A DNA stretch of 64,000 bases from Rhodovibrio salinarum DSM 9154. GTDB lineage: Bacteria; Pseudomonadota; Alphaproteobacteria; Kiloniellales; Rhodovibrionaceae. The notes below the pieces were generated by a model, which made no database searches, had not been told where the DNA came from, and saw only the letters and a list, made by a program, of their open reading frames with translations. Below are positions 1 through 64,000 of the stretch, piece by piece; within the stretch, counting starts at the first letter, position 1, and each line of letters opens with the position of its first letter. The stretch covers positions 3,580,693 through 3,644,692 of the forward strand of contig NZ_KI911559.1 in NCBI RefSeq assembly GCF_000515255.1, given 5' to 3'. The position numbers and the translations under genes are program-made.

Positions 1-416
1 TTGGGCACGAACACCCCCGCGACATCCCAGGGGCGCAGCAACGGTAGCGGGAAGCGCAGCGGGTTGGCCCCGGCCAGCATACGCACCGCATTGTGCAGCA
101 CGAACGCCACCCCGACGCTGGTCACCAGCAGGGGCAACAAACCGCGCTGCATCAGCGGATCGAACGCCAGCCGGGCGATCAGCACACCGGCCGCCCCCAC
201 CGCGACCACGCTGACCAGCCCGGCCAGCGGCAAAGCCAACCCGGCCCCGACCAGCGCCAGCGTGGCGTAGGCGCCCAGGGTCAGAAACTCGCCATAGGCG
301 AAGTTGATGAACCTGGTCACGCCATAGGACAGCGTGAGCCCGACCGCACTGACCGCGATCGTTCCGCCCAGCGCCAGGCCATAGACCAGCGTCTGCAGGA
401 AGGCGTTCAGGTCCAT
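1..416 (-). CDS. Branched-chain amino-acid-type ABC transporter permease, LivH family (3' end outside window)
   Basis: Inner-membrane permease half of a HAAT-type (Liv) ABC importer. The N-terminal 138 codons are present; the rest lies before base 1. The start is the ATG at 416-414, which reads MDLNAFLQTLVYGLALGG and then the LivH-typical stretch TRFINFAYGEFLTLGAY, followed by hydrophobic membrane segments. It lies 44 bases downstream of the binding-protein gene on the same strand, so the two are probably co-transcribed. The true substrate is not determined by sequence; Liv-type systems carry branched-chain amino acids, but also amides, urea and other small solutes. Confidence 0.88.
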   Translation of the reverse strand, partial: MDLNAFLQTLVYGLALGGTIAVSAVGLTLSYGVTRFINFAYGEFLTLGAYATLALVGAGLALPLAGLVSVVAVGAAGVLIARLAFDPLMQRGLLPLLVTSVGVAFVLHNAVRMLAGANPLRFPLPLLRPWDVAGVFVP

Positions 417-460
417 TCCGGAATCCGCGAGAAGAGACGGCCGGCTAGAGACGAAGGGCG

Positions 461-1771
461 TCAGTCCAGCGCATCGGCGGCGATGGTGGAGACGGTGGTC
501 CAGCTGCCGTTCTGCACCTGGCGGATGCCGAAGGGGGCGGTGATGTTGCCCCAGGCGTCGAAGTCGATCGGACCGACGAGACCGTCGTAATTCACCTCGC
601 CACCGTCCCGCAGCACCTGGGCACCTTCGGTATAGCCATGAACGACGGTCTTGCCGTCACCCGGGTTGGCAACCTTGTCGATGTTCGCCGCGATCGTGGT
701 TCGGCTGATCTCGCCATCCTTCAAATGCGCGCGCAGCATGGCGAGCGCGACCACGTTCATCGCGTCGAAGGTGTTGGTGGCGAAAATCTGCGGGTCCTTG
801 CCGGTGGCTTCCTGGAACCGCTGCTCGAAGGCGCGGTTGCGCTCGGCGCTTTCCTCCGAGGCGACCTCCTCCAGACCGTAGATACCTTCAACCAACTGCG
901 CCCCGGCAAGCTCGATGAAGTCGGCGTTGGTCTGGTCCTGGGTCACAAACCAGCGGCCCTGATAGCCCGCCTGAAAGGCGTTCGACATGATCCGCGCGGA
1001 ATCCTCCGGCGTGCCGACCAGAACGATCGCGTCCGGCTCGTTGGCCAGCGCGCTACGGACTTCGCTGCGGTAGCTGGGCTTGCCGGGGGTATAGGTGATC
1101 GTCTCCGCCAGCGGCGTCCCGTGGCCCTCGAACGCCCGCACGATCGGCTCCTTGAAGGAGATCATCGCCGGGGCGTTGCCGACCAGCAGCACCGGCTTGT
1201 GCGCCGGCGCGTCGTCCACCAGGTATTGCGCATCCGTCGCCGCGCGCGCGATCGCGCGGCCACCCAGGCTGTCGGAAGGAACTGTACGAAAGCAGACATC
1301 TTCGCACGCCCGGTCGAGCGCGGTCGTCCCGGCGGTGGGCGAGACCATCGGCACGTCGTTCTGCAGGATTGGCTGGCGCGCACCGGCGAAGGACAGCGAT
1401 GTCGGGCCGACGATTGCCAGGACGTTGTCGACGTTGACCAGCTTCTGCGCGGCGGTGGTGCCGGCGTCGACCACCCCCTCGGTATCGCCCTGGGTAAAGA
1501 CGATCTTACGCCCGCCGATACCACCCGACTGGTTCACCTCGTCGGCGATCATCTGCGCGACCGGCTGAACGTTGCTGCCGACCCAGGCGTACTGCCCGGT
1601 GAACGGCAGCAGCAAACCGACGTTGAGATCGCCGTCCTGGGCGTGCGCTTGCGGGGTCAACGCCCCAAGCGTACCGGCGGCAACCAGACTGGCGAGCCCA
1701 GCGAACGCGCCAGCCCGTTTCCAAGCACGCCCAAACGCGCGTGCACGTCCCTGCGTCGACGACCGCATCAT
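461..1771 (-). CDS. LivJ-type ABC transporter substrate-binding protein
   Basis: Periplasmic binding protein (436 aa) of a branched-chain-amino-acid-type ABC importer. Residues 1-44 are a Sec signal peptide: a basic N-region, a hydrophobic core and a cleavage site ending AHA before QDGD. The mature part opens with VGLLLPFTGQYAWVG and contains GGIGGRKI, both typical of periplasmic-binding-protein type I (Peripla_BP_6). The start is supported by GGGAGG seven bases upstream of the ATG. It precedes the LivH permease. Ligand identity is unknown; the neighbouring creatinase-like hydrolase hints at an amino-acid derivative, which is inference only. Confidence 0.9.
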   Translation of the reverse strand: MMRSSTQGRARAFGRAWKRAGAFAGLASLVAAGTLGALTPQAHAQDGDLNVGLLLPFTGQYAWVGSNVQPVAQMIADEVNQSGGIGGRKIVFTQGDTEGVVDAGTTAAQKLVNVDNVLAIVGPTSLSFAGARQPILQNDVPMVSPTAGTTALDRACEDVCFRTVPSDSLGGRAIARAATDAQYLVDDAPAHKPVLLVGNAPAMISFKEPIVRAFEGHGTPLAETITYTPGKPSYRSEVRSALANEPDAIVLVGTPEDSARIMSNAFQAGYQGRWFVTQDQTNADFIELAGAQLVEGIYGLEEVASEESAERNRAFEQRFQEATGKDPQIFATNTFDAMNVVALAMLRAHLKDGEISRTTIAANIDKVANPGDGKTVVHGYTEGAQVLRDGGEVNYDGLVGPIDFDAWGNITAPFGIRQVQNGSWTTVSTIAADALD

Positions 1772-1886
1772 CGAAAGCCTCCCCCGTTATGGTTTCTTCT
1801 TACGCGTGCCTTATGGCTTGGAAGGCACTCTAGCCGGCGGGGGAGGCGTTGAGAAGCCAGCGAGCGCTATGTGCGCGCTTCCAGAA

Positions 1887-2162
1887 TCAGGCGACGAGAA
1901 CCGAGAACAGGAAACCGCCAAAAACCAGCAGTATTAGGCCGGCCAGCACGATGTAGACGCCGAAGATCAGCGCGAGCATCGGCATCGCCAGCGCCTTTTC
2001 CGTGCGCCGCAACGCCGTCAGCCCCGGCGACTGGGCGATATCGGGCGCACTATGCCCGGTGTCGAGGAGCGAGTCCTTGAGCCCGCGCAAATCGTCCAGG
2101 GCGCGCCGGAGCACCCCCGGACGCCCGGAGCCCTGCGCGACATCCGCAGCGTGTACCGTCAT
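1887..2162 (-). CDS. Small membrane protein of unknown function
   Basis: A 91-aa protein that I do not recognise. The N-terminal two thirds are soluble and charged. Residues from about 60 to the end form one or two hydrophobic segments (LALIFGVYIVLAGLILLVFG and the terminal FLFSVLVA), so it is probably anchored in the inner membrane with the N-terminus in the cytoplasm. A GGGGA purine run lies about 12 bases before the ATG. It sits alone between the Liv transporter genes and an M24 hydrolase, all on the minus strand. Coding potential is supported by the hydrophobic C-terminus more than by homology. Confidence 0.55.
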   Translation of the reverse strand: MTVHAADVAQGSGRPGVLRRALDDLRGLKDSLLDTGHSAPDIAQSPGLTALRRTEKALAMPMLALIFGVYIVLAGLILLVFGGFLFSVLVA

Positions 2163-2284
2163 CTCGATCGAATCCCCTTATCAAGGCACCCCTTATATGC
2201 CGATCGGGAGCGGGGTGCACAACGCCGACGCTCTTTACGATTCCATGACATTCTCCGGCAAGCCCGAACCGTCGAGGCCGACGA

Positions 2285-3451
2285 TCAGCCGCGGGTGACC
2301 AGGTCCGCAGGCGGCTTGGTGAAGAACGACTGGCAGCCGTCCTCGGTCACCTGGATGGTTTCCGACAGGCCCACGAGATACTGATCCTGAACGCCGTAGA
2401 TCCAGGGCAGCAGATGCAGCGTCATGCCCGGCTGCAGGTGCGTGTTCTCGCCGCTCTTCAGCGACAGGATGTAGCCCTCGTCCCAGCTGGGCGGAAAGGC
2501 GATGCCGATCGAGTAGCCGGCGCGGGTGATCAGATAGCCGCCCAGCTTGTTGTCGTTGATGATGTTGTGATTCAGCTGGTCGATCTCGCCGGCCGTCATG
2601 CCCGGGCGGATCGCATCCAAAAGGTGCGCGCGGGCCTCCTTCACGATGCCGGTCGCCTGGCGCACGACCTTGGGCGGCTCACCGGTGAAAACGGTGCGCA
2701 TCATCGCGGTGTGGTAGCGCCGGAAGCAGCCGCCCACTTCCAGGAACACGATCTCGTCCCGCTCGATCTTGCGGCCTTCCCAGGTGGCGTGGCCGATCAG
2801 CGTGCGCGGCCCGCTGGTGACGTAAGGCAACACCGCCGGATACTCGCCGCCGACCTTGAACATCGCCGCGCAGATCTCCGCGGCGACCTCGTTTTCATAA
2901 ACCCCGGGCGCGGCGGCGTTCAGCCCCGCTTCCATGCCCGCTTCGGTCGCGCGGGCGGCATGGCGCATCACCGTCAGTTCTTCCTCCGACTTGATGACGC
3001 GCCCCTCCTCGACGATGCCGAAAATGTCGACGAAGCGGGTGTCCAGGAAGGTCGAGCGCATCCGGTCCTGCTGATAGGCCGGGAAGAAGTAGCTGTTGCG
3101 CTCGTAGCCGATCACCTTGTGGTCGAGACCGAATTCCTTGAGCGCGTGCCACAGCGTCTCGATCGCATCGCCCGTGTCGGAATAGGGCCGGGTCAGTTCG
3201 ACCCAGGTGCGCGCGTGGACGTTGGTCTCCTCCAACAGACGGGTGATCATGAACGGCTCACCCTCCAGCGGCACGATAAGACACTGGAAGTAGGAATAGC
3301 CGGTGGTCTGATACTCCGTCAGATAACAGAGGTTTTCCGGATCGGTGATCACGGCGACCTCGATGTGCCGTTCGGCCATGCGTTCGCGTAGCTCGCGCAG
3401 CCGCCGGGCGTGCTCGGCCATCGAAAAAGTCATGTCGTCACGATCGCGCAC
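2285..3451 (-). CDS. Creatinase-like (metal-free) M24 family hydrolase, ectoine-hydrolase/DoeA-like
   Basis: Pita-bread-fold M24 protein related to creatinase and ectoine hydrolase, which cleave C-N bonds in small amino-acid derivatives. An open frame extends upstream, but the best start is the GTG at 3451 with AGGAGA seven bases before it, giving 388 aa. The N-terminal creatinase domain covers about residues 15-150 and the catalytic domain the rest. The metallopeptidase ligands are largely replaced: the first Asp is Glu in FLEVGG, the second is Ala in YHTAMMRTV, the His motif reads GYSIGIAFPP and the first Glu is Leu in LHLLPW. Creatinase and DoeA share this pattern, so peptidase activity is unlikely. 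The gene lies downstream of heptosyltransferase-like and upstream of Liv genes. Confidence 0.8.
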   Translation of the reverse strand: MRDRDDMTFSMAEHARRLRELRERMAERHIEVAVITDPENLCYLTEYQTTGYSYFQCLIVPLEGEPFMITRLLEETNVHARTWVELTRPYSDTGDAIETLWHALKEFGLDHKVIGYERNSYFFPAYQQDRMRSTFLDTRFVDIFGIVEEGRVIKSEEELTVMRHAARATEAGMEAGLNAAAPGVYENEVAAEICAAMFKVGGEYPAVLPYVTSGPRTLIGHATWEGRKIERDEIVFLEVGGCFRRYHTAMMRTVFTGEPPKVVRQATGIVKEARAHLLDAIRPGMTAGEIDQLNHNIINDNKLGGYLITRAGYSIGIAFPPSWDEGYILSLKSGENTHLQPGMTLHLLPWIYGVQDQYLVGLSETIQVTEDGCQSFFTKPPADLVTRG

Positions 3452-3541
3452 CGCGGTCTCTCCTTCGCAAAAATGACAACCAGCCGGCCCGAAGCGGCGC
3501 GGCCGCCGAACAGGAAACGTCCAACCCGGCAACGCTGTCCG

Positions 3542-4513
3542 CTAAGAAAAGGTCTGTCCAGGCTTGTGTTCCCCGGTGGTGGCCTGCGGCAGGGCGGCGA
3601 TCACCTCCTCCACCGGCAGGTCCTGGAGGGAGGGCTTACGCCGGATCGCCACCCACGGCCCGCGCGGGGAAATCCGTTCGGGATCGCTTTCGTGACTGAA
3701 CAGCACGACGCACGCGCCCCCGGCTGCCGCGATGACATGCATCGGCCCGGTGTCGTTGCCGACCGTGACCTCCGCCCGCCGACCGAGCGCGGCCAGATCG
3801 GCGAAGCTGGTCCGCCCATGCAGATCGCGCGCGGCCGGACAGGCCTCGCGGATCTGCGCGATCTCCCGCGCCTCCGCCTGGGTCCCGATCAGCACTGGCG
3901 TGATCCCCTGCCCCGCCAGATAGCGACCGAGTTCGGCGAAGTTGATGGCTGGCCAGCGCTTGGCCGGCCGATGCGGCGCGCCGCCGGGCACCAGCAACGC
4001 GATGCGCGCCGGCAAATCGAAGGGTTGGAGATCGCTGTCCAGAAAGCTCAAATCCGGGGCACCGACCTCGATCCCAACCGCGCGCAGTTGCGAGGCCTCC
4101 CGCTCGGCGATGTGGCGCCGATCGGTATGACCGGTGGTGCGATGGCTGGCGCCGGGGGCCGGGCCGACCCATTCCGGTGGCCGTCGCCCCAACAGGGTGA
4201 GCCGCAGCAACGTGAAGTACAGGCGGGTACGCTGGCTGCGCTGCAGGTCGTACACCCGGTCGAAAAGCCCCTGCCGCACGCGCCCGATCAGGCCGAACAA
4301 GGCGCCAGGACGCTTTAGACTCGCCCGTGGATCGGTCCAGACCGCGTCGAACAGACCGCTGGCCTCGCCCAAGGACACATAGGGCTTGGTCGTCAGCAGC
4401 ACGATGTGCGCATCGGGATGGGCGCGCCGGATCGCCTGAAAACTCGCGGTCGCCAGAACGAAATCGCCCAGCGCGGAGTGCTTGATCACCAGGATGCGGT
4501 CGGGCGAGGCCAT
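3542..4513 (-). CDS. Glycosyltransferase family 9 (heptosyltransferase-like), LPS core
   Basis: Cytoplasmic GT-B glycosyltransferase of the WaaC/WaaF type, which transfers heptose from an ADP-heptose donor to the lipopolysaccharide core. The N-terminus after MASPDR reads ILVIKHSALGDFVLAT, the classic acceptor-side motif, and the C-terminal donor motif GNDTGPMHVIAAAG is present. The start is not settled: in-frame ATGs at 4576, 4534 and 4513 all lack a clear Shine-Dalgarno; 4513 matches the usual family N-terminus and gives 323 aa. It is divergent from the next glycosyltransferase. An HldD epimerase at 21-22 kb would supply the heptose donor. Exact acceptor unknown. Confidence 0.85.
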   Translation of the reverse strand: MASPDRILVIKHSALGDFVLATASFQAIRRAHPDAHIVLLTTKPYVSLGEASGLFDAVWTDPRASLKRPGALFGLIGRVRQGLFDRVYDLQRSQRTRLYFTLLRLTLLGRRPPEWVGPAPGASHRTTGHTDRRHIAEREASQLRAVGIEVGAPDLSFLDSDLQPFDLPARIALLVPGGAPHRPAKRWPAINFAELGRYLAGQGITPVLIGTQAEAREIAQIREACPAARDLHGRTSFADLAALGRRAEVTVGNDTGPMHVIAAAGGACVVLFSHESDPERISPRGPWVAIRRKPSLQDLPVEEVIAALPQATTGEHKPGQTFS

Positions 4514-4664
4514 AGACGGGAGCGGGGTCTGCATAATGGGCGCGCAGGAATGAGCGTACGCGCCCGTCCTACACAAGATGGGCTCGATCCGCTATGCAAG
4601 TGGGCAGGCCGGCTGCGCCCGGCTTTCGCCCTCGCCCGCCCTTTCCCGATGGTCACGCTGCCGC

Positions 4665-5750
4665 ATGCGCCTGCTCCAAACCCTTTCCGGCGCGCCCCAA
4701 GGCGGCGCCGAAACCTTCTTCGTCTCACTCGCCAGCGCGTTTGAGCGCGCACGTTTGGCCGGGACCATCGACCTCACCCAACGCGCGGTGATCCGGCACA
4801 ACCCCGAACGCACCGCCGCCCTGCGGACGGCCGGCGTCGACACGCGCGAACTCGGCTTCGGCGGGCGGCTAGACCTCGCGACGCGGCGCGGGCTGAAGCG
4901 GGAAGTGGCGGACTTCCGGCCCAACGTCGTGCTAGCCTACATGAATCGGGCCGCCTCCTGGATGCCGGACGGCGACTTCCTGAAGTGCGCGCGCCTGGGC
5001 GGCTACTACGACATCAAGTACTACCGGCGCTGCGATCATCTGCTGTGTATCACCGCGCATATCCGCCAACACATGATCCAGCAGGGCTGGCCGGCTGACC
5101 GGGCCCACGTGCTCGAAAACTTCGCAACCGTCGACGACCTGCCAGCCGCCGAGCGCAGCACGCACGACACCCCGGCGGACGCACCGCTCCTGCTGGTGCC
5201 GAGCCGCCTGCACGTGAACAAGGGCCTGGACGTCATGCTGCGCGCGCTCAAGCGCGAGCCGCGCGCCTACCTCTGGCTCGCCGGCTCCGGACCGGAGCAG
5301 GAGCGCCTGCAGGATCTGGCGCGGGACCTGGGTGTCGAAGACCGGGTGCGCTTCCTGGGATGGCGATCCGACCGCGGTGCGCTGTTCCGGGCGGCAGACA
5401 TCGTCGTCTTCCCCTCCCGTCACGAGCCGTTCGGCACGGTCAGTCTGGAAGCCTGGGCCTATCGCCGCCCCCTGGTGGCCGCCGACGCCTCCGGCCCGGC
5501 CGGACTGGTGCGCAACGGCGAGGATGCGCTGCTGGTGCCGCGAGAGGACGACCTCGCCCTGGCCGAGGCGATCACGCGGGTGATCGACACGCCGGGCTTC
5601 GCCGGCCAACTGGTCGAACAGGGCCATGCCCGCTATCTGCACGACTACACCGAAGCCGCCTGCGTGCGCCGCTACATGGAAATGCTAGGCCGCCTGTCCG
5701 GCACCGATCCGCAGGGCCAACACGCGGCCCACCAATCCGCGATCGGCTGA
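4665..5750 (+). CDS. Glycosyltransferase family 4 (LPS/polysaccharide type)
   Basis: GT-B fold retaining glycosyltransferase, 361 aa from the ATG at 4665 (MRLLQTLSGAPQGGAETFF). An upstream in-frame ATG at 4578 would add 29 residues with no homology feel. The donor-binding half contains SRLHVNKGLDVMLRAL, GSGPEQERL and the E-x7-E motif EPFGTVSLE followed by RPLVAADASGPAGLV, all typical of family 4. It is divergent from the heptosyltransferase-like gene, so both likely decorate the LPS core or a related surface glycan. Sugar donor and acceptor cannot be read from the sequence. Confidence 0.86.
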   Translation: MRLLQTLSGAPQGGAETFFVSLASAFERARLAGTIDLTQRAVIRHNPERTAALRTAGVDTRELGFGGRLDLATRRGLKREVADFRPNVVLAYMNRAASWMPDGDFLKCARLGGYYDIKYYRRCDHLLCITAHIRQHMIQQGWPADRAHVLENFATVDDLPAAERSTHDTPADAPLLLVPSRLHVNKGLDVMLRALKREPRAYLWLAGSGPEQERLQDLARDLGVEDRVRFLGWRSDRGALFRAADIVVFPSRHEPFGTVSLEAWAYRRPLVAADASGPAGLVRNGEDALLVPREDDLALAEAITRVIDTPGFAGQLVEQGHARYLHDYTEAACVRRYMEMLGRLSGTDPQGQHAAHQSAIG

Positions 5751-5802
5751 CACCGCCCCCGACGACGCCCGCCGCGCCAAGCTGTTTGAAGGAGACGCCA
5801 AG

Positions 5803-7155
5803 ATGCCCGAGACCTACGACCTTCTGATCAAGGGCGGCCGCGCGGTGCTCCCCGGCGGCACGATGACCTGCGACATCGCGGTCAAGGACGGCCGGATCGC
5901 CGAACTGGGCGAGATCAGCGACCACGCCGCCGGCGAGGTGATCGACGCCACCGGCCTGACCGTCCTGCCGGGCGTGATCGACAGCCAGGTCCATTTCCGC
6001 GAGCCCGGAATGGAGCACAAGGAGGACCTGAAGACCGGCACGGCCGCCGCGGCGCTGGGCGGCGTCACCTCGATCTTCGAGATGCCCAACACCAAGCCGC
6101 CGACCATCGACGCGGCCGCGCTCAACGACAAGTTCGACCGCGCCCGCGGGCGCGCCCGGGTCGACCATGCCTTCTTCGTCGGCGCGACCGCGGACAACGT
6201 CGAGCAGCTGACCGAGCTGGAGCGCCTGCCGGGCGTGCCGGGGATCAAGATCTTCATGGGCGCGTCGACCGGCAGCCTGCTGGTCGACGAGGAGGAGGTG
6301 CTGGACCAGATCACCAAGCGCCTGACCCGCCGCTTTTCCGTCCATGCCGAGGACGAGGCGCGCCTGCGCGAACGCCGGCACCTGGTCGCCGACGGCGCGG
6401 AGCCGGAGATGCACCCGAAATGGCGCGACGCCCAGGCGGCCGTCCAGGCGACCCAGCAGATCTGTCGTCTGGCCCGGGCGAACGGCGCGCGGGTGCACGT
6501 CCTGCACATCTCCACCGCCGAGGAGATGGCCGTGCTCGCCGATTACAAGGACGTCGCCACGGTCGAGACGACGCCGCAGCACCTGACCCTTGCCGCGCCG
6601 GACTGCTACCGTACGCATGGCAGCCACGTGCAGATGAACCCGCCGATCCGCGATGCCCGGCACCGTGCGGGCGTCTGGGCCGGCGTCAGTCAGCGGATCG
6701 TCGACGTGCTCGGCTCCGACCACGCCCCGCACACGGCGGAGGAGAAGGACAAGCCCTACCCGACCTCACCGTCCGGCATCCCGGGGGTGCAGACGCTGCT
6801 GCCGCTGATGCTGGACCACGTCGACCAGGGGCGGCTCAGCCTGGAGCATCTGGTCGAACTGACCTCCGCCGGGCCGGCGCGGGTGTTCAACGTCATGCGC
6901 AAGGGACGGATCGCGGTCGGCTATGATGCCGACCTGGCGCTCGTCGACCTGCACGCCCGGCGCGAGATCACCCGCGACTGGCTGGCCAGCAAGGCCGGCT
7001 GGTCGCCGTTCGAGGGCACCGCCTGCACCGGTTGGCCGGTGATGACGCTGGTGCGCGGCCAAACGGTCGCGCGTGAAGGCGAGTTGATCGGCGAGCCGCA
7101 GGGCAAGCCGGTCGGCTTCCTGGAAACCCTACGCGAGAGCAAGGCAGGCCGCTGA
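5803..7155 (+). CDS. Dihydroorotase-family amidohydrolase with altered metal motif
   Basis: Amidohydrolase-superfamily protein (450 aa) closest to the dihydroorotase (multifunctional-complex type) family; dihydroorotase interconverts carbamoyl-aspartate and dihydroorotate in pyrimidine synthesis. Visible active-site elements are Lys149 in GIKIFMGAST (position of the carboxylated lysine), His181 in VHAEDE, His235 in LHISTAEE and Asp306 in GSDHAPHT. The first metal motif reads DSQVHFRE, so the first His of the usual HxH pair is Gln62. My recollection is that a subset of alphaproteobacterial proteins annotated as dihydroorotase share this. GGAGA lies upstream of the ATG. The stop codon abuts the patatin ATG directly, suggesting a two-gene operon. 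No other pyrimidine gene is nearby. Confidence 0.82.
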   Translation: MPETYDLLIKGGRAVLPGGTMTCDIAVKDGRIAELGEISDHAAGEVIDATGLTVLPGVIDSQVHFREPGMEHKEDLKTGTAAAALGGVTSIFEMPNTKPPTIDAAALNDKFDRARGRARVDHAFFVGATADNVEQLTELERLPGVPGIKIFMGASTGSLLVDEEEVLDQITKRLTRRFSVHAEDEARLRERRHLVADGAEPEMHPKWRDAQAAVQATQQICRLARANGARVHVLHISTAEEMAVLADYKDVATVETTPQHLTLAAPDCYRTHGSHVQMNPPIRDARHRAGVWAGVSQRIVDVLGSDHAPHTAEEKDKPYPTSPSGIPGVQTLLPLMLDHVDQGRLSLEHLVELTSAGPARVFNVMRKGRIAVGYDADLALVDLHARREITRDWLASKAGWSPFEGTACTGWPVMTLVRGQTVAREGELIGEPQGKPVGFLETLRESKAGR

Positions 7156-8172
7156 ATGGCCGAACGCAAACGCATCACACTCGGCTTGCAGGGCGGCGGC
7201 AGTCACGGCGCCTTCACCTGGGGCGTGCTGGAAACGCTGCTGGCCGACGAGCGTCTGGAGATCGAGGGCATTTCGGGCACCAGCGCGGGGGCGATGAACG
7301 CCACCGTGATGGCCGAGGGGCTGATGCAGAACGGCCGGCAGGGCGCGCTCGACTCGCTTGAGCGCTTCTGGACCAAGGTGGCGCGGGTCGGGCGGTTCGC
7401 GCCGATGATCCGAACCCCGCTCGACATCGTCGCCGACCGCTGGAACATGGAAGTCCAGCCGGGCTATCTGCTGTTCGACGTGTTCAGCCGCTTCCTGTCG
7501 CCCTACCAGTTCAACCCGCTGAACTTTAACCCGCTGCAGGAGATCCTGGACAAGGAGGTCGACTTCGAGCTGGTGCGCAGCTGCGACCAAGTGAAGCTGT
7601 TCATCTCCGCCACCAACGTCGCCACCGGCAAAATCCGGGTGTTTCGGAACGCCGAGTTGACGCCCAAGGCGGTGATGGCGTCGGCCTGCCTGCCGCACCT
7701 GTTCCAGGCGGTCGAGATCGACGGCCAGCCTTACTGGGACGGTGGGTACATGGGCAACCCGGCGATCTTTCCGCTGATCTACAACTGCGAAAGCCGGGAC
7801 ATCGTAATCGTCCAGATCAACCCGATCGAGCGCGACGAGGAACCGACGACCACGCCCGAGATCGTCGACCGGCTGAACGAGATCACCTTCAACTCCACCC
7901 TGATGCGCGAAATGCGGGCGATTCAATTCGTCTCCAGGCTCCTGGCGAGCCACAACGTCGACCCGAGCCAGTACAAGCAGCTGCTGATGCACCGCGTCGA
8001 CATCGCCGAGGAGATGCGCGACTTCGGCGCCGCCTCCAAAATGAACGCCGACTGGAGCTTCCTGTCCCACCTGCGCGAGCTCGGTCAGGAACGCGGCAAG
8101 GCGTGGCTGGCGGCCCACTACGACGACCTCAACGAACGCACCTCGATCGACCTGGAAAGCGACTACCTATGA
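7156..8172 (+). CDS. Patatin-like phospholipase / serine hydrolase
   Basis: Patatin-family Ser-Asp dyad hydrolase, 338 aa. The oxyanion-hole motif is QGGGSHGAF (residues 12-20), the nucleophile elbow GTSAG has Ser43, and the catalytic aspartate is Asp195 in YWDGGYMGN. No signal peptide is seen, so it is likely cytoplasmic or peripherally membrane-bound. Its ATG follows directly on the stop of the amidohydrolase gene, so translation is probably coupled. The family acts on acyl ester bonds of phospholipids and other lipids; the actual substrate is unknown. Confidence 0.88.
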   Translation: MAERKRITLGLQGGGSHGAFTWGVLETLLADERLEIEGISGTSAGAMNATVMAEGLMQNGRQGALDSLERFWTKVARVGRFAPMIRTPLDIVADRWNMEVQPGYLLFDVFSRFLSPYQFNPLNFNPLQEILDKEVDFELVRSCDQVKLFISATNVATGKIRVFRNAELTPKAVMASACLPHLFQAVEIDGQPYWDGGYMGNPAIFPLIYNCESRDIVIVQINPIERDEEPTTTPEIVDRLNEITFNSTLMREMRAIQFVSRLLASHNVDPSQYKQLLMHRVDIAEEMRDFGAASKMNADWSFLSHLRELGQERGKAWLAAHYDDLNERTSIDLESDYL

Positions 8173-8256
8173 GCGTGGTAGGATGACCCGCTGAATGCGG
8201 CGACCGGATCGGCGGATCGCGCCGCGTCATCCCATTGCACCTGGAGCCGGAACAGC

Positions 8257-9426
8257 ATGACCGCCTCGATCATCGGCTGGAGCCATACACCGTTCGGCAA
8301 GCACACGGACGCGGACGCCGAGAGCCTAATCGGCCAGGTGGCGGTACAGGCCTGCCACGACGCTGGCGTCGACCCGGCCGACGTCGACGAGATCGTGCTC
8401 GGCACCTTCGGGGAGGGTTTCCAGCCGCAGGGCTTCCCGGCCTCCCTGGTGCTGCAGGCAGACCCGGCGTTCCGCTTCAAGCCGGCAACCCACCTGGAGA
8501 ACGCCTGCGCAACCGGCAGCGCGGCGCTGCACGCCGGGCTGAAATCGATCGGCGCCGGGCGCGCGCGCTTCGTGCTGGTGGTGGGCGTCGAGCACATGAC
8601 CGGCCTGGCGAACGCCGAGATCGCCAAGTGCCTGCTGAAAGCGGCCTACCTGAAGGAGGAAGGCGAGATCGAGGGCGGCTTCGTCGGCGTGTTCGCGCGG
8701 ATCGCCCAGCAGTACTTCCAGCAGCACGGCGACCAGTCCGATGCGCTGGCCGCGATCGCCGCCAAGAACCATAAAAACGGCGCGGTCAACCCGCTGGCGC
8801 AGTTGCAAAAGGATCTCGGCTACGACTTCTGCCGCCGGGAAAGCGAGAAAAATCCGACGGTGGTGTCCCCGCTCAAGCGCACCGACTGCTCGCTGGTGTC
8901 CGACGGCGCCGCGGCGTTGGTGCTGGCCGCCCCCGATGCAGCGCGGGACCACCCACGCGCCGTGCAAGTCCGCGCGGCCGTGCAGGTCAACGACTTCCTG
9001 CCGATGAGCAAGCGCGACATCACCCGCTTCGAAGGCTGCCAGGAGGCCTGGGGGCGCGCGCTCGACGCAACCGGTCTGAGCTTGGACGACCTGGACCTTG
9101 TCGAGACCCATGACTGCTTCACCATCGCCGAACTGATCGAGTACGAGGCGATGGGTCTGTGCCAGCCCGGCCAGGGCGCCCGAGCGGCGCTGGAAGGCTG
9201 GACGGCCAAGGACGGCCGCCTGCCGGTAAACCCCTCGGGCGGGCTCAAGTCCAAAGGCCACCCGATCGGAGCAACGGGCGTTTCCATGCACGTCATGGCG
9301 GCGATGCAGCTCACTGGGGAAGCGGGCGCAATGCAACTGCCCAAGGCCGGCCGCGCCGGCGTGTTCAACATGGGCGGAGCGGCTGTCGCCAATTACGTCT
9401 CGATCCTCGAGGCGCCCGGTATTTAA
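8257..9426 (+). CDS. Thiolase family protein, SCP-2/SCPx-type acetyl-CoA acyltransferase
   Basis: Thiolase-fold enzyme, 389 aa, of the SCPx-type (non-decarboxylating) group. The acylated cysteine is Cys84 in LENACATGSAAL; the second active-site block is ETHDCFT (His285) and the C-terminal GGLKSKGHPIGATG carries His335. GGAG lies 12 bases before the ATG. Members cleave or form 3-ketoacyl-CoA; several are annotated for branched or sterol-type acyl chains. It stands downstream of the patatin gene and upstream of an AcuI-like reductase, all on the plus strand, so a shared role in acyl-CoA metabolism is plausible but not shown. Confidence 0.86.
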   Translation: MTASIIGWSHTPFGKHTDADAESLIGQVAVQACHDAGVDPADVDEIVLGTFGEGFQPQGFPASLVLQADPAFRFKPATHLENACATGSAALHAGLKSIGAGRARFVLVVGVEHMTGLANAEIAKCLLKAAYLKEEGEIEGGFVGVFARIAQQYFQQHGDQSDALAAIAAKNHKNGAVNPLAQLQKDLGYDFCRRESEKNPTVVSPLKRTDCSLVSDGAAALVLAAPDAARDHPRAVQVRAAVQVNDFLPMSKRDITRFEGCQEAWGRALDATGLSLDDLDLVETHDCFTIAELIEYEAMGLCQPGQGARAALEGWTAKDGRLPVNPSGGLKSKGHPIGATGVSMHVMAAMQLTGEAGAMQLPKAGRAGVFNMGGAAVANYVSILEAPGI

Positions 9427-9597
9427 CCCCAAGTTCGTTAATAACCGGCCGGAATTCCGTTTCCCACTCTGCCGTCATCCGGACAGGCATGCTACATGAG
9501 CGGTGGACAGTCGATCAGACCACCCCGCGCCTGCGCCCAAACAGGGCCTCACGCGGGGACCCGCTAGACACGACACACCTTTGGGGAGGACGCGGCC

Positions 9598-10587
9598 ATG
9601 GCCAAGGCGCTGATCATCGAGGAAGAAGGCGCGGACCCGCAGGTCCAGGAGATCGACGCCCAGCGGATCAAGGACGCCAACACCGAAGGCGACGTCACCG
9701 TCCGGGTGACGCACACCACGCTGAACTACAAGGACGGCATGGTGCTGAACTCGATCGGCAAACTGGCGCGCGACTTCCCGCACGTGCCCGGGATCGACTT
9801 CGCCGGCACGGTCGAGGAGAGCAACCACCCCGCTTGGAACGTCGGCGACGACGTGATCCTGACCGGCTGGCGGGTCGGCGAGGCCTATTGGGGCGGCTAC
9901 GCCGAGCTGGCGCGGGTCAAGGGGGACTGGCTGGTGCCGATGCCCGACGGCCTGACGGCGGAGCGCGCGATGGCGGTCGGCACCGCGGGCTTCACCGCGA
10001 TGCTGGCGATCCTGGAGTTGGAGGACCACGGCCTGTCGCCGACCACAGATGGCGAGGTGCTGGTGACCGGCGCGGCCGGCGGCGTCGGCTCGATCGCGAC
10101 GGCCTGCCTCGCCCGGCGCGGCTACTCGGTCGCCGCCGTAACCGGGCGCAGCGAGACCCACGACTACCTGAAAAGCCTTGGCGCCAGCCGGATCGTCGAC
10201 CGGTCGGAGCTGAACGAAGCCAGCAAGCGCCCACTGGAGAAAGAAACCTGGGCCGCCTGCGTCGATGCGGTCGGTGGCACCATGCTGGGCCGCCTGCTCG
10301 GCCAAATGCGCTACGGTAGCTCGGTCGCCGCGGTCGGCTTGGCCGGCGGCAACCAGCTCAACACCACCGTGCTGCCGTTCCTGCTGCGCGGGGTGAACCT
10401 GCTCGGCATCGACAGCGTGATGTGCCCGTACAAGCGCCGCGAGGCCGCTTGGCGCGAACTCGCCCGCGATTTGCCGATGGACAAGCTGGACGGGATGACC
10501 AGCAAGGCCTCCCTGGAAGACCTGCCGCAGCTCGGCAAGGACATCCTCAAGGGCAAGGTCCAAGGTCGCGTCGTCGTCACACTGTAA
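9598..10587 (+). CDS. acuI: AcuI-like acrylyl-CoA reductase (NADPH), MDR family (YhdH/YhfP type)
   Basis: Zinc-free medium-chain dehydrogenase/reductase, 329 aa. TTLNYKDGMVLNSIGKLARDF-like N-terminal sequence, HVPGIDFAGTVEES and the GWRVGE block are typical of the YhdH/AcuI group, and the Rossmann turn reads VTGAAGGVGSIATACLARRG. AcuI reduces acryloyl-CoA to propionyl-CoA, detoxifying acrylate and finishing DMSP or 3-hydroxypropionate routes. GGGGAGG precedes the ATG. A DmdA-like gene lies 17 kb away. The family assignment is firm; the exact substrate is inferred. Confidence 0.82.
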   Translation: MAKALIIEEEGADPQVQEIDAQRIKDANTEGDVTVRVTHTTLNYKDGMVLNSIGKLARDFPHVPGIDFAGTVEESNHPAWNVGDDVILTGWRVGEAYWGGYAELARVKGDWLVPMPDGLTAERAMAVGTAGFTAMLAILELEDHGLSPTTDGEVLVTGAAGGVGSIATACLARRGYSVAAVTGRSETHDYLKSLGASRIVDRSELNEASKRPLEKETWAACVDAVGGTMLGRLLGQMRYGSSVAAVGLAGGNQLNTTVLPFLLRGVNLLGIDSVMCPYKRREAAWRELARDLPMDKLDGMTSKASLEDLPQLGKDILKGKVQGRVVVTL

Positions 10588-10787
10588 CGCCTTACAGCCG
10601 CCTCGCCGGCGTGCCTCACTGGGGTCGGGAGAACCGCGTTCATGCGGATTCCACTTACTGGCACGAAGCCAAGGCAGCGGGCACAAGGCGTTAACCCTGT
10701 GTTCGTGGCCACCCTGCTAGTTTGATGCCGGTCCGGCCGTTGCCGATTCGGTCACGGCCGGCGGCGTCTCACGCAGGAGCTACGAAT

Positions 10788-11063
10788 ATGACGCGTATCC
10801 ACCCGCGCTGGCGGGCGCTCAAGATCGTGGGCGGGTTGGCGCTCGCCGGGCCGCTGCTGGCGGGCTGCCTGTACGATCCCTGGCAGCCGGGCTCAAAGCC
10901 GCCGCTGCTGGGCGACGAAGTCGAGCCCCCAAAAGTGGCCGAGCGCTACTGCTACAAATCGCTGGCGGAGGTGGAATGCTATAGTCACCGCCTGCCGAAC
11001 CAGCAGCGTCGGCGCATGGATCAGGCCTATGATGAGCAGGGTTTCCCCACGCCGACCCGCTAG
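10788..11063 (+). CDS. Small putative lipoprotein
   Basis: A 91-aa predicted lipoprotein. The start at 10788 is set by AGGAGC seven bases upstream; an ATG 22 codons earlier has no such signal. A basic N-terminus and a hydrophobic stretch end in the lipobox LLAGC (Cys near residue 25), so the mature protein would be lipidated and face the periplasm. The mature region is short, rich in Pro, Tyr and charged residues, with two further Cys (YCYKSLAEVECY). The signal peptide would be processed by Lgt, whose gene is in this window. I do not recognise the family. Confidence 0.72.
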   Translation: MTRIHPRWRALKIVGGLALAGPLLAGCLYDPWQPGSKPPLLGDEVEPPKVAERYCYKSLAEVECYSHRLPNQQRRRMDQAYDEQGFPTPTR

Positions 11064-11315
11064 CCACCGCACCGCGCTCAGCCTCCTGCCGGTGCTCGCC
11101 GGCGCGCTGACCGCCCAGGTTCCGCCCCCTCCGACACAGCCGCGTGCGCCCCGGTCACGGCCGATCTGATTCGCGCGGCAGAAGCGGGGTCCGGGCACGG
11201 GCGAGACCCGCCAGCAGGTCGCCGGCACCTCAGCCAGGCCGAACGCAAAGCCGCCGCCGACCTCGTTGCCCACCTCGTCCCGGACGTCCCGCAGCCGCCG
11301 TCGGCACGGGAATAG
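11029..11315 (+). pseudogene. Possible frameshifted small exported-protein gene
   Basis: The frame opening at ATG 11029 overlaps the lipoprotein's 3' end. It reads a signal-like N-terminus (basic residues, then TALSLLPVLAGALTAQ) and stops at 11169 after 46 aa. From about 11130 another frame reads sensibly to a TAG at 11313, including CAPVTADLIRAAEAG and LSQAERKAAADLVAHLVPDV, an amphipathic helical segment. Together they look like one short secreted protein broken by a frameshift. This could be a true pseudogene, a sequencing error, or coincidence in GC-rich DNA. Otherwise I see nothing between the lipoprotein and the hydrolase at 11.35 kb. Confidence 0.25.
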
Positions 11316-11347
11316 CGCGGCTGCGGGAACGCCGGATGGTGCGGCGG

Positions 11348-12037
11348 CTACATATTGTCCATGAAGAACGCGACCGTGCGGGAACGCGCCAACGTGGCGC
11401 TGTCCTCGTCGTAGTCTTCGGTGTGGTCGTTATTGAAGCCGTGGCCGGCGGGATAGATGTGGTCGACCACGTTGGGATGCTCGGCGCGGATCGCCTCGAT
11501 CTGGTCGAAATCGACGATCGGGTCCTCCTCGCCAAAATGCAGCAGCATCGGGCACTGCGGCTCTTCGTCGTTGAGCTCGAAGATCTGGCCGGAATAGTAC
11601 GACACGGCCGCGTTGACCGGCAGGCGGCAGGCGGCGAGCCAGGCGACCGCGCCGCCCCAGGCGAATCCGACCGCGCCCACCTTGGCATCCGCGCCCAGTT
11701 CCGCGCGCAGGTGATCGACCGCTGCCTGGACATCCATCGCGATGTCGTCCCAATCGATCTGGCCGCGGATCGCGCGGCCCCGATCGAGGCCATCCGGTCC
11801 ATAGTCCAGTTCGACCCCACGTTCCACCCGGTCAAACAGGCTGGGCGCGAGCGCCAGGTAGCCGTCACGGGCGTAGCTGTCGACCACCTCGCGGATGTGA
11901 TCGTTCACGCCGAAGACTTCCTGGCAGATGATCACGCCGGCCTTGGGCGTCTCGGCCGGCCGGGCCAGATAGGCGTCGAACGTGTGTCCGTCGGACGCCG
12001 TGAGGCGGATCTGTTCGCCCGCGGTCTGCTGGGCCAT
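11348..12037 (-). CDS. Dienelactone hydrolase family protein lacking the nucleophile
   Basis: Alpha/beta-hydrolase of the dienelactone hydrolase (DLH) family, 229 aa from the ATG at 12037; an upstream extension in the open frame runs into the neighbouring ychF and is unlikely. DLH family features are Glu40 in CQEVFGVNDHIRE, Asp172 in GEEDPIVDF and His199 in AGHGFNND. The nucleophile elbow, normally GFCxGG with Cys, reads GFAWGG with Ala126, encoded by an unambiguous GCC. The fold is intact, so it may be catalytically dead, use another residue, or bind a ligand. GGGGG lies about 14 bases upstream of the start. Confidence 0.83.
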   Translation of the reverse strand: MAQQTAGEQIRLTASDGHTFDAYLARPAETPKAGVIICQEVFGVNDHIREVVDSYARDGYLALAPSLFDRVERGVELDYGPDGLDRGRAIRGQIDWDDIAMDVQAAVDHLRAELGADAKVGAVGFAWGGAVAWLAACRLPVNAAVSYYSGQIFELNDEEPQCPMLLHFGEEDPIVDFDQIEAIRAEHPNVVDHIYPAGHGFNNDHTEDYDEDSATLARSRTVAFFMDNM

Positions 12038-12122
12038 GAGTGCTGTCGTGTCCCCCTTAACGCTGGATAGGACAAGCGCCGGCGCACCGCGCGGATGTCC
12101 GGCGATGTCGGGGATCAGTCTG

Positions 12123-13220
12123 TCACACGTTGAAGCGGAAGTGGAAGACGTCACCGTCCTTGACCGTATAATCACGGCCTTCGACGCGCATCTTGCCGGC
12201 CTCTTTCGCCGCGGATTCGCCGCCGCTATCGACGAAATCCTGCCAGAAAATCGTCTCCGCCCGGATGAACCCGCGCTCCATGTCGGAGTGGATGACGCCG
12301 GCGGCTTCCGGCGCGTTGGCGCCGTTACGCACCGTCCAAGCGCGCGCTTCCTTCGGCCCGGTGGTGAAGAAGGTAATCAGGTTGAGCAGCCGGAAGCCTT
12401 CCTTGATCACCCGCGACAGGCCGCTTTCGCTCAGGCCCAGATCGTCCAGGAAGCTCTGCTTCTCCTCCGGATCGGACAGCTGGGCGACCTCCGCCTCGAT
12501 CTCCGCGGAGATCACGACGTGGCCGGCGCCTTCCTGCTGGGCGCGCTCTTCCACCTTCTGGGACAGGCTGTTGCCGGTGGCGACCGAGCCCTCGTCGACG
12601 TTGGAGACGTAGAGCACCGGCTTGGAGGTCAAGAGGTGCAAGCCCTTCAACGTCTTGCGCTGCTCGGCCGTGAGCTCGACGTTGCGCGCGGGGATGCCCG
12701 CGCGCAGCCCCTCGACCACCGGGCCCAGTACGTCGCGCTTGGCGATCGAGTCCTTGTCGCCTTGCTTAGCCTTCTTGGCGGCCTGCTCGTACTGCTTTTC
12801 GCAGCTCTCCAGATCGGCCAGCAGCAGCTCGGTCTCCACCGTGTCGGCATCGCGCAAAGGATCGACCGAACCGTCGACGTGCGCGGTTTCGCCCTCGAAG
12901 CAGCGCAACAGATGCAGGACCGCATCGACCTCGCGGATGTTGGCCAGGAACTGGTTGCCCAGCCCCTCGCCCTTGCTGGCGCCGCGCACCAGCCCGGCGA
13001 TATCGACGAATTCCAACTGGGTCGGGATCACCTTCTGCGACTTGGCAACTTCCGCCAGCCGGTCGAGCCGCGCATCCGGCACGGGCACGCGACCGACGTT
13101 GGGCTCGATCGTGCAGAAGGGATAGTTGGCCGATTCCGCGAGCGCAGCCTCGGTCAGCGCGTTGAACAGGGTCGACTTGCCGACGTTCGGCAGGCCGACG
13201 ATACCGCAGTTAAAGCCCAT
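12123..13220 (-). CDS. ychF: Redox-regulated ATPase YchF (Obg-family P-loop protein)
   Basis: Ribosome-associated P-loop ATPase, 365 aa, the usual length. The Walker A motif is GLPNVGKST near the N-terminus, the G3-like DIAGLVRGASKGEGLG follows, and the G4 position reads NVDE rather than NKxD, which explains ATP preference in this family. The C-terminal TGS domain ends in GDVFHFRFNV. It lies downstream of pth on the same strand, the common pth-ychF pairing, and probably shares a transcript with rplY and pth. Confidence 0.96.
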   Translation of the reverse strand: MGFNCGIVGLPNVGKSTLFNALTEAALAESANYPFCTIEPNVGRVPVPDARLDRLAEVAKSQKVIPTQLEFVDIAGLVRGASKGEGLGNQFLANIREVDAVLHLLRCFEGETAHVDGSVDPLRDADTVETELLLADLESCEKQYEQAAKKAKQGDKDSIAKRDVLGPVVEGLRAGIPARNVELTAEQRKTLKGLHLLTSKPVLYVSNVDEGSVATGNSLSQKVEERAQQEGAGHVVISAEIEAEVAQLSDPEEKQSFLDDLGLSESGLSRVIKEGFRLLNLITFFTTGPKEARAWTVRNGANAPEAAGVIHSDMERGFIRAETIFWQDFVDSGGESAAKEAGKMRVEGRDYTVKDGDVFHFRFNV

Positions 13221-13286
13221 GGGATCAGGGTGTCCATGCTTGTCGTGAGCCCGCAGCGCGGGCCGGCGCGCCAGCTATCGGCCGCC

Positions 13287-13916
13287 TCAGCTCTGGGCGG
13301 CGCCGCTGCCGGCGCCCGTGGTGTCTTTCGGGCCCTTGGTGTCCTTCGGTGGCGGGGCCTTCTGCGCCACCCGGCTCATGAAGCCTTCCGGATCGCCCTG
13401 GATCAGGCGCGGAATCTCGTCGCCGACCGCGCGGCAAACGTCGTCTACAGTCCCCGTTTCCGCCTTGGCGAACTCGCTGAGGACATAGTTGGTCACCTGA
13501 CGCTTGTCGCCCGGGTGGCCGATGCCGAGCCGCACCCGCCAGAAGTCCGCACCGCAGTGCTGGACCATCGACTTGATGCCGTTGTGGCCGGCGTGACCGC
13601 CGCCTAGGCGCGCCTTCACCTTGCCGGGCGCAAGGTCGAGATCGTCATACAGCACGATCACCTGCTCCGGCGGCAGCTTGAAGTAGCGCATCGCTTCCCC
13701 GACCGCCTGGCCGGAGTTGTTCATGTAGGTCTGCGGCTTGAGCGCCAACACCTTCTCGGTGCCGATCATCCCCTCGGCCGCCGCTGACTGGAAGCGCGCG
13801 CGCCACGCGCTCAGCCCATGCGACCGGGCGATCTCGTCGAGCGCCATGAAGCCGATGTTGTGGCGCGTTTTCTCGTACTTCGACCCGGGATTGCCGAGCC
13901 CGACCAGCAACAGCAC
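13287..13916 (-). CDS. pth: Peptidyl-tRNA hydrolase
   Basis: Releases tRNA from prematurely dropped peptidyl-tRNA in the cytoplasm. The N-terminal signature GLGNPGSKYEKTRHNIGF includes the catalytic His of RHNIG, and KPQTYMNNSGQAV and YDDLDLAPGKVKAR GG-type motifs follow. At 209 aa it is slightly longer than usual because of a Lys/Pro/Gly-rich tail (KAPPPKDTKGPKDTTG), common in alphaproteobacteria. It sits between rplY and ychF, the typical L25-Pth-YchF order. Confidence 0.97.
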   Translation of the reverse strand: MLLLVGLGNPGSKYEKTRHNIGFMALDEIARSHGLSAWRARFQSAAAEGMIGTEKVLALKPQTYMNNSGQAVGEAMRYFKLPPEQVIVLYDDLDLAPGKVKARLGGGHAGHNGIKSMVQHCGADFWRVRLGIGHPGDKRQVTNYVLSEFAKAETGTVDDVCRAVGDEIPRLIQGDPEGFMSRVAQKAPPPKDTKGPKDTTGAGSGAAQS

Positions 13917-14012
13917 AGGCGGACCTCCGGACGCGTTCGCCCCGGACCCGGACGCTTCTCCGGATCCGGGGCGACGCTGGAAGAGACGGCGCAGGGCGTC
14001 GAGAATGGGAGG

Positions 14013-14714
14013 CTACTCCTCCTTGTTCTCGCCGTCGCCCTCGTCGCCACCGGACTCCTCGCCGCCAGCCTCTTCGCCACCGGCTTCCTCGGCAGCTTCC
14101 TCCTCGGCGGCTTCCTGCTCCTCGGCGGCCTCCGCCCGGACAGCGCTCGGCGCGGCGATTGTCGCAATGGTGAAGTCGCGGTCATCGATCGTCGGGCGCG
14201 CGCCCTCCGGCAGGGTGACAGCGGAGATATGCACCGAATCGTTGATCTCGTAACCGGTCAGATCGACCTCGAGATAGTCCGGCAGGTTATCCGCGCGGGC
14301 CACCATCTCGACCTCGTGGCGAACGACGTTGAGCACGCCGCCGCGGTCGATGCCCGGGCACTCTTCCTCGTTGATGAAGTGCACCGGCACCAGCACGGTG
14401 ACCTCGGTCTTCGCCGAGACGCGCAGCATGTCGAGGTGAACCGGACGGTCGGTGACCGGATCGAACTGCAGGTCGCGGCAGATCGCCAGTTGCTTGCCGC
14501 GCTTGCCCTTCAGCTGAATCTCGAACAGCCGGGTGAAGAAGCCGGGGCTGTTCAGCTCACGGTCCAGGGTGCCCGGTTCGATGGTGAACAGGGTCGGCTC
14601 TTTGCCGGCGCCGTAGATGACGCCGGGCACGCGGCCTTCGCGCCGATCGCGGCGGGCTGCCCCCTTGCCGGCCCGCTCGCGCGGCTGCGCAGTCAGGGTG
14701 TGGGTCTCGGTCAT
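14013..14714 (-). CDS. rplY: 50S ribosomal protein L25 / general stress protein Ctc
   Basis: Binds 5S rRNA in the large subunit. Of 233 aa, the N-terminal domain (about 1-95) is the L25 5S-binding fold, with GAARRDRREGRVPGVIYG near the start, and the rest is the TL5/Ctc C-terminal domain. The last ~35 residues are almost entirely Glu, Ala, Gly and Asp, an acidic low-complexity tail encoded by repetitive GAG/GCC codons. The gene is first in an rplY-pth-ychF order and is preceded by a terminator-like hairpin only about 34 bases from its ATG (see the leader entry). Confidence 0.95.
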   Translation of the reverse strand: MTETHTLTAQPRERAGKGAARRDRREGRVPGVIYGAGKEPTLFTIEPGTLDRELNSPGFFTRLFEIQLKGKRGKQLAICRDLQFDPVTDRPVHLDMLRVSAKTEVTVLVPVHFINEEECPGIDRGGVLNVVRHEVEMVARADNLPDYLEVDLTGYEINDSVHISAVTLPEGARPTIDDRDFTIATIAAPSAVRAEAAEEQEAAEEEAAEEAGGEEAGGEESGGDEGDGENKEE

Positions 14715-14747
14715 CGCTTGCTCGAAGCTCCTGAGTGCTTTGGGTGT

Positions 14748-14790
14748 CTTGAAAAACGCAAAAAGCCGGCGCGCGAATACCTCGCGCCGG
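14748..14790 (-). terminator. Intrinsic terminator / possible attenuator before rplY
   Basis: On the minus strand CCGGCGCG (14790-14783) pairs with CGCGCCGG (14773-14766) across a 9-base loop and is followed by CTTTTTGCGTTTTTC. It lies 116 bases past the prs stop and about 34 bases before the rplY ATG. It can end prs transcription; because little room is left for a promoter after it, it may also act as an attenuator inside an rplY leader. Confidence 0.7.
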
Positions 14791-14905
14791 AGCGTCCCCG
14801 CGCGCGCAGCCTCCAGGGGTGCTGCGTTCGCGCGAGCGCGCGGGTTTTAGCCCGCGAGCGGGCGGGATGTCCAGAGGGTGTGGCGCGTAGGAGCGCCCAT
14901 CGCCG
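14791..14905 (-). promoter_or_regulatory. Hairpin-rich leader between prs and rplY
   Basis: This 115-base GC-rich stretch holds additional inverted repeats: GCCCGC/GCGGGC with a 2-base loop (14850-14863), and CGCAGC/GCTGCG (14805-14810 with 14821-14826). Together with the downstream terminator they could form alternative structures. No gene is visible here. If the rplY-pth-ychF promoter lies here, these stems are in its 5' leader. Confidence 0.35.
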
Positions 14906-15850
14906 CTAGCCCGGCGGCAGATCGAACAGGCTGGAGACGGAGCGCTCGTCGGAGATGCGGGCCATCGCCTCGCCCAACAGCGGGGAGATCGATAGCTGGC
15001 GGATGTTCTGCGCCACGCGCACCGCCTCCGTCGCGGGAATCGAGTCGGTGATCACCAGTTCTTCCAGCGGCGAGGAGGAGACGCGCGCAACCGCGCCGCC
15101 GGACAGCACGCCGTGGGTGACGTAGGCGCTGACCGCCTTGGCGCCGCTATCCTTCAGCGCCTGGGCGGCGTTGCACAGCGTGCCCGCGCTGTCGACGATG
15201 TCGTCGACCAGGATACAGCGCTTGTCCTTCACGTCGCCGATGATGTGCATCACCTCCGAGACGCCGGCGCGCTCGCGGCGCTTGTCGATGATCGCCAGAT
15301 CGGCGTCCAGGCGCTTGGCGATCGCCCGGGCGCGCACCACGCCGCCGACGTCCGGGGAGACGATGGTCAGCGGGTCACCGTCGAACTTCTCCTCGATGTC
15401 CTGGGTGAACACCGGGGCAGCGAACAGGTTGTCGGTCGGGATGTCGAAGAAGCCCTGGATCTGCCCGGCGTGCAGATCGAGGGTAAGCACCCGGTCGGCC
15501 CCGGCGGAGGTGATCAGGTTGGCGACCAGCTTGGCGGAGATCGGGGTGCGCGGACCGGACTTCCGATCCTGGCGGGCGTAGCCGTAGTAGGGGATCACGG
15601 CCGTGACCCGGCGGGCGGAGGCGCGCTTGAGGGCGTCGAGCGCGACCAGCAGTTCCATCAGGTTGTCGTTCGCCGGGTAGCAGGTCGACTGGATCAGGAA
15701 CACGTCTTCGCCGCGCATGTTCTCGTTGATCTCGACGAAGACCTCCATATCGGAGAAGCGCCGCACGCTGGCCTTGGTCAGCGGCAGATTCAAGAAAGCC
15801 GAGATGGCTTCGGCAAGCGGCCGATTGCTGTTCCCGGTGAGAATTTTCAT
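14906..15850 (-). CDS. prs: Ribose-phosphate pyrophosphokinase
   Basis: Makes PRPP from ribose 5-phosphate and ATP for nucleotide, His and Trp synthesis and NAD pathways. At 314 aa it has the usual class I length. It contains the PRPP-synthase signature [18 protein letters not shown] and the PRPP-binding loop [18 protein letters not shown]. It begins [16 protein letters not shown]. It is followed by a terminator and then rplY on the same strand, and preceded by about 250 bases without a convincing gene. Confidence 0.96.
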
Positions 15851-16099
15851 CTGACAAGGGTCCCGAGATCGGCGCGCGCGGACAGGCGAACGCGCGCGGG
15901 CAGGTGCGGACGAGCGATCCTTTCCACCCGGCGGCTGGCGCCGTTGGCCCGCGGCGCTGGGTGCCAGCGGAGCCTGAGGCGAAAAGCGCGTGGGGGTGGA
16001 AAGCGCGCGGAATGTATCAACGGCCTCCCGCCCTGTAAACGCCGCCCTCGCGGTGCAAAACGGGGCTGTGGGCGGCGCATAGAGCCGATCACGGGAGGC

Positions 16100-17047
16100 T
16101 TAGCGTCCCGCCTCGCGCAGGACCTGTAGAACGCCCGGCACGGCCGCACCGGCAATCGTCTGGGCAAGGCGCTGCGGCGCGGCCAACTGGGCCCGCGGTA
16201 CGGCGTTTGCCTGGCGCAGGTCGCCCAGGCGCGCGTCGGCGCCCTGACGGCGGACGACCCAGGTAACCTGCAGGCGTTGACCGCCGGCGCCGGCCATCTG
16301 GTCGGTGACCAGCTTGCCGGTCAGTACGACGTCGTCCGTCCCCGGCCGGTCGGTCAGCGGCAGGCCGCGCTGGCGCAGCTGAGCCGCCATCGCCCCGGTG
16401 AGCGCGCGCGCCAGCTCGGCAGGGCGGCCCGTAACCTCGGTGATCGCGATCTGCGTGCCTTCGGGAAAGCCGGGGAGAGTCGCGCTCTCCGGCGCCGGGC
16501 CCTGCAGGGCGGCGGCGATCTCCGGCGCCGCGCGGCTGGCGACCTGCTGCAAGGTCTCCGAAGCACCCGCCCGCCAGTCGTCAGCGGGCAGGCTGACCGA
16601 GCGGGTCACGGTCGTGACCGGATCGCCATTGGCGTCATACAGCTCCCAGACGAACCGACGGGCCACCTGCCCGTTGCCGCGCCCCGTAACCTCCGCCGCG
16701 CCCAGCAGCCAGTGCGTCCGCCGGTTGCCGACGCCCACGTCGGCGGGAACGTTCTCCCGCCGCAGCGCCTCGGCCATCGCCCGGGCCATCGCCGCGCCGT
16801 GCGGCAGGTCGCCGGTCACCGACCCCACCGCCACCCCGGTCCGATCCGGCAGCAGCAGCAATGCATTGTCGCCCTTGGTCTCCGGCTTGAACGGACGCGG
16901 CAACTCGCCACAGCCGGTGAGCGCGATAGCCAACAGCACGGCCGCGGCCAGGCGTATAGCCGGGATCAGGCGACGATGGCGCAGGTCGCCAGCAGCCCCA
17001 GCAGGCAGACGAGGAGGAAGATGATCAGGTGCGGCATTGCGAACCAT
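16100..17047 (-). CDS. Putative lipoprotein, hypothetical
   Basis: Predicted lipoprotein of unknown function. A hydrophobic run (LAAAVLLAIAL) ends in the lipobox LTGC, after which a ~270-aa domain follows, with no motif I can name. The start is unclear. The ATG at 17047 gives an unusually long basic N-region of about 27 residues. A CTG at 16969 would give an ideal short lipoprotein signal peptide (leader IPAIRLAAAVLLAIAL) and overlaps the TGA of a tiny upstream frame. No Shine-Dalgarno supports either. It lies downstream of an M24 hydrolase gene and upstream of prs. Confidence 0.72.
   Translation of the reverse strand: MVRNAAPDHLPPRLPAGAAGDLRHRRLIPAIRLAAAVLLAIALTGCGELPRPFKPETKGDNALLLLPDRTGVAVGSVTGDLPHGAAMARAMAEALRRENVPADVGVGNRRTHWLLGAAEVTGRGNGQVARRFVWELYDANGDPVTTVTRSVSLPADDWRAGASETLQQVASRAAPEIAAALQGPAPESATLPGFPEGTQIAITEVTGRPAELARALTGAMAAQLRQRGLPLTDRPGTDDVVLTGKLVTDQMAGAGGQRLQVTWVVRRQGADARLGDLRQANAVPRAQLAAPQRLAQTIAGAAVPGVLQVLREAGR
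16966..17037 (-). CDS. Possible 23-aa hydrophobic micropeptide
   Basis: Starting at ATG 17037 the frame encodes MPHLIIFLLVCLLGLLATC plus four residues, a single membrane-spanning segment, ending in a TGA whose first two bases overlap a candidate CTG start of the lipoprotein. It is too short to trust on its own and has no clear ribosome-binding site. It could be a leader peptide coupling translation into the lipoprotein, or chance. Confidence 0.25.
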   Translation of the reverse strand: MPHLIIFLLVCLLGLLATCAIVA

Positions 17048-17097
17048 CCGAGCGGACTGCGGCGGCTGTTGCGGGAACGAAGCGTCGGGCGGCGCGC

Positions 17098-18249
17098 CTA
17101 GCCGGCCACCGTCAATTCGAGCGGCAGCCGGGACAGCGGCTCCGCCCCGCGCGTGCCGATCAAGCTGGTACGCCCGGGACACATCGCCAAGCCCGAATCG
17201 CTATCGACCACGATGATGTGGACGAAGATCACCATGCCGGGCGCGAGCTCGACCGGGTTGCCATGGTAAAGCATCGGCCAGTCCATCCAGTTCGGCGCGA
17301 ACACCGCGCCCAACGAATAGCCACAGGCGTTGAGCCGGTGCGGCTGCAGCCCGGCGGCATCCAGCACGCGGGCATGCGCGTCGAAGCCCGCGCCGAAGGT
17401 GTTGCCGGGGACGAGCGTCTCCTCCACCGCCAGCAGCGCTTCATGCGCAGCCTTGGCCATGTCGCGCTGACGCTGGCTCGCCTGCCCGACCGCGACCGTG
17501 CGCATGCACGCCGCGTGATAGCGCTTGTAGACGCCGGCCCATTCCAGGGTCAGCTGGTCGGTCGCATCCAGATGGCGTCGGCCGGTCTGATAGCGGCAGA
17601 GCAACGCGTGATCGCCCGATCCCACGATGAACTCGTTGCCGGCGTAGTCGCCGCCGCCCCGGAAAACCGCGCCCTGCATCGCCGCCAGCACGTCGCCCTC
17701 GAACGCGCCCGGACGGATCTCTTCCAAGCCCGCGTCGAACGCCGCATCGCCCAGTTCGGCGGCCTTGCGCACGTAGGCGATCTCCGCCTGCGACTTGACC
17801 GCGCGCAACCGGCTGACCGTCTCGTTCGCCTCGACCAGTGTGCAGAAGCCGTCCATCGCGGCCTCCAGGCGCTTGCCGTTGCGCGCGGTCAGGCCATAGG
17901 TCTCCGTTTCCACGCCCAGGCGCGCGCCTTTGAGGCCAAATTCCGCCAGCACGTCGCGCAACTGGTCGGCCGGGCTCGCATCCTCCAGATCGGTCCAGAC
18001 GCGGACGTCTTCGATGTCACTGGTCAGGTGCGCCTGGCGCAGGTCTGGCGCGCGGGTCAGCAGCATGGTGCGCCCGTCGGCGCCGAAGTAGAGGCACTGG
18101 AAGAAGACGTACCCGAACGTATCGAAGCCGGTCAGCCAGTATTGCGTCTCCGGCTTGAAGGCGAGCAGCCCGTCCAGTCCGGACTCGCTCAGCGCCTGCT
18201 GCGCATGCCGCTTGCGCGCATCGAACTCGGCGGTGTCGAAATGCAGCAC
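17098..18249 (-). CDS. Second creatinase-like (metal-free) M24 family protein
   Basis: A 383-aa pita-bread-fold protein paralogous in type to the one at 2.3-3.5 kb. The N-terminal creatinase domain spans about 1-145. In the catalytic domain the metal ligands are substituted: LEWAGVYKRYHAACMRTV replaces both Asp positions (Glu and Ala), GYSLGAVFAPNW replaces the His motif, and MVIFVHIIVVD lacks the Glu. This matches creatinase/ectoine-hydrolase-type members rather than aminopeptidase P. The start at 18249 lies 10 bases after the pgeF stop, so co-transcription with pgeF is likely. Substrate unknown. Confidence 0.8.
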   Translation of the reverse strand: MLHFDTAEFDARKRHAQQALSESGLDGLLAFKPETQYWLTGFDTFGYVFFQCLYFGADGRTMLLTRAPDLRQAHLTSDIEDVRVWTDLEDASPADQLRDVLAEFGLKGARLGVETETYGLTARNGKRLEAAMDGFCTLVEANETVSRLRAVKSQAEIAYVRKAAELGDAAFDAGLEEIRPGAFEGDVLAAMQGAVFRGGGDYAGNEFIVGSGDHALLCRYQTGRRHLDATDQLTLEWAGVYKRYHAACMRTVAVGQASQRQRDMAKAAHEALLAVEETLVPGNTFGAGFDAHARVLDAAGLQPHRLNACGYSLGAVFAPNWMDWPMLYHGNPVELAPGMVIFVHIIVVDSDSGLAMCPGRTSLIGTRGAEPLSRLPLELTVAG

Positions 18250-18259
18250 GGGCGCCGCC

Positions 18260-19066
18260 TTAACCGGTCAACGCGATGGCGGAAAGCAGGCGGCCATAGT
18301 CGCCCTCCCCGCGGTGGGTTGCGCGGCGGAAGGAGAAGAAGCGGTCCGCGTCGGGAACCGTATCCGTGCCGATCCATTCCGCCTGGCCGACACCCGCGCG
18401 CGCCAGCCGGGCACGGACATAGCCGGGAAGGTCGAACAGGAAGTGCCCTTCGCGCGCGGCCGGCCGGAAGAAATCGTCGGCCGGCATCGGCCCGGCGTTG
18501 ACGCGTCCAGGGAACTCAGGCCCGACCTCGTAGGAATCCGGACCGATCGTCGGCCCGATGCCCGCCACGATCCGCCCCCGCTCGGCGCCGAGCGCTTCCA
18601 TCGCCTGCACCGTACTGTCGAGCACGCCGTCGACCGCCCCGCGCCAGCCGGAATGCGCGGCGCCGATCACCTGGGCCTCGGGGTCGACGAACAACACCGG
18701 CGCGCAATCGGCCGTCAGCACGCCCAGCACGATGTTCGGCCGGGTCGAAACCATGGCATCCGCCCGCGCCCCCTCGCCCTCCGGCCAGGGCCGGTCGACG
18801 GTGACGCAGTCCGCCGTATGCGCCTGGTACAGCGTGACCAGATCGCCCGCATCCAGCCCCAGCGCCGCCTTGGCTCGCCGGCGGTTCTGGCGCACGTACG
18901 CCCGGTCGTCGCCCGAGCCGATGCCGCAGTTCAGGCCAGTGTAGATGCCTTCACTCACCCCGCCCTGCCGGGTGAAGAAGCCATGCACGACGCCATCCGC
19001 CTCCAGGGCGGGCAGCGTCAGCGGCATGGGCGTCTGGGTATCGCGCTTGGCGAGGCCGAGGACCAT
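18260..19066 (-). CDS. pgeF: Peptidoglycan editing factor / YfiH-family purine nucleoside phosphorylase
   Basis: Cys-His-His metal enzyme of the YfiH/LACC1 family. Members have been shown to phosphorolyse purine nucleosides, and PgeF in E. coli is linked to removing wrongly incorporated Ser from peptidoglycan stems. Motifs are HGFFTRQGGVSEG, LTADCAPVLFVD and AAHSGWRGAVDGVL, which carry the metal-binding Cys and His residues. The annotated 268-aa form begins MVLGLAKR with a weak AGAGGG site; an internal ATG at 19027 is an alternative start. It is followed by the M24 gene and preceded by midA. Confidence 0.92.
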   Translation of the reverse strand: MVLGLAKRDTQTPMPLTLPALEADGVVHGFFTRQGGVSEGIYTGLNCGIGSGDDRAYVRQNRRRAKAALGLDAGDLVTLYQAHTADCVTVDRPWPEGEGARADAMVSTRPNIVLGVLTADCAPVLFVDPEAQVIGAAHSGWRGAVDGVLDSTVQAMEALGAERGRIVAGIGPTIGPDSYEVGPEFPGRVNAGPMPADDFFRPAAREGHFLFDLPGYVRARLARAGVGQAEWIGTDTVPDADRFFSFRRATHRGEGDYGRLLSAIALTG

Positions 19067-19188
19067 ACCCTCTTTCTACTCCCGCAAACGCAGCGTGTTA
19101 AGCGGCCGAGGTATGACGATTTGTCGTCAGGCGGCGGTCTCGCGCCGCTTACGCGAAGAACGGGACCCTGGGGCAACAGGCCACAGGC

Positions 19189-20298
19189 CTACTCCGGGAA
19201 CCCCGCCGGGGTGCCGTAGCCCGGCGGGACGAAAGCCATCGCCTGGAACAGGGTGCCCATCTGATCCTCGGCGATCAGGCGGTGGTGGCCGGTCTCGATC
19301 TGGTCGCGCTGCTCGGGCGTCGCCTGGCGCTTCAGGATCACCGCCCGCTCATCCAGGCCCAAGCCCTTCAGAAAGTCGCGCTGCGGCACGGGGCCGTGCA
19401 CCTCCGCCCCGACTTCGCGCGCGGCCTGGGCGATCAGCGGGAAGTCGACGTGGGCGGTCAGGTCGGCGGTCCCGGGGGCACTCAGAACGTCGGCGCGCGC
19501 GTGTCGGCGGACCGCCTGCAGCGTCGCCTCGCACCGCGTCTCGGTGCGGCCGTAGTCGACCAGGACCACCGCACCGCCGTGGGTCGCCACGCGACGGCCC
19601 AACTCGTGCGCGATCGACAGCGCGCTCGCGGCCAGTTCGAAAACCGCGCCGGGTTCGGCGGAGTCGCGCAGCGCTTCCGGCACATAGGCGGCGGCGTTCT
19701 GACTGGGGGTACCGAGCGCAAACACCAAGCGGTCGCTGTCCGGATCGTAGGCGACCATGCGCTCGCTCCACCCGCGCTCCGTCTTTTCGAACTGGCGCAC
19801 CGGCAGCGCGTCGAAGAACTCGTTGGCGATCGTGAGCGCCGGCCCCTCCGGCAGATCGCCCGCCTGATCGTGGAAACCTGCGATCCGTGCGCCCAGCATC
19901 TCCGCCTGCTTGTGCCGCAGGGCACGGCTGACTTCCACCAGATGCACGCGGAGCGCCTTGTCGAAGCCGGGCAGCATCTTGGCCGCGCGCAGGACATCCG
20001 CCATCAACGTGCCCCGCCCAGGGCCCAGTTCGGCCAGCGTCACGGGATCGGGTTCGCCAATCCGCTGCCAGGCCTCCGCGCACCAGAGGCCCAGCAACTC
20101 GCCGAACATCTGGCTGATCTCGGGCGCGGTGACGAAGTCACCGTGCCAGCCGAACGGGTCGCGGTCGCCAGCTTCCCCGCCGCTGTAGTAGCCGCCGTCG
20201 GGCGCCGTCAGCACGTCCGCCATGTAGCTCGCGACCGAGATCGGCCCGGTTGCCTGCAAACGGCGGATCAGACGCTGTTCGAGCGCGGTGCGTTGCAT
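19189..20298 (-). CDS. MidA/NDUFAF7-family SAM-dependent methyltransferase
   Basis: Class I methyltransferase (DUF185); mitochondrial NDUFAF7 methylates an arginine of complex I subunit NDUFS2. The start at ATG 20298 (MQRTALEQRL) gives 369 aa; the open frame extends further but overlaps lgt. Motif I is ELGPGRGTLMADVLRA and the family stretches HGDFVTAPEISQMFGE and ANEFFDALPVRQFEK are clear. It lies 55 bases after lgt and upstream of pgeF on the same strand, an arrangement (lgt-midA-pgeF) widely seen in alphaproteobacteria. Confidence 0.93.
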   Translation of the reverse strand: MQRTALEQRLIRRLQATGPISVASYMADVLTAPDGGYYSGGEAGDRDPFGWHGDFVTAPEISQMFGELLGLWCAEAWQRIGEPDPVTLAELGPGRGTLMADVLRAAKMLPGFDKALRVHLVEVSRALRHKQAEMLGARIAGFHDQAGDLPEGPALTIANEFFDALPVRQFEKTERGWSERMVAYDPDSDRLVFALGTPSQNAAAYVPEALRDSAEPGAVFELAASALSIAHELGRRVATHGGAVVLVDYGRTETRCEATLQAVRRHARADVLSAPGTADLTAHVDFPLIAQAAREVGAEVHGPVPQRDFLKGLGLDERAVILKRQATPEQRDQIETGHHRLIAEDQMGTLFQAMAFVPPGYGTPAGFPE

Positions 20299-20353
20299 GC
20301 GTTTCGTTCCCCCGGCGCGCACGGATCCCCTCGCCACTTGCGAAGAGAGAACC

Positions 20354-21184
20354 TTACCCGGCCGTCGCGGTCTCACGGTTGTGGCGCGACCAGACGACGA
20401 TGGCGATGCCGGCAACGATCATCGGGATCGACAGGATCTGCCCCATGGTCGTGCCGAAGGCGAGGAACCCCAGGAAGGGGTCGGGCGCGCGGAAGAACTC
20501 GGCGATAAACCGCGCCAGGCCGTAGCCGATCAGGAAGGTGCCCGACAGCAACCCCACCTGCTGCACCGCCCCGCGCCGCTGCATCACGAACAGCACGGCG
20601 AACAGGATCAGCCCCTCCATGATCGCCTCGTACAGCTGGCTGGGATGCCGGGGAACCGGCCCGCCCCCCGGGAAGACCATCGCCCACGGGACGTCCGGCG
20701 CGGTACGGCCCCACAACTCGCCGTTGATGAAGTTGGCGATCCGGCCGAGGAACAGGCCGATCGGCGTCGCACAGGCCACCAAATCCGCAAGCGCGAAGAA
20801 GCGGAAGCCGCGCTTCCAGGCGAACAGGACCATCGCCACGATCACGCCGGTAAGCCCGCCGTGGAAGGCCATGCCGCCTTCCCACACCACCGGGATCTGA
20901 CCCGGGTTCGCCAGGAAATAACCCGGCTGATAGAAGACCACGTAGCCAAAGCGCCCGCCCAGCACGACACCCAGCGTGGCCCAAAGCAGGAAATCGTCGA
21001 TCGCTTCCGGGGTCAGGCGCTGCTTGTCCGGCGACTTGGGCGTCAGGCGCTTGACGTACTGCCAGCCCGCGACCAACCCGGCGATGTAGGCCAGCGCGTA
21101 CCAGCGGATCGCGATCGGACCAAGCTGCACCGCCGTTGGATCGATCTCAGGGTACGGCAGGGTAAGAAGCGGGCTCAGGTCCAT
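20354..21184 (-). CDS. lgt: Prolipoprotein diacylglyceryl transferase
   Basis: Inner-membrane enzyme that adds diacylglycerol to the lipobox cysteine. At 276 aa with about seven membrane segments it has normal length. The Lgt signature reads GRIANFINGELWGR (Ala for the usual Gly), followed by HPSQLYEAIMEGL; the N-terminal GIRWYALAYI-type segment is IRWYALAYIAGL. It is first of lgt-midA-pgeF. At least three predicted lipoproteins in this window would be substrates. Confidence 0.97.
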   Translation of the reverse strand: MDLSPLLTLPYPEIDPTAVQLGPIAIRWYALAYIAGLVAGWQYVKRLTPKSPDKQRLTPEAIDDFLLWATLGVVLGGRFGYVVFYQPGYFLANPGQIPVVWEGGMAFHGGLTGVIVAMVLFAWKRGFRFFALADLVACATPIGLFLGRIANFINGELWGRTAPDVPWAMVFPGGGPVPRHPSQLYEAIMEGLILFAVLFVMQRRGAVQQVGLLSGTFLIGYGLARFIAEFFRAPDPFLGFLAFGTTMGQILSIPMIVAGIAIVVWSRHNRETATAG

Positions 21185-21222
21185 GAGGTCCTTCGCAGCA
21201 GGCGGGCTGTGGGGCCAGAGGC

Positions 21223-22206
21223 TCAGCGGTAGGGGTCGCGCTTGGTCAGATAGCCACGCACATAAGAGGTGATGCCGTCCTCCAGCTCGGTGAACGGCGT
21301 GTCATAGCCGGCCTGGCGCAGCTTTGCCACATTGGCCTGGGTGAAATACTGATAGGTCGGCTGCAAACGCTCGGGCGTCGGAACGAATTCGATGTGCTCT
21401 TTCTTGCCCAGCGCCGCGAACACCGCGCGTGCCAGATCATGGAAGGTCCGCGCGTGCCCCGTTCCAAGGTTGAACAGCCCGTTGACCTTCGGCGTGCTAA
21501 GCAGCCAGCGGATCACCGAGACGCAATCGTCGACATAGATGAAGTCGCGCAGTTGCCCGCCGTCCGGATAGTCCGGATGGTGCGACTTGAACAGCTTGGC
21601 CGTCGCGCCGGCCTGAATCTGCTGGACCAGGTGCAAGGGCACGCTGGCCTGTGGCCCCTTATGGTACTCGTTCGGTCCATAGACGTTGAAGAACTTGAGC
21701 CCGGCCCACTGCGGCGGCCGCGCGGTGCCCTCGGCAACCTCGCGCGCCACCCAGCGGTCGAACAGGTGCTTCGACCAGCCGTAGCCGTTGAGCGGCCGGA
21801 ACCGGTCGAGCTCGTTGCGGTCCAACGTATCTGTGAACCCGTGGCTGCCGTCGCCGTAGGTGGCCGCGGAAGAGGCGTAAATCAGCGGCACCTCGTGCTC
21901 GGTACACCAACGCCAAAGATCGCGCGACAGGCGGAAGTTGTTCTCCACCAGCCGGTCGCCATCGGTCTCCGTGGTCGAAGAGATGGCGCCCATGTGGATG
22001 ACCGCTTGCACCCCGTCCGCCCGGGCATTCAGCACCTCGAACGCGCGTTCCGGTGTGACCAGGTCGTCCAGTTGATGGTGCGCCAGATTGCGCCACTTGT
22101 CCTGATCGCCCAACCGGTCGCAGACGACCACACGTTCGTCGCGCGCGCTCAAGGCCGCGACCAGGTTGGAGCCGATGAAGCCGGCACCGCCGGTGACGAA
22201 ATACAT
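21223..22206 (-). CDS. hldD: ADP-L-glycero-D-manno-heptose 6-epimerase
   Basis: Last step of ADP-heptose synthesis for the LPS inner core. Extended SDR with NADP-binding motif TGGAGFIGSNL at the N-terminus and catalytic YGWSK (YxxxK) with a preceding Ser/Ala-rich strand YASSAATYG. FFNVYGPNEYHKGP matches the HldD family signature. The length of 327 aa is typical. It supports the heptosyltransferase call at 3.5-4.5 kb. It is divergent from ubiK across a 190-base promoter region. Confidence 0.94.
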   Translation of the reverse strand: MYFVTGGAGFIGSNLVAALSARDERVVVCDRLGDQDKWRNLAHHQLDDLVTPERAFEVLNARADGVQAVIHMGAISSTTETDGDRLVENNFRLSRDLWRWCTEHEVPLIYASSAATYGDGSHGFTDTLDRNELDRFRPLNGYGWSKHLFDRWVAREVAEGTARPPQWAGLKFFNVYGPNEYHKGPQASVPLHLVQQIQAGATAKLFKSHHPDYPDGGQLRDFIYVDDCVSVIRWLLSTPKVNGLFNLGTGHARTFHDLARAVFAALGKKEHIEFVPTPERLQPTYQYFTQANVAKLRQAGYDTPFTELEDGITSYVRGYLTKRDPYR

Positions 22207-22397
22207 TAGGTGACCTCGCCGCGTCCGTGGGTCTTGTGCACGTATCCTGCCCGGCCCTTATAGGGCGCACGCCGCCCCCCGGGCAAGCCAAGCGGCTCCC
22301 GCGCGGGCGTGTCGCCTTGATGGGCGCGTCGGTGCCCCCCATACTTCAAGTCAGATTCAGGCTTAAGCCCAATTCCAAAAGGGAGTGATCCCAGCCG

Positions 22398-22763
22398 ATG
22401 CAGACCCAAAACCGCCTGCTCGACGATCTCGCGCGCGTCGCCTCCAGCGCACTCGGCGTTGCCACCGGTGTGCGCAGCGAAGCCGAGGCGCGTCTGCGCG
22501 AGCAGTTCGAGAAAATCATCTCGCAGATGGACCTGGTCACCCGCGAGGAACACGAGGTCGTCCAGGAGATGGCCCAGAAAGCGCGCGAGGAGCAGGAGGC
22601 CATGGCCGAGCGGGTGGAGCAGCTCGAAGCGCGCCTGGCCAAACTGGAGAAGGGCAAGAGCGCGAGCGCCGGCACCGCGAGCAAGTCCGCTAGCGGTGGT
22701 TCGAAAAGCACATCGTCAAAGAAAAGCAGTGGCTCGTCGTCCGGCAGCAGCACGGGCAACTGA
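22398..22763 (+). CDS. ubiK: Ubiquinone biosynthesis accessory factor UbiK
   Basis: BMFP-domain protein, 121 aa. It assists aerobic ubiquinone synthesis by binding UbiJ and lipids. The N-terminal amphipathic segment QNRLLDDLARVASSALGVA is followed by a coiled coil from about residue 30 to 90 (rich in Glu, Gln and Arg heptads). The last 30 residues are Ser/Gly/Lys low-complexity. AAAGGGAG precedes the ATG. It is convergent with nadE, separated by a long perfect hairpin. Confidence 0.9.
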   Translation: MQTQNRLLDDLARVASSALGVATGVRSEAEARLREQFEKIISQMDLVTREEHEVVQEMAQKAREEQEAMAERVEQLEARLAKLEKGKSASAGTASKSASGGSKSTSSKKSSGSSSGSSTGN

Positions 22764-22777
22764 ACTGCGGCAGCGAC

Positions 22778-22829
22778 CGCTAGCGTCCTTCGACCAAGCA
22801 ACGCGACACCCGGTCGAAGGACGCTAGCG
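22778..22829. terminator. 18-bp perfect hairpin between convergent ubiK and nadE
   Basis: Left arm 22778-22795 (CGCTAGCGTCCTTCGACC) pairs perfectly with 22812-22829 across a 16-base loop. No T-run follows on either strand. The position between two converging stop codons suggests a bidirectional terminator or a transcript-end stabiliser. Confidence 0.65.
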
Positions 22830-22854
22830 TTCAGAGCAACCGCGACAGGCGTCC

Positions 22855-24537
22855 CTACCCGCGGAACTTGTTGACGATCGGATAGCGGCGATCCCGCGAC
22901 AGGTTGCGGGCGGTGATCTTGACCCCGGGCGGCGCCTGGCGGCGCTTGTATTCCGCGCCTTCCAACAGCTTCCAGACCTTGCTCACCGTCTCTGTGTCAT
23001 GGCCGCGCTCGGCGATCTCCTTCGCCGACATGTCGGACTCGATGAGACAGGCCAGGATATCGTCCAGCTGGTCGTAGCTGGGCAGACTATCCGCGTCCTT
23101 CTGGTCCGGCGCCAACTCGGCCGAGGGCGCCTTGGTGATCACCCGCTCCGGGATCACCCGCCCCTCCGGCCCGAAGCCGCCGTGCGGGAGGTGCTGGTTG
23201 CGCCAGTGGGCGAGCGCGTAAACCTGGGTCTTGTAGACGTCCTTGATCGCGTTGTAGCCGCCACACATGTCGCCGTAGAGGGTGGAATAGCCGACACTCA
23301 TCTCCGACTTGTTGCCGGTCGAGAGCACCATCGGCCCGAACTTGTTGGAGATCGCCATCAGCGCCACGCCGCGTGCGCGCGCCTGAACGTTCTCCTCCGC
23401 GATACCGGTCGGCAGATCGTCGAACAGCGGCTTCAACATCTGATCGAACGCCTGCATCGCCGGGCCGATGTCGACCGTCTCCAGCGCGCAGCCGAGCAGC
23501 CGGGCAACCTCCGCCGCGTCCTCCAGCGAGTGCTGGCTGGTATAGGGAGAGGGCAAGAGCACACAGCGCACCCGCTCCGGACCCAGCGCATCGGCGGCGA
23601 TCACGGCGGAGATCGCGCTGTCGATGCCGCCCGACAGACCGAGCACGACGCCCGGAAAGCCGTTCTTGTCGACATAGTCGCGCAGGCCCAGCACGAGCGC
23701 GCGGTAGATCGCCGCGTGCCCGTCGGGCAGATCGGTCCGCACGCCATCCGCGACCGACAGATCGCCCAGCCGATCGCGGGTCCACCAGGTCACCGCCATC
23801 GCCGGGTCGAACGCCGGCAGTTGCACCCGCAGGTTCCGCCCGGCGTCGAGCACGAAGGACGCACCGTCGAACACCAGCTCGTCCTGGCCGCCGACCTGGT
23901 TCAGATAGACGAGCGGAATCTCGCATTCCTCGATCCGCTGCAGGGCGAGTTGCAGGCGCTGGTCCTGCTTACCGATCTCGAACGGGGAGCCGTTGATCGC
24001 GATCAGCGCCTCCGCCCCGTTCTCCTGCAAGCACTCGGCGACGTCCTCCGACCAGATGTCCTCGCAGATCGGCAGGCCGAGGCGCACGCCACGCACCTCC
24101 ACCGGGCCCGGCAACTCGCCCGGAGTGAACAAGCGTTTTTCGTCGAACACGCCATAGTTCGGCAGGTCCCACTTCGCGCGCACCGCACGGACCTCACCGC
24201 CATCCAGCACCAACGCGGCATTGTAGAGATGGCCGTCGCGTTTGCGGGTCTCCGGATTTTCCCGCCAGGGGGCGCCCAGGATGACGGCCGGGCCGCCGTC
24301 GGCCGTGTCTGCGGCCAGCGCCTGCACAGCCTCTTCCGCCTTGTCCAGGAAGGCCGGCTTCTTCACCAGGTCTTCGGGCGGATAGCCGGTGATCACCAGT
24401 TCGGTGGCGACCAGGATATCCGCGCCGGCCTCTGCCGCCTGCTGGCGGGCGTCGCGCAGCAGGATCAGATTGCCGTCGATATCGCCCACGCAGGGGTTCA
24501 GCTGCGCGAGCGCAATGCCCAGGCGGTCGTCGCTCAT
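22855..24537 (-). CDS. nadE: Glutamine-dependent NAD+ synthetase
   Basis: Final step of NAD synthesis: amidation of deamido-NAD with glutamine as ammonia donor. The 560-aa protein has two domains. The N-terminal nitrilase-type glutaminase has Glu in ATELVITGYPPEDL, Lys in the FDEKRLFTPG region and Cys in LPICEDIW. The C-terminal synthetase carries the PP-loop LGLSGGIDSAISA and GNKSEMSVGYSTLYGDMCGG. The length is that of glutamine-dependent enzymes, so no separate glutaminase is needed. Confidence 0.97.
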   Translation of the reverse strand: MSDDRLGIALAQLNPCVGDIDGNLILLRDARQQAAEAGADILVATELVITGYPPEDLVKKPAFLDKAEEAVQALAADTADGGPAVILGAPWRENPETRKRDGHLYNAALVLDGGEVRAVRAKWDLPNYGVFDEKRLFTPGELPGPVEVRGVRLGLPICEDIWSEDVAECLQENGAEALIAINGSPFEIGKQDQRLQLALQRIEECEIPLVYLNQVGGQDELVFDGASFVLDAGRNLRVQLPAFDPAMAVTWWTRDRLGDLSVADGVRTDLPDGHAAIYRALVLGLRDYVDKNGFPGVVLGLSGGIDSAISAVIAADALGPERVRCVLLPSPYTSQHSLEDAAEVARLLGCALETVDIGPAMQAFDQMLKPLFDDLPTGIAEENVQARARGVALMAISNKFGPMVLSTGNKSEMSVGYSTLYGDMCGGYNAIKDVYKTQVYALAHWRNQHLPHGGFGPEGRVIPERVITKAPSAELAPDQKDADSLPSYDQLDDILACLIESDMSAKEIAERGHDTETVSKVWKLLEGAEYKRRQAPPGVKITARNLSRDRRYPIVNKFRG

Positions 24538-24666
24538 GATGCCCCTTGGATACGCCGTATGGGTGCGTGGAATGTACCCGCGTGCCGAAGCGATCTACCG
24601 CACCCTTCCGCGCCCCTACCTATGCGCTGCGCGCCGCCCGGGCAAGCACGCCGGCGCACCTAGAGG

Positions 24667-25197
24667 CTAACGCTCCGCCAAGGCGGCGTTGGGAACGGCC
24701 AGATCGTGCAGGCACAAAGGCGCGGCCGCGGGACCGACGATCCGGGTCTCGTGGGCCTGCATCGCGTTGTCGACGACAGAGAAGTGGAAATCGATCTCCA
24801 GGCGACAGTGCGCCCCGGCGTAGCTCCAGGTGGTCACCAGCGGCCCGCGGCGCACCTCGCTCGGCTTGCCGAACAGGCTGAGGGCCCGCTCCAGCGCCAT
24901 GCCGTCGAGCGCGTCCGGCTGCACGCGTGGGAAGGTCGGGCGCCGTGGCGGCAGCGGTGCCGGCGCTTGGTTCGCGAAAACGCCCGGCCGCTGCGAGGTC
25001 ACGGGAAAGTCGGCCGGCACATCCGGCTTGGGACCGGGCGGCATCGGGTACAGTCCAGCCGTTGTTTGGGCCGCGGGCTCACTGCTGCGGGCGGTCTCAA
25101 GCGTAGGGGCGTCCGATCCACCGGGCGTGATGCACGCTCCAAGTAGCAAAAGGCCGGACAGGGCCATGACGCAGCGGATGGTTCGGACGGCGGTCAT
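24667..25197 (-). CDS. Putative lipoprotein with SmpA/OmlA-like hint
   Basis: A 176-aa predicted lipoprotein: MTAVRTIRCVMALSGLLLLG then the lipobox GAC at about residue 22. A Pro-rich linker spans about 30-90. The C-terminal ~80 residues contain LDGMALERALSLFGKPSEVRRG and TTWSYAGAHCRLEIDFHF, a pattern resembling small periplasmic domains in which a helix-GxP turn is followed by strands. I do not assign a function. It is upstream of nadE on the same strand, separated by about 130 bases. Confidence 0.75.
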   Translation of the reverse strand: MTAVRTIRCVMALSGLLLLGACITPGGSDAPTLETARSSEPAAQTTAGLYPMPPGPKPDVPADFPVTSQRPGVFANQAPAPLPPRRPTFPRVQPDALDGMALERALSLFGKPSEVRRGPLVTTWSYAGAHCRLEIDFHFSVVDNAMQAHETRIVGPAAAPLCLHDLAVPNAALAER

Positions 25198-25299
25198 CGC
25201 TGGGATCTCCCTCGCTAAGAGATCAGCGTGACTCGCGGTTGGTTAAACCGTTCTTAACGCGTGCGCTGCGCATCCGGGCGAGCGCACACCTCATTGGTG

Positions 25300-26133
25300 T
25301 TAGAACGACGTCTGCCCCTGCATGCACAACTGGCCATCAGGCCCGGTAACCCAAAGGTCGCTGGCCCCGTCCGAACGGGACCGGCCGCACAGCTGCGCCG
25401 TCTGCTCCGCAAACAGCGGACTGACCGCGCGGTAGCTGAAATGCGCCGGCGCCCCCTGCCCGCCTTCGTCCATCAGTCCGTCGAGCAGCAGGGTCGCAAG
25501 CAGCGGTCCATGCACCACCAAGTCGGGATAGCCCTCCACCTCGGTGGCGTAACGCCGGTCGTAGTGGATGCGGTGGCCGTTGTAGGTCAGCGCGGAATAG
25601 CGAAACAGTTGGACCGGCCCGGGCTGAATCTCCCGCCGCCAGGCCGCCTCACGTGGGGCGGGCGGCGGCTCGTGCGCGGCGGCGCCGGCCTCCCGGAACA
25701 CCAGATCCTGCTCTTCCGAGATCGCCGGCCCCTCACGGTCCTCGATGACGTGGTGCAGGGTGACAAACACCAGCCGGCCACTACGACCTTGCTTCTCCTG
25801 CACCGCCTGGATCGTCGAGGTCCTAACCGCCTCCACCCCCAGATCGAGCGGCCGGTCGAAGCGGATGCGCCCACCCGCCCACATCCGCCGGGCCAGGCCG
25901 GTGGGCGGCAGAAACTCGCCGTGCGCCTGATGGCCGTCCGGGCCCAGATCGCCCATCGCCGCCATCTCCCAGAAGTACAGCCAGTGCCAGCACGGCGGCA
26001 GCGGATCGCCGGGATGCAGTCGCGGCCGGCGGCCCAGGGCCGCCTCCATCGCCCGCGCCCGGTTCAGGTCCAGAAGGTCACAGCTTCGGTGTTGCCGTCC
26101 GACCCAGGCTTGGGGAGTGGTCGTTTCGCTCAT
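25300..26133 (-). CDS. MaoC/HTD2-type hotdog dehydratase (FAS1-like dehydratase or mesaconyl-C4-CoA hydratase family)
   Basis: Double-hotdog acyl-thioester hydratase/dehydratase, 277 aa. The N-terminal half contains PRLHPGDPLPPCWHWLYF and LPPTGLARRMWAGGR, typical of the HTD2/mesaconyl-C4-CoA hydratase group. The second half carries FRYSALTYNGHRIHYDR, the hydratase-type motif with the catalytic His, followed by YPDLVVHGPL. Members hydrate mesaconyl-CoA or dehydrate 3-hydroxyacyl thioesters. It is divergent from the methyltransferase at 26.2 kb. The substrate remains open. Confidence 0.83.
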   Translation of the reverse strand: MSETTTPQAWVGRQHRSCDLLDLNRARAMEAALGRRPRLHPGDPLPPCWHWLYFWEMAAMGDLGPDGHQAHGEFLPPTGLARRMWAGGRIRFDRPLDLGVEAVRTSTIQAVQEKQGRSGRLVFVTLHHVIEDREGPAISEEQDLVFREAGAAAHEPPPAPREAAWRREIQPGPVQLFRYSALTYNGHRIHYDRRYATEVEGYPDLVVHGPLLATLLLDGLMDEGGQGAPAHFSYRAVSPLFAEQTAQLCGRSRSDGASDLWVTGPDGQLCMQGQTSF

Positions 26134-26248
26134 GTCGACTGTCCGCCTTCCTTGCCGAACGGTATCTGGACGCCCCAGATTAACCGGCAGCGGCGGATCG
26201 CGGAAGGCAACCCGCTATGGCCAGACAGACACTGAAGGGGAGCAGCCG

Positions 26249-26944
26249 ATGAGGACCCGCGAAACACGCCGACACACTGAGATGCTAAGCGAGCTGCTGG
26301 GCGACCTGAAGGGCCACCTGCTGGTCGACGTCGGGTGCGGGCACGGTGCGCTCGCCCGACGCCTGGCGTCGATGGGCGCCGAAGTGGTTGGCCTGGATCC
26401 GCAGGAAACGGCCGTGACCGCCGCCATGGCCGCGGATCTGCACAGCGGTGCGCACTGGATCACCGCAGGCGGCGCGGCGCTGCCTCTAGCCACCGGCACA
26501 TTGGACGACGTGCTGTACTTCAATGCCCTGCACCACGTGCCGGTGGACGAGCTGGAGACCGCGCTGGGCGAGGCGCACCGCGCGCTCAAACCCGAGGGCC
26601 GACTGCTGGCGGTGGAACCGATCGCCGAGGGCCCGCTGTTCGACTTGACCCGCATGGTGGAGGACGAGACGGCCGTGCGCGCGGCCGCAGACGACGCGCT
26701 GACCAAGGCCCACGGGGGAACCGACTGGCAGTTGGTCGCCCGCCTGGAATACCTTGCGCCCGTGAAATACGAGAGCTTCCAGGCGTTCCGCAACGGCCTG
26801 ATCCGGGTCGATCCCGCGCGCGAGCCTACGGTTTCAGCGCAGGAGGACTGGCTTCGCGAACGCTTCACCGCATCGGCGCGGCAAGCCGATGGGGCCTACT
26901 GGCTGGACCAGCCGACGCGGGCCACCCTGCTGCAACGTCTGTAG
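26249..26944 (+). CDS. Class I SAM-dependent methyltransferase
   Basis: A 231-aa Methyltransf_11-type enzyme. Motif I is LVDVGCGHGALARRL, an acidic residue ends strand 2 (VVGLDPQE), and the post-motif strand reads LDDVLYFNALHHVP. The ATG at 26249 is chosen because AAGGGGAG lies just upstream; an in-frame ATG at 26117 overlaps the divergent dehydratase. The small-molecule substrate cannot be predicted. It is followed by about 300 bases of leader before the DmdA-like gene. Confidence 0.85.
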   Translation: MRTRETRRHTEMLSELLGDLKGHLLVDVGCGHGALARRLASMGAEVVGLDPQETAVTAAMAADLHSGAHWITAGGAALPLATGTLDDVLYFNALHHVPVDELETALGEAHRALKPEGRLLAVEPIAEGPLFDLTRMVEDETAVRAAADDALTKAHGGTDWQLVARLEYLAPVKYESFQAFRNGLIRVDPAREPTVSAQEDWLRERFTASARQADGAYWLDQPTRATLLQRL

Positions 26945-27240
26945 GACGAAAACGGCCCTCCCCCGGGTCAACCGTCCCGAGCTTTCATCACCCATGTATC
27001 GACACATGACGACATCTGTTGGAGCGACTGCGACACCGCCCATAACTTGGCGAACGCCAAGTCACGCAAACATCACATGGGTGGACAGCAGTCACGTCGC
27101 AAATCGTCGATCGGCCAACGCTCGAAAGCCATCGAAGCCTGCAGCGGCGGCGTTACCGGTAGGGACATGAACACGATACCCGGTCGCAGGCGGCGGCCGG
27201 ATGTCGCGAGCCCTCCAGTCGCTTATGAAGGAGCGCCGCC
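26945..27240 (+). other. 296-base leader region before the DmdA-like gene
   Basis: No convincing gene is present; a small open frame from 27047 is basic, overlaps the next gene and looks like chance. A perfect 7-bp stem, ACTTGGC/GCCAAGT (27045-27051 with 27056-27062) with a GAAC loop, stands in the middle. AAGGAGC precedes the ATG at 27241. The rest shows no feature I can name. Confidence 0.4.
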
Positions 27241-28491
27241 ATGCCCCAGACGAAGGACCGCAACGTCCCCGTCAACCTGCGCCAGAGCGGTGACGCGGAC
27301 GTGCGCATGCTGATCGGCACCCGCGTGCGCAAATCGCCGTTCTGGCACAAGTCGGTCGAACACGGCGTGCGGGCGGTCACGGTCTATAACCACATGTACC
27401 ATCCGCGTCTCTACTTCTCCGAGGAGCAGAACGCGCTGATGGGCGAATACTATTACCTGACCAACCATGTCACGCTGTGGAACGTCGCCGTCGAACGGCA
27501 GATCATGGTGAAGGGTCCGGACGCGCAGGACTTCGTGAACCGCGTCGTGACCCGCGACATGAAGAAGAAGATGCCGGTCGACAAGGCGCGCTACGTCATC
27601 CTGTGCGACGAGGAAGGCGGCATCATCAACGACCCGGTGCTGTTGCGCGTGGCGGAGGATGAATACTGGTTCTCGATCTCCGATTCCGACCTGTTGCTGT
27701 GGTTCAAGGGGTTGAACCAGGGCTGGAACATGGATGTCGAGCTGAAGGAGATCGACGTCTCGCCGGTCCAGGTGCAGGGACCGAAGGCGCAGGCGATGAT
27801 GCGCGACATCTTCGGCGACGAGCTCGACGGCATGAAGTACTACGAGCTCAAGCAGACGCAGATGTACGGCATGGACGTGGTGATCTCGCGCACCGGATTC
27901 TCCGGCGAAGTCGGCTACGAGATCTATCTGCGCAACGCCACCGCCGACGCCGACCGCTTCTGGGACGCGCTGGTGCGCGCCGGCGAGCCGCACGACCTGC
28001 GGGTGATCGCGCCCGGCCACATCCGGCGGATCGAGGCCGGCATCATGTCCTTCGGCCAGGATATGGATATCGAGACCAACCCCTTTGAGGCGCCGCTGGA
28101 ATGGCAGTTCGATCCCGAGAAGGAGGATTGGTATGTCGGCAAGGAAGCCCTGCACCGGATCTATCAGGATGGCGTCGAGCGCAAGCTGGTCGGCCTGGTG
28201 ATGGGCGGCCCACGCATCACCTGGTACAACTCCGACTTCTGGACGGTGCGTGATGGGTCCGACGCGGCCGACATCGGCTACGTCACCAGCGCGTTCTATT
28301 CGCCCAAGATGGAATGCAACATCGCCCTCGCGATGGTGCCGAAGGCCTACAAGGAAGCCGGCACGAAGCTGTACGTCGACCTGCCCGCCGAAGCAGGAGA
28401 CGTCGAGGCCACGGTCCACCGGGTACCGTTCTACGACCCGGACAAGCAGTTGCCCCGTGGCTCCTACCCGCAGATGCAGGCCGCGGAGTAA
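27241..28491 (+). CDS. DmdA/GcvT-family tetrahydrofolate-dependent methyltransferase (DMSP-demethylase-like)
   Basis: Aminomethyltransferase-fold protein, 416 aa. Shared with DMSP demethylase DmdA are KSPFWHKSVEHGVRAVTVYN (compare the DmdA N-terminal STPF...GVR..TVYNHM pattern), YYYLTNHVTLWNVAVERQI, GGIINDPVLLRV and FSISDSDLLLWFKG, then VQGPKAQAMM, and the C-terminal GcvT barrel. DmdA moves a methyl group from DMSP to THF. DmdA relatives also include glycine-betaine, dimethylglycine and sarcosine enzymes, so DMSP is not proven. The start has AAGGAGC upstream. It ends at a strong hairpin shared with a convergent gene. Confidence 0.75.
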   Translation: MPQTKDRNVPVNLRQSGDADVRMLIGTRVRKSPFWHKSVEHGVRAVTVYNHMYHPRLYFSEEQNALMGEYYYLTNHVTLWNVAVERQIMVKGPDAQDFVNRVVTRDMKKKMPVDKARYVILCDEEGGIINDPVLLRVAEDEYWFSISDSDLLLWFKGLNQGWNMDVELKEIDVSPVQVQGPKAQAMMRDIFGDELDGMKYYELKQTQMYGMDVVISRTGFSGEVGYEIYLRNATADADRFWDALVRAGEPHDLRVIAPGHIRRIEAGIMSFGQDMDIETNPFEAPLEWQFDPEKEDWYVGKEALHRIYQDGVERKLVGLVMGGPRITWYNSDFWTVRDGSDAADIGYVTSAFYSPKMECNIALAMVPKAYKEAGTKLYVDLPAEAGDVEATVHRVPFYDPDKQLPRGSYPQMQAAE

Positions 28492-28509
28492 CGCCGCCCT
28501 GCCGCATCA

Positions 28510-28540
28510 CGCCGTCCGGTCCTTACCGGGCCGGACGGCG
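28510..28540. terminator. 13-bp hairpin between convergent genes
   Basis: Left arm CGCCGTCCGGTCC (28510-28522) pairs with GGGCCGGACGGCG (28528-28540), with one T-G wobble and a 5-base loop TTACC. It lies 19 bases after the DmdA-like stop and 20 bases before the convergent gene's stop, so it can serve both strands. No T-run follows. Confidence 0.65.
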
Positions 28541-28560
28541 GTGCGTGTCCAGCTACAGGG

Positions 28561-29181
28561 TCAGCGCGTGGCAGAGTCCGACGAGAGGTCGGCGAACAGG
28601 ATGCGGACCATGGTCGCCTCGGTCGGTGCGCCGTTGGCCGGCATGCCGGAATCTGCCTGAAACTTGCTAAGGGCGGCCTGCAACTTGGGTCCGAACTTGC
28701 CGTCCATCGTTCCGTCGTAATAGCCGTCGCGGATCAACGCCTGCTGCACGTGTGCCAGCACGGAGGCGTAGACTTGATAGGTCTTGCCGTCGACGGCGAC
28801 GGTCGTCACCTCGCTGCGGTCGGTGACACGGATCGCGTGCAGGCGTTCCAGCAGGCTCTTCAGTACGAGGCCGATCGGATCCTGCGGGTGCTGCTCGCAA
28901 TGTTTGGCCAGGAAGACCGAGAAGGTGTCCGCAGCGGTGCCCGGCGCATGGGGCGAGATATCGTAGGTCTCGGGCACGTAGGCGTTATAGGCGCTGGCGT
29001 AGCCGTCGATCCAGCCGCCGATGTTCCAATAGAGGTCCGAGCCGGCCGCGCGCTCCGTCAGGAACTGTGTACAGCTCAGGCGGCCGACGCCCTTCAATGC
29101 GAACTGCTGCTCGGACGTTGCCGCCTGGGCAGCCATCGGCCAGAGGGCAACGGCGACAAGTAAAGTTGTAAGGGCTTTCAT
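28561..29181 (-). CDS. Exported protein with C-terminal peptidoglycan-binding domain
   Basis: A 206-aa secreted protein. The start is taken at ATG 29181, where MKALTTLLVAVALWPMAAQA forms a signal peptide ending AQA. The N-terminal mature half (about 25-120) has a Cys pair (SCTQF, KHCEQHP) flanking GGWIDGYASAYNAYVPE, which resembles small disulfide-bonded periplasmic folds such as HdeA or Rap1a-type domains; this is a resemblance only. The C-terminal third (VQQALIRDGYYDGTMDG... then LSKFQADSGMPANG) is a PG_binding_1 domain. It probably attaches to the cell wall. It shares a direction with the DUF1194 gene upstream, separated by a hairpin. Confidence 0.8.
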   Translation of the reverse strand: MKALTTLLVAVALWPMAAQAATSEQQFALKGVGRLSCTQFLTERAAGSDLYWNIGGWIDGYASAYNAYVPETYDISPHAPGTAADTFSVFLAKHCEQHPQDPIGLVLKSLLERLHAIRVTDRSEVTTVAVDGKTYQVYASVLAHVQQALIRDGYYDGTMDGKFGPKLQAALSKFQADSGMPANGAPTEATMVRILFADLSSDSATR

Positions 29182-29248
29182 CGCGGCCTCAACATGTAAC
29201 GGCGATACTCTTGGATGGACCACTATTGAGCGGACCGCTGTCTCGGGC

Positions 29249-29284
29249 GGTCAAGGCCCGAAGGGCGTCCCTCGGGCCTTGACC
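29249..29284 (-). terminator. 13-bp perfect hairpin downstream of the DUF1194 gene
   Basis: GGTCAAGGCCCGA (29249-29261) pairs perfectly with 29272-29284 across a 10-base loop. On the minus strand it lies 30 bases after the DUF1194 stop and 68 bases before the next ATG. No T-run follows, so it may slow or end transcription or protect the 3' end. Confidence 0.6.
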
Positions 29285-29314
29285 ACCCTAACGCCATGCA
29301 GGACGGCGAAGGGC

Positions 29315-30091
29315 TTAAGCCCCCTTGCGCCGCGCCGCGAAGGCACCCAGGCCAAGCAGCCCACCGCCCAGCAGCAGCAACGAGCCCGGCACCGGAACCG
29401 GGTCACCGCCGCCAACCTCCGCACGGATCTTCCGGCCGATCGCCGTCTCGAACTCCGAGAAGTCGCTCGCCAGGAGGGCGAAGGAATTCGGACCGGCAAT
29501 CACGCTGTCCTCGAACGCTTGCCGGACGAACTCGGACTCGATCGCCACCGCGTTGATCCGATCCACACCGTTTGCCAGCGCGTCATCGCGCACGCTCGCG
29601 GCCGCGCTGCCAGTACCGCCCGACCCGTCACCCGAGACGTCCATGATCAGGGTGGTGCCGTCGAAATCATTGTTGAGCAAGCTATCCAGACCAACTTGCA
29701 TGCCTTGCGCGACGTTCGTGCCGCCGCTACCCGGACGGGCGAAGTTATCCAGCGTATCGGCGAACTGCAGCACATCCGCTTCGGTCTGCAGATGGGTATA
29801 GGCGATGCCTTCCGACGCCGAAGAGGCGAAGAAGACAGCGTTCACGGCAATGCCATTGGTCGAGCCCGTGATCCTGTCGATCACGGCCTGCTGACGGAAC
29901 GCGGAGGCGTAGCCGTCCATCTGCAGATTGTATTCCGAGCCGCTGATGCTGCCGGACACGTCGATGATCAGCGACAGTTCAATATCGACGGGTGTCGGGG
30001 GCGTCTGAGCTCGTGATTCGCTCGAAAGCACAGATACACCCGCTAAAGTCGCAAACCCAAATACAGCACAACGCAGAAGTGTTTTCTTCAT
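29315..30091 (-). CDS. DUF1194 von Willebrand A-type protein with VPEP-CTERM sorting tail
   Basis: A 258-aa exported protein. A signal peptide covers residues 1-29 (ends SRAQ). The VWA/DUF1194 domain spans about 35-220: the MIDAS motif is IIDVSGSISGSEY, and a second block reads LIMDVSGDGSGG. The last 27 residues are VPVPGSLLLLGGGLLGLGAF followed by AARRKGA: the V-P-x-P-G motif, a membrane segment and a basic end, that is a VPEP-CTERM sorting signal read by exosortase/archaeosortase-type enzymes. GGGAGGG precedes the ATG. No exosortase gene is in this window. Function unknown; VWA domains usually bind protein partners through a metal ion. Confidence 0.88.
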   Translation of the reverse strand: MKKTLLRCAVFGFATLAGVSVLSSESRAQTPPTPVDIELSLIIDVSGSISGSEYNLQMDGYASAFRQQAVIDRITGSTNGIAVNAVFFASSASEGIAYTHLQTEADVLQFADTLDNFARPGSGGTNVAQGMQVGLDSLLNNDFDGTTLIMDVSGDGSGGTGSAAASVRDDALANGVDRINAVAIESEFVRQAFEDSVIAGPNSFALLASDFSEFETAIGRKIRAEVGGGDPVPVPGSLLLLGGGLLGLGAFAARRKGA

Positions 30092-30342
30092 TTCTTGCCC
30101 TCCCTATAAGGCATGTTTTGTCGGGTTCCCTACCTCCAACCCGAATCGCAACAGCCTAGGACAGCAAGGATCATGCCATTGAGAGGGGATCCAATTTTCC
30201 AACTACTTAAGGGGCGACACCCGAGACAGTCGTTAACTACCCCTTACACTCATAGATGCAAAATCAAAGCAGATGTAAAAGACTTCGACGATACGAACGG
30301 AGGTCTCTTATTAAAGTCGCGCACGCAGTCTGAGACTGCATC
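30092..30342. other. AT-richer intergenic region between hemH and the DUF1194 gene
   Basis: About 250 bases, clearly lower in GC than the surroundings, with no convincing gene. It must hold the DUF1194 promoter on the minus strand. Close to the hemH stop is a small perfect hairpin GCAGTC-TGA-GACTGC (30325-30339), a possible hemH terminator. Confidence 0.5.
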
Positions 30343-31458
30343 TCACTCCGCAGCGATCGACGCGCGCCCACGGGCGTTGTCATCGACCCATCCGCCGAGT
30401 TCGCGTGTGGCGAGGTCGGCGATCAGGCGGACGTGGTCGGGCTGGGCATTCAGGCAGGGGATATAGGTGAACTGCTCGCCACCGGCCTCCAGGAAGGTTT
30501 CGCGCCCTTCCTGGTCCAATTCCTCCAGCGTCTCCACGCAGTCGCTGGCGAAGCCGGGCGCGATGATCGCCACCTTCTTAACCCCCTCCCGGGCCAACTG
30601 TGCCAGCTTCTCGTCGGTGTAGGGCTGCAGCCACTCTTCCTTGCCGAACCGCGACTGGAAGGACAGCTGCACCGCCTCCGCACTCCAGCCCAGCCGGTCC
30701 CGGATCAGCCGCGAGCTCTTGGCGCACTGGCAGTGGTACGGATCACCGTTCAGCAAGTAGCGCTTGGGCAGGCCGTGGAACGAGGTCACCAGCACCTCCG
30801 GCGTCCAGTCCAGCTGCTGCAGGTGCTGCTGGATCGAGCCCACCACCGCATCGATGTATTGCGGTTCGTCGTGGTAGGACGGCGTGGTGCGGATCGCCGG
30901 CTGCCAGCGCATCCGCATCAAGGCGCGGAACGCCTGGTCATACGCGGTCGCCGTGGTCGAAGCGGCGTATTGCGGGTAGAGCGCCAGCAGCAGGATCTTG
31001 TGGCAGCCCTGATCCTCCAGCTTCGCCAACACGTCCTGGGTGCGCGGATAGCCGTAGCGCATCGCCCAGTCGACCACGACCTCCCCACCGAAGCGCTGCT
31101 GCAGAATCCCCGCGACCGCATCCGATTGATCGCGGGTGATCGTCTTCAGCGGACTCTCGTTCTTCTCCGTATTCCAGATCGAGGCGTAGGCCTTGCCGCT
31201 CGCCTGTGGGCGCTTCGACAGGATCACCGTGTTCAGCAGGATCTGCCAGAACACCGGATTCAGCTCGATCACCCGCTGGTCGGACAGGAACTCCTTCAGG
31301 TAGCGGCGCATCGACCAGTAGTCGGTCCCCTCCGGCGTGCCCAGGTTGAGCAGCAGCACACCAACCTTCTCCGAACCGATCGGCGGATGCTCGGACGGAA
31401 AATCCGTCTGGTAAACCGGCTCCCCATCCTCCCGAGTGTTGTCGCTGCGCTCGGCCAT
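30343..31458 (-). CDS. hemH: Ferrochelatase
   Basis: Inserts iron into protoporphyrin IX, last step of haem b synthesis. At 371 aa it is full-length. Family blocks are KVGVLLLNLGTPEG, LSDQRVIELNPVFWQILL, VVDWAMRYGYP, LLLALYPQYAASTTATAYD, TSFHGLPKRYL (catalytic His) and VAIIAPGFASDCVETLEELD (conserved Glu). A haem supply gene fits the cytochrome oxidase cluster further on but is not linked to it here. Confidence 0.97.
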   Translation of the reverse strand: MAERSDNTREDGEPVYQTDFPSEHPPIGSEKVGVLLLNLGTPEGTDYWSMRRYLKEFLSDQRVIELNPVFWQILLNTVILSKRPQASGKAYASIWNTEKNESPLKTITRDQSDAVAGILQQRFGGEVVVDWAMRYGYPRTQDVLAKLEDQGCHKILLLALYPQYAASTTATAYDQAFRALMRMRWQPAIRTTPSYHDEPQYIDAVVGSIQQHLQQLDWTPEVLVTSFHGLPKRYLLNGDPYHCQCAKSSRLIRDRLGWSAEAVQLSFQSRFGKEEWLQPYTDEKLAQLAREGVKKVAIIAPGFASDCVETLEELDQEGRETFLEAGGEQFTYIPCLNAQPDHVRLIADLATRELGGWVDDNARGRASIAAE

Positions 31459-31623
31459 GACCGTTCGCCCTTTCGTCGCTACACGCTTACCACTGCCAAA
31501 CTAGCCGTCATTACGCGGGGAGCAAGCCTGTCGGATCACCCGATGCGGGCAGGAACGACGGAACGGCCCGGCTATCCGCACCGCCGCGGCTGCCCTTAGC
31601 GCAGATATTGCGCCCCGCGGAAC

Positions 31624-32604
31624 CTATCCCCACAGCCCGGCGCTGGGCGGATGGATGAAGCTGCCTTCGAAGGTGAGGCCGCCGTCCCGATCCTTCGCCA
31701 ACAATAACGGCCCGTCGAGGTCGACGATCTCGACCTCCTGACCAAGCAGGACCGCCGGCGCCATGGCAAGCGAGGTGGCCAGCATGCACCCGACCATGAC
31801 CGCGAAGCCGGCGGCCTCCGCCTCCGCCTTGAGCGCCAGCGCCTCGGTCAAGCCGCCGGTCTTATCCAGCTTGATGTTGACCATGTCGTACTTGCCGGCG
31901 AGCGCGTCCAGGCTGGCGCGGTCGTGGCAGGATTCGTCCGCGCACACCGGCACCGGACGGACGATCCCGGCCAGCCCCTCGTCGTCGGCCGCGGGCAGTG
32001 GCTGCTCGATCATGTCGACGCCCAGATCGCGCAACTCTTCCGCCAGGTTGCGGTACTGGTCGGCGGTCCAGCCCTCGTTCGCATCGACGATCAGCCGGGC
32101 GTCGGGCGCGTTGCTGCGCACCGCGGCGACACGGTCCAGATCGTCCGGACCGGACAGCTTGAGCTTCAGTAGCGGCCGCTCGGCGTTGTCCTTGGCGCTG
32201 ACGGCCATCCGCGCCGGCGTATCCAGCGACAGGGTATAGGCAGTCGGCACCGGCTGCGGCTCCGACAGGCCGGCCAGTTCCCAGACCCGCTTGCCGGCCT
32301 GCTTCGCCTCCAGGTCCCAGAACGCGCAATCGAGTGCGTTGCGCGCCGCCCCGGCGGGCAGACGGTCCTGCAAGGCGTGGCGGTCGAGACCCTGGGCCAG
32401 CGCATCGCGCAGGCCTTCGATCTCCTGAATCACGCCGTCGACCGTCTCGTCGTAGCGGGGATAGGGGACGCATTCGCCCCGGCCGGTGTGCGTGCCGTCG
32501 GAGAGTCCGACGACCACCACCTCCGCCGTGGTGCGGCTGCCCCGAGAGATCGTGAAGGCCCCCCGGATCGGCCAGCTTTCGCGCGCGACGCTCAACTCCA
32601 CCAT
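31624..32604 (-). CDS. dgcA: Enolase-superfamily racemase/epimerase, DgcA-like (N-acetyl-D-glutamate racemase or Ala-Glu dipeptide epimerase)
   Basis: Muconate-lactonising subgroup enzyme, 326 aa, of the dipeptide-epimerase family. The catalytic lysine pair lies in LLKLKLSG and IKLDKTGGL, and metal ligands in VDANEGW, IEQPLP and CADES. By itself it could be an L-Ala-D/L-Glu epimerase. The immediate upstream partner is a DUF1611/DgcN gene 18 bases away; the DgcN-DgcA pair is known to convert D-glutamate through N-acetyl-D-Glu to N-acetyl-L-Glu, which makes the racemase role more likely. Cytoplasmic. Confidence 0.82.
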   Translation of the reverse strand: MVELSVARESWPIRGAFTISRGSRTTAEVVVVGLSDGTHTGRGECVPYPRYDETVDGVIQEIEGLRDALAQGLDRHALQDRLPAGAARNALDCAFWDLEAKQAGKRVWELAGLSEPQPVPTAYTLSLDTPARMAVSAKDNAERPLLKLKLSGPDDLDRVAAVRSNAPDARLIVDANEGWTADQYRNLAEELRDLGVDMIEQPLPAADDEGLAGIVRPVPVCADESCHDRASLDALAGKYDMVNIKLDKTGGLTEALALKAEAEAAGFAVMVGCMLATSLAMAPAVLLGQEVEIVDLDGPLLLAKDRDGGLTFEGSFIHPPSAGLWG

Positions 32605-32622
32605 GCCGTCTGCCGCCCCCTT

Positions 32623-33624
32623 TTAAGTCAACTGGGCGACGATGCGCGCCACACCGTCGCGCACCGGATCGACCGTCGGCAGGCCCAGGCGCTGTTCGAT
32701 CTCCTGCAGGCAGGCCTTGGCGGCGTCCGGGTCGAGGCCGCTGGTGTTGACCGCGACGCCGACCGTCCGGGCGTTCGGGTTGGTCAACTGGGCCACTAGC
32801 TCATTTTGCTGCAAGCAGGTCTCCAAGTCGGGCAGGGCATAGTCCGGTAGGCCGCGCATGTGGGTACGCGTCGGCTCGTGGCAGAGCACCAGCGCGTCCG
32901 GCTGGCTGCCGTGCAGCAGGCCGGTAGACACCCCGGCGAAGGACGCGTGGAACAGCGAGCCCTGCCCCTCGACGACGTCCCAGTGATCCTCATCGTTCGC
33001 CGGGGTCAGCCACTCGGTCGCCCCGGAGATGAAGTCCGCGATCACCGCGTCGACCGAGACGCCGTCGCCCGCGATGAAGATGCCGGTCTGACCCGTTGCG
33101 CGGAAATCCGCCTTCATGCCGCGCTTGTGCATCTCCGCCTCGATCGCGAGGGAGGTGTACATCTTGCCCACCGAGCAGTCGGTGCCGACGGTCAATACCC
33201 GCCTGCCCGGACGCTTCTTGCCGTCGGCAACCCCGAAATCACGCGTGGGGTGGCGCACGTCCAGCATCTGCCGGCCGTTGCGCTCCGCCGCTTTGCGCAG
33301 GCGTTCGACGTCGTTCAGCTTCTTGTGCAGGCCGGAGGCGAGGTCCATGCCGAGGTCCATCGCCCGTTCCAGCGCGTCGGTCCAGGCTTCCGAGATCACG
33401 CCACCGCGATTGGCGACGCCGACGATCACGGTTCGGCAGCCGGCTTTGGCCGCCTCCTCGATCGACAGGTCCTTCAAGCCCAGGTCGGCCTTGCAGCCAT
33501 CCATCCGGAACTGCCCCAGACACCAGTCCGGGCGCCAGTGCGCCACGCCCTGCGCGGTCTTCGCGGCCAGTTGGTCGGGCGCGTCGCCCAGGAACATGAG
33601 ATAGGGATGCTCGATGGCTGCCAT
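32623..33624 (-). CDS. dgcN: DUF1611 protein, DgcN-like D-glutamate N-acetyltransferase
   Basis: A 333-aa DUF1611 protein. The N-terminal Rossmann-like half contains LGQFRMDGCKADLGLKDL and VGVANRGGVISEAW. The C-terminal half has a P-loop-like TVGTDCSVGKMYTSLAI and the acidic VVEGQGSLFH. Characterised members (DgcN) acetylate D-glutamate. It is the first gene of a two-gene operon with the DgcA-like racemase and is divergent from a gamma-glutamyltransferase-family gene; the 146-base region between them must hold both promoters. Confidence 0.85.
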   Translation of the reverse strand: MAAIEHPYLMFLGDAPDQLAAKTAQGVAHWRPDWCLGQFRMDGCKADLGLKDLSIEEAAKAGCRTVIVGVANRGGVISEAWTDALERAMDLGMDLASGLHKKLNDVERLRKAAERNGRQMLDVRHPTRDFGVADGKKRPGRRVLTVGTDCSVGKMYTSLAIEAEMHKRGMKADFRATGQTGIFIAGDGVSVDAVIADFISGATEWLTPANDEDHWDVVEGQGSLFHASFAGVSTGLLHGSQPDALVLCHEPTRTHMRGLPDYALPDLETCLQQNELVAQLTNPNARTVGVAVNTSGLDPDAAKACLQEIEQRLGLPTVDPVRDGVARIVAQLT

Positions 33625-33770
33625 GGCTGTCGTCCTGTCCCCCGAAAGTGGTCGTGTCCGGTTCTGTCTAAAGCATGGCCGCCGTAAGCGCTACCAGCAG
33701 CGTTGGTTGCGCAGCCAGGCAAGCGCGCCGTAACGTGCGCGCTCCCGCCTGATCGCTGGAGATGACTGGC

Positions 33771-35582
33771 ATGTCGTTCACCACCCGCCCGGAGATTCGC
33801 GGCACCTTCGGGGCCGTCGCCTCGACCCACTGGCTGGCGAGTCAGACCGCCATGGCGATACTGGAACGCGGCGGCAACGCGTTCGACGCGGCGGTGGCCG
33901 GCGGCTTCGTGCTGCAGGTGGTGGAGCCGCACCTGAACGGTCCCGGCGGCGAGGTGCCGATCGCGCTCAAGCCCGCCGGCGGCGCGGTGGAAATCGTCTG
34001 CGGCCAAGGCCCTGCGCCCCGGGCAGCCACCATCCAGGCCTACCGCGACCAGGGGCTGGAGGTCGTGCCGGGCACCGGCCTACTGGCGGCGACCGTGCCG
34101 GGGGCGTTCGACGCCTGGATGCTGCTGCTGCGTGACCACGGCAGCCTGCCGCTGCGCGACGTTCTGGAGCCGGCGATCCAGTACGCACGGCACGGCTACC
34201 CGTTGGTCCCCCGAATCGCGGGAACGATCGAGACGGTGGCCGGGCTGTTCCGCGACGAATGGCCGACCAGCGCCGCCCTGTACCTGCCCGACAACCGGGT
34301 TCCGACGCCCGGCAAGCGCTTCGCCAATCCGACGCTGGCCGACACCTATGAGCGCCTGGTGCGGGAAGCGGAGGGTCAGGCCCGCGACCGGGACGACGTG
34401 ATCGAAGCCGCCCGGCACGTTTGGGCCGAGGGGTTCGTCGCGGAGGCGATCGCCGCGTTCTGCCGCACGCAGGAGGTGATGGACACCAGCGGCGCCCGTC
34501 ACGCCGGCCTGCTGGACGGCGACGATCTGGCCGCCTGGCGCGCCACCAAGGAGGCGCCGGTCGCCCGTGACTACCACGGCTGGCGGGTGCACAAGGCCGG
34601 GGCCTGGTCGCAGGGACCGGTGCTGCTGCAGCAACTGGCCCTGCTGGAGGGGGTCGACCTGGACCGGATGGCCCCGACCGGCGCCGAGTTCGTGCATACC
34701 GTGACCGAAGCCGCCAAGCTCGCCTTCGCCGACCGGGAGCTGTTCTACGGCGACCCCGACTTCGTCGACGTACCGCTGGAGACGCTGCTGTCCGACACCT
34801 ATGCCGAGGTCCGGCGCAAACTGATCGGACGCGAGGCGAGCCGCGATCTGCGCCCAGGCGATATTCCGGGCTATGGCGGCGACTTGAACCGGCTGCTGGA
34901 GCTCGCGCTCGCGCCGCCGCCGGAGCAGGCGCTGGGCGCGTTTGGCGGCGGCGAGCCGACGGTGCAGGACGACCGACCCAAGCACGGCGACCGCCAGGCC
35001 CCGGGCGACACCTGCCACATCGACGTGATCGACCGGCACGGCAACGCCGTGACGGCGACGCCGTCCGGAGGCTGGCTACAGTCCTCTCCGGTGATCCCGG
35101 ACCTCGGCTTCTGCCTGGGCACCCGCGCGCAGATGTTCTGGCTGGAAGACGGTCAGCCGGCCAGCCTGGCGCCCGGCAAGCGCCCGCGCACCACCCTGTC
35201 GGTCTCGCTCGCCACCCACGCGGACGGACGGGTGCTGGCGATCGGCACGCCGGGCGGCGACTATCAGGACCAGTGGACGCTGCACGCCTTCCTACGCCAC
35301 GTCCACGCCGGCCATAACCTGCAGGAAGCAATCGAGGCGCCCGGCTTCAAGACCGACCACATGCCCTCATCCTTTTACCCGCGCCGCGCCAAGCTGGGCA
35401 CACTCGATCTCGAAAGCCGGTTTCCGGAGGAGACCTTCGTCGAACTCGGTCGGCGCGGCCATCACATCGGCATCAGCGATCCCTGGTCGCTCGGCCGGGT
35501 CACGGCGGTCGGCACGGAAGACGGCCTGATCAAGGCCGGCGCCAACCCACGCGGCATGCAAGGGTATGCAGTCGGTCGGTAG
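33771..35582 (+). CDS. Cytoplasmic gamma-glutamyltransferase-family Ntn hydrolase
   Basis: Self-processing N-terminal-nucleophile hydrolase, 603 aa. The start is ATG 33771, nine bases after GGAG; the in-frame ATG at 33762 touches that site. The processing/nucleophile threonine is Thr414 in PGDTCHIDVIDRHGN, followed by TPSGGWLQSSPVIPDLGF; the small-subunit core has GTPGGDYQDQW. No signal peptide is seen, unlike classical periplasmic GGT. Relatives include GGT, glutathione hydrolase, cephalosporin acylase and oxamate amidohydrolase. Divergence from dgcN-dgcA suggests a gamma-glutamyl or D-Glu-containing substrate (inference). Confidence 0.85.
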   Translation: MSFTTRPEIRGTFGAVASTHWLASQTAMAILERGGNAFDAAVAGGFVLQVVEPHLNGPGGEVPIALKPAGGAVEIVCGQGPAPRAATIQAYRDQGLEVVPGTGLLAATVPGAFDAWMLLLRDHGSLPLRDVLEPAIQYARHGYPLVPRIAGTIETVAGLFRDEWPTSAALYLPDNRVPTPGKRFANPTLADTYERLVREAEGQARDRDDVIEAARHVWAEGFVAEAIAAFCRTQEVMDTSGARHAGLLDGDDLAAWRATKEAPVARDYHGWRVHKAGAWSQGPVLLQQLALLEGVDLDRMAPTGAEFVHTVTEAAKLAFADRELFYGDPDFVDVPLETLLSDTYAEVRRKLIGREASRDLRPGDIPGYGGDLNRLLELALAPPPEQALGAFGGGEPTVQDDRPKHGDRQAPGDTCHIDVIDRHGNAVTATPSGGWLQSSPVIPDLGFCLGTRAQMFWLEDGQPASLAPGKRPRTTLSVSLATHADGRVLAIGTPGGDYQDQWTLHAFLRHVHAGHNLQEAIEAPGFKTDHMPSSFYPRRAKLGTLDLESRFPEETFVELGRRGHHIGISDPWSLGRVTAVGTEDGLIKAGANPRGMQGYAVGR

Positions 35583-35664
35583 CGGCGCTTGTACGGTTCC
35601 CATTGTCCGGCGCACACTGCCATCCGAGTGGACTGACCATGCCACTGAGGGGGAATCACCAGCC

Positions 35665-36372
35665 GTGAGCGGACAGCAGGAGGGGCGTGACCGGTCGCTG
35701 GCGCGGGTCGAGATCTTCCGTGACCTGCAAGACGCCGACCGGCGACGGGTCGAGGACCGCTGCCGCTGGCGGACCTACGCGCCGCAGGAAACCGTGATCG
35801 CCCGCGAACAGGACAGCCATGAGGTGCACTTCGTCATCTGGGGCCGGGTGCGCGTGCTCGACTATGCCGCCAGCGGGCGGGAGGTTGCGTTCGACGATAT
35901 CGGCCCCGGCGGCACGGTGGGCGAACTGGCCGCGATCGACGGCGGCATGCGGTCGGCCTCGGTCGTCGCGGTCCAGCGCACCCTGACGGCCGCACTCGAT
36001 CAGCGCAGCTTTTTGAACATGCTGGCCGAGCATCCCGAGGTCAGCCTGGCCACCATGCGCCGCCTGACCCGGATGGTCCGGCAGGCGAGCGAGCGGATCA
36101 TGGATCTAAGCGCGCTCGGCGCCAACAACCGCGTCCATGCCGAAATCCTGCGCCTCGCCCGCCAGGCGGCGGGCCCGGACGCGGAAATCGCGCGCCTCTC
36201 CCCGATCCCGGTGCATTCCGAGGTGGCGAGCCGGGTTTCCACCACGCGGGAGACGGTTGCCCGCGTGTTCTCGGATCTGACGCGCGAAGGCGTGCTGCAC
36301 AAGGAACGCAACGTCCTGGTGGTCGACGACATCCCCGCGCTGGCGGATCTGGTGGCCAGCGTGCGCGGCTAG
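35665..36372 (+). CDS. Crp/Fnr-family transcriptional regulator (CRP type)
   Basis: A 235-aa regulator. The GTG at 35665 is preferred (GAGGGGGA about 10 bases upstream); an earlier ATG at 35566 overlaps the GGT-family gene. The cyclic-nucleotide-binding fold spans about 15-130; the phosphate-binding cassette reads GELAAIDGGMRSASV and keeps the Gly-Glu and Arg-Ser pair of cAMP-binding CRP. The helix-turn-helix SEVASRVSTTRETVARVF has the CRP-like RETVxR recognition helix. There is no N-terminal Cys cluster, so it is not an oxygen-sensing FNR. It probably responds to a nucleotide and may control the neighbouring glutamate genes. Confidence 0.88.
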   Translation: MSGQQEGRDRSLARVEIFRDLQDADRRRVEDRCRWRTYAPQETVIAREQDSHEVHFVIWGRVRVLDYAASGREVAFDDIGPGGTVGELAAIDGGMRSASVVAVQRTLTAALDQRSFLNMLAEHPEVSLATMRRLTRMVRQASERIMDLSALGANNRVHAEILRLARQAAGPDAEIARLSPIPVHSEVASRVSTTRETVARVFSDLTREGVLHKERNVLVVDDIPALADLVASVRG

Positions 36373-36641
36373 CCAGGGCGAGATTGAGCGCCCTGTGATC
36401 GCCGTCACTTCGAGGGCGGACTGTCCCGCTTAAGTATCAAGACAGACGGACAGCAGCGGCTCCCCCCTACCGCCGTTGTCTGTCGAGACGCGGCGATCTT
36501 ACGGGGTCCCCCTCTCCCCTGATGACGCCGCGTCATGTGCCCTCCGCGGATCCGCCCGCGGACCACGGGCCCGTTCGCCTTGGAGCCTCCCTGCCCCCGC
36601 CGGCTGGCGACGGCCGTATGACCGTCGCCAGCCGGTTTTTT
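36373..36641 (+). ncRNA. Candidate structured small RNA or long 3' UTR ending in a strong terminator
   Basis: No gene is visible between the regulator and the next CDS at 36756. This stretch carries consecutive hairpins: ATGACG-CCG-CGTCAT (36521-36535), TCCGCGG/CCGCGGA around 36543-36562 with a 6-base loop, and a textbook terminator at 36600-36641. Pyrimidine-rich CCTCC-type motifs occur between them. Ending in a terminator 228 bases past the last stop codon suggests a small RNA on the plus strand; it could instead be the regulator's 3' UTR. No RNA family was recognised with confidence. Confidence 0.4.
36600..36641 (+). terminator. Strong Rho-independent terminator
   Basis: CCGGCTGGCGACGG (36600-36613) pairs perfectly over 14 bp with 36622-36635 across an 8-base loop, followed at once by six T and then CTT. 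This is the clearest intrinsic terminator in the window. Confidence 0.9.
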
Positions 36642-36755
36642 CTTGCGCGCGCCGAGCAGCCTGCGGCTTGACAGCACGCGGGCGTAGCGGGGATGACCCG
36701 GATCGCATCCAATTTTCTCGGCACGCCCCCAGCTACGAGCACGCGGTTTTCATCC

Positions 36756-37601
36756 ATGTCCGCCGATCCCAAGCCCGCCACCCACGCCTACCGCGTCACG
36801 CCCAGGGCCGACGGCCGGCAGGAACGCCGGCTGCTATCGGACAAGCTGCAAGCGCGCCTGGAGCGCCAGCTGACCGACACGATCGCCGCCGCGCTGACGC
36901 GCCTTCAGCTGATGCCAACCGGCGGTTCGCGCGAGCTGGCTGCCTGGATCGGCGAGTTCTTTCGCCTCCACGCCGACAGCCCGGCCGGCGAGAATCCGGG
37001 CGGCAGCGGGGTGAACGATTCGCTCTGGCTGTTCGTGATCGCCCGTGCGCTCGCCCCCAACCGAATCATCGAGAGCGGCACCCACCGCGGCCACAGCGCC
37101 TGGATCTTCCACCGCGCCTGCCCCGAAACGCCGATCGATACCTTCGATGTCGACACGGGCAAGCTGACCTGGTCCCACGAGAAGCTGCGCGCGCACCAGG
37201 GCGACTGGACGGCGACGATCGGTTCAGACCCGGCGAACGCTGAAGCGCTCGTGTTCTTCGACGACCACATCAATCACGCCCGTCGCGTGGCGGAGGCGCA
37301 CGCACGCGGCTTCCGCTGGCTCCTGGTCGACGACAACTTCGCCGCCACTCAAGTGCATGCCACCGGCGGCCCGCCCTTGCCCAGCTTGGCCATGCTGTTC
37401 GATCCCGAGGTCGTCCCCGGCGACGAGATCGCTTGGTCCCGCAATGGCAAGAACTACGCCTGGACCTATACGCAAGAGGCCGAGTACGGCGCCCGCGAGC
37501 TGATCGAAAGCTATACGCCACTGCCCGAACTGGGGGAGATCACCCGATTCCCGACCGGCTCCGGCTTGTCGCTGGTCCGCCTCGCCGCGCCGCGCGCCTA
37601 A
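36756..37601 (+). CDS. Class I methyltransferase-like protein, hypothetical
   Basis: A 281-aa protein starting at ATG 36756 (MSADPKPATHAYRVT); an ATG at 36693 would add a non-descript extension. The centre resembles a Rossmann methyltransferase or cephalosporin-hydroxylase-type fold: RIIESGTHRGHSAWIF looks like motif I, then IDTFDVDTGKL, and LVFFDDHINHARRVAEAHAR followed by RWLLVDDN. I cannot name the substrate. It sits 16 bases before the HD-hydrolase gene, suggesting an operon. No clear ribosome-binding site is seen. Confidence 0.65.
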   Translation: MSADPKPATHAYRVTPRADGRQERRLLSDKLQARLERQLTDTIAAALTRLQLMPTGGSRELAAWIGEFFRLHADSPAGENPGGSGVNDSLWLFVIARALAPNRIIESGTHRGHSAWIFHRACPETPIDTFDVDTGKLTWSHEKLRAHQGDWTATIGSDPANAEALVFFDDHINHARRVAEAHARGFRWLLVDDNFAATQVHATGGPPLPSLAMLFDPEVVPGDEIAWSRNGKNYAWTYTQEAEYGARELIESYTPLPELGEITRFPTGSGLSLVRLAAPRA

Positions 37602-37617
37602 CGGAGCGCCACACCAG

Positions 37618-38349
37618 ATGGCCGACCGCCCGACATCGAAAAAGCCGTCCCCAAAGAAGTCGCCGAAGAACAAGGATATCGCACGCGCCTGGCAGCGCAT
37701 GCTGTCGGGACGGCGGCTGGACCTGCTGGAGCCCTCGCCGCTCGACGTCGAGATCGAGGATATCGCCCACGGCCTGTCCCGTGTCGCCCGCTGGAACGGC
37801 CAGACGTCCGGTGACTGGGCGTTCTCGGTGGCGCAGCACTCCGTGCTGGTCGATGACCTGGCCGGACGGCTGCGCGCCGGCACCGCGCACAAGTGGCGTC
37901 TGGCGGTGCTGCTGCACGACGCGCCGGAGTACGTGATCGGCGACCTGATCACACCATTCAAAGCGGCTGTCGGGATCGACTACAAGGCGCTGGAAGAGCG
38001 GCTGATGCAGGCGGTGCTGCTGCGCTTCGGCCTGCCGGGGGCGCTGCCCGAGGAAATCCAGCACCTGATCAAGAAAGCCGACCGCGCCGCCGCCTATCTG
38101 GAAGCGACCCAATTGGCCGGATTCGAGCGGGACGTCGCCGACCACATCTTCGAACCGCCACCGAAGAAGATCTACGATCGCGGCCCGATCACCCTGCACC
38201 CCCTGCCACCGCACGCGGCCAAGCGCCTCTACCTCGAACGCTTCATGCGGCATGCGCCCAAAGGCCTGCACCCCCCGCTGCCAGCGGACGTCGAGACCGC
38301 CGACACCACAGGCGGCGCCATCGGCGACGGCCAGGATACGAGGGATTAG
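37618..38349 (+). CDS. HD-domain phosphohydrolase (YfbR-like, COG1896 type)
   Basis: A 243-aa metal-dependent phosphohydrolase. The HD signature is VLLHDAPEYVIGDLITPFK (metal His-Asp) with the upstream metal His in FSVAQHSVLVDD; DRAAAYLEATQL completes the site. The N-terminal 25 residues are a Lys/Ser/Pro-rich tail. The segment RMLSGRRLDLLEPSPLDVEI is typical of this family, whose members (YfbR) dephosphorylate deoxynucleoside monophosphates. The substrate here is inferred from family only. Confidence 0.82.
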   Translation: MADRPTSKKPSPKKSPKNKDIARAWQRMLSGRRLDLLEPSPLDVEIEDIAHGLSRVARWNGQTSGDWAFSVAQHSVLVDDLAGRLRAGTAHKWRLAVLLHDAPEYVIGDLITPFKAAVGIDYKALEERLMQAVLLRFGLPGALPEEIQHLIKKADRAAAYLEATQLAGFERDVADHIFEPPPKKIYDRGPITLHPLPPHAAKRLYLERFMRHAPKGLHPPLPADVETADTTGGAIGDGQDTRD

Positions 38350-38466
38350 GTACGGCGCACAGGGCATGCAGATCATCGCGCCACGTGTCGGGAGTTGCCC
38401 GCTAGTCCCGCCCTGCGGCGTTCGTTACAGTCCGCGCGACCCCGGACCCGGGAGGAGTTCACCCCC

Positions 38467-39327
38467 TTGAGCGCGATCGAAACGCCCTCCGGCAAAGGTA
38501 GCGGCGACGAGAACTTTCCGGTCGCCTCGCGCCTGATCGCCCCCGGGCTGCGCCCCCACGTGATGGCGTACTACGCTTTCGCCCGCGCCGCCGACGACAT
38601 CGCCGATAACCCAACGCTGGCCCCGGACGACAAGATCGCCCGGCTGGATCGGCTAGGCGCGGCCCTGAACGGGGAAGCTGGCGGCTATGCCGTGCCAGTC
38701 GCCCAGCGCTTGCGCGCAAGCCTGCTGGAAACCGGCGTACCGCTTGCCGACGCTTTGGACCTGCTGACGGCGTTCAAGCAGGACGCGGTCAAGACTCGCT
38801 ACGCCGACTGGGAGGAATTGCTAGGCTATTGTGTGAACTCCGCCAATCCGGTGGGCCGCTTCCTGCTCGATCTGCACGGCGAGCCGGCAGCCGCCCGCCC
38901 GCTCTCCGATGCGCTGTGCACGGCGCTGCAGATCCTCAACCACCTGCAGGATCTGGGCGACGACTACCGCCGGTTGGACCGCGTCTACCTGCCGGAAAGC
39001 TGGCTGGCACACGAAGGGATCGGTGTCGACGCGCTGGCAGGCAGCCAATCGGACCTGCGGCTGCGCCGGGTAATCGACCGGGCGCTGGACGGCGTGGCGG
39101 CACTGCTGCCGGCGGCGCGCGCGCTGCCCGATCGCCTGACCGACCGACGGATGGCGATGGAAGCGGGGGCGATCGCCGCGCTGGCGCGCGCGCTGCACGC
39201 GCGTCTGAGCCGGCAGGACCCACTGGCCGTCCGGGTCGAGCTGTCCAAGCCGGCCAAACTATGGATCGCCGGGAGGGGGGCCCTCGCGGCGGCGTGGCGG
39301 CCAACCCCGGCTTCGGAAACGGCGTGA
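38467..39327 (+). CDS. hpnC: Presqualene/hydroxysqualene-pathway synthase HpnC
   Basis: Trans-isoprenyl-diphosphate synthase of the bacterial HpnCDE squalene route, which feeds hopanoids. HpnC converts presqualene diphosphate to hydroxysqualene. Asp-rich motifs are ARAADDIADN and ILNHLQDLGDDYRRLDR, and FKQDAVKTRYADWEELLGYC plus SANPVGRFLLDLHGE are typical of HpnC rather than HpnD. The start is most likely the TTG at 38467, nine bases after a strong GGAGGAG, giving 286 aa. hpnE follows 15 bases later; hpnD is not between them or elsewhere in the window. Confidence 0.88.
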   Translation: MSAIETPSGKGSGDENFPVASRLIAPGLRPHVMAYYAFARAADDIADNPTLAPDDKIARLDRLGAALNGEAGGYAVPVAQRLRASLLETGVPLADALDLLTAFKQDAVKTRYADWEELLGYCVNSANPVGRFLLDLHGEPAAARPLSDALCTALQILNHLQDLGDDYRRLDRVYLPESWLAHEGIGVDALAGSQSDLRLRRVIDRALDGVAALLPAARALPDRLTDRRMAMEAGAIAALARALHARLSRQDPLAVRVELSKPAKLWIAGRGALAAAWRPTPASETA

Positions 39328-39342
39328 GGTCCGCATAAGCCG

Positions 39343-40602
39343 ATGGCGCGCACGCATGTAATCGGAGCCGGCATGGCGGGGCTCGCCTGCGCAGTGCGCC
39401 TCGCGCGCGCCGGCGAAGCGGTCACGCTTTACGACGCCGCCCCACAGGCCGGCGGACGCTGCCGCTCGCTGTACGACCCGCAACTCGAACGCTGGATCGA
39501 CAACGGCAATCACCTGCTGTTGAGCGCGAACCCGAACGCGCGCGCCTTCCTGCGCGCAACCGGCGCGGAACACCACCTGAGCGCCCCGCCCAACGCCGCC
39601 TTCCCGTTCGTCGACCTGAAAACCGGGGAGCGCTGGACGGTCCGCCCGAACGACGGCCGCCTGCCCTGGTGGCTGTGGGTCCCAAGCCGGCGGGTGAAGG
39701 GTGCGAGCGCGCTCGACCATCTGCGCGGCGCCGGCATCGCCTTCGCGCGCGACGGCGAGACGGTGGCCGAGCGCCTGAGCCGGCCGGGCCACGCGATCTG
39801 GGAACGGTTGTGGAAACCCCTCGCCGTCTCGATCCTGAACACCGAACCGGAAGCCGCCGATGCGCGGCTGCTGCGCCGGGTGATTCTGGACTCATTCGCC
39901 AAGGGCGGGCGCTATTCCCGGCCGCTGGTGGCGATCCAGTCGCTGTCCGACACCTTCGTCGACCCGGCGCTCGCGACGCTGGATGTCTATGGGGCCGATG
40001 TGCGGCTGGGCTGGCGGCTGCGCGATCTGGGCGGCGACGACGGCGGCATCACCGGTCTCGACTTCGCGCAGGGCTACGAGCCGGTTGCGCCGGACGACCG
40101 CGTGATCCTGGCCGTGCCGGCCCCGGTCGCCCGGCAGCTGATCCCCGGGCTCACCGCGCCCACGGACACGCGGCCGATCGTCAACGCCCACATCCGCCTA
40201 CCCCACCGCGCACGACTGGCGGAGGGCATCCCGTTCCTGGGGCTGGTCGGCGGCACCGCGGAGTGGGTCTTCCTGCGCAATGACGTCGCCAGCGTCACCG
40301 TCTCCGCGGCGACCCAACTGGCCGACCGTTCGCCTTCCGAGATTGCGGAAATCCTGTGGCCCGACGTCGCCAAGGCGCTCGCCCTCGACCCCCGGCATCA
40401 GCCACCGATGCGGGTGATCAAGGAACGCCGCGCCACCTTCGCCCAGACGCCCGCGGCCGTGCGTCAACGCCCGCCGGCCAAGACCCCGATCCCGAACCTG
40501 CTGCTGGCCGGCGACTGGACCGACACCGGCCTGCCGGCGACGATCGAGGGCGCCACTACCAGCGGCCACACCGCGGCCGATCTGGTGCTGAAGGCGCGGT
40601 AG
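39343..40602 (+). CDS. hpnE: Hydroxysqualene dehydroxylase HpnE
   Basis: FAD-dependent enzyme (419 aa) that reduces hydroxysqualene to squalene. The N-terminal dinucleotide-binding motif is VIGAGMAGLACAVRLARAG, followed by the phytoene-desaturase-like AGGRCRSLYDP and WIDNGNHLLLSAN, and the C-terminal FAD motif LLLAGDWTDTGLPATIEGA. It is co-directional with hpnC with a 15-base gap and convergent with the DapA-family gene. Confidence 0.93.
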   Translation: MARTHVIGAGMAGLACAVRLARAGEAVTLYDAAPQAGGRCRSLYDPQLERWIDNGNHLLLSANPNARAFLRATGAEHHLSAPPNAAFPFVDLKTGERWTVRPNDGRLPWWLWVPSRRVKGASALDHLRGAGIAFARDGETVAERLSRPGHAIWERLWKPLAVSILNTEPEAADARLLRRVILDSFAKGGRYSRPLVAIQSLSDTFVDPALATLDVYGADVRLGWRLRDLGGDDGGITGLDFAQGYEPVAPDDRVILAVPAPVARQLIPGLTAPTDTRPIVNAHIRLPHRARLAEGIPFLGLVGGTAEWVFLRNDVASVTVSAATQLADRSPSEIAEILWPDVAKALALDPRHQPPMRVIKERRATFAQTPAAVRQRPPAKTPIPNLLLAGDWTDTGLPATIEGATTSGHTAADLVLKAR

Positions 40603-40621
40603 CCCCGACCGCGGTGGCCGC

Positions 40622-41554
40622 CTAACGCCCACCCAACGCGCGTCCCGCGCCGGCGGTGAACGCCTCGAGCGCGTTCAACTTCTGCAAAAGGGCGTTGGCC
40701 TGTTCGGCGGGCAGCGAGGTTAGCGGCGGACGGACACGGGTCCAGCCAGGATGCCCGGTGCGCCGAGCGACCACGGCCTTGGCGCCCGCAATGGTCGGGA
40801 AAGCCTCCAGCGCCTTGCGGTAGGCAATCACCGCCTCATTGAGCTCATCACCACCGCTGCGGCCCCAGCATTCGTACAGGCGGTTCAGCAGGTGCGGATT
40901 GACGTTGGCGCTCGCGGTGATCGTGCCGGCCCCGCGCAGTTCCAGCGCATCGCGGAGGTAGTGCTCGTTGCCGACGAACACGCTGAAGCCGGGGTGCTTA
41001 TGCAAAAGGTCCCGGGTGTAGGACCAGTCGCCGCCGGAATCCTTGAGGCCGACCACCGTCTCGGGGAAGTCGGTGAACAGCCGTTCGACCAGCGCCGGCG
41101 ACCAGCCGATCCCGGCCTGCCCCGGGATGTGGTAGAGGTAGAGGCGCAGCCGGTCATCGCCGACCCGCTGGATCAGCTCGCGGACGAAATCATACAGCCC
41201 CGCGTCACTGACGTTCTTGTAGAAGAAGGGCGGCGGCAGCAGCACGCCGCCGCAGCCGTGATTCACCGCCGCACGGGTCAGACGCACCGTCTCCGGCAGG
41301 TTGGGGAGACCGACGCCCGGCAGCAGCTTGTGGCCCGGCACTTCCGCCTCGCGCAAGGCGGTCAACAGTTCCAGCCGCTCGTCGAGCGACAGGGAGGTTG
41401 CTTCGCTGGTGGTGCCAAACGGGACCAGCGCGCTGCAGCCATGACCGAGCAAGTCCTTGGCGAACCCGACAAAGCGCGCGCTATCGACCGATAAATCCGC
41501 GTTGAACGGGGTCAGGACAGGGGCCAACACCCCCGCGAACGGTCCGCGTGCCAT
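40622..41554 (-). CDS. DapA/NAL-family class I aldolase or lyase
   Basis: A 310-aa (beta/alpha)8 enzyme of the dihydrodipicolinate synthase/N-acetylneuraminate lyase superfamily. The Schiff-base lysine is in VVGLKDSGGDW, the catalytic tyrosine in YLYHIPG, and the substrate loop reads PFGTTSEATSL where classical DapA has GTTGE. C-terminal residues differ from true DapA, so it may use another 2-oxo acid. It begins 7 bases after ccoS on the same strand and may be transcribed from the cco cluster, with no evident link to oxidase assembly. Confidence 0.85.
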   Translation of the reverse strand: MARGPFAGVLAPVLTPFNADLSVDSARFVGFAKDLLGHGCSALVPFGTTSEATSLSLDERLELLTALREAEVPGHKLLPGVGLPNLPETVRLTRAAVNHGCGGVLLPPPFFYKNVSDAGLYDFVRELIQRVGDDRLRLYLYHIPGQAGIGWSPALVERLFTDFPETVVGLKDSGGDWSYTRDLLHKHPGFSVFVGNEHYLRDALELRGAGTITASANVNPHLLNRLYECWGRSGGDELNEAVIAYRKALEAFPTIAGAKAVVARRTGHPGWTRVRPPLTSLPAEQANALLQKLNALEAFTAGAGRALGGR

Positions 41555-41560
41555 CGCGTT

Positions 41561-41731
41561 TCACCCTGGTGACCGGTCGTTGGGGTCGTTCTCGTCGTCG
41601 TCGAACAGCACCCGGTGCGCCGCCCCTTCCAGATCGTCGTACTGCCCGCTCTTGAGCGACCACAGGAAGGCCGCCAACCCACACAGGCCGAGGAACAACG
41701 CGATCGGGATCAGGTAAATCAGGACGGTCAT
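41561..41731 (-). CDS. ccoS: cbb3 oxidase assembly protein CcoS
   Basis: A 56-aa inner-membrane protein, needed for cofactor (haem and copper) insertion into cbb3 oxidase. It begins MTVLIYLIPIALFLGLCGLA, a single membrane segment, followed by the CcoS hallmark AFLWSLKSGQYDDLEGAAHR and an acidic tail (LFDDDEND). The ATG is at 41731. It ends the ccoG-H-I-S set. Its length and pattern match the family. Confidence 0.93.
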   Translation of the reverse strand: MTVLIYLIPIALFLGLCGLAAFLWSLKSGQYDDLEGAAHRVLFDDDENDPNDRSPG

Positions 41732-41791
41732 GGGACGACTTTAGCAGGTGCGCCACGACGGCGGTAAGGCGCGAGACGGGTGCGCCCGCGC

Positions 41792-44056
41792 CTACTCCGT
41801 CGTCGCCCGTGTCAGGCCAAGGCGCAGCGAATTGCCGGTCACCGCCAGCGAGGAGGCGGACATCACCACCGCGGCGATCAGCGGCGTGACGAAGCCGGCC
41901 ATCGCCAGCGGCACCGCCACCGCGTTATAGGCGAAGGCCAGGCCGAAGTTCTGGTGCACCAGCCGCCCGGCGCGCCGGGCGACCTCCAGCACTTCCAGCA
42001 CCGGGGCAAGACGCTCGCCCTGGAACACCGCGTCGGCGGCGGTCTGGGAGATGTCGGCGGCACTGGCAGGCGACAGGGAGACGCTGGCAGCGGCGAGCGC
42101 GGGCGCGTCGTTCAGGCCATCGCCCACCATCAAGACGCGCTTGCCGCCGGCGACCAGCTTCTCCAGCCGCGCCACCTTCTGAGCGGGCGCACATTCCGCC
42201 TGCCAGTCGGCCAGCCCGAGGGCGCCGGCCACTTTTTCCACCGTCGGCGTCCGGTCGCCGGACAGCAACACGACCTCCTTGCCCTGGCCCTGCAGGGTGC
42301 GCACCACCTCGCCCGCGTCGGAACGCAGCGGGTCGTCGAAGGTGAAGCGCACCGGCGCCATGCCGGGACGGGTTAACCACAACTCCGGACCGTCGTGGTC
42401 GTCGTCTTCGGCGGCAGCATCCGCACCGACCCAACTGCGCTTGCCCAGACGCGTCTCGTTGCCCTGCGCGTCGGCCCAGGCGAGCCCGCAGCCCGGCTCC
42501 TCGCGCACGCCGTCAAGCACCGGCATGTCGGGCGCGGCGCGTGAGAGCGCGCGGGCCAGCGGATGCGTGCTGGCCCCGGCAAGCCCGGCCGCCGCCCGCA
42601 GGTCCAGCGGATCGACGTCGGTCTCCTTCAGTTCGGGCCGGCCCAGGGTGAGTGTCCCGGTCTTGTCGAACACCACCGTGTCGACCTTGGCCAGACGTTC
42701 CAGCGCCGTGCCGGACTTCAGCAGCACGCCGCGCTTCAGCAGCCGACCGCTGGCGATCACCTGCACCGCCGGCACGGCAAGGCCAAGCGCACAGGGGCAA
42801 GTCACGATCAAGACCGCCACCGCGATCAGGAGCGCCGGCTGCCAGGCCAACCCACCCAGGATGACCCAACCGAGGAAGGCCGCGAGCGCCAGCACGTGCA
42901 CCACCGGGGCGTAGCCGCGCGCCATCCGATCGGCCAGCGCGACGTATTTCGCCCGGCGCTGCTCGGCCGTCTCCATCAGCCGCACGATCTCGGACAGCAG
43001 CGTGTCCTCCCCGACCGCCGTGACTTCCACCGTGACGGGCGCGGACAGATTCAGGGTGCCAGAATACACGCGGGACCCCGGCTGGGCGGCGTGGGGTAGC
43101 GTTTCACCGGTCAGCAGGGAGCTGTCGAGTTCGCTCGTCCCGTCGACGATCCGGCCGTCGGCGGCAATCCGCTCGCCCGCCGCAGCCAGGATGCGCATGC
43201 CGGGCTGCAACTGATCGGCCGGCACCACGCGCCGGCTGCCGTCGGCGTCTAGCAGCGTCACCGCCCCGCTGCGTAGGGCGAGCAGGCGTTCGGCGGCCGA
43301 CCGCGCCTTGCCGCGCGCCCGTCGGTCCAGATAGCGGCCGAGCAGCAGGAAGAACAGCAGCGTCACCGCGCTGTCGAAATAGGCGTGCGGACCGGACTGG
43401 ATGGTCTCCGACAAACTCATCCCGCCGGCCAGCAGGACGGCCAGCGAGATCGGCACGTCCATGTTCATCCGTCCGGCCTTCAGCGCCGACAGGGCGGAAC
43501 GGTAGAACGGCCGCCCGGCGTAGACGATGGCCGGCAGCGCGATCAGCGCGGAAAACCAGTGCAACAGGTCGCGCGTGACATCCGCCATCCCCTGGGCATG
43601 GCCCGCCCAGACGGAGACCGACAGCAGCATCACGTTGGCCGCGGCGAAGCCGGCCACGGCCATGGCGCGCAGTAGTTCCTTCTCCTGTCGGGTGTCGTCG
43701 TCGCTCAGGCGCTGGGGATCGTAAGGCACCGCGCGGTAGCCGAGTCCGGCTAGGCGCCGGACCATCTCGCCGCCCTGCTCGACCGCCCCTTGCCAGACGA
43801 CCTGAAGGCGCCGAGTGGTCATATTGACCCGGGCGCTCTCGACGCCGTCCATCGCGCTCAGTTCGCGTTCGATCGTCTTGACGCAACCGCCGCAATGGAT
43901 GCCTTCGACCATCAGGGCAAGGGTGTGACGCCCCTGAGCGTCGGCCTGGACGTAGGGGGTAACGTCGACCGGCTCCCGCGCGTCGCCCGCGGCCTGCCGG
44001 CCGCTTTCAGCCTCGGCGCGCGCGACATCGGCAACGCCGGTGGTACAGCAACTCAT
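41792..44056 (-). CDS. ccoI: Copper-transporting P1B-type ATPase CcoI/FixI
   Basis: Copper exporter that supplies the binuclear centre of cbb3 oxidase, 754 aa. The start is placed at ATG 44056, seven bases after AGGA; a GTG directly before it is only four bases away. The N-terminus carries MSCC and the metal-binding domain motif GIHCGGCVKTIE, then eight membrane segments, the CPC channel motif in VTCPCALGLAVP, the phosphorylation site DKTGTLTLG and the hinge GDGLNDAPAL. It is 32 bases downstream of ccoH. Confidence 0.95.
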   Translation of the reverse strand: MSCCTTGVADVARAEAESGRQAAGDAREPVDVTPYVQADAQGRHTLALMVEGIHCGGCVKTIERELSAMDGVESARVNMTTRRLQVVWQGAVEQGGEMVRRLAGLGYRAVPYDPQRLSDDDTRQEKELLRAMAVAGFAAANVMLLSVSVWAGHAQGMADVTRDLLHWFSALIALPAIVYAGRPFYRSALSALKAGRMNMDVPISLAVLLAGGMSLSETIQSGPHAYFDSAVTLLFFLLLGRYLDRRARGKARSAAERLLALRSGAVTLLDADGSRRVVPADQLQPGMRILAAAGERIAADGRIVDGTSELDSSLLTGETLPHAAQPGSRVYSGTLNLSAPVTVEVTAVGEDTLLSEIVRLMETAEQRRAKYVALADRMARGYAPVVHVLALAAFLGWVILGGLAWQPALLIAVAVLIVTCPCALGLAVPAVQVIASGRLLKRGVLLKSGTALERLAKVDTVVFDKTGTLTLGRPELKETDVDPLDLRAAAGLAGASTHPLARALSRAAPDMPVLDGVREEPGCGLAWADAQGNETRLGKRSWVGADAAAEDDDHDGPELWLTRPGMAPVRFTFDDPLRSDAGEVVRTLQGQGKEVVLLSGDRTPTVEKVAGALGLADWQAECAPAQKVARLEKLVAGGKRVLMVGDGLNDAPALAAASVSLSPASAADISQTAADAVFQGERLAPVLEVLEVARRAGRLVHQNFGLAFAYNAVAVPLAMAGFVTPLIAAVVMSASSLAVTGNSLRLGLTRATTE

Positions 44057-44088
44057 CACGCGATCCTATCGGATAAGACGGCGCGGGC

Positions 44089-44607
44089 TCATTCCGTCAC
44101 CGTAATCCGCCGGGAAACCCGGACGGCCTTGCCATTCTTCTCCGCTTCGATACGCAGTTCCCAAAGACCCTTGAGCGGCAGATCGACGGTCTTGCCAAAG
44201 GTGCCGCCGCCGAGCGCGTCCAGGGTATGGACGCTGTCGTAACCTTCCTGCGTCGGGCGGACGAAGCCGACCTGAACGCGGTCCGCCTGCAGCGGCTGGC
44301 CCTGGTCGTCCGTCAGCGAGATCCGCACATCGACCCGCTTGGGCTGCGGGTGTTCGACCGACAGGTCGACCGACCAGCCAAGCGCGTCCTCGCGCTGCTC
44401 GGCCTCGATCGCCTGCTGGTAGACGAGCCCCTTGTCGTAGGCATCATCGGTAACGAGCCCGCGCCAAGAGCCCATGCCCACCCCGATCATCGTGCCATTG
44501 GCCACGAAGATGACGAGGAACATCCCGAAGAAACAACTGGGAATCCAGACGTTGGGCTGCTTGTACCAGCGGATCGCCCGTTGGATCAGGCCATGCTGCG
44601 CGCTCAC
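44089..44607 (-). CDS. ccoH: cbb3 oxidase assembly protein CcoH/FixH
   Basis: A 172-aa single-pass membrane protein required for cbb3 oxidase assembly. The hydrophobic segment near residues 18-40 (VWIPSCFFGMFLVIFVANG) is followed by a periplasmic domain containing GLVTDDAYDKGLVYQQAI, the typical FixH stretch. Its ATG overlaps the ccoG stop by four bases (ATGA), indicating translational coupling. Confidence 0.92.
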   Translation of the reverse strand: MSAQHGLIQRAIRWYKQPNVWIPSCFFGMFLVIFVANGTMIGVGMGSWRGLVTDDAYDKGLVYQQAIEAEQREDALGWSVDLSVEHPQPKRVDVRISLTDDQGQPLQADRVQVGFVRPTQEGYDSVHTLDALGGGTFGKTVDLPLKGLWELRIEAEKNGKAVRVSRRITVTE

Positions 44608-46178
44608 CTCTCAGGCCCCCGGAACAGCGTTTCCTGTACCACAACGTTGCCCTGCCGGTCGGTCAGGCGGAACTGGAAATCGCGCGTCGTCTGCTCGACC
44701 GCCGAGCTCGGGCGTTCGACATAGATTTTATAGGATGTCACGGAATCCGGGTCGGCCGTCAACTGCACCTGGCGGGCCCTGGGGGTGTTCATGCCCACCA
44801 CCGACAAGGTGCCTTGCGGCAGGTTGCCGAGCTCCAGGGTATAGCTGCTCTGAGCGCGCTCCTTGTTCAGGATCTTGATCGTGTAGCCGTTACGGATCGC
44901 CCCGTCGGATAGGGTCACGAACAGCGGATTGCGGTCGTGCAGGACGTTGAGGTCGTGGGTGCTGCGGGTCATCAGGGTAAACAGCATGATGCCGGCAACG
45001 ACCGCCAGCAGCGAGCCGTACAGGATGGTGCGGGCACGGATCAGCCGGATCCGCGGCTTCTCGCCCCGGGCGCGGCGCTCCTGATTGGCGAGTGTATCGT
45101 AGGTGATCAGGTTCTTGGGCCGGCCCAGCTTCTCCATCACGCTGTTGCAGGCGTCGATGCACAGCGCGCACCCGATGCACTCCATCTGCACGCCGTCGCG
45201 AATGTCGATGCCGGTCGGACAGACCGCAACGCACTTGTCGCAGGCGATGCAGTCGCCCTTGCCGTCGACCTTGTCCCGGCCGTAGAGCGCATTGGCCTGT
45301 TCCCAGTCGATCGCGGCCAAGCCCGGCGTGCTGCTATCATCCGGGCCCTTGGGCGGCAGATTGGCCGGGGAGACGTGCGTCTTGCCCTTTTTCGGCTTGC
45401 CGCGCGGCTCACCGCGCCAGGGCTCGTAGGTGACGATCATCGTGTCTTCGTCGAACATCGCCGCCTGGAAGCGCGGCCACGGGCACATGTAGGTGCACAC
45501 CTGCTCGCGTGCCCAGCCGGCCAACAGGTAGGTCGTGGCCGTAAACATGCCGACGAAGAAGTAGACGCTGAAAGACGCCTGGCCGGTAAAGAAGTTGCCG
45601 ACGACAGTAGGCGCGTCGACGAAGTACATGATCCACGCCCCACCGGTGGCGAGCGCGATCAACAGCCAGACGCTGTGCTTGGCCAAGCGCTTGGCGAGCT
45701 TCTGGCCGGTCAGCGGCTGTCTGTCGAGCTTGATCCGGGCGTTGCGGTCGCCTTCGATCCACCGCTCGACCAGCATGTAGAGGTCGGTCCAGACGGTCTG
45801 CGGGCAGGCGTAGCCGCACCACACACGGCCCAGAAGGCTGGTCACCAGAAACAGCCCGATTGCGCCCATGATCAGCAGGCCAGCCAGGTAGTAGACCTCC
45901 TGCGGCCAGATCTCGATGCCGAAGAAGTAGGCCCGGCGCGCCGGCATATCGATCAGCAAGGCCTGATCCGGGGTGTTCGGCCCGCGATCCCAGCGCAGCC
46001 AGGGTGCAATGTAATAGATGCCGAGCAGAACGATCACCGCCGCCCACTTGAGCTTGCGGTAAAAACCGCCGATCGCCATCGGATGGACCTTCACCCGGCC
46101 AGCGTAGAGGTTCTGCTCCCGCTGCTTGCGCCGGGACAGGGCACCTTCAGTGCCCTCATGAATCGTCGACTCAGCCAT
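44604..46178 (-). CDS. ccoG: cbb3 oxidase accessory protein CcoG/FixG (polyferredoxin)
   Basis: Membrane-bound iron-sulfur protein, 524 aa; family members reduce Cu(II) to Cu(I) for oxidase assembly. ATG 46178 (MAESTIHEGTEG) is preferred to a longer frame. It has several N-terminal membrane segments, with the RVWCGYACPQTVWTDLYML motif in the membrane part, then two ferredoxin-type clusters CIACDKCVAVCPTGIDIRD and CIGCALCIDACNSVM, and a C-terminal Ig-like periplasmic domain (IKILNKERAQSSYTLEL). It starts a ccoG-H-I-S transcript, separate from ccoNOQP by a terminator. Confidence 0.95.
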   Translation of the reverse strand: MAESTIHEGTEGALSRRKQREQNLYAGRVKVHPMAIGGFYRKLKWAAVIVLLGIYYIAPWLRWDRGPNTPDQALLIDMPARRAYFFGIEIWPQEVYYLAGLLIMGAIGLFLVTSLLGRVWCGYACPQTVWTDLYMLVERWIEGDRNARIKLDRQPLTGQKLAKRLAKHSVWLLIALATGGAWIMYFVDAPTVVGNFFTGQASFSVYFFVGMFTATTYLLAGWAREQVCTYMCPWPRFQAAMFDEDTMIVTYEPWRGEPRGKPKKGKTHVSPANLPPKGPDDSSTPGLAAIDWEQANALYGRDKVDGKGDCIACDKCVAVCPTGIDIRDGVQMECIGCALCIDACNSVMEKLGRPKNLITYDTLANQERRARGEKPRIRLIRARTILYGSLLAVVAGIMLFTLMTRSTHDLNVLHDRNPLFVTLSDGAIRNGYTIKILNKERAQSSYTLELGNLPQGTLSVVGMNTPRARQVQLTADPDSVTSYKIYVERPSSAVEQTTRDFQFRLTDRQGNVVVQETLFRGPER

Positions 46179-46293
46179 ATCGTCTCTACTCGGTTGCGCC
46201 GCCCATATTCGCAAGACGATCCCGCTCAGCCACGCCTGGCGCGCGTAATCGTTACGAATGCCAAGAACTTACGCGCCTCGGCTGCGAGCGCCA

Positions 46294-46307
46294 TTGCGGT
46301 ATATCAA
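46294..46307 (-). promoter_or_regulatory. Degenerate FNR/FixK-type site upstream of ccoG
   Basis: TTGCG-GTAT-ATCAA keeps eight of ten consensus bases of the TTGAT-N4-ATCAA anaerobox. It lies about 116-130 bases before the ccoG ATG. fixGHIS operons are commonly under FixK/FnrL control, which makes the site plausible; the match alone is weak. Confidence 0.4.
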
Positions 46308-46524
46308 GGATGCTTCAGCAATCGCTCATATGCGCTGCGCCAAGGTGTCGCGCCCGTTCAAAGCTTTGGCTGGTATATCCTGAATGGTTTTCGCTCGCGC
46401 CGCCCCCAACTGCGGCGCCACGCGACTTACGGCATAAGGAGATGGCCCTCGGGCCCGGGGTCGACCAGCGGCATGGCGCGAATTTCATCGCGCCGAAACC
46501 CGGCTCCGGCGGGCACGAACAGAA

Positions 46525-46556
46525 AGGGCCGCGGAAGCGTGCACTCCCGCGGCCCT
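46525..46556 (-). terminator. Hairpin terminator after ccoNOQP
   Basis: AGGGCCGCGG (46525-46534) pairs perfectly with CCGCGGCCCT (46547-46556) across a 12-base loop. On the minus strand it lies 28 bases after the ccoP stop and is followed by a short T-rich stretch TTTCTGTT, consistent with an intrinsic terminator. Confidence 0.75.
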
Positions 46557-46584
46557 GACGTGCGATCTGCAATGCCGACTGGCC

Positions 46585-47448
46585 TTACTGACCGCCGCCC
46601 AGCGTGTAGACATAGACCGCCAGCATCTTGATCGTCTCGTCGTCCAGGCGGGTGGACCAGGCCGGCATGTTGCCGTGCTGCGGATTGGTGACCTGCGAGA
46701 CGATGTCGCTGATCTCCCCGCCGTACAGCCAGATCTGATCGGACAGGTTGGGCGCGCCGAGGGCTGGATTGCCCTTGGCGTTGGCGCCGTGGCAGGCGAC
46801 GCAGTTTTGCGCGAACACCTGCTTGCCAGCCTCGACCCGGTCGGGCGCGTCCACATCGGCCGACAGCGACTTCACGTAGTGCGCCACGTTGCGAATCTGC
46901 TCCTGGTCGAAGATGTTGCCGTAAGGCGGCATCATCGACGCGCGGGAGTTCTCGTGCTCGTTCCGGACACCGTAGCTGATCGTCTGATGGATCTGGTCGA
47001 GCGAACCGCCCCACAGCCAGGCATCATCCGCCAGGGTCGGAAAGCCGGGCCGGCCCGAACCGCCCTGGCCGTGGCAGGGCGCGCAGTTGTTGGCGAAGGC
47101 CGCACCGCCACCGGCCATGGAGAAGTTCAGCAACTCCTGATCGTTCGCGATCGTCTGCAGGTCGGCCTGCTCGATCTGGTCGACCCATTTCGCTTGGGCG
47201 GCCTGCGCTTGCTGGATGTCCTCCTGCAGCTCGACCCGGCGGTCCCAGCCGAGCAGGCCCTCGGTGTGGCCGGACAGCCACGGGATCGACGGGTAAAGCA
47301 CCACGTACACGACCGAGAACACGATGGTGGCGTAGAAGACGTACAGCCACCACTTCGGCAACGGCGTATTGAGTTCCTTGATGCCGTCCCACTCGTGGCC
47401 GGTCGTCTCCTGACCGGTCAGGTGGTCTTTCTCGGGCTTGGTCGGCAT
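46585..47448 (-). CDS. ccoP: cbb3 oxidase dihaem subunit CcoP
   Basis: Membrane-anchored dihaem cytochrome c of the cbb3 oxidase, 287 aa from ATG 47448 (GAAGTGAAG just upstream). The N-terminus EWDGIKELNTPLPKWWLYVF is the CcoP signature before the membrane segment. Two haem c sites are NNCAPCHGQGG and QNCVACHGANAK, each followed by a C-terminal Met ligand region (MMPPYG, MPAWSTRL). It starts 4 bases after ccoQ. Confidence 0.97.
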   Translation of the reverse strand: MPTKPEKDHLTGQETTGHEWDGIKELNTPLPKWWLYVFYATIVFSVVYVVLYPSIPWLSGHTEGLLGWDRRVELQEDIQQAQAAQAKWVDQIEQADLQTIANDQELLNFSMAGGGAAFANNCAPCHGQGGSGRPGFPTLADDAWLWGGSLDQIHQTISYGVRNEHENSRASMMPPYGNIFDQEQIRNVAHYVKSLSADVDAPDRVEAGKQVFAQNCVACHGANAKGNPALGAPNLSDQIWLYGGEISDIVSQVTNPQHGNMPAWSTRLDDETIKMLAVYVYTLGGGQ

Positions 47449-47452
47449 CGCT

Positions 47453-47617
47453 TCACTTCTCCTCGTTGTTGTCTTCGAGCGGGATGCGTGCCGCCTGCTC
47501 GAAGCGCTTCCTGTTCTTGGGCCAGAACGCCCAGGCGCAAACACCCAGGAACAGGAGCAGCAACCAAACGACCCACAGCTGGCGCAGCCAGATGGCCAGG
47601 TCGGTTAAGAATTCCAT
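47453..47617 (-). CDS. ccoQ: cbb3 oxidase subunit CcoQ
   Basis: A 54-aa single-span protein. From ATG 47617 it reads MEFLTDLAIWLRQLWVVWLL, continues as one membrane helix (LLFLGVCAWAFWPKNRKRFE) and ends acidic (IPLEDNNEEK). The WPKNRKRFEQAARIPLEDN pattern is the CcoQ/FixQ hallmark. It lies between ccoO and ccoP with gaps of 19 and 4 bases. Confidence 0.93.
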   Translation of the reverse strand: MEFLTDLAIWLRQLWVVWLLLLFLGVCAWAFWPKNRKRFEQAARIPLEDNNEEK

Positions 47618-47636
47618 CGGCCTTTTCGCCTCATAC

Positions 47637-48356
47637 CTACTGCAGCAGCTGTTCGGTGCTGGTGTCCGAGAAGTCCACCATCCGACCCAGGATTTGGAGG
47701 TAGGCGACAAGCGCGTCCATCTCCGTCACCCGGTCGGGGTTACCGTCGAAGTTCGCCACCTCGACCCGCGGGTAACGTTCCCGCAGGCCCTCCACGTCAC
47801 CGTCCGGGTTCTGCTGCGCGCGAAGATCGGCCTGCGCGACCTCGATCTGTTGATCGCTATAGGGCACGCCGACGTCGACGTTGGTCTCCAGGTGTGCCGC
47901 CGCGTCCATGTCGAGGGTTTTGTCCGACAGGAAGGCGTAAGGCGGCATGATCGATTCCGGCACGACCGACCGCGGGTCCTGCAGGTGCGCGACGTGCCAG
48001 TCGTTGGTGTACTTGCCGCCCACACGCGCCAGATCGGGCCCGGTGCGCTTAGAGCCCCACTGGAAGGGGTGGTCGTACATGCTCTCCGCCGCCAGCGAGT
48101 AGTGGCCGTAGCGCTCCACCTCGTCGCGGAAGGTGCGTATCTGCTGGCTATGGCAGACGTAGCAGCCCTCCCGGATGTAGATGTTGCGCCCCGCCAGCTC
48201 GAGCGGGGAGTAGGGACGCACCCCATCCACCGGCTCGACCGTGGATTTGATGGTGAAAGTGGGGACGATCTCCACGATGCCGCCAATCGAGACGGTGATC
48301 AGGGTGAGGATCGCCAGCAGGATGACGTTCTTTTCGATCCGCTTGTGCCAGTGCAT
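47637..48356 (-). CDS. ccoO: cbb3 oxidase monohaem subunit CcoO
   Basis: A 239-aa membrane-anchored cytochrome c that passes electrons to CcoN. One N-terminal membrane segment ([20 protein letters not shown]) is followed by the haem c site [18 protein letters not shown] and the Met ligand region [31 protein letters not shown] is a family stretch. It starts 14 bases after ccoN. Confidence 0.97.
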
Positions 48357-48370
48357 CTCCGCTGCCCTCC

Positions 48371-49855
48371 TTACTCGGCCGGAGTTGCGGCGGCGGCCGG
48401 CTGGGCGACCATCGGCTTCTCTTGCCGGATATCGCCACGCGCGGTGCGCACCAGGTTATAGACCATGATCAGGGCACCCACGAGGAACAGAACCCCGCCC
48501 AGGCCACGGATCACGTAGAAGGGATGCATCGCCTCCACGGTCTCCACGAAGGAGTACTGCAGGAAGCCGAGCTGGTCGTACGACCGCCACATCAGGCCCT
48601 GCATGATGCCGGAGATCCACATCGCGGTGATGTAGAGCACGATGCCCAGCGTCGCGATCCAGAAGTGGTAGCTGACCAGGCGCATCGAGTAGAGCTGGCG
48701 GCGATGCCAGAGGTGCGGCACCAGGAAGTACATCGCGCCGAACGACACGAACGCCACCCAGCCGAGCGCACCGGAGTGCACGTGGCCGATCGTCCAGTCG
48801 GTGTAGTGGCTGAGCGCGTTGACCGGCTTGATCGACATCACCGGACCCTCGAACGTGCTCATACCGTAGAATGCAACCGAGACGACGAGGAAGCGCAGCA
48901 CCGGGTCGGTCCGCAGCTTATCCCACGCCCCCGACAGGGTCATGATGCCGTTGATCATGCCGCCCCAGGAGGGCATCCACAGCATCACCGAGAACACCAT
49001 GCCCAAGGTCTGCGTCCAGTCAGGCAGCGCGGTGTAGTGCAGATGGTGCGGGCCCGCCCAGATGTAGAGGAAGATCAGGGCCCAGAAGTGGATGATCGAC
49101 AGGCGGTAGCTGTAGACCGGCCGCTCGGCGCGCTTGGGGATGTAGTAGTACATCATCCCCAGGAAGCCCGCGGTGAGGAAGAAGCCCACGGCGTTGTGGC
49201 CGTACCACCACTGCGTGATCGCATCCGGCACGCCAGCGAACAGCGAGTAGCTCTTGGTCCCGAAGAAGCTGACCGGCACCGCCAGGTTGTTGACGATGTG
49301 CAGCATCGCGATCGTGATGATGAACGCCAGGAAGAACCAGTTCGCCACATAGATGTGCGGCTCCCGGCGCTTCATGATCGTGCCAACGTAGACCACCAGA
49401 TAGACGACCCAGACCAGGGTCAGCCACAGATCGACGAACCATTCCGGCTCGGCATATTCGCGCGACTGCGTGATACCGAAGATGTAGCCGAGCCCGGCCA
49501 TCACCAGGAATGCCTGGTAGCCCAGGAACAGGAACATCGCCGTTTCGTCGCCGCCGAACAGGCGCGCCCGGCAGGTTCGCTGAACCACGTGCAGCGAGGT
49601 GGCCAGCAGCGCATTACCGCCGAACCCGAAGATCGCCGCGGAGGTGTGCAGCGGCCGCAACCGGCCGAAAGTGGTCTCGGCAAATCCCAGATTGAGTTCG
49701 GGATAGGCGAGCTGGAAGGCGATAAACACGCCGGCGGAAAACGCCGCAATGCCCCAGAACATCGTCGCGATGACGAACAGGCGGACGACGCTCTCGTTGT
49801 AGTACTCGCGCGCGGGCGCGCGATTGTCAGCTGTGACTGTGGCGCTTTGGGCCAT
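48371..49855 (-). CDS. ccoN: cbb3 oxidase catalytic subunit CcoN
   Basis: High-affinity haem-copper oxidase subunit I, 494 aa with about twelve membrane helices. ATG 49855 is chosen (GAGGGAAC upstream); an upstream in-frame start lacks support. It contains [17 protein letters not shown] (haem ligand His), the [18 protein letters not shown] block with a copper-site His, [16 protein letters not shown] and [19 protein letters not shown] (haem ligands). First gene of ccoNOQP, with a perfect FNR-type site upstream. Confidence 0.97.
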
Positions 49856-50291
49856 ACTCGGCAGTTCCCTCAAAGCCGCGGGACAGAAAGCCGCGATGCG
49901 GCAGATGTTCGAGTGGGCGTTCAGGTCCGTGGAAACCACCGGCGATTCGGACAGACTCCGAGGGCCCCGAGCGCTACTTCGAATTGGTCTAGTTCAATGC
50001 CGGAGCCGCGCGGCCCCAACATTGATGTGGATCAAGGGGTCTTGATAACGCGTTACCGGCTCGATCGTACGCGCCGGACAAATGTCCCCCGACACCACTG
50101 GCGCGCACGCTCCCCCGATTCGTCAACGCGGACCACCCCCAAACCCCTGGACAGGGTGCGTCAGCCTGCCGCACCATATCACGGGATGAAAGGGTGGTGT
50201 CGAGCAAACGACGGTCCGTCCACGGGCCGTGGGGACACCGGTTCGACGCAACAGGCGGCCGGAGCCCTCAATAAAGAAAGGTTGGGGAGTG
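49856..50291. other. 436-base divergent promoter region, ccoN and DUF2189 gene
   Basis: No gene is visible. It contains the perfect anaerobox at 50022-50035. The AGGGAAC-type ribosome site of ccoN is at its left end and GGGGAG for the DUF2189 gene at its right. Nothing else could be named. Confidence 0.55.
50022..50035. promoter_or_regulatory. FNR/FixK anaerobox upstream of ccoN
   Basis: TTGATGTGGATCAA is a perfect match to TTGAT-N4-ATCAA. Its centre is about 173 bases before the ccoN ATG and about 263 bases before the divergent DUF2189 ATG. It is expected to activate ccoNOQP at low oxygen through an FnrL- or FixK-type protein; no such regulator with an Fe-S cluster is in this window. Confidence 0.85.
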
Positions 50292-51086
50292 ATGACCACG
50301 ATGACACACACAGTGCCCGTGCTCGCCGGGCCGGCGCCGCGCATCAACAAGATCGAGATCGACCAGCCGTGGACCTGGCTAAGCCGCGGCTGGGCCGACC
50401 TGCGCAAGGCCCCCCGCGTTTCCGTCACCTACGGCCTGTTCTTCGCCATCGTCGGCTTCGTGCTGCTGGGCGCTCTTTGGTTCCTGAACTGGTTCTATCT
50501 GGTGCTGCCGTTTTCCGCGGGCTTCATGCTGATGGGGCCGCTCGTCGCCGTCGGCCTGTATGAGATCAGCCGCCGCCTGGACGCGAGCGAGACGCCGACG
50601 CTGAATCACGCCGCAACCGCAATCTTCCGTAACACCAGCCAGATCGCGCTGATGGGCGTGGCGCTAATGATCTTTCTGCTCGCCTGGATCCGGCTGGCGA
50701 CGCTGATTTTCGCGCTGTTCTTCTCGTTCCGTCCGCCGATGCTGGACAACTTCGTCGCCGAGGTGTTTTTCCAGCCGGAATCCGTGCCCTTCCTGATCGT
50801 CGGTGTCGGCACGGGCGCGGTGCTGGCGGCGCTCGTCTTCGCGATCTCCGCCGTGTCGATCCCGATGCTACTGGACAAGCCGTCGGTCAACGTCGCCACC
50901 GCGGTCGCGGCCAGCGTCCAATCGGTCCGCGTCAACCTGGCACCGATGGCGATCTGGGCCGCCCTGATCGTGCTGTTCGCCGCCGGCGGCCTGATGGCCG
51001 GCTATATCGGCCTCGCCGTCACCATGCCGATCATCGGCCACGCCACCTGGCACGCCTATAAGGACCTGATCACCTTCGATACCTAG
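50292..51086 (+). CDS. DUF2189 integral membrane protein
   Basis: A 264-aa membrane protein with about six hydrophobic segments after a soluble N-terminus ([20 protein letters not shown]). The DUF2189 hallmark is the [20 protein letters not shown] stretch and [20 protein letters not shown]. Function unknown; the family often lies next to cco oxidase genes in alphaproteobacteria, as here, and shares the promoter region with the anaerobox. ATG 50292 is used; another ATG nine bases on is possible. Confidence 0.85.
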
Positions 51087-51146
51087 GCATTTGGCGGCAG
51101 GCGCAGCGGTTCCAAGACGCGCCCGCATTCAGCGGGCACGTCGGCG

Positions 51147-52772
51147 TTACCCCGCCGCCAGAAGCTCCAGCACCCGCGCCCCGACTGCCTCTGGCGTGCC
51201 GGCCGCATCGACGCGCGGCCAGGCAATCTCGCCCTTGGGCGCGCGGGTCAACTGGCCTTCCACCACCCGCGAGGTGGCATCCGAGGCGTCGCCGGTCCGC
51301 GCGTCCACCCGGGCCTTCAGCGTGTCTTCCGGAGCGCTCAGCCAGACTCCCTGGAACGCAAGGCCAAGAGCTTCCGCTGTTTTGCGCGCGGCCGCGCGGC
51401 TCGAGCGGTCTAGGAAGGTCGCCTCGACGACCGCACTTTGCCCGGCTTTCAGGGCCGCGGCCGCGCGATCGAACATCGCCTGATAGACCTGGGCATTTAC
51501 CTTGCCCTGGTAGGCGCGCTCGGGCAGGTGCTCGGTTTCGGCGACGCCGAACAACCGCTTACGCTCAACATCGGAACGCACGACCAAAGCCCCCGGTGCC
51601 CGGCCGATTTCAGGCGCGATCCGCCGGGCGACCGTGGTCTTGCCGCTGCCGGACACCCCGCCGACCGCGATCAGGCGCGCTGGCGCGGGGGCGAGGTAAT
51701 TTTGCGCCGCGTCGAACAGCGTCCGGGCCTCCCGCTCCTTGGCGGCGCGTGCGTCCGCGTCCGGCTGCGTTGCCCGGGCGGACGCGGCGACGTGCGCGCG
51801 AATGCCCGCGCGCAGGCTGAGGCACAGCGGCAGGGCGGCCAGCGCGTCCAGGTCGTCACGCCCGCGGTAGTAGCGGTTGAGCAGCCGGTTAGCGGCCCAG
51901 CCCAGCCCACGGCGGTCCAGGTCCATCACCAGGAAGGCGAGATCGAACAGCGTGTCGATCTCGGCGATCTGACGGTTGAATTCGATCGCATCGAACAGGG
52001 TCGGCCGGCCATCGATCAGCACGACGTTGCCAAGGTGCAAGTCACCGTGGCAGCGCCGCACACAGCCGTCCCGCCCGCGACGATCCATCAGATCCCGCAC
52101 CGTCGAGAGCGCCGCGCGCGTCCGCCCGGTCAGCTGCTCGACCGCCTCAGACGGAAACAGATCGGGCGCCTGGGCGAACTGCTCGGCATTCTCGTCGATC
52201 ACCAGGGCAAGGGCGTCGGCACCGCCCTGCTCAAGAGCCGGTTCCGCACAGGCGTGCAAATCGGCCACCGCATCGGCCAGCCGATCGACGGTTTCGGCGT
52301 CGAGCGCCCCCGCGTCCGCCACCCGGTCCAGCAGCCCGGCCTCGTCGAACCGGGCAAGCTCCACCAGCCAGTCCACCAGTACGCCCGCCACCGCATCCGG
52401 GTCCGGGCCGTCTGGCTGCAGCGCCCCGAGCATGAACGTGCCGCCCGTCCCCCGGATCACTGGCCGGGCGCCCATATATAGCTCCGGTGCGGTGCGCCGG
52501 TTCAGGCGCAGTTCCGTGGCGACCGCCTCCTGGCGCTTCGCCAAGGTGGCGAAGTCGAGATAGGGGTAGGTCACCGCCCGCTTCAGCTTGAACGCCCGGT
52601 CGCCTGCCAGAAACACCATCGAGGCGTGGGTATCGATCCGGCTGACCGACTGCCCACCGTGGGTGGCAGGGTCCATCATCAGTTGGGCGATCTCGGCTTG
52701 AACGTCGCGGTCGTCTGGGTCGCGGTCGTGCGTCCCGTGAGAGGACAGCCCGGTCATCTTTCCTCGCTTCAT
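51147..52772 (-). CDS. Two-domain kinase: aminoglycoside-phosphotransferase-like plus P-loop kinase
   Basis: A 541-aa cytoplasmic fusion. Residues about 25-335 are a COG2187-type APH/choline-kinase fold with the catalytic loop CHGDLHLGNVVL and the metal site LFDAIEFN. Residues about 365-540 are a COG0645-type P-loop kinase with Walker A GVSGSGKTTVARRI and an SDVERKRLFG stretch. Resistance to aminoglycosides should not be assumed; the small-molecule targets of both domains are unknown. The gene lies beside DUF2189 and the cco cluster and is convergent with DUF2189. Confidence 0.85.
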   Translation of the reverse strand: MKRGKMTGLSSHGTHDRDPDDRDVQAEIAQLMMDPATHGGQSVSRIDTHASMVFLAGDRAFKLKRAVTYPYLDFATLAKRQEAVATELRLNRRTAPELYMGARPVIRGTGGTFMLGALQPDGPDPDAVAGVLVDWLVELARFDEAGLLDRVADAGALDAETVDRLADAVADLHACAEPALEQGGADALALVIDENAEQFAQAPDLFPSEAVEQLTGRTRAALSTVRDLMDRRGRDGCVRRCHGDLHLGNVVLIDGRPTLFDAIEFNRQIAEIDTLFDLAFLVMDLDRRGLGWAANRLLNRYYRGRDDLDALAALPLCLSLRAGIRAHVAASARATQPDADARAAKEREARTLFDAAQNYLAPAPARLIAVGGVSGSGKTTVARRIAPEIGRAPGALVVRSDVERKRLFGVAETEHLPERAYQGKVNAQVYQAMFDRAAAALKAGQSAVVEATFLDRSSRAAARKTAEALGLAFQGVWLSAPEDTLKARVDARTGDASDATSRVVEGQLTRAPKGEIAWPRVDAAGTPEAVGARVLELLAAG

Positions 52773-53042
52773 AGCGGCGCGTCGGCAGCGTTCGGGCCCC
52801 GGCGCCGCGTCCTATAGCCCTACGCCACCCGGGCAAAAATTAACTTATGAAGAAAAAAGAAGCGAGCCTCATAATCCAAATGAATAAATGAAAAGACCCG
52901 CTATTAACCTGTGTGATTCAGAAAAGACCACCAGTAGCACCATAGGTTAAGGAAACACTGGCCGGTTCCATGTTGACTAGGACCCTGACGCCACCCCCGA
53001 GGCCCGATAGAGGGCCGCGGACAGGCGCGAGGGAGGTCGCTG
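52773..53042. other. Intergenic region with an AT-rich island before the ECF sigma gene
   Basis: About 270 bases without a gene. Bases around 52838-52955 are unusually AT-rich for this window (poly-purine AAGAAAAAAGAAG and TCATAATCC-type tracts), suggesting promoter or protein-binding DNA between two divergent genes. GAGGGAGG serves the GTG at 53043. I could not identify a convincing ECF promoter. Confidence 0.45.
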
Positions 53043-53588
53043 GTGCCCAACGAACACCTGACGCCACAAGACGCCTTGGCGATCGAGGAGCACATCCCTG
53101 CCCTTCGTCGCTACGCCCGCGCTTTGGTTCGCGACGGCGACTGGGCCGACGATCTGGTCCAGGACTGCCTGGAACGTGGAATCTCCCGCTTTGCGCAGTT
53201 CCAACCCGGAACCAACCTGCGCACCTGGCTATTTACCATTCTGCACAACCTGCATTGCGATACGCTGCGCCGGCAGAACCGGCGGGGCGTCCACGTGCCG
53301 ATCGACGACTGGCTGGACAATGTGCAGACCGGGGCAGAGCAGCCCCGCGCGATGCACCTGCGCGACTTCCGCCGGGCTTTCCGCGGCCTGCCCGAAAGCG
53401 ATCAGCAAATCCTGCTGCTCATCGGGGTGGAGGGGTTCAGCTACGAGGAGGTCGCCCAGGTGCTCAACGTCGCGGTGGGCACCGTCAAATCGCGCCTGTT
53501 CCGCGCACGCAACCGGTTGAAGACGCGCGAGAGCGAGATGAACACCCCGAACGCCACCCCCAACCGCGAAGGCGCGCTGGCGACCTGA
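53043..53588 (+). CDS. ECF-type RNA polymerase sigma factor
   Basis: A 181-aa sigma-70-family factor with regions 2 and 4 only. Region 2: YARALVRDGDWADDLVQDC through TNLRTWLFTILHNLHCDTLR; region 4: ESDQQILLLIGVEGFSYEEV and LNVAVGTVKSRLFRARNRL. It starts at GTG with GAGGGAGG upstream. The C-terminal 20 residues (MNTPNATPNREG) look disordered. No anti-sigma gene (NepR, ChrR, zinc-finger or membrane type) is adjacent, so how it is controlled is not apparent. Confidence 0.92.
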   Translation: MPNEHLTPQDALAIEEHIPALRRYARALVRDGDWADDLVQDCLERGISRFAQFQPGTNLRTWLFTILHNLHCDTLRRQNRRGVHVPIDDWLDNVQTGAEQPRAMHLRDFRRAFRGLPESDQQILLLIGVEGFSYEEVAQVLNVAVGTVKSRLFRARNRLKTRESEMNTPNATPNREGALAT

Positions 53589-53802
53589 CCCATCGCTTCG
53601 GCGTGCCGGCGCTTCTGACCTGTTCGTGATCTTCCGGTTAGTGCCCCCGAGATAAAGGGGGTGTGCCCTGGCACGCCTGCGATTGCGTTGCTAATTGTGG
53701 GGCTTCGCGCATGGGCCCGCCGGCCCTGCCCCCTGGCCCGTTCAAGATGGTAGCTCGTCCCTGCCACCGCTCCGGCGCGGGCAGGACGGAGCCGAAAATG
53801 GC

Positions 53803-55791
53803 TTGAAGATCACGCATCCCTCTCCGGCGACCCGCCGTCCGCGCTTTTTCCGTCAGGGCGTCCTGTCCGCGCTGGCTTTTCTCCTGCTGCTTCTGCCAAG
53901 CAGTCCCGCCAGCTATGCGCAGGGGGGCGATGGACAGGCCCCCTGGCCACCGTCCGAGAACGGCGCGCCCGACGAGTCGAGCCCGGAAGCCGAGACCAGC
54001 GTCAACTACGAGGTCACGATCGACGGCTTCGCGCCGGGGGAAGCGGATCTGGAGACGCTGCTGCGCGATTCCAGCCGACTGATCGGGTTGCAGGACGAGC
54101 CGCCGACAACGGAAGCGGGTGTGCGCCGACGCGCGCGCGATGACGTCGAGCGCTTCCAACAAGCGCTGCGTTCCGAAGGCTTCTATGACGCCAAGGTCAG
54201 CTTCGAGATCGTGGCTCCGGAAGCGAACGCAGCGAACACCAGCCAAGCCCCCCCCGACGACGCGACAGGCGACACGGCCGCGCCGGGAACCAGGGCTGGT
54301 GGGCCCTTACAGGTCCGCTTCACGGTGGATCCCGGGACGGTCTACCTACTCGCACGCGTCAACATCAGCTACGCGCCCGCCATCCCCGAAAGCCGTGCCG
54401 GCATCCCACGCACGGCCGAGCAAATCGGCCTCGATCTTGGCATGCGCGCCCGGGCACCGGAGATTCAGGCGGCCGAACGGCGGCTGCTGACCCAACTGGA
54501 GAACCACGGCTATCCGGACGCCAACGTGCGTGACCGCCAAGCCGTAATCGATCGCTCCGCGACCACGATGCGGGTGGACTGGCAGGTCGACCCCGGCCCC
54601 TATACCGAATTCGGCGAGGTCCAGCTAAGCGGGCTGAAGACGGTCGAGCCAAAATACGTGCGCAGTTACCGCACCTGGCAAACGGGCGAAACCTTCGACC
54701 AGCGCAAGATCGAGGAGATGCGCGGGGAGTTGCTCGAGACCGGCCTGTTCGATTCCATTCAGATCGATCGCGGCGATGCGGCCCCGGACGGCCAAACACC
54801 CATTCAAATGACCCTCGAGGAACGCGCGCACCGCTCGATCGGCTTCGGCGCCCGTTACTCCACCTCGATCGGCCCGTCGGGCACGGCGTTCTGGGAACAC
54901 CGCAACTATCTGGGCCAAGACGAGGACCTGCGCCTGGAACTAGATGCGGGCTTGGTCGAGCAGAGCTTCACCACCACGGGGCGCAAGCCGCGCTGGAACC
55001 GCGACGACCAGGATCTGCTCGCCAACTTCGAACTCCGTCACAAGGACAGCGACAGCTTCGAGGAATACGCGGCGGAAACCGGCCTGGCGGTCGAGCGGGA
55101 GTTCAACGACCTCTGGACCGGCCAATTGGGCGGCTCGATCGAGGCACTGCAAACCACCGACAACGAAGGCACGCGCGAGTTCATTCTGTACGGCGTGCCC
55201 TCGTCCTTGATCCGCGACAGCCGCGACAATCCGCTGAACCCAACCGAAGGCAGCCGCCTGTCGCTCGATTTCACGCCCTACCTGTCGACGGTCGAGGCAT
55301 TTCAGCCGTTCGCCAAGACCAGCCTGGGCGGCTCCACCTACTATTCCTTCGACGAGGAAGACAGGTTCGTTCTGGCCGGTCGGGCGCGCGTGGGCACGCT
55401 GGTTGGCGCGGAGACCGAGCAGGTGCCGGCGTCCAAGCGCTTCTACGCCGGTGGCGGCGGATCGGTCCGCGGCTTCCCGTACGAGGAGGTCGGCCCGCTA
55501 GACGAAGACGACGACCCGCTGGGTGGGCGCTCGCTGGTTGAACTGGGGCTGGAACTGCGGATCAAGATCACGGACTCGATCGGGATCGTACCGTTCCTCG
55601 ATGCCGGTCAAGTTTATGACACGGTTTACCCTGACTTTAGTGTCGATGAACCGCTGCGCTATGGCGCTGGACTGGGTCTGCGCTACTACACCGCGATCGG
55701 GCCGGTGCGCTTTGATGTCGCCGTACCGCTCAACAAGCGCGACAACGACAACGACTTCGAGATCTACATTTCGCTGGGTCAGGCATTCTAG
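53803..55791 (+). CDS. tamA: Outer-membrane translocation and assembly module protein TamA
   Basis: Omp85-family outer-membrane barrel that works with TamB in inserting outer-membrane proteins or moving lipids. The likely start is the TTG at 53803 (GGAG 11 bases upstream), which gives 662 aa opening with a signal peptide ending SYAQ. POTRA-type domains span about 60-340, the 16-strand barrel the C-terminal half, with the conserved loop-6 motif GGGGSVRGFPYEEVG and a C-terminal Phe (SLGQAF). A frame open further upstream lacks a signal peptide at its start. tamB follows after 3 bases. Confidence 0.92.
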   Translation: MKITHPSPATRRPRFFRQGVLSALAFLLLLLPSSPASYAQGGDGQAPWPPSENGAPDESSPEAETSVNYEVTIDGFAPGEADLETLLRDSSRLIGLQDEPPTTEAGVRRRARDDVERFQQALRSEGFYDAKVSFEIVAPEANAANTSQAPPDDATGDTAAPGTRAGGPLQVRFTVDPGTVYLLARVNISYAPAIPESRAGIPRTAEQIGLDLGMRARAPEIQAAERRLLTQLENHGYPDANVRDRQAVIDRSATTMRVDWQVDPGPYTEFGEVQLSGLKTVEPKYVRSYRTWQTGETFDQRKIEEMRGELLETGLFDSIQIDRGDAAPDGQTPIQMTLEERAHRSIGFGARYSTSIGPSGTAFWEHRNYLGQDEDLRLELDAGLVEQSFTTTGRKPRWNRDDQDLLANFELRHKDSDSFEEYAAETGLAVEREFNDLWTGQLGGSIEALQTTDNEGTREFILYGVPSSLIRDSRDNPLNPTEGSRLSLDFTPYLSTVEAFQPFAKTSLGGSTYYSFDEEDRFVLAGRARVGTLVGAETEQVPASKRFYAGGGGSVRGFPYEEVGPLDEDDDPLGGRSLVELGLELRIKITDSIGIVPFLDAGQVYDTVYPDFSVDEPLRYGAGLGLRYYTAIGPVRFDVAVPLNKRDNDNDFEIYISLGQAF

Positions 55792-55794
55792 ACG

Positions 55795-58700
55795 ATGCGA
55801 CTGCGCCGTCCGCTGAAAATCGCCGGCTGGACGCTGGTCAGCCTGCTCGCCGTGCTGCTCGTGGCCGTGCTCGCCCTGTGGGGCGCAGCCAACACCGAGC
55901 GCGGCCAGGCCTGGATCACAGCCACGCTGGAAAGCGCGCTGTCCGCGCCGGGCGCGCCCGCAACCGTGTCCGGCTTGCAAGGCCCCCTGCCCCAGAACGC
56001 GCGGCTGGGCCGGTTGGTGCTGCGCGACGAGAACGGGGCCTGGCTGACTCTGGAGGACGCGCGACTCAGTTGGTCACCTTTGGCGCTCTTGTCTGGCCGG
56101 CTGGAGCTGCAGGCGGTGACGGCGAAACGGATCGCCCTCGACCACCTGCCAGCCGGCGGCCCACCGGAGGAACCGCAACCGGAAGCCTCCCAATCCGATC
56201 CCTTCGAGGTGCCGAGCCTACCGGTCGCCGTGCGGCTGGACCGTCTGAGCGTCGACCGGCTGGAGATCGGCGAGGCGGTCGCCGGCACCGCGGCGGCGTT
56301 CAGGGTCGACGGACAGGCCGCCGCACCGCAAGGCGGCCGCTTGACCACGAACTTGTCGGTCGACCGCCTGGGCGGGCCATCCGAAACGCTGCGCCTGGAT
56401 GCCGGCTACGCCCGTGACACCCGCGCACTCGCGCTCGAACTGCGGCTCGACGCCCCACCGGGTGGCCTGATCGCGCAACTGGCCGACCTGCCCGACGGTG
56501 CGGGGGCAACACTTGCCCTCACCGGTGACGGCCCGATCAATGCCTGGCGTGGTCAGCTCGACGCCCGGGTGGGCGACGCCGCCCGGCTCCAGACCGAGAT
56601 CCAGTTCGACACCTTCAATCGCTTGGCGCTGCAAGGCGAGGCCGAGGCGCCCGGCTATCTGACCGGCGACCTGGCGCGGCTTGCCGGGGGACCGGTGCGT
56701 TTCGACCTCGCGCTGGCCCGCAAGGGAGACTCCGGCCTCACGATCGAACGGGGGCAGGTTCAGAGTTCGACGCTCACGGCCGATCTGGCCGGTGGCCTGG
56801 CTGCGGACGGGACATCGCTCGACGCCGCGATCGACCTGCAGGTGACCGACGCGGCCCCGCTCAACGCCCTCGCCGCACCGGCCGAGGTCAGCGGCCTCAC
56901 CGCACGCGTTACCGCCCAAGGCCCCGTCGCCACGCCCAAGCTGCACGTGAGCGCGCAGGCCGAGAGCGCTGGCGTGCCCGACGCGGGCGCCCGCGACGTC
57001 ACGGTCGACCTGCGCTACACCCCCGCAGAGTCGCTCATGCAGGGCCAGGCGGAGGTCGAGGTCACCGGTGCGCAGGGCCGCTTCGCCCTCGACGCGCTGT
57101 CGCACTACGACGGCCACCCGGTACATGCGCGGATGCGCGGCCTACTGGACCTGGACGGGATGACGCTGCACCAGGCCAGTGTGACCGCAGCGCTGCGCGA
57201 CTTGCAACTGAGCGCGGACGGCAGCGCCGACCTGGCCACGACCAGCGGCGACGCCGCGTTCAACCTGCAGCTCGCCACGCTCGATCAGCTGGGTCCGATC
57301 GTGCCAATCGGCCTTCAGGGTGCGGGTACCCTGAGCGGCCATGCCGTTTTCGGGGGCGACGGACCGCTGGTCGACGGAACGGTGACCGGCGACCTGCAGC
57401 AGTTCGCCGCCGGCATTCCGATCCTGAACGCCCTGCTACAGGATCGCGTGCAACTGGCAACCGACCTGCGCCTGGCTGAGGATGGCGCGCTGACCCTGTC
57501 GAACCTGTCGGTCGACAGCCCGAACGCACGCATCCAGGGACAACTCGCCCTGCCCGGCGATTTTGCCAGCCTGCAAGGCGACTTCACCGCCGAAGTCCCG
57601 GACGCCGGCGTACTGCAGCCCGCCCTCAACGTGCCTCTGGCCGGCGCGGCGACGCTGAGCGCACACCTGGACGGTGCGCTGTCCGATCCGGGCGTGCGCG
57701 CCGATCTGCGGCTGAGCGAGGCTGTCGTGGCCAGCCAACGGCTGGGCACCGCGACAGTCAAGGCGGATGTGCAAACCCTGGCGAGCGGCCCCCAGGGCAG
57801 AGTGCAGCTGGACACGACGGACGGTCCCGCCGGCGCGGTCGATGCGGAGACGGCATTCGCGCTCGCCGGTGACTCGCTCAACCTCTCGGCGATCCGGGCT
57901 CAGGTGCCCGGTCTCAACGTCCAGGGACAGCAGTTGCAGGTGCCGCTCGCCGGCGGCGCGCTGGATGGTCAGTTCGCCGTTCGAAGCGACCAGCTGCGCC
58001 CGCTACTGTCTAGGGTTGCAGGTCTGGAAGCGGCTGCGGCCGCCGACCTGACCGTCACACTGGGCCCGGACGGCAGCGGCGGACAGCAGGTCGCGCTCGG
58101 CGGCGATCTGCGCGACGTGGCCCTGCCCGATGACGGCCCGTCGGTGGAACGCGTGCAACTGGACGGGACGGTCGCAAACGCCTTCGCAAGTCCGAACGCC
58201 AACATCACGGTCGACCTGCTGCGCGCCGCGGCCGGCCCGGTCGAGATGGACCGGCTGACCGTCACCGCGCGCGGCACACAGCGCGACCTGGACGTCACAG
58301 CCGAAGGCGAAGGGCGTGGTCAGAACACGCTGGACAAACCGATCGCGATCTCGCTCGCCGGCAATCTGGCCGAAGACGGCCCGGCGCGGGTGATCTCGCT
58401 CGGCCAGCTGCGCCTCGAAGTCGGCGAGCGCACCCTCGCGCTGGCCCGCACCGCCCGACTGCGCCTGCAGGGCCAGGAGATCGCGCTGCAGGATCTGGCA
58501 CTCAACATCGGCGATGGACGGATCATGCTCGACGCCCGGCGCGGCACCGACCAAGTCGAACTCACGCTGGACGCCGACCAGGTGCCGCTCTCCTACACCG
58601 CGCTCGTGCTGGCCGAGCCGCAGTTGAGCGGCCGGCTGAACGCCCAGGCACAACTCTCCGGGCCTCCCAGCGGGCCAACCGGGGCGGTCAACCTGACGCT

Positions 58701-60213
58701 GGAGGATGTCGGCAGCGAGGGCACCGACCTGCCGCCGCTCAACGCGCGGGTCGACCTGCGGCTGGACGAAGCCCGCCAGTTGATCGCCAACGGCCGGGTC
58801 ACGGGTCTGGGCGACAGCCCCTTGCAGCTGACCGCCAACCTGCCGGTCGACCTTAACCTTGCCTCAGGCTTCGCAGCCGGGCTGCGGCAAAACGACGAGA
58901 TCAGCGGCCGGATCGCCTGGGCCGGCGAGATCGCCCCATTGATGCCATTGGTCCCGGCCACCGGCCATCGCCTGACCGGGCATGCCGACCTGGATTTCCG
59001 GGTCGCTGGCACACTGGACAAGCCGGACCTGTCCGGCGAAGCGAAGCTGGAGGACGGTCGATACGAAAACCTGGACACGGGCACGCTGCTGACCGAGATG
59101 CAGGCGCTCATCCAGGCAGACGACCAGCGGGTCGAGATCGCCCGTTTCACCGCCAAGGACGGCGGCACCGGCACGCTGGACATAACCGGCGGCGTGGATA
59201 TGCCGCAGCCCGGGACCCCATCGCAGGTCGACATCAAGATCGATGCCAAGAGCGCCAAACTGGCGCGCCTGGATTTCCTGGTCGCGGATGCCGACGTCGA
59301 CATGGAGGTGAGCGGCAGCCTACAGGACATGCTGGTCGCCGGCACGGTGACGGTGAACCAGGCCGAGGCGCGCATCCCCAACAACCTGCCGCCGGAAGTC
59401 GCCGACCTTAAGGTCGTAAGCGAACAGGAGCTGCGCGAGCGCCGCGCGGCCGAACAGAAAGCCGCCGAGTCCGGACAACCGGCATCCGACCCGCAAAAGG
59501 CGAGCCGCACCGAACTGGACATCGCCATCGACATCCCAGGACAGACCTTCGTCCGTGGCAACGGTCTGGACAGCGAGTGGCGTGGCAATCTGGTGGTCAA
59601 AGGCACGGCGACCGCGCCGATCGTGCGCGGGCAGTTGGAGGCCGTACGCGGACGGGTCTCCCTGCTCAACAAGACCTTCAATCTGGAAAACGGTCAGGTC
59701 GCCTTCAGCGGTGGGCGGGAGATCAACCCCCGGCTGGATATCCGCGCCGTCAACGAAAGCGAGGAGCTGACTGCGATCGTCCGGGTGTCCGGTAACGCTT
59801 CGAACCCCACTTTCGAGCTGAGCTCGGTGCCCGAACTGCCGCAGGAGCAGGTACTCTCGCGCCTGCTGTTCGGTAAGTCGCCGGGCGAACTGGGGCCGGC
59901 GGAAAGCGCGCAGCTGGCCGCGGCGGTGGCGGAGCTCTCGCTTGGCGGCGGCGGGCCTGGAGTGATCGACCGGCTGCGCAACTTCGTCGGCGTGGACGTC
60001 CTGCAGCTCGGTGGCGACGCCGACACCGGTCCGACGGTGGAAGCCGGCAAATACGTTACGGAAGATGTCTTCGTCGGCGTCGAACAGGGCGCCAACGCAA
60101 CCTCCTCCCAGGTGAAGGTCGAAGTCGACGTGACCGAGCATATCAAGATGGAGAGCGCGGCGGGCGTTACCGGCAGCAGCAGCGTCGGCGTGCAGTTCCA
60201 CTGGGATTACTGA
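55795..60213 (+). CDS. tamB: Translocation and assembly module protein TamB
   Basis: A 1472-aa AsmA-like bridge protein spanning the periplasm. Residues ~8-30 form an uncleaved membrane anchor (GWTLVSLLAVLLVAVLALWG); the middle is a very long beta-rich repeat (Taco/AsmA type) and the last ~350 residues are the DUF490/TamB domain with NKTFNLENGQVAFSGGREIN and the C-terminal HWDY. It starts 3 bases after tamA, the usual tamAB order, and lies close to the family's usual length. Confidence 0.95.
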   Translation: MRLRRPLKIAGWTLVSLLAVLLVAVLALWGAANTERGQAWITATLESALSAPGAPATVSGLQGPLPQNARLGRLVLRDENGAWLTLEDARLSWSPLALLSGRLELQAVTAKRIALDHLPAGGPPEEPQPEASQSDPFEVPSLPVAVRLDRLSVDRLEIGEAVAGTAAAFRVDGQAAAPQGGRLTTNLSVDRLGGPSETLRLDAGYARDTRALALELRLDAPPGGLIAQLADLPDGAGATLALTGDGPINAWRGQLDARVGDAARLQTEIQFDTFNRLALQGEAEAPGYLTGDLARLAGGPVRFDLALARKGDSGLTIERGQVQSSTLTADLAGGLAADGTSLDAAIDLQVTDAAPLNALAAPAEVSGLTARVTAQGPVATPKLHVSAQAESAGVPDAGARDVTVDLRYTPAESLMQGQAEVEVTGAQGRFALDALSHYDGHPVHARMRGLLDLDGMTLHQASVTAALRDLQLSADGSADLATTSGDAAFNLQLATLDQLGPIVPIGLQGAGTLSGHAVFGGDGPLVDGTVTGDLQQFAAGIPILNALLQDRVQLATDLRLAEDGALTLSNLSVDSPNARIQGQLALPGDFASLQGDFTAEVPDAGVLQPALNVPLAGAATLSAHLDGALSDPGVRADLRLSEAVVASQRLGTATVKADVQTLASGPQGRVQLDTTDGPAGAVDAETAFALAGDSLNLSAIRAQVPGLNVQGQQLQVPLAGGALDGQFAVRSDQLRPLLSRVAGLEAAAAADLTVTLGPDGSGGQQVALGGDLRDVALPDDGPSVERVQLDGTVANAFASPNANITVDLLRAAAGPVEMDRLTVTARGTQRDLDVTAEGEGRGQNTLDKPIAISLAGNLAEDGPARVISLGQLRLEVGERTLALARTARLRLQGQEIALQDLALNIGDGRIMLDARRGTDQVELTLDADQVPLSYTALVLAEPQLSGRLNAQAQLSGPPSGPTGAVNLTLEDVGSEGTDLPPLNARVDLRLDEARQLIANGRVTGLGDSPLQLTANLPVDLNLASGFAAGLRQNDEISGRIAWAGEIAPLMPLVPATGHRLTGHADLDFRVAGTLDKPDLSGEAKLEDGRYENLDTGTLLTEMQALIQADDQRVEIARFTAKDGGTGTLDITGGVDMPQPGTPSQVDIKIDAKSAKLARLDFLVADADVDMEVSGSLQDMLVAGTVTVNQAEARIPNNLPPEVADLKVVSEQELRERRAAEQKAAESGQPASDPQKASRTELDIAIDIPGQTFVRGNGLDSEWRGNLVVKGTATAPIVRGQLEAVRGRVSLLNKTFNLENGQVAFSGGREINPRLDIRAVNESEELTAIVRVSGNASNPTFELSSVPELPQEQVLSRLLFGKSPGELGPAESAQLAAAVAELSLGGGGPGVIDRLRNFVGVDVLQLGGDADTGPTVEAGKYVTEDVFVGVEQGANATSSQVKVEVDVTEHIKMESAAGVTGSSSVGVQFHWDY

Positions 60214-60236
60214 GGACGTTCGTTCGCGCGGCTTGG

Positions 60237-60803
60237 CTAGTCTGGTGTGACGAGCACCGTTTCGCCGTAGCTGACCCCGTCCGGTGATAGGAACGGTTTC
60301 TGCGTTACGCCACGCTGTACATGGAACACCTGGGCCGCCAGGACGTGGGTCACCGCTCCCTCCGCCGCCACAATCGGGAGCATCAGGCGATGCGTTTCCC
60401 GCTCCGGGGAAGAGCTGGTATCGGCGGTGACATAGCTGCTGCGCGAATAGAGCGGCCGGACGATATCCACCAGCGCGTCGTAAAGCCCGAGGATATAATC
60501 GAGGTAACCAAACTCACGCGGTAAAGCCTCGTCGAGGAATTGTCGCGTCGGATCCGCCCCGGCCTGTTCGGCGATCCGCGACCCCACGATGCGGTAGCGA
60601 TAACGCCGCGTGCCATCCGCCAGCACGACTTCGGTCAGCATCAGATCCGGCAGGACTTCGCGCGGCATGTCGATCGGATCGACCTCAGGGCGCGTCGGCC
60701 CCGCGCGCGCCTCGCGCAAAGCATCCCAGTAACGGTAAAGGCGAGTCAGCACCGGATCGGGTAGGCGCGACGCCGGCATCTCTTCGAACGCGACCGAACT
60801 CAA
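60237..60803 (-). CDS. PAS-fold protein (PAS_5 / DUF1318-type family of Rhodospirillales)
   Basis: A 188-aa single-domain PAS-like protein with no output domain. The family pattern is LTRLYRYWDALREARAGP, PEVDPIDMPREVLPDLML, RRYRYRIVGSRIAEQAGAD and a terminal HVQRGVTQKPFLSP. Such proteins are abundant in Rhodospirillales with unknown ligands. Convergent with tamB (23-base gap). I am confident of the family, not of the function. Confidence 0.78.
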   Translation of the reverse strand: MSSVAFEEMPASRLPDPVLTRLYRYWDALREARAGPTRPEVDPIDMPREVLPDLMLTEVVLADGTRRYRYRIVGSRIAEQAGADPTRQFLDEALPREFGYLDYILGLYDALVDIVRPLYSRSSYVTADTSSSPERETHRLMLPIVAAEGAVTHVLAAQVFHVQRGVTQKPFLSPDGVSYGETVLVTPD

Positions 60804-61210
60804 ACCACCCCCAATCCAGCTAATTGCAAGCCGGCACGGCGCACGTCTTCTCTATAGCTGACTCTCAGACATAAGCGAAAGACGCTACCTTCTGAACAGA
60901 GTTTTTTTCTTAAAACATTTAAACATTTGCAAAAAACGAACGCTTATGCCGAGACAGCCAGGGGGCTGCTGGTTTTCAAGAGATGGTTGGTTTCGAGGCT
61001 CGCTTGTCTTGCACCACAGCCTCGCATACCGTGGCGCAATACCCTCGACACAGATCGAGCCCGCAACGACAGGGGGCCGGACATTCCGGTCGGGAATAAT
61101 AACAGCGTGATGCCGCCGGGCGGACGAAGCCCCGGTTCGGTGCCGACTGACAATGGACTGCATACAGGGACTAGCAGGGCACAGCCTTGCTCAATGTCGG
61201 GAGACCACAG
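60804..61210. other. Intergenic region between the PAS gene and the peptide transporter
   Basis: About 400 bases with no convincing gene; open frames on both strands look like chance. An AT-rich patch at about 60880-60950 (including a run of seven T at 60902-60908 and AAAACATTTAAACATTTGC) contrasts with the surroundings and probably contains promoters for the two divergent genes. Confidence 0.45.
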
Positions 61211-62800
61211 GTGAACAAATTTCGAACAGGGGTCGCGGCGGCACTGGTCGTCACGGCGAGCCTCGCACTAGCTGGGCCGATCCAGGCCAAGACTTTCCGC
61301 TACGCTTTCCAGGGCGACGCGCAATCGCTGGATCCGCATGCGCTCAACGAGACCTTCACGATCGGCTTCCATGCGAACATCTACGAAGGGCTGATCCGTC
61401 GCGATACCGAGCTCAACATCGAGCCGGCGCTGGCGACCGAGTGGGAAATGCTCAGCCCCACGCACTGGCGATTTCATCTGCGCGAAGGCGTGACCTTCCA
61501 CAACGGCAACACCTTCAACGCCGACGATGTGGTGTTCACCTTCAAGCGCATCCAGATGGACGGCTCGGACATGGGCAGCAAGATCGCGCCCAACACCGAG
61601 GTCATCAAGGTCGACGACTACACGGTCGACTTCAAGACGGCCCAGCCGAACCCGATCCTGCATTACGAATGGCAGGACGTGTTCATCATGGACAAGGAGT
61701 GGGCCGAGGTGCACGACGCCACGCATCCCACCGACATCACCACGGATGCCGACAACTACGCGGCCTTCCACGCCAATGGCACCGGTCCGTTCAAGGTTGA
61801 GAGCCGGGAAACCGACGTCGAGACCGTCCTGGTGCGCAACGAGGATTGGTGGGACACCCCACAGCACAATCTGGACCGGGTGGTGTTCACGCCGATTTCC
61901 CAGGATTCCACGCGCGTGGCCGCCTTGCTGTCGGGCGAGGTCGACATGGCCTACCCGATCCCGGTACAGGACCTGCGCCGGGTCGACGCCAACCCGCAGA
62001 CCGAAGCGCTGACCGGGCCTGAGTTGCGCACGATCTTCCTTGGCATGGATCAGATGCGCGACGAGTTGCTGTACTCCAACGTCGAAGGCAAGAACCCGTT
62101 CAAGGACGTGCGGGTGCGCGAGGCGGTCTACCGCGCGATCGACATCCGCGCGATCAAGCAGAAGATCATGCGCGGCCAGTCGGACCCATCGGCGCTGATG
62201 ATCTCGCCGTTCCTGTTCGCCCTATCGGATCAATTCGAGCGGCCCAGCTACGACCCGGAGAAGAGCCAGCAACTGCTGGCCGACGCCGGCTATCCCGACG
62301 GATTCCAGGTCGCCATGGATTGCCCGAACAACCGCTACGTCAACGACGAAGCGATCTGTCAGGCGGTGGTCGCGATGCTGGCCAAGGTGGGCGTGGACGT
62401 CGACCTGAACGCCCAGCCGAAGGCGCAGTACTTCGCCAAGGTGCTGGCTTACGACACCAGCTTCTACCTGCTGGGGTGGACCCCCTCCAGCCTGGACAGC
62501 TACAACGTCTACGCCAATCTCATCATGTGCCTGGATCGTGACAAGACCCCAACCCAGGCCAAGTTCAACTACGGGGGCTACTGCAACCCGAAGATCGACG
62601 CGCTGGCGGAGCAGATCCTCGTGGAAACCGACGAGGCCAAGCGCAACGAACTGATCGCCGAGGGGTTCCGCATCCTCGAGAAGGACTGGGGTTACATCCC
62701 CCTGCACCAGCAGTACCTGGCCTGGGGCGCGGCGAGCGACGTCGACGTGAAACAATCGCCCGACAACAAGATGCTGCTCTACTACGTCAATATGCAGTAG
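61211..62800 (+). CDS. Peptide/opine-type ABC transporter substrate-binding protein (SBP_bac_5)
   Basis: Periplasmic solute-binding protein, 529 aa. The start is the GTG at 61211 with GGGAG eight bases upstream, giving a signal peptide VNKFRTGVAAALVVTASLAL ending IQAKTF; a TTG at 61187 is less suitable. The family-5 core is clear: GDAQSLDPHALNE, EGLIRRDTELNIEPALATEW, WRFHLREGVTFHNGNTFNAD and ADAGYPDGFQ. Ligands of this family include di- and oligopeptides, nickel and opines. Followed by two permease genes. Confidence 0.92.
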   Translation: MNKFRTGVAAALVVTASLALAGPIQAKTFRYAFQGDAQSLDPHALNETFTIGFHANIYEGLIRRDTELNIEPALATEWEMLSPTHWRFHLREGVTFHNGNTFNADDVVFTFKRIQMDGSDMGSKIAPNTEVIKVDDYTVDFKTAQPNPILHYEWQDVFIMDKEWAEVHDATHPTDITTDADNYAAFHANGTGPFKVESRETDVETVLVRNEDWWDTPQHNLDRVVFTPISQDSTRVAALLSGEVDMAYPIPVQDLRRVDANPQTEALTGPELRTIFLGMDQMRDELLYSNVEGKNPFKDVRVREAVYRAIDIRAIKQKIMRGQSDPSALMISPFLFALSDQFERPSYDPEKSQQLLADAGYPDGFQVAMDCPNNRYVNDEAICQAVVAMLAKVGVDVDLNAQPKAQYFAKVLAYDTSFYLLGWTPSSLDSYNVYANLIMCLDRDKTPTQAKFNYGGYCNPKIDALAEQILVETDEAKRNELIAEGFRILEKDWGYIPLHQQYLAWGAASDVDVKQSPDNKMLLYYVNMQ

Positions 62801-62819
62801 GCTGCCATCACCGGGATTC

Positions 62820-62856
62820 GGGCACCCCTGTTGACGCTTGGCGCCCAGGGGTGCCC
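62820..62856 (+). terminator. Hairpin between substrate-binding protein and permease genes
   Basis: GGGCACCCCTG (62820-62830) pairs perfectly with CAGGGGTGCCC (62846-62856), with a 15-base loop and no T-run. It lies 20 bases after the binding-protein stop. Such structures usually protect the binding-protein mRNA or partly stop transcription so that more binding protein is made than permease. Confidence 0.65.
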
Positions 62857-62941
62857 ACCGTTTATCTCACCGGCCCGCTGTCGACACCCCATCCGAGAGA
62901 CCCCATTTGTTGATGCTTCCAGCCCGCCGTAGGCAACAACT

Positions 62942-63928
62942 GTGATCGCCTTCATCATCCGGCGACTGCTGCAGTCCATCGTGGTGATGCTGGTGGTCGC
63001 CCTGCTTGCCTTCTCGATGTTCCGCTACATCGGCGACCCGATCAATCAGATGGTCGGCGTCGAGACCAGTTCCGAGGAGCGCGAAGCGCTGCGCGAGCGT
63101 CTGGGGCTGAACGATCCCATGCTGGTGCAATTCGGCCGTTTCGTCGCGGACGCCGCGCGCTTCGACTTCGGCGTCAGCTACCAGCAGAAGAAGCCAGTCT
63201 CGGCGTTGTTCGCCGACCGCCTGCCGGCAACGCTGGAACTCGCCTTCCTGTCAGCGGTGTTCGCGCTCGCCTGCGGCATCCCGATGGGGGTCTATACCGC
63301 GCTCAGACGGGATGCCTGGCTGTCCAAGGTGTTCCTCACGGTCTCGCTGATCGGCATTTCGCTGCCGACCTTCCTGATCGGCATCCTGATGATCTTCGTC
63401 TTCTCGGTCTGGCTCGGCTGGCTGCCCTCGTTCGGCCGCGGCGAAACGGTCGACCTCGGAATCTGGACCACGGGTCTGCTCACCGCCAACGGCTGGAAGG
63501 CCGCGATCATGCCGGCGATCACGCTGGGCCTGTTCCAGATGACGCTGATCATGCGTCTGGTCCGCTCGGAAATGCTGGAGGTGCTGCGCACGGACTACAT
63601 CAAGTTCGCGCGCGCCCGCGGCTTGAGCGACCGGGCGGTGCATTTCGGCCACGCGCTGAAGAACACGCTCGTCCCCGTAATCACGATCACCGGCCTGCAG
63701 CTCGGCTCGATCATCGCCTTCGCCATCATCACCGAAACGGTGTTCCAGTGGCCGGGCATGGGCCTGTTGTTCTTGCAGGCGATCCAGAACGTCGACATCC
63801 CGATCATGGCCGCCTACCTGATCCTGATCGCCTTCTTCTTCGTGCTGATCAACCTGATCGTCGACCTGCTGTATTACGCCGTCGATCCGCGCCTGCGCGT
63901 CGACCGGTCGACCAGCGCGGGGCACTAG
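62942..63928 (+). CDS. ABC transporter permease, DppB/OppB family
   Basis: A 328-aa inner-membrane permease with six hydrophobic segments, starting at GTG 62942 (VIAFIIRRLLQSIVVML). Family features are the N-terminal R-x-x-x-x-I anchor, DPINQMVG, LGLNDPMLVQFGRF, and the EAA-type loop EMLEVLRTDYIKFARARGLSDR with GLQLGSIIAFAIITETVFQW. Presumed partner of the binding protein upstream and the partial permease downstream. Confidence 0.95.
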   Translation: MIAFIIRRLLQSIVVMLVVALLAFSMFRYIGDPINQMVGVETSSEEREALRERLGLNDPMLVQFGRFVADAARFDFGVSYQQKKPVSALFADRLPATLELAFLSAVFALACGIPMGVYTALRRDAWLSKVFLTVSLIGISLPTFLIGILMIFVFSVWLGWLPSFGRGETVDLGIWTTGLLTANGWKAAIMPAITLGLFQMTLIMRLVRSEMLEVLRTDYIKFARARGLSDRAVHFGHALKNTLVPVITITGLQLGSIIAFAIITETVFQWPGMGLLFLQAIQNVDIPIMAAYLILIAFFFVLINLIVDLLYYAVDPRLRVDRSTSAGH

Positions 63929-63931
63929 ACG

Positions 63932-64000
63932 ATGGCCGCAAGCAACAAATCTGATCTCATCCACCGCCCGGGCCTCACCGGTGCGCTCGCCCGGGCATTG
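63932..64000 (+). CDS. Start of a second ABC permease gene, DppC-like (3' end outside window)
   Basis: The ATG at 63932 lies 3 bases after the DppB-type stop and opens a frame of at least 23 codons (MAASNKSDLIHRPGLTGAL) to the window end. Position and polar N-terminus suit a DppC-type permease, but no diagnostic motif is within the visible part. Confidence 0.6.
   Translation, partial: MAASNKSDLIHRPGLTGALARAL

Follow-up and report, generated by a model that had tools for sequence, protein, structure and literature searches.

The locus described here raises the question of why a pair of genes for D-glutamate conversion stands head-to-head with a gene resembling a gamma-glutamyltransferase (GGT), and which substrate the latter enzyme is likely to act on. 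It lies in a window of 64,000 nucleotides (the whole stretch of DNA analysed), located at positions 3580693-3644692 of the genome of Rhodovibrio salinarum DSM 9154, which consists of a single contig of 4,176,524 bases. A preliminary description made from the sequence had proposed a module comprising a DgcN-DgcA pair, a GGT-family enzyme lacking a signal peptide and a CRP-type regulator, in which glutamate is released inside the cell from gamma-glutamyl compounds.

Gene layout and the D-glutamate genes

An ORF check confirmed the coordinates of the four reading frames, which are given below together with the sites discussed later.

31624-32604, minus strand: dgcA, N-acetyl-D-glutamate racemase of the enolase superfamily (326 aa; MR_MLE_N/C; NF042940)
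32623-33624, minus strand: dgcN, DUF1611 N-acetyltransferase (333 aa; DUF1611_N and DUF1611; NF041892)
33625-33761, no strand: divergent intergenic region of 137 bp, from the ORF coordinates
33762-35582, plus strand: LmbA2991-type Ntn-hydrolase of the GGT superfamily, non-canonical (606 aa; PF01019, E 1.2e-106)
34005-34007, plus strand: codon of Gln82, at the place of Arg114 of E. coli GGT according to the alignment (Q in 143/144 orthologues)
35007-35012, plus strand: codons of Asp416-Thr417, predicted self-cleavage site and nucleophile (144/144 orthologues; equivalent to D420-T421 of LmbA2991)
35124-35126, plus strand: codon of Arg455, at the place of Gln430 of E. coli GGT (144/144 orthologues; Arg in HpxW too)
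35253-35276, plus strand: GGDYQDQW, residues 498-505, signature GG[DE]xQxQW (D/E at 500 is the sole variation in 144 orthologues; GGDxQxQ in HpxW too)
35566-36372, plus strand: CRP/FNR-type regulator, not a conserved part (cNMP_binding and HTH_Crp_2)

The genes dgcA and dgcN form a tight pair on the same strand, and the hydrolase gene lies head-to-head with dgcN. The CRP-like ORF starts either at an ATG at 35566, with an overlap of 17 nt with the hydrolase gene, or at a GTG at 35665. Inspection by eye of nine divergent promoter regions, i.e. that of the window and eight others, revealed no evident common motif.

The assignment of the two minus-strand genes to the DgcN-DgcA pair was borne out by the curated models, since the dgcN product reaches 549.7 bits with the DgcN model NF041892 (cut-off 480) and the dgcA product 517.8 bits with the DgcA model NF042940 (cut-off 400). 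The D-glutamate catabolic pathway to which these enzymes belong (Yu et al. 2023) is cited or used in PMC12363236 and PMC10845958; DgcN and DgcA would convert D-glutamate via N-acetyl-D-glutamate to N-acetyl-L-glutamate. The closest solved relative of the dgcN product is 7xrj (E 2e-127), and a dgcA match was detected by tblastn behind dgcN in all 26 fetched dgcN loci, in one of them (L086) after a gap of about 0.7 kb. Judged by these matches, the D-glutamate half of the locus is the known pathway.

Alternatively, the enolase-superfamily gene could encode an L-Ala-D/L-Glu epimerase of murein-peptide recycling, in which case the module would treat murein dipeptides and not N-acetyl-glutamate. A DxD motif is a mark of dipeptide epimerases, and the dgcA product carries DLDG at residue 295 besides KxK at residues 147-149; it also narrowly passes the epimerase model NF011708 (359.2 vs 343), and its second-best solved relative is 1jpd, the E. 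coli L-Ala-D/L-Glu epimerase. However, the DgcA model is exceeded by much more, dgcA follows dgcN with the regularity mentioned above, and four other dgcN-linked enzymes pass the DgcA model but fail NF011708. Because these four related proteins pass only the DgcA model, we kept the DgcA reading and regard an epimerase as very unlikely.

Family and active site of the hydrolase

Of the NCBIfam models, the GGT model TIGR00066 matches the window hydrolase best, but its cut-off is not reached (248.7 bits vs 357.85). This score and the replacement of the glutamyl-contact residues rule out a canonical GGT; of the signal-less GGT described earlier, only the first attribute stood, as no hydrophobic signal peptide is visible by eye at the N-terminus. 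A sequence comparison with solved structures placed 6j3a and 6j3i nearest (617 aa; best match 2.4e-199); their PDB entry titles name LmbA2991HD and LmbA2991T421A, and 6j3a carries Asp420-Thr421 as well as TCHLDVVDRW, fitting the description of LmbA2991 in PMC5519988. The AlphaFold model of the hydrolase (mean pLDDT 89.2) matches 6j3i_B with a Z of 55.9 (rmsd 1.4, 572 residues, 58% identity) and 6j3a with a Z of 55.4 (57% identity), followed by 2nlz (Z 45.5) and E. coli GGT 2e0w (Z 41.2); Foldseek gave 54% identity to LmbA2991.

According to PMC5519988, LmbA2991 of Streptomyces lincolnensis self-cleaves at D420-T421 and hydrolyses a C-C bond with release of oxalate, for which an oxalyl-Thr intermediate was proposed. 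Its efficiency on the C-C substrate is given there as about 37% of that of Ant6, which is why this substrate need not be the native one, and its intrinsic role was left unclear by the authors. LmbA and Ant6 have been reported by the same group to be without gamma-glutamyl transfer or hydrolysis activity (PMC6085292), in a clause that does not name LmbA2991.

At the places of R114, N411, Q430, D433, S462 and S463 of E. coli GGT, the alignment shows Q, G, R, M, T and T in the window hydrolase, respectively, and the Thr nucleophile (T417) and the Gly-Gly (G498-G499) are kept. Q82 is lacking in a single one of the 144 deduplicated orthologues, and T417, R455, T478, Q502, Q504 and W505 are present in every one, as is the predicted Asp-Thr self-cleavage site D416-T417; no catalytic-site residue distinguishes the dgc-linked from the other (DUF1028- or Opp-linked) orthologues. 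A GGT encoded elsewhere in the genome (L001) has a lipoprotein-like N-terminus and keeps R114, Q430, D433, S462 and S463, with E at N411. The review PMC8062742 states for E. coli GGT that R114L and R114D have no detectable activity and that D433N gains cephalosporin-acylase activity. The argument from the lost Arg114 is limited, because in the same review BlGGT R109S is said to retain 85% activity and some natural GGTs to have Ser at the Arg114 place, along with His-Thr at the Ser pair.

A related pattern is found in HpxW, which is reported to convert oxamate to oxalate and ammonium (PMC5270733). According to phmmer, the small subunit of HpxW (5hft_B) agrees with the window hydrolase in carrying Arg where E. 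coli GGT has Q430, in the Thr-Leu pair of residues 478-479 and in GGDxQxQ; at the R114 place HpxW has Ser, as read through L002, its nearer relative in the same genome. We infer that Arg, Thr-Leu and GGDxQxQ are defining features of HpxW and predict from the alignment that the shared residues would hold an oxalyl carboxylate; both characterised proteins with this pattern, LmbA2991 and HpxW, are reported to release oxalate. Nevertheless, oxalyl specificity does not necessarily follow from the pattern, because 2nlz, entitled cephalosporin acylase, shows a partly similar one and because of the GGTs with Ser and His-Thr in the review. HpxW itself was rejected as the nearest relative of the window hydrolase, since 5hft ranks well below 6j3a; its identity to the window hydrolase is about 31% over 292 residues of the large chain.

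Recurrence of the divergent pair and other neighbourhoods

Conservation of the divergent pair had been named in the preliminary description as a point on which its proposal could fail, and the pair does recur. In a sample of 240 alphaproteobacterial genomes, a hydrolase orthologue with at least 53% identity is present in 46 (G122, whose match has only 38%, was left out as a 47th), dgcN in 61 and both in 32, so that 14 of the 46 are without dgcN; the co-occurrence has a Fisher p of 1e-12, a value that takes neither relatedness nor genome size into account. The two genes share a contig in 17 of the 32 genomes and lie on different contigs in 15, some of which are draft assemblies. They are located within 2 kb of each other in 12 genomes with 12 family codes (12/240 overall and 12/32 of those holding both), and all 12 close pairs are divergent, as is the pair of G107 at 8.3 kb; a DUF924 gene intervenes in two loci only. 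Among the loci from named genomes, dgcN is nearby in three of 80 (L161, L162 and L171). In a tree of 145 rows built with FastTree, whose support values are rough, the dgc-linked label needs nine changes, meaning either that an old arrangement was often lost or that it formed repeatedly. Other window neighbours, for example a ferrochelatase-like ORF, do not recur in this way among the listed neighbour clusters. From this we conclude that the pairing of dgcN and the hydrolase gene is more than chance. None of the titles and abstract openings covered by the literature searches brings DgcN or DUF1611 together with an LmbA-type hydrolase; the conserved divergent partner of dgcNA is real and, within these searches, apparently undescribed.

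The CRP-type regulator had been counted as part of the module, which we reject, because a homologue of 90 bits or more is located near only three of 144 orthologue loci, including that of the window, and at differing positions. A weaker match (30%) is found in L173.

The 144 orthologue loci correspond to 147 rows minus L161, L204 and L205, which are likely duplicates. Counts were obtained from tblastn and genome searches; home-made gene calling missed genes in GC-rich loci. G248 was left out of the fetched loci, and 12 Bradyrhizobium loci were omitted from one neighbour-cluster run only. Since some fetched stretches are short contigs, a missing neighbour is weak evidence for some loci. The gene dgcN is located near 15 of the 144 loci, 14 of these within 2 kb, and is absent nearby in 129. 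DUF1028 is found near 40 loci, in 38 of which it follows the hydrolase gene in the same orientation at no more than 200 bp, and SBP_bac_5, the binding protein of an oligopeptide-type transporter, near 39; dgcN occurs together with neither of them in any of the 144 loci. A gene for a MATE exporter lies directly downstream in 11 loci, seven of which are dgc-linked, and was not called in the window. Genes of the N-formylglutamate amidohydrolase family (PF05013) are present near nine loci, five of them with dgcN, and an aspartate-dehydrogenase-family gene near seven, two of them with dgcN; closely related TctC-type binding proteins accompany the latter gene in five loci (L039, L101, L106, L114 and L115). 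The window's genome has five PF05013 genes, none inside the window. An enolase-superfamily gene 3' of the hydrolase gene in L072 was rejected as DgcA (79.6 vs 400). In Actinobacteria, 20 of 198 sampled genomes have an orthologue, and dgcN is near none of the LmbA2991-type genes in the 20 fetched loci (19 genomes). What links these neighbourhoods may be acidic amino acids together with peptides or carboxylates taken up by the cell.

Possible roles of the hydrolase

Building on the family assignments, the residue replacements and the conserved divergent pairing as they appear in the sequences, we give a probability of about 0.5 to the reading that the dgcN-dgcA operon has as its divergent partner a cytoplasmic hydrolase of the LmbA2991 type, which would act on an oxalyl-like, non-gamma-glutamyl acyl group and meet the D-glutamate route. 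The hydrolase most likely self-cleaves between Asp416 and Thr417, whereupon Thr417 would serve as the nucleophile. Its target is probably not gamma-glutamyl but an acyl group, most likely oxalyl-like, in which a carboxylate is present and a free alpha-amino group is missing, and the enzyme would supply or clear a metabolite tied to acidic amino acids, thereby joining the D-glutamate route. Co-regulation of the two transcription units, the acyl specificity and the place of the hydrolase in the pathway are what this reading would add. Several points weigh against it: 14 of the 46 genomes with the hydrolase have no dgcN, the two genes are close together in only 12 of 32 genomes, dgcN is absent near 129 of 144 loci, and no catalytic-site residue sets the dgc-linked orthologues apart.

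The role suggested earlier, in which a cytoplasmic gamma-glutamyl hydrolase frees (D-)glutamate from gamma-glutamyl compounds or murein fragments for conversion by DgcN-DgcA, is compatible with the GGT superfamily fold and Thr nucleophile, with the conserved pairing with D-glutamate genes and with the oligopeptide-type transporter genes near 39/144 orthologues, and GGTs with Ser at Arg114 as well as the active BlGGT R109S (PMC8062742) speak for it too. However, the enzyme scores below the TIGR00066 cut-off and is closest to LmbA2991, it has lost glutamyl contacts that are mostly kept in the GGT encoded elsewhere in the genome, and LmbA and Ant6 are reported to be without the activity in question (PMC6085292, where LmbA2991 is not named). 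Such a release of glutamate thus appears unlikely, and a substrate of the oxalyl type, or one with an N-blocked acyl group, agrees better with the data.

It is also conceivable, if somewhat unlikely, that there is no joint function at all: the hydrolase would take part in an unrelated breakdown of amides or peptides, and inertia would have preserved the pair as an old divergent arrangement. The 129 loci without dgcN nearby, the commoner DUF1028 and SBP_bac_5 settings and the separation of the genes by more than 2 kb or onto different contigs in 20 of 32 genomes would be expected in this case, but inertia is harder to reconcile with the uniformly divergent orientation of 12 close pairs in as many family codes, with nine changes of the label on the tree and with the lack of such recurrence for other window neighbours. 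A more far-reaching version of the favoured oxalyl-like reading, which we consider speculative and quite improbable, is that LmbA2991-type enzymes have a housekeeping role as hydrolases of oxalyl- or N-acyl-acidic amino acids and form, with DgcN-DgcA, an undescribed salvage route that opens a D-glutamate-containing compound whose glutamyl amino group bears an oxalyl or, as in murein peptides, another acyl group. If true, the absence of the alpha-amino-binding Asp433 would have an explanation and the LmbA2991-type family a physiological role.

Since the NCBIfam model that fits the window hydrolase best is a GGT model whose cut-off it does not reach, LmbA2991-type hydrolases are likely to be mislabelled, and their genes should not be read as those of glutathione enzymes. 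The recurrence of the divergent pairing in distantly related bacteria represents a testable clue to the function of an unexplained enzyme family, and the partners of the hydrolase gene, whether for D-glutamate conversion or for oligopeptide or tricarboxylate-type transport, leave a short list of substrates that can be assayed.

Compared with known systems, the hydrolase resembles canonical GGT (E. coli, 2e0w) in its Ntn fold, Thr nucleophile and Gly-Gly, but differs in the replaced glutamyl contacts, the sub-cut-off score and the absence of a visible signal peptide. With the oxamate amidohydrolase HpxW it shares Arg at the Gln430 place, Thr-Leu, GGDxQxQ and the lack of Arg114, at a low overall identity and with L002 being the genome's closer HpxW relative. 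The likeness to LmbA2991 is much greater, comprising 54-58% identity, the Asp-Thr cleavage site and identical residues at the GGT contact positions, whereas the source of LmbA2991 is actinobacterial and a C-C activity of the window enzyme is putative. The two dgc genes, finally, match the DgcN-DgcA pathway in passing both curated models and in being adjacent on one strand, and the pair differs from it in that it sits divergent to an LmbA2991-type hydrolase.

Conserved neighbours of the hydrolase gene

Of the 144 orthologue loci, 38 (L100, L152 and L163 among them) carry a gene for a DUF1028 protein (PF06267) immediately 3' of the gene for the LmbA2991-type hydrolase, and oligopeptide ABC transporter genes often accompany this arrangement. 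DUF1028 is a second conserved, unexplained partner of the hydrolase gene. At five loci (L039, L101, L106, L114 and L115), the hydrolase gene has tripartite tricarboxylate transporter genes close by, along with a gene of the aspartate dehydrogenase family. L039 additionally harbors dgcN-dgcA, and L057 combines dgcN-dgcA and the hydrolase gene with aspartate dehydrogenase alone.

Other genes in the window

Three further genes of note are as follows:

27241-28491 (+), GcvT-family aminomethyltransferase-like protein
29315-30091 (-), DUF1194/VWA protein carrying a sorting signal of the PEP-CTERM type
36693-37601 (+), 302-aa ORF 3' of the CRP-like gene

The 302-aa ORF had no Pfam match at E ≤ 0.001 and no NCBIfam match. 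Further downstream, two ORFs (38395-40602, +) resemble, by eye, genes of squalene/hopanoid synthesis (HpnC/D- and HpnE-like).

A relative of HpxW in the same genome

A second GGT-family gene of the genome, located outside the window, is close to the oxamate amidohydrolase HpxW (E 4.1e-94 against 5hft_A):

G000:C1:3543980-3545464, L002
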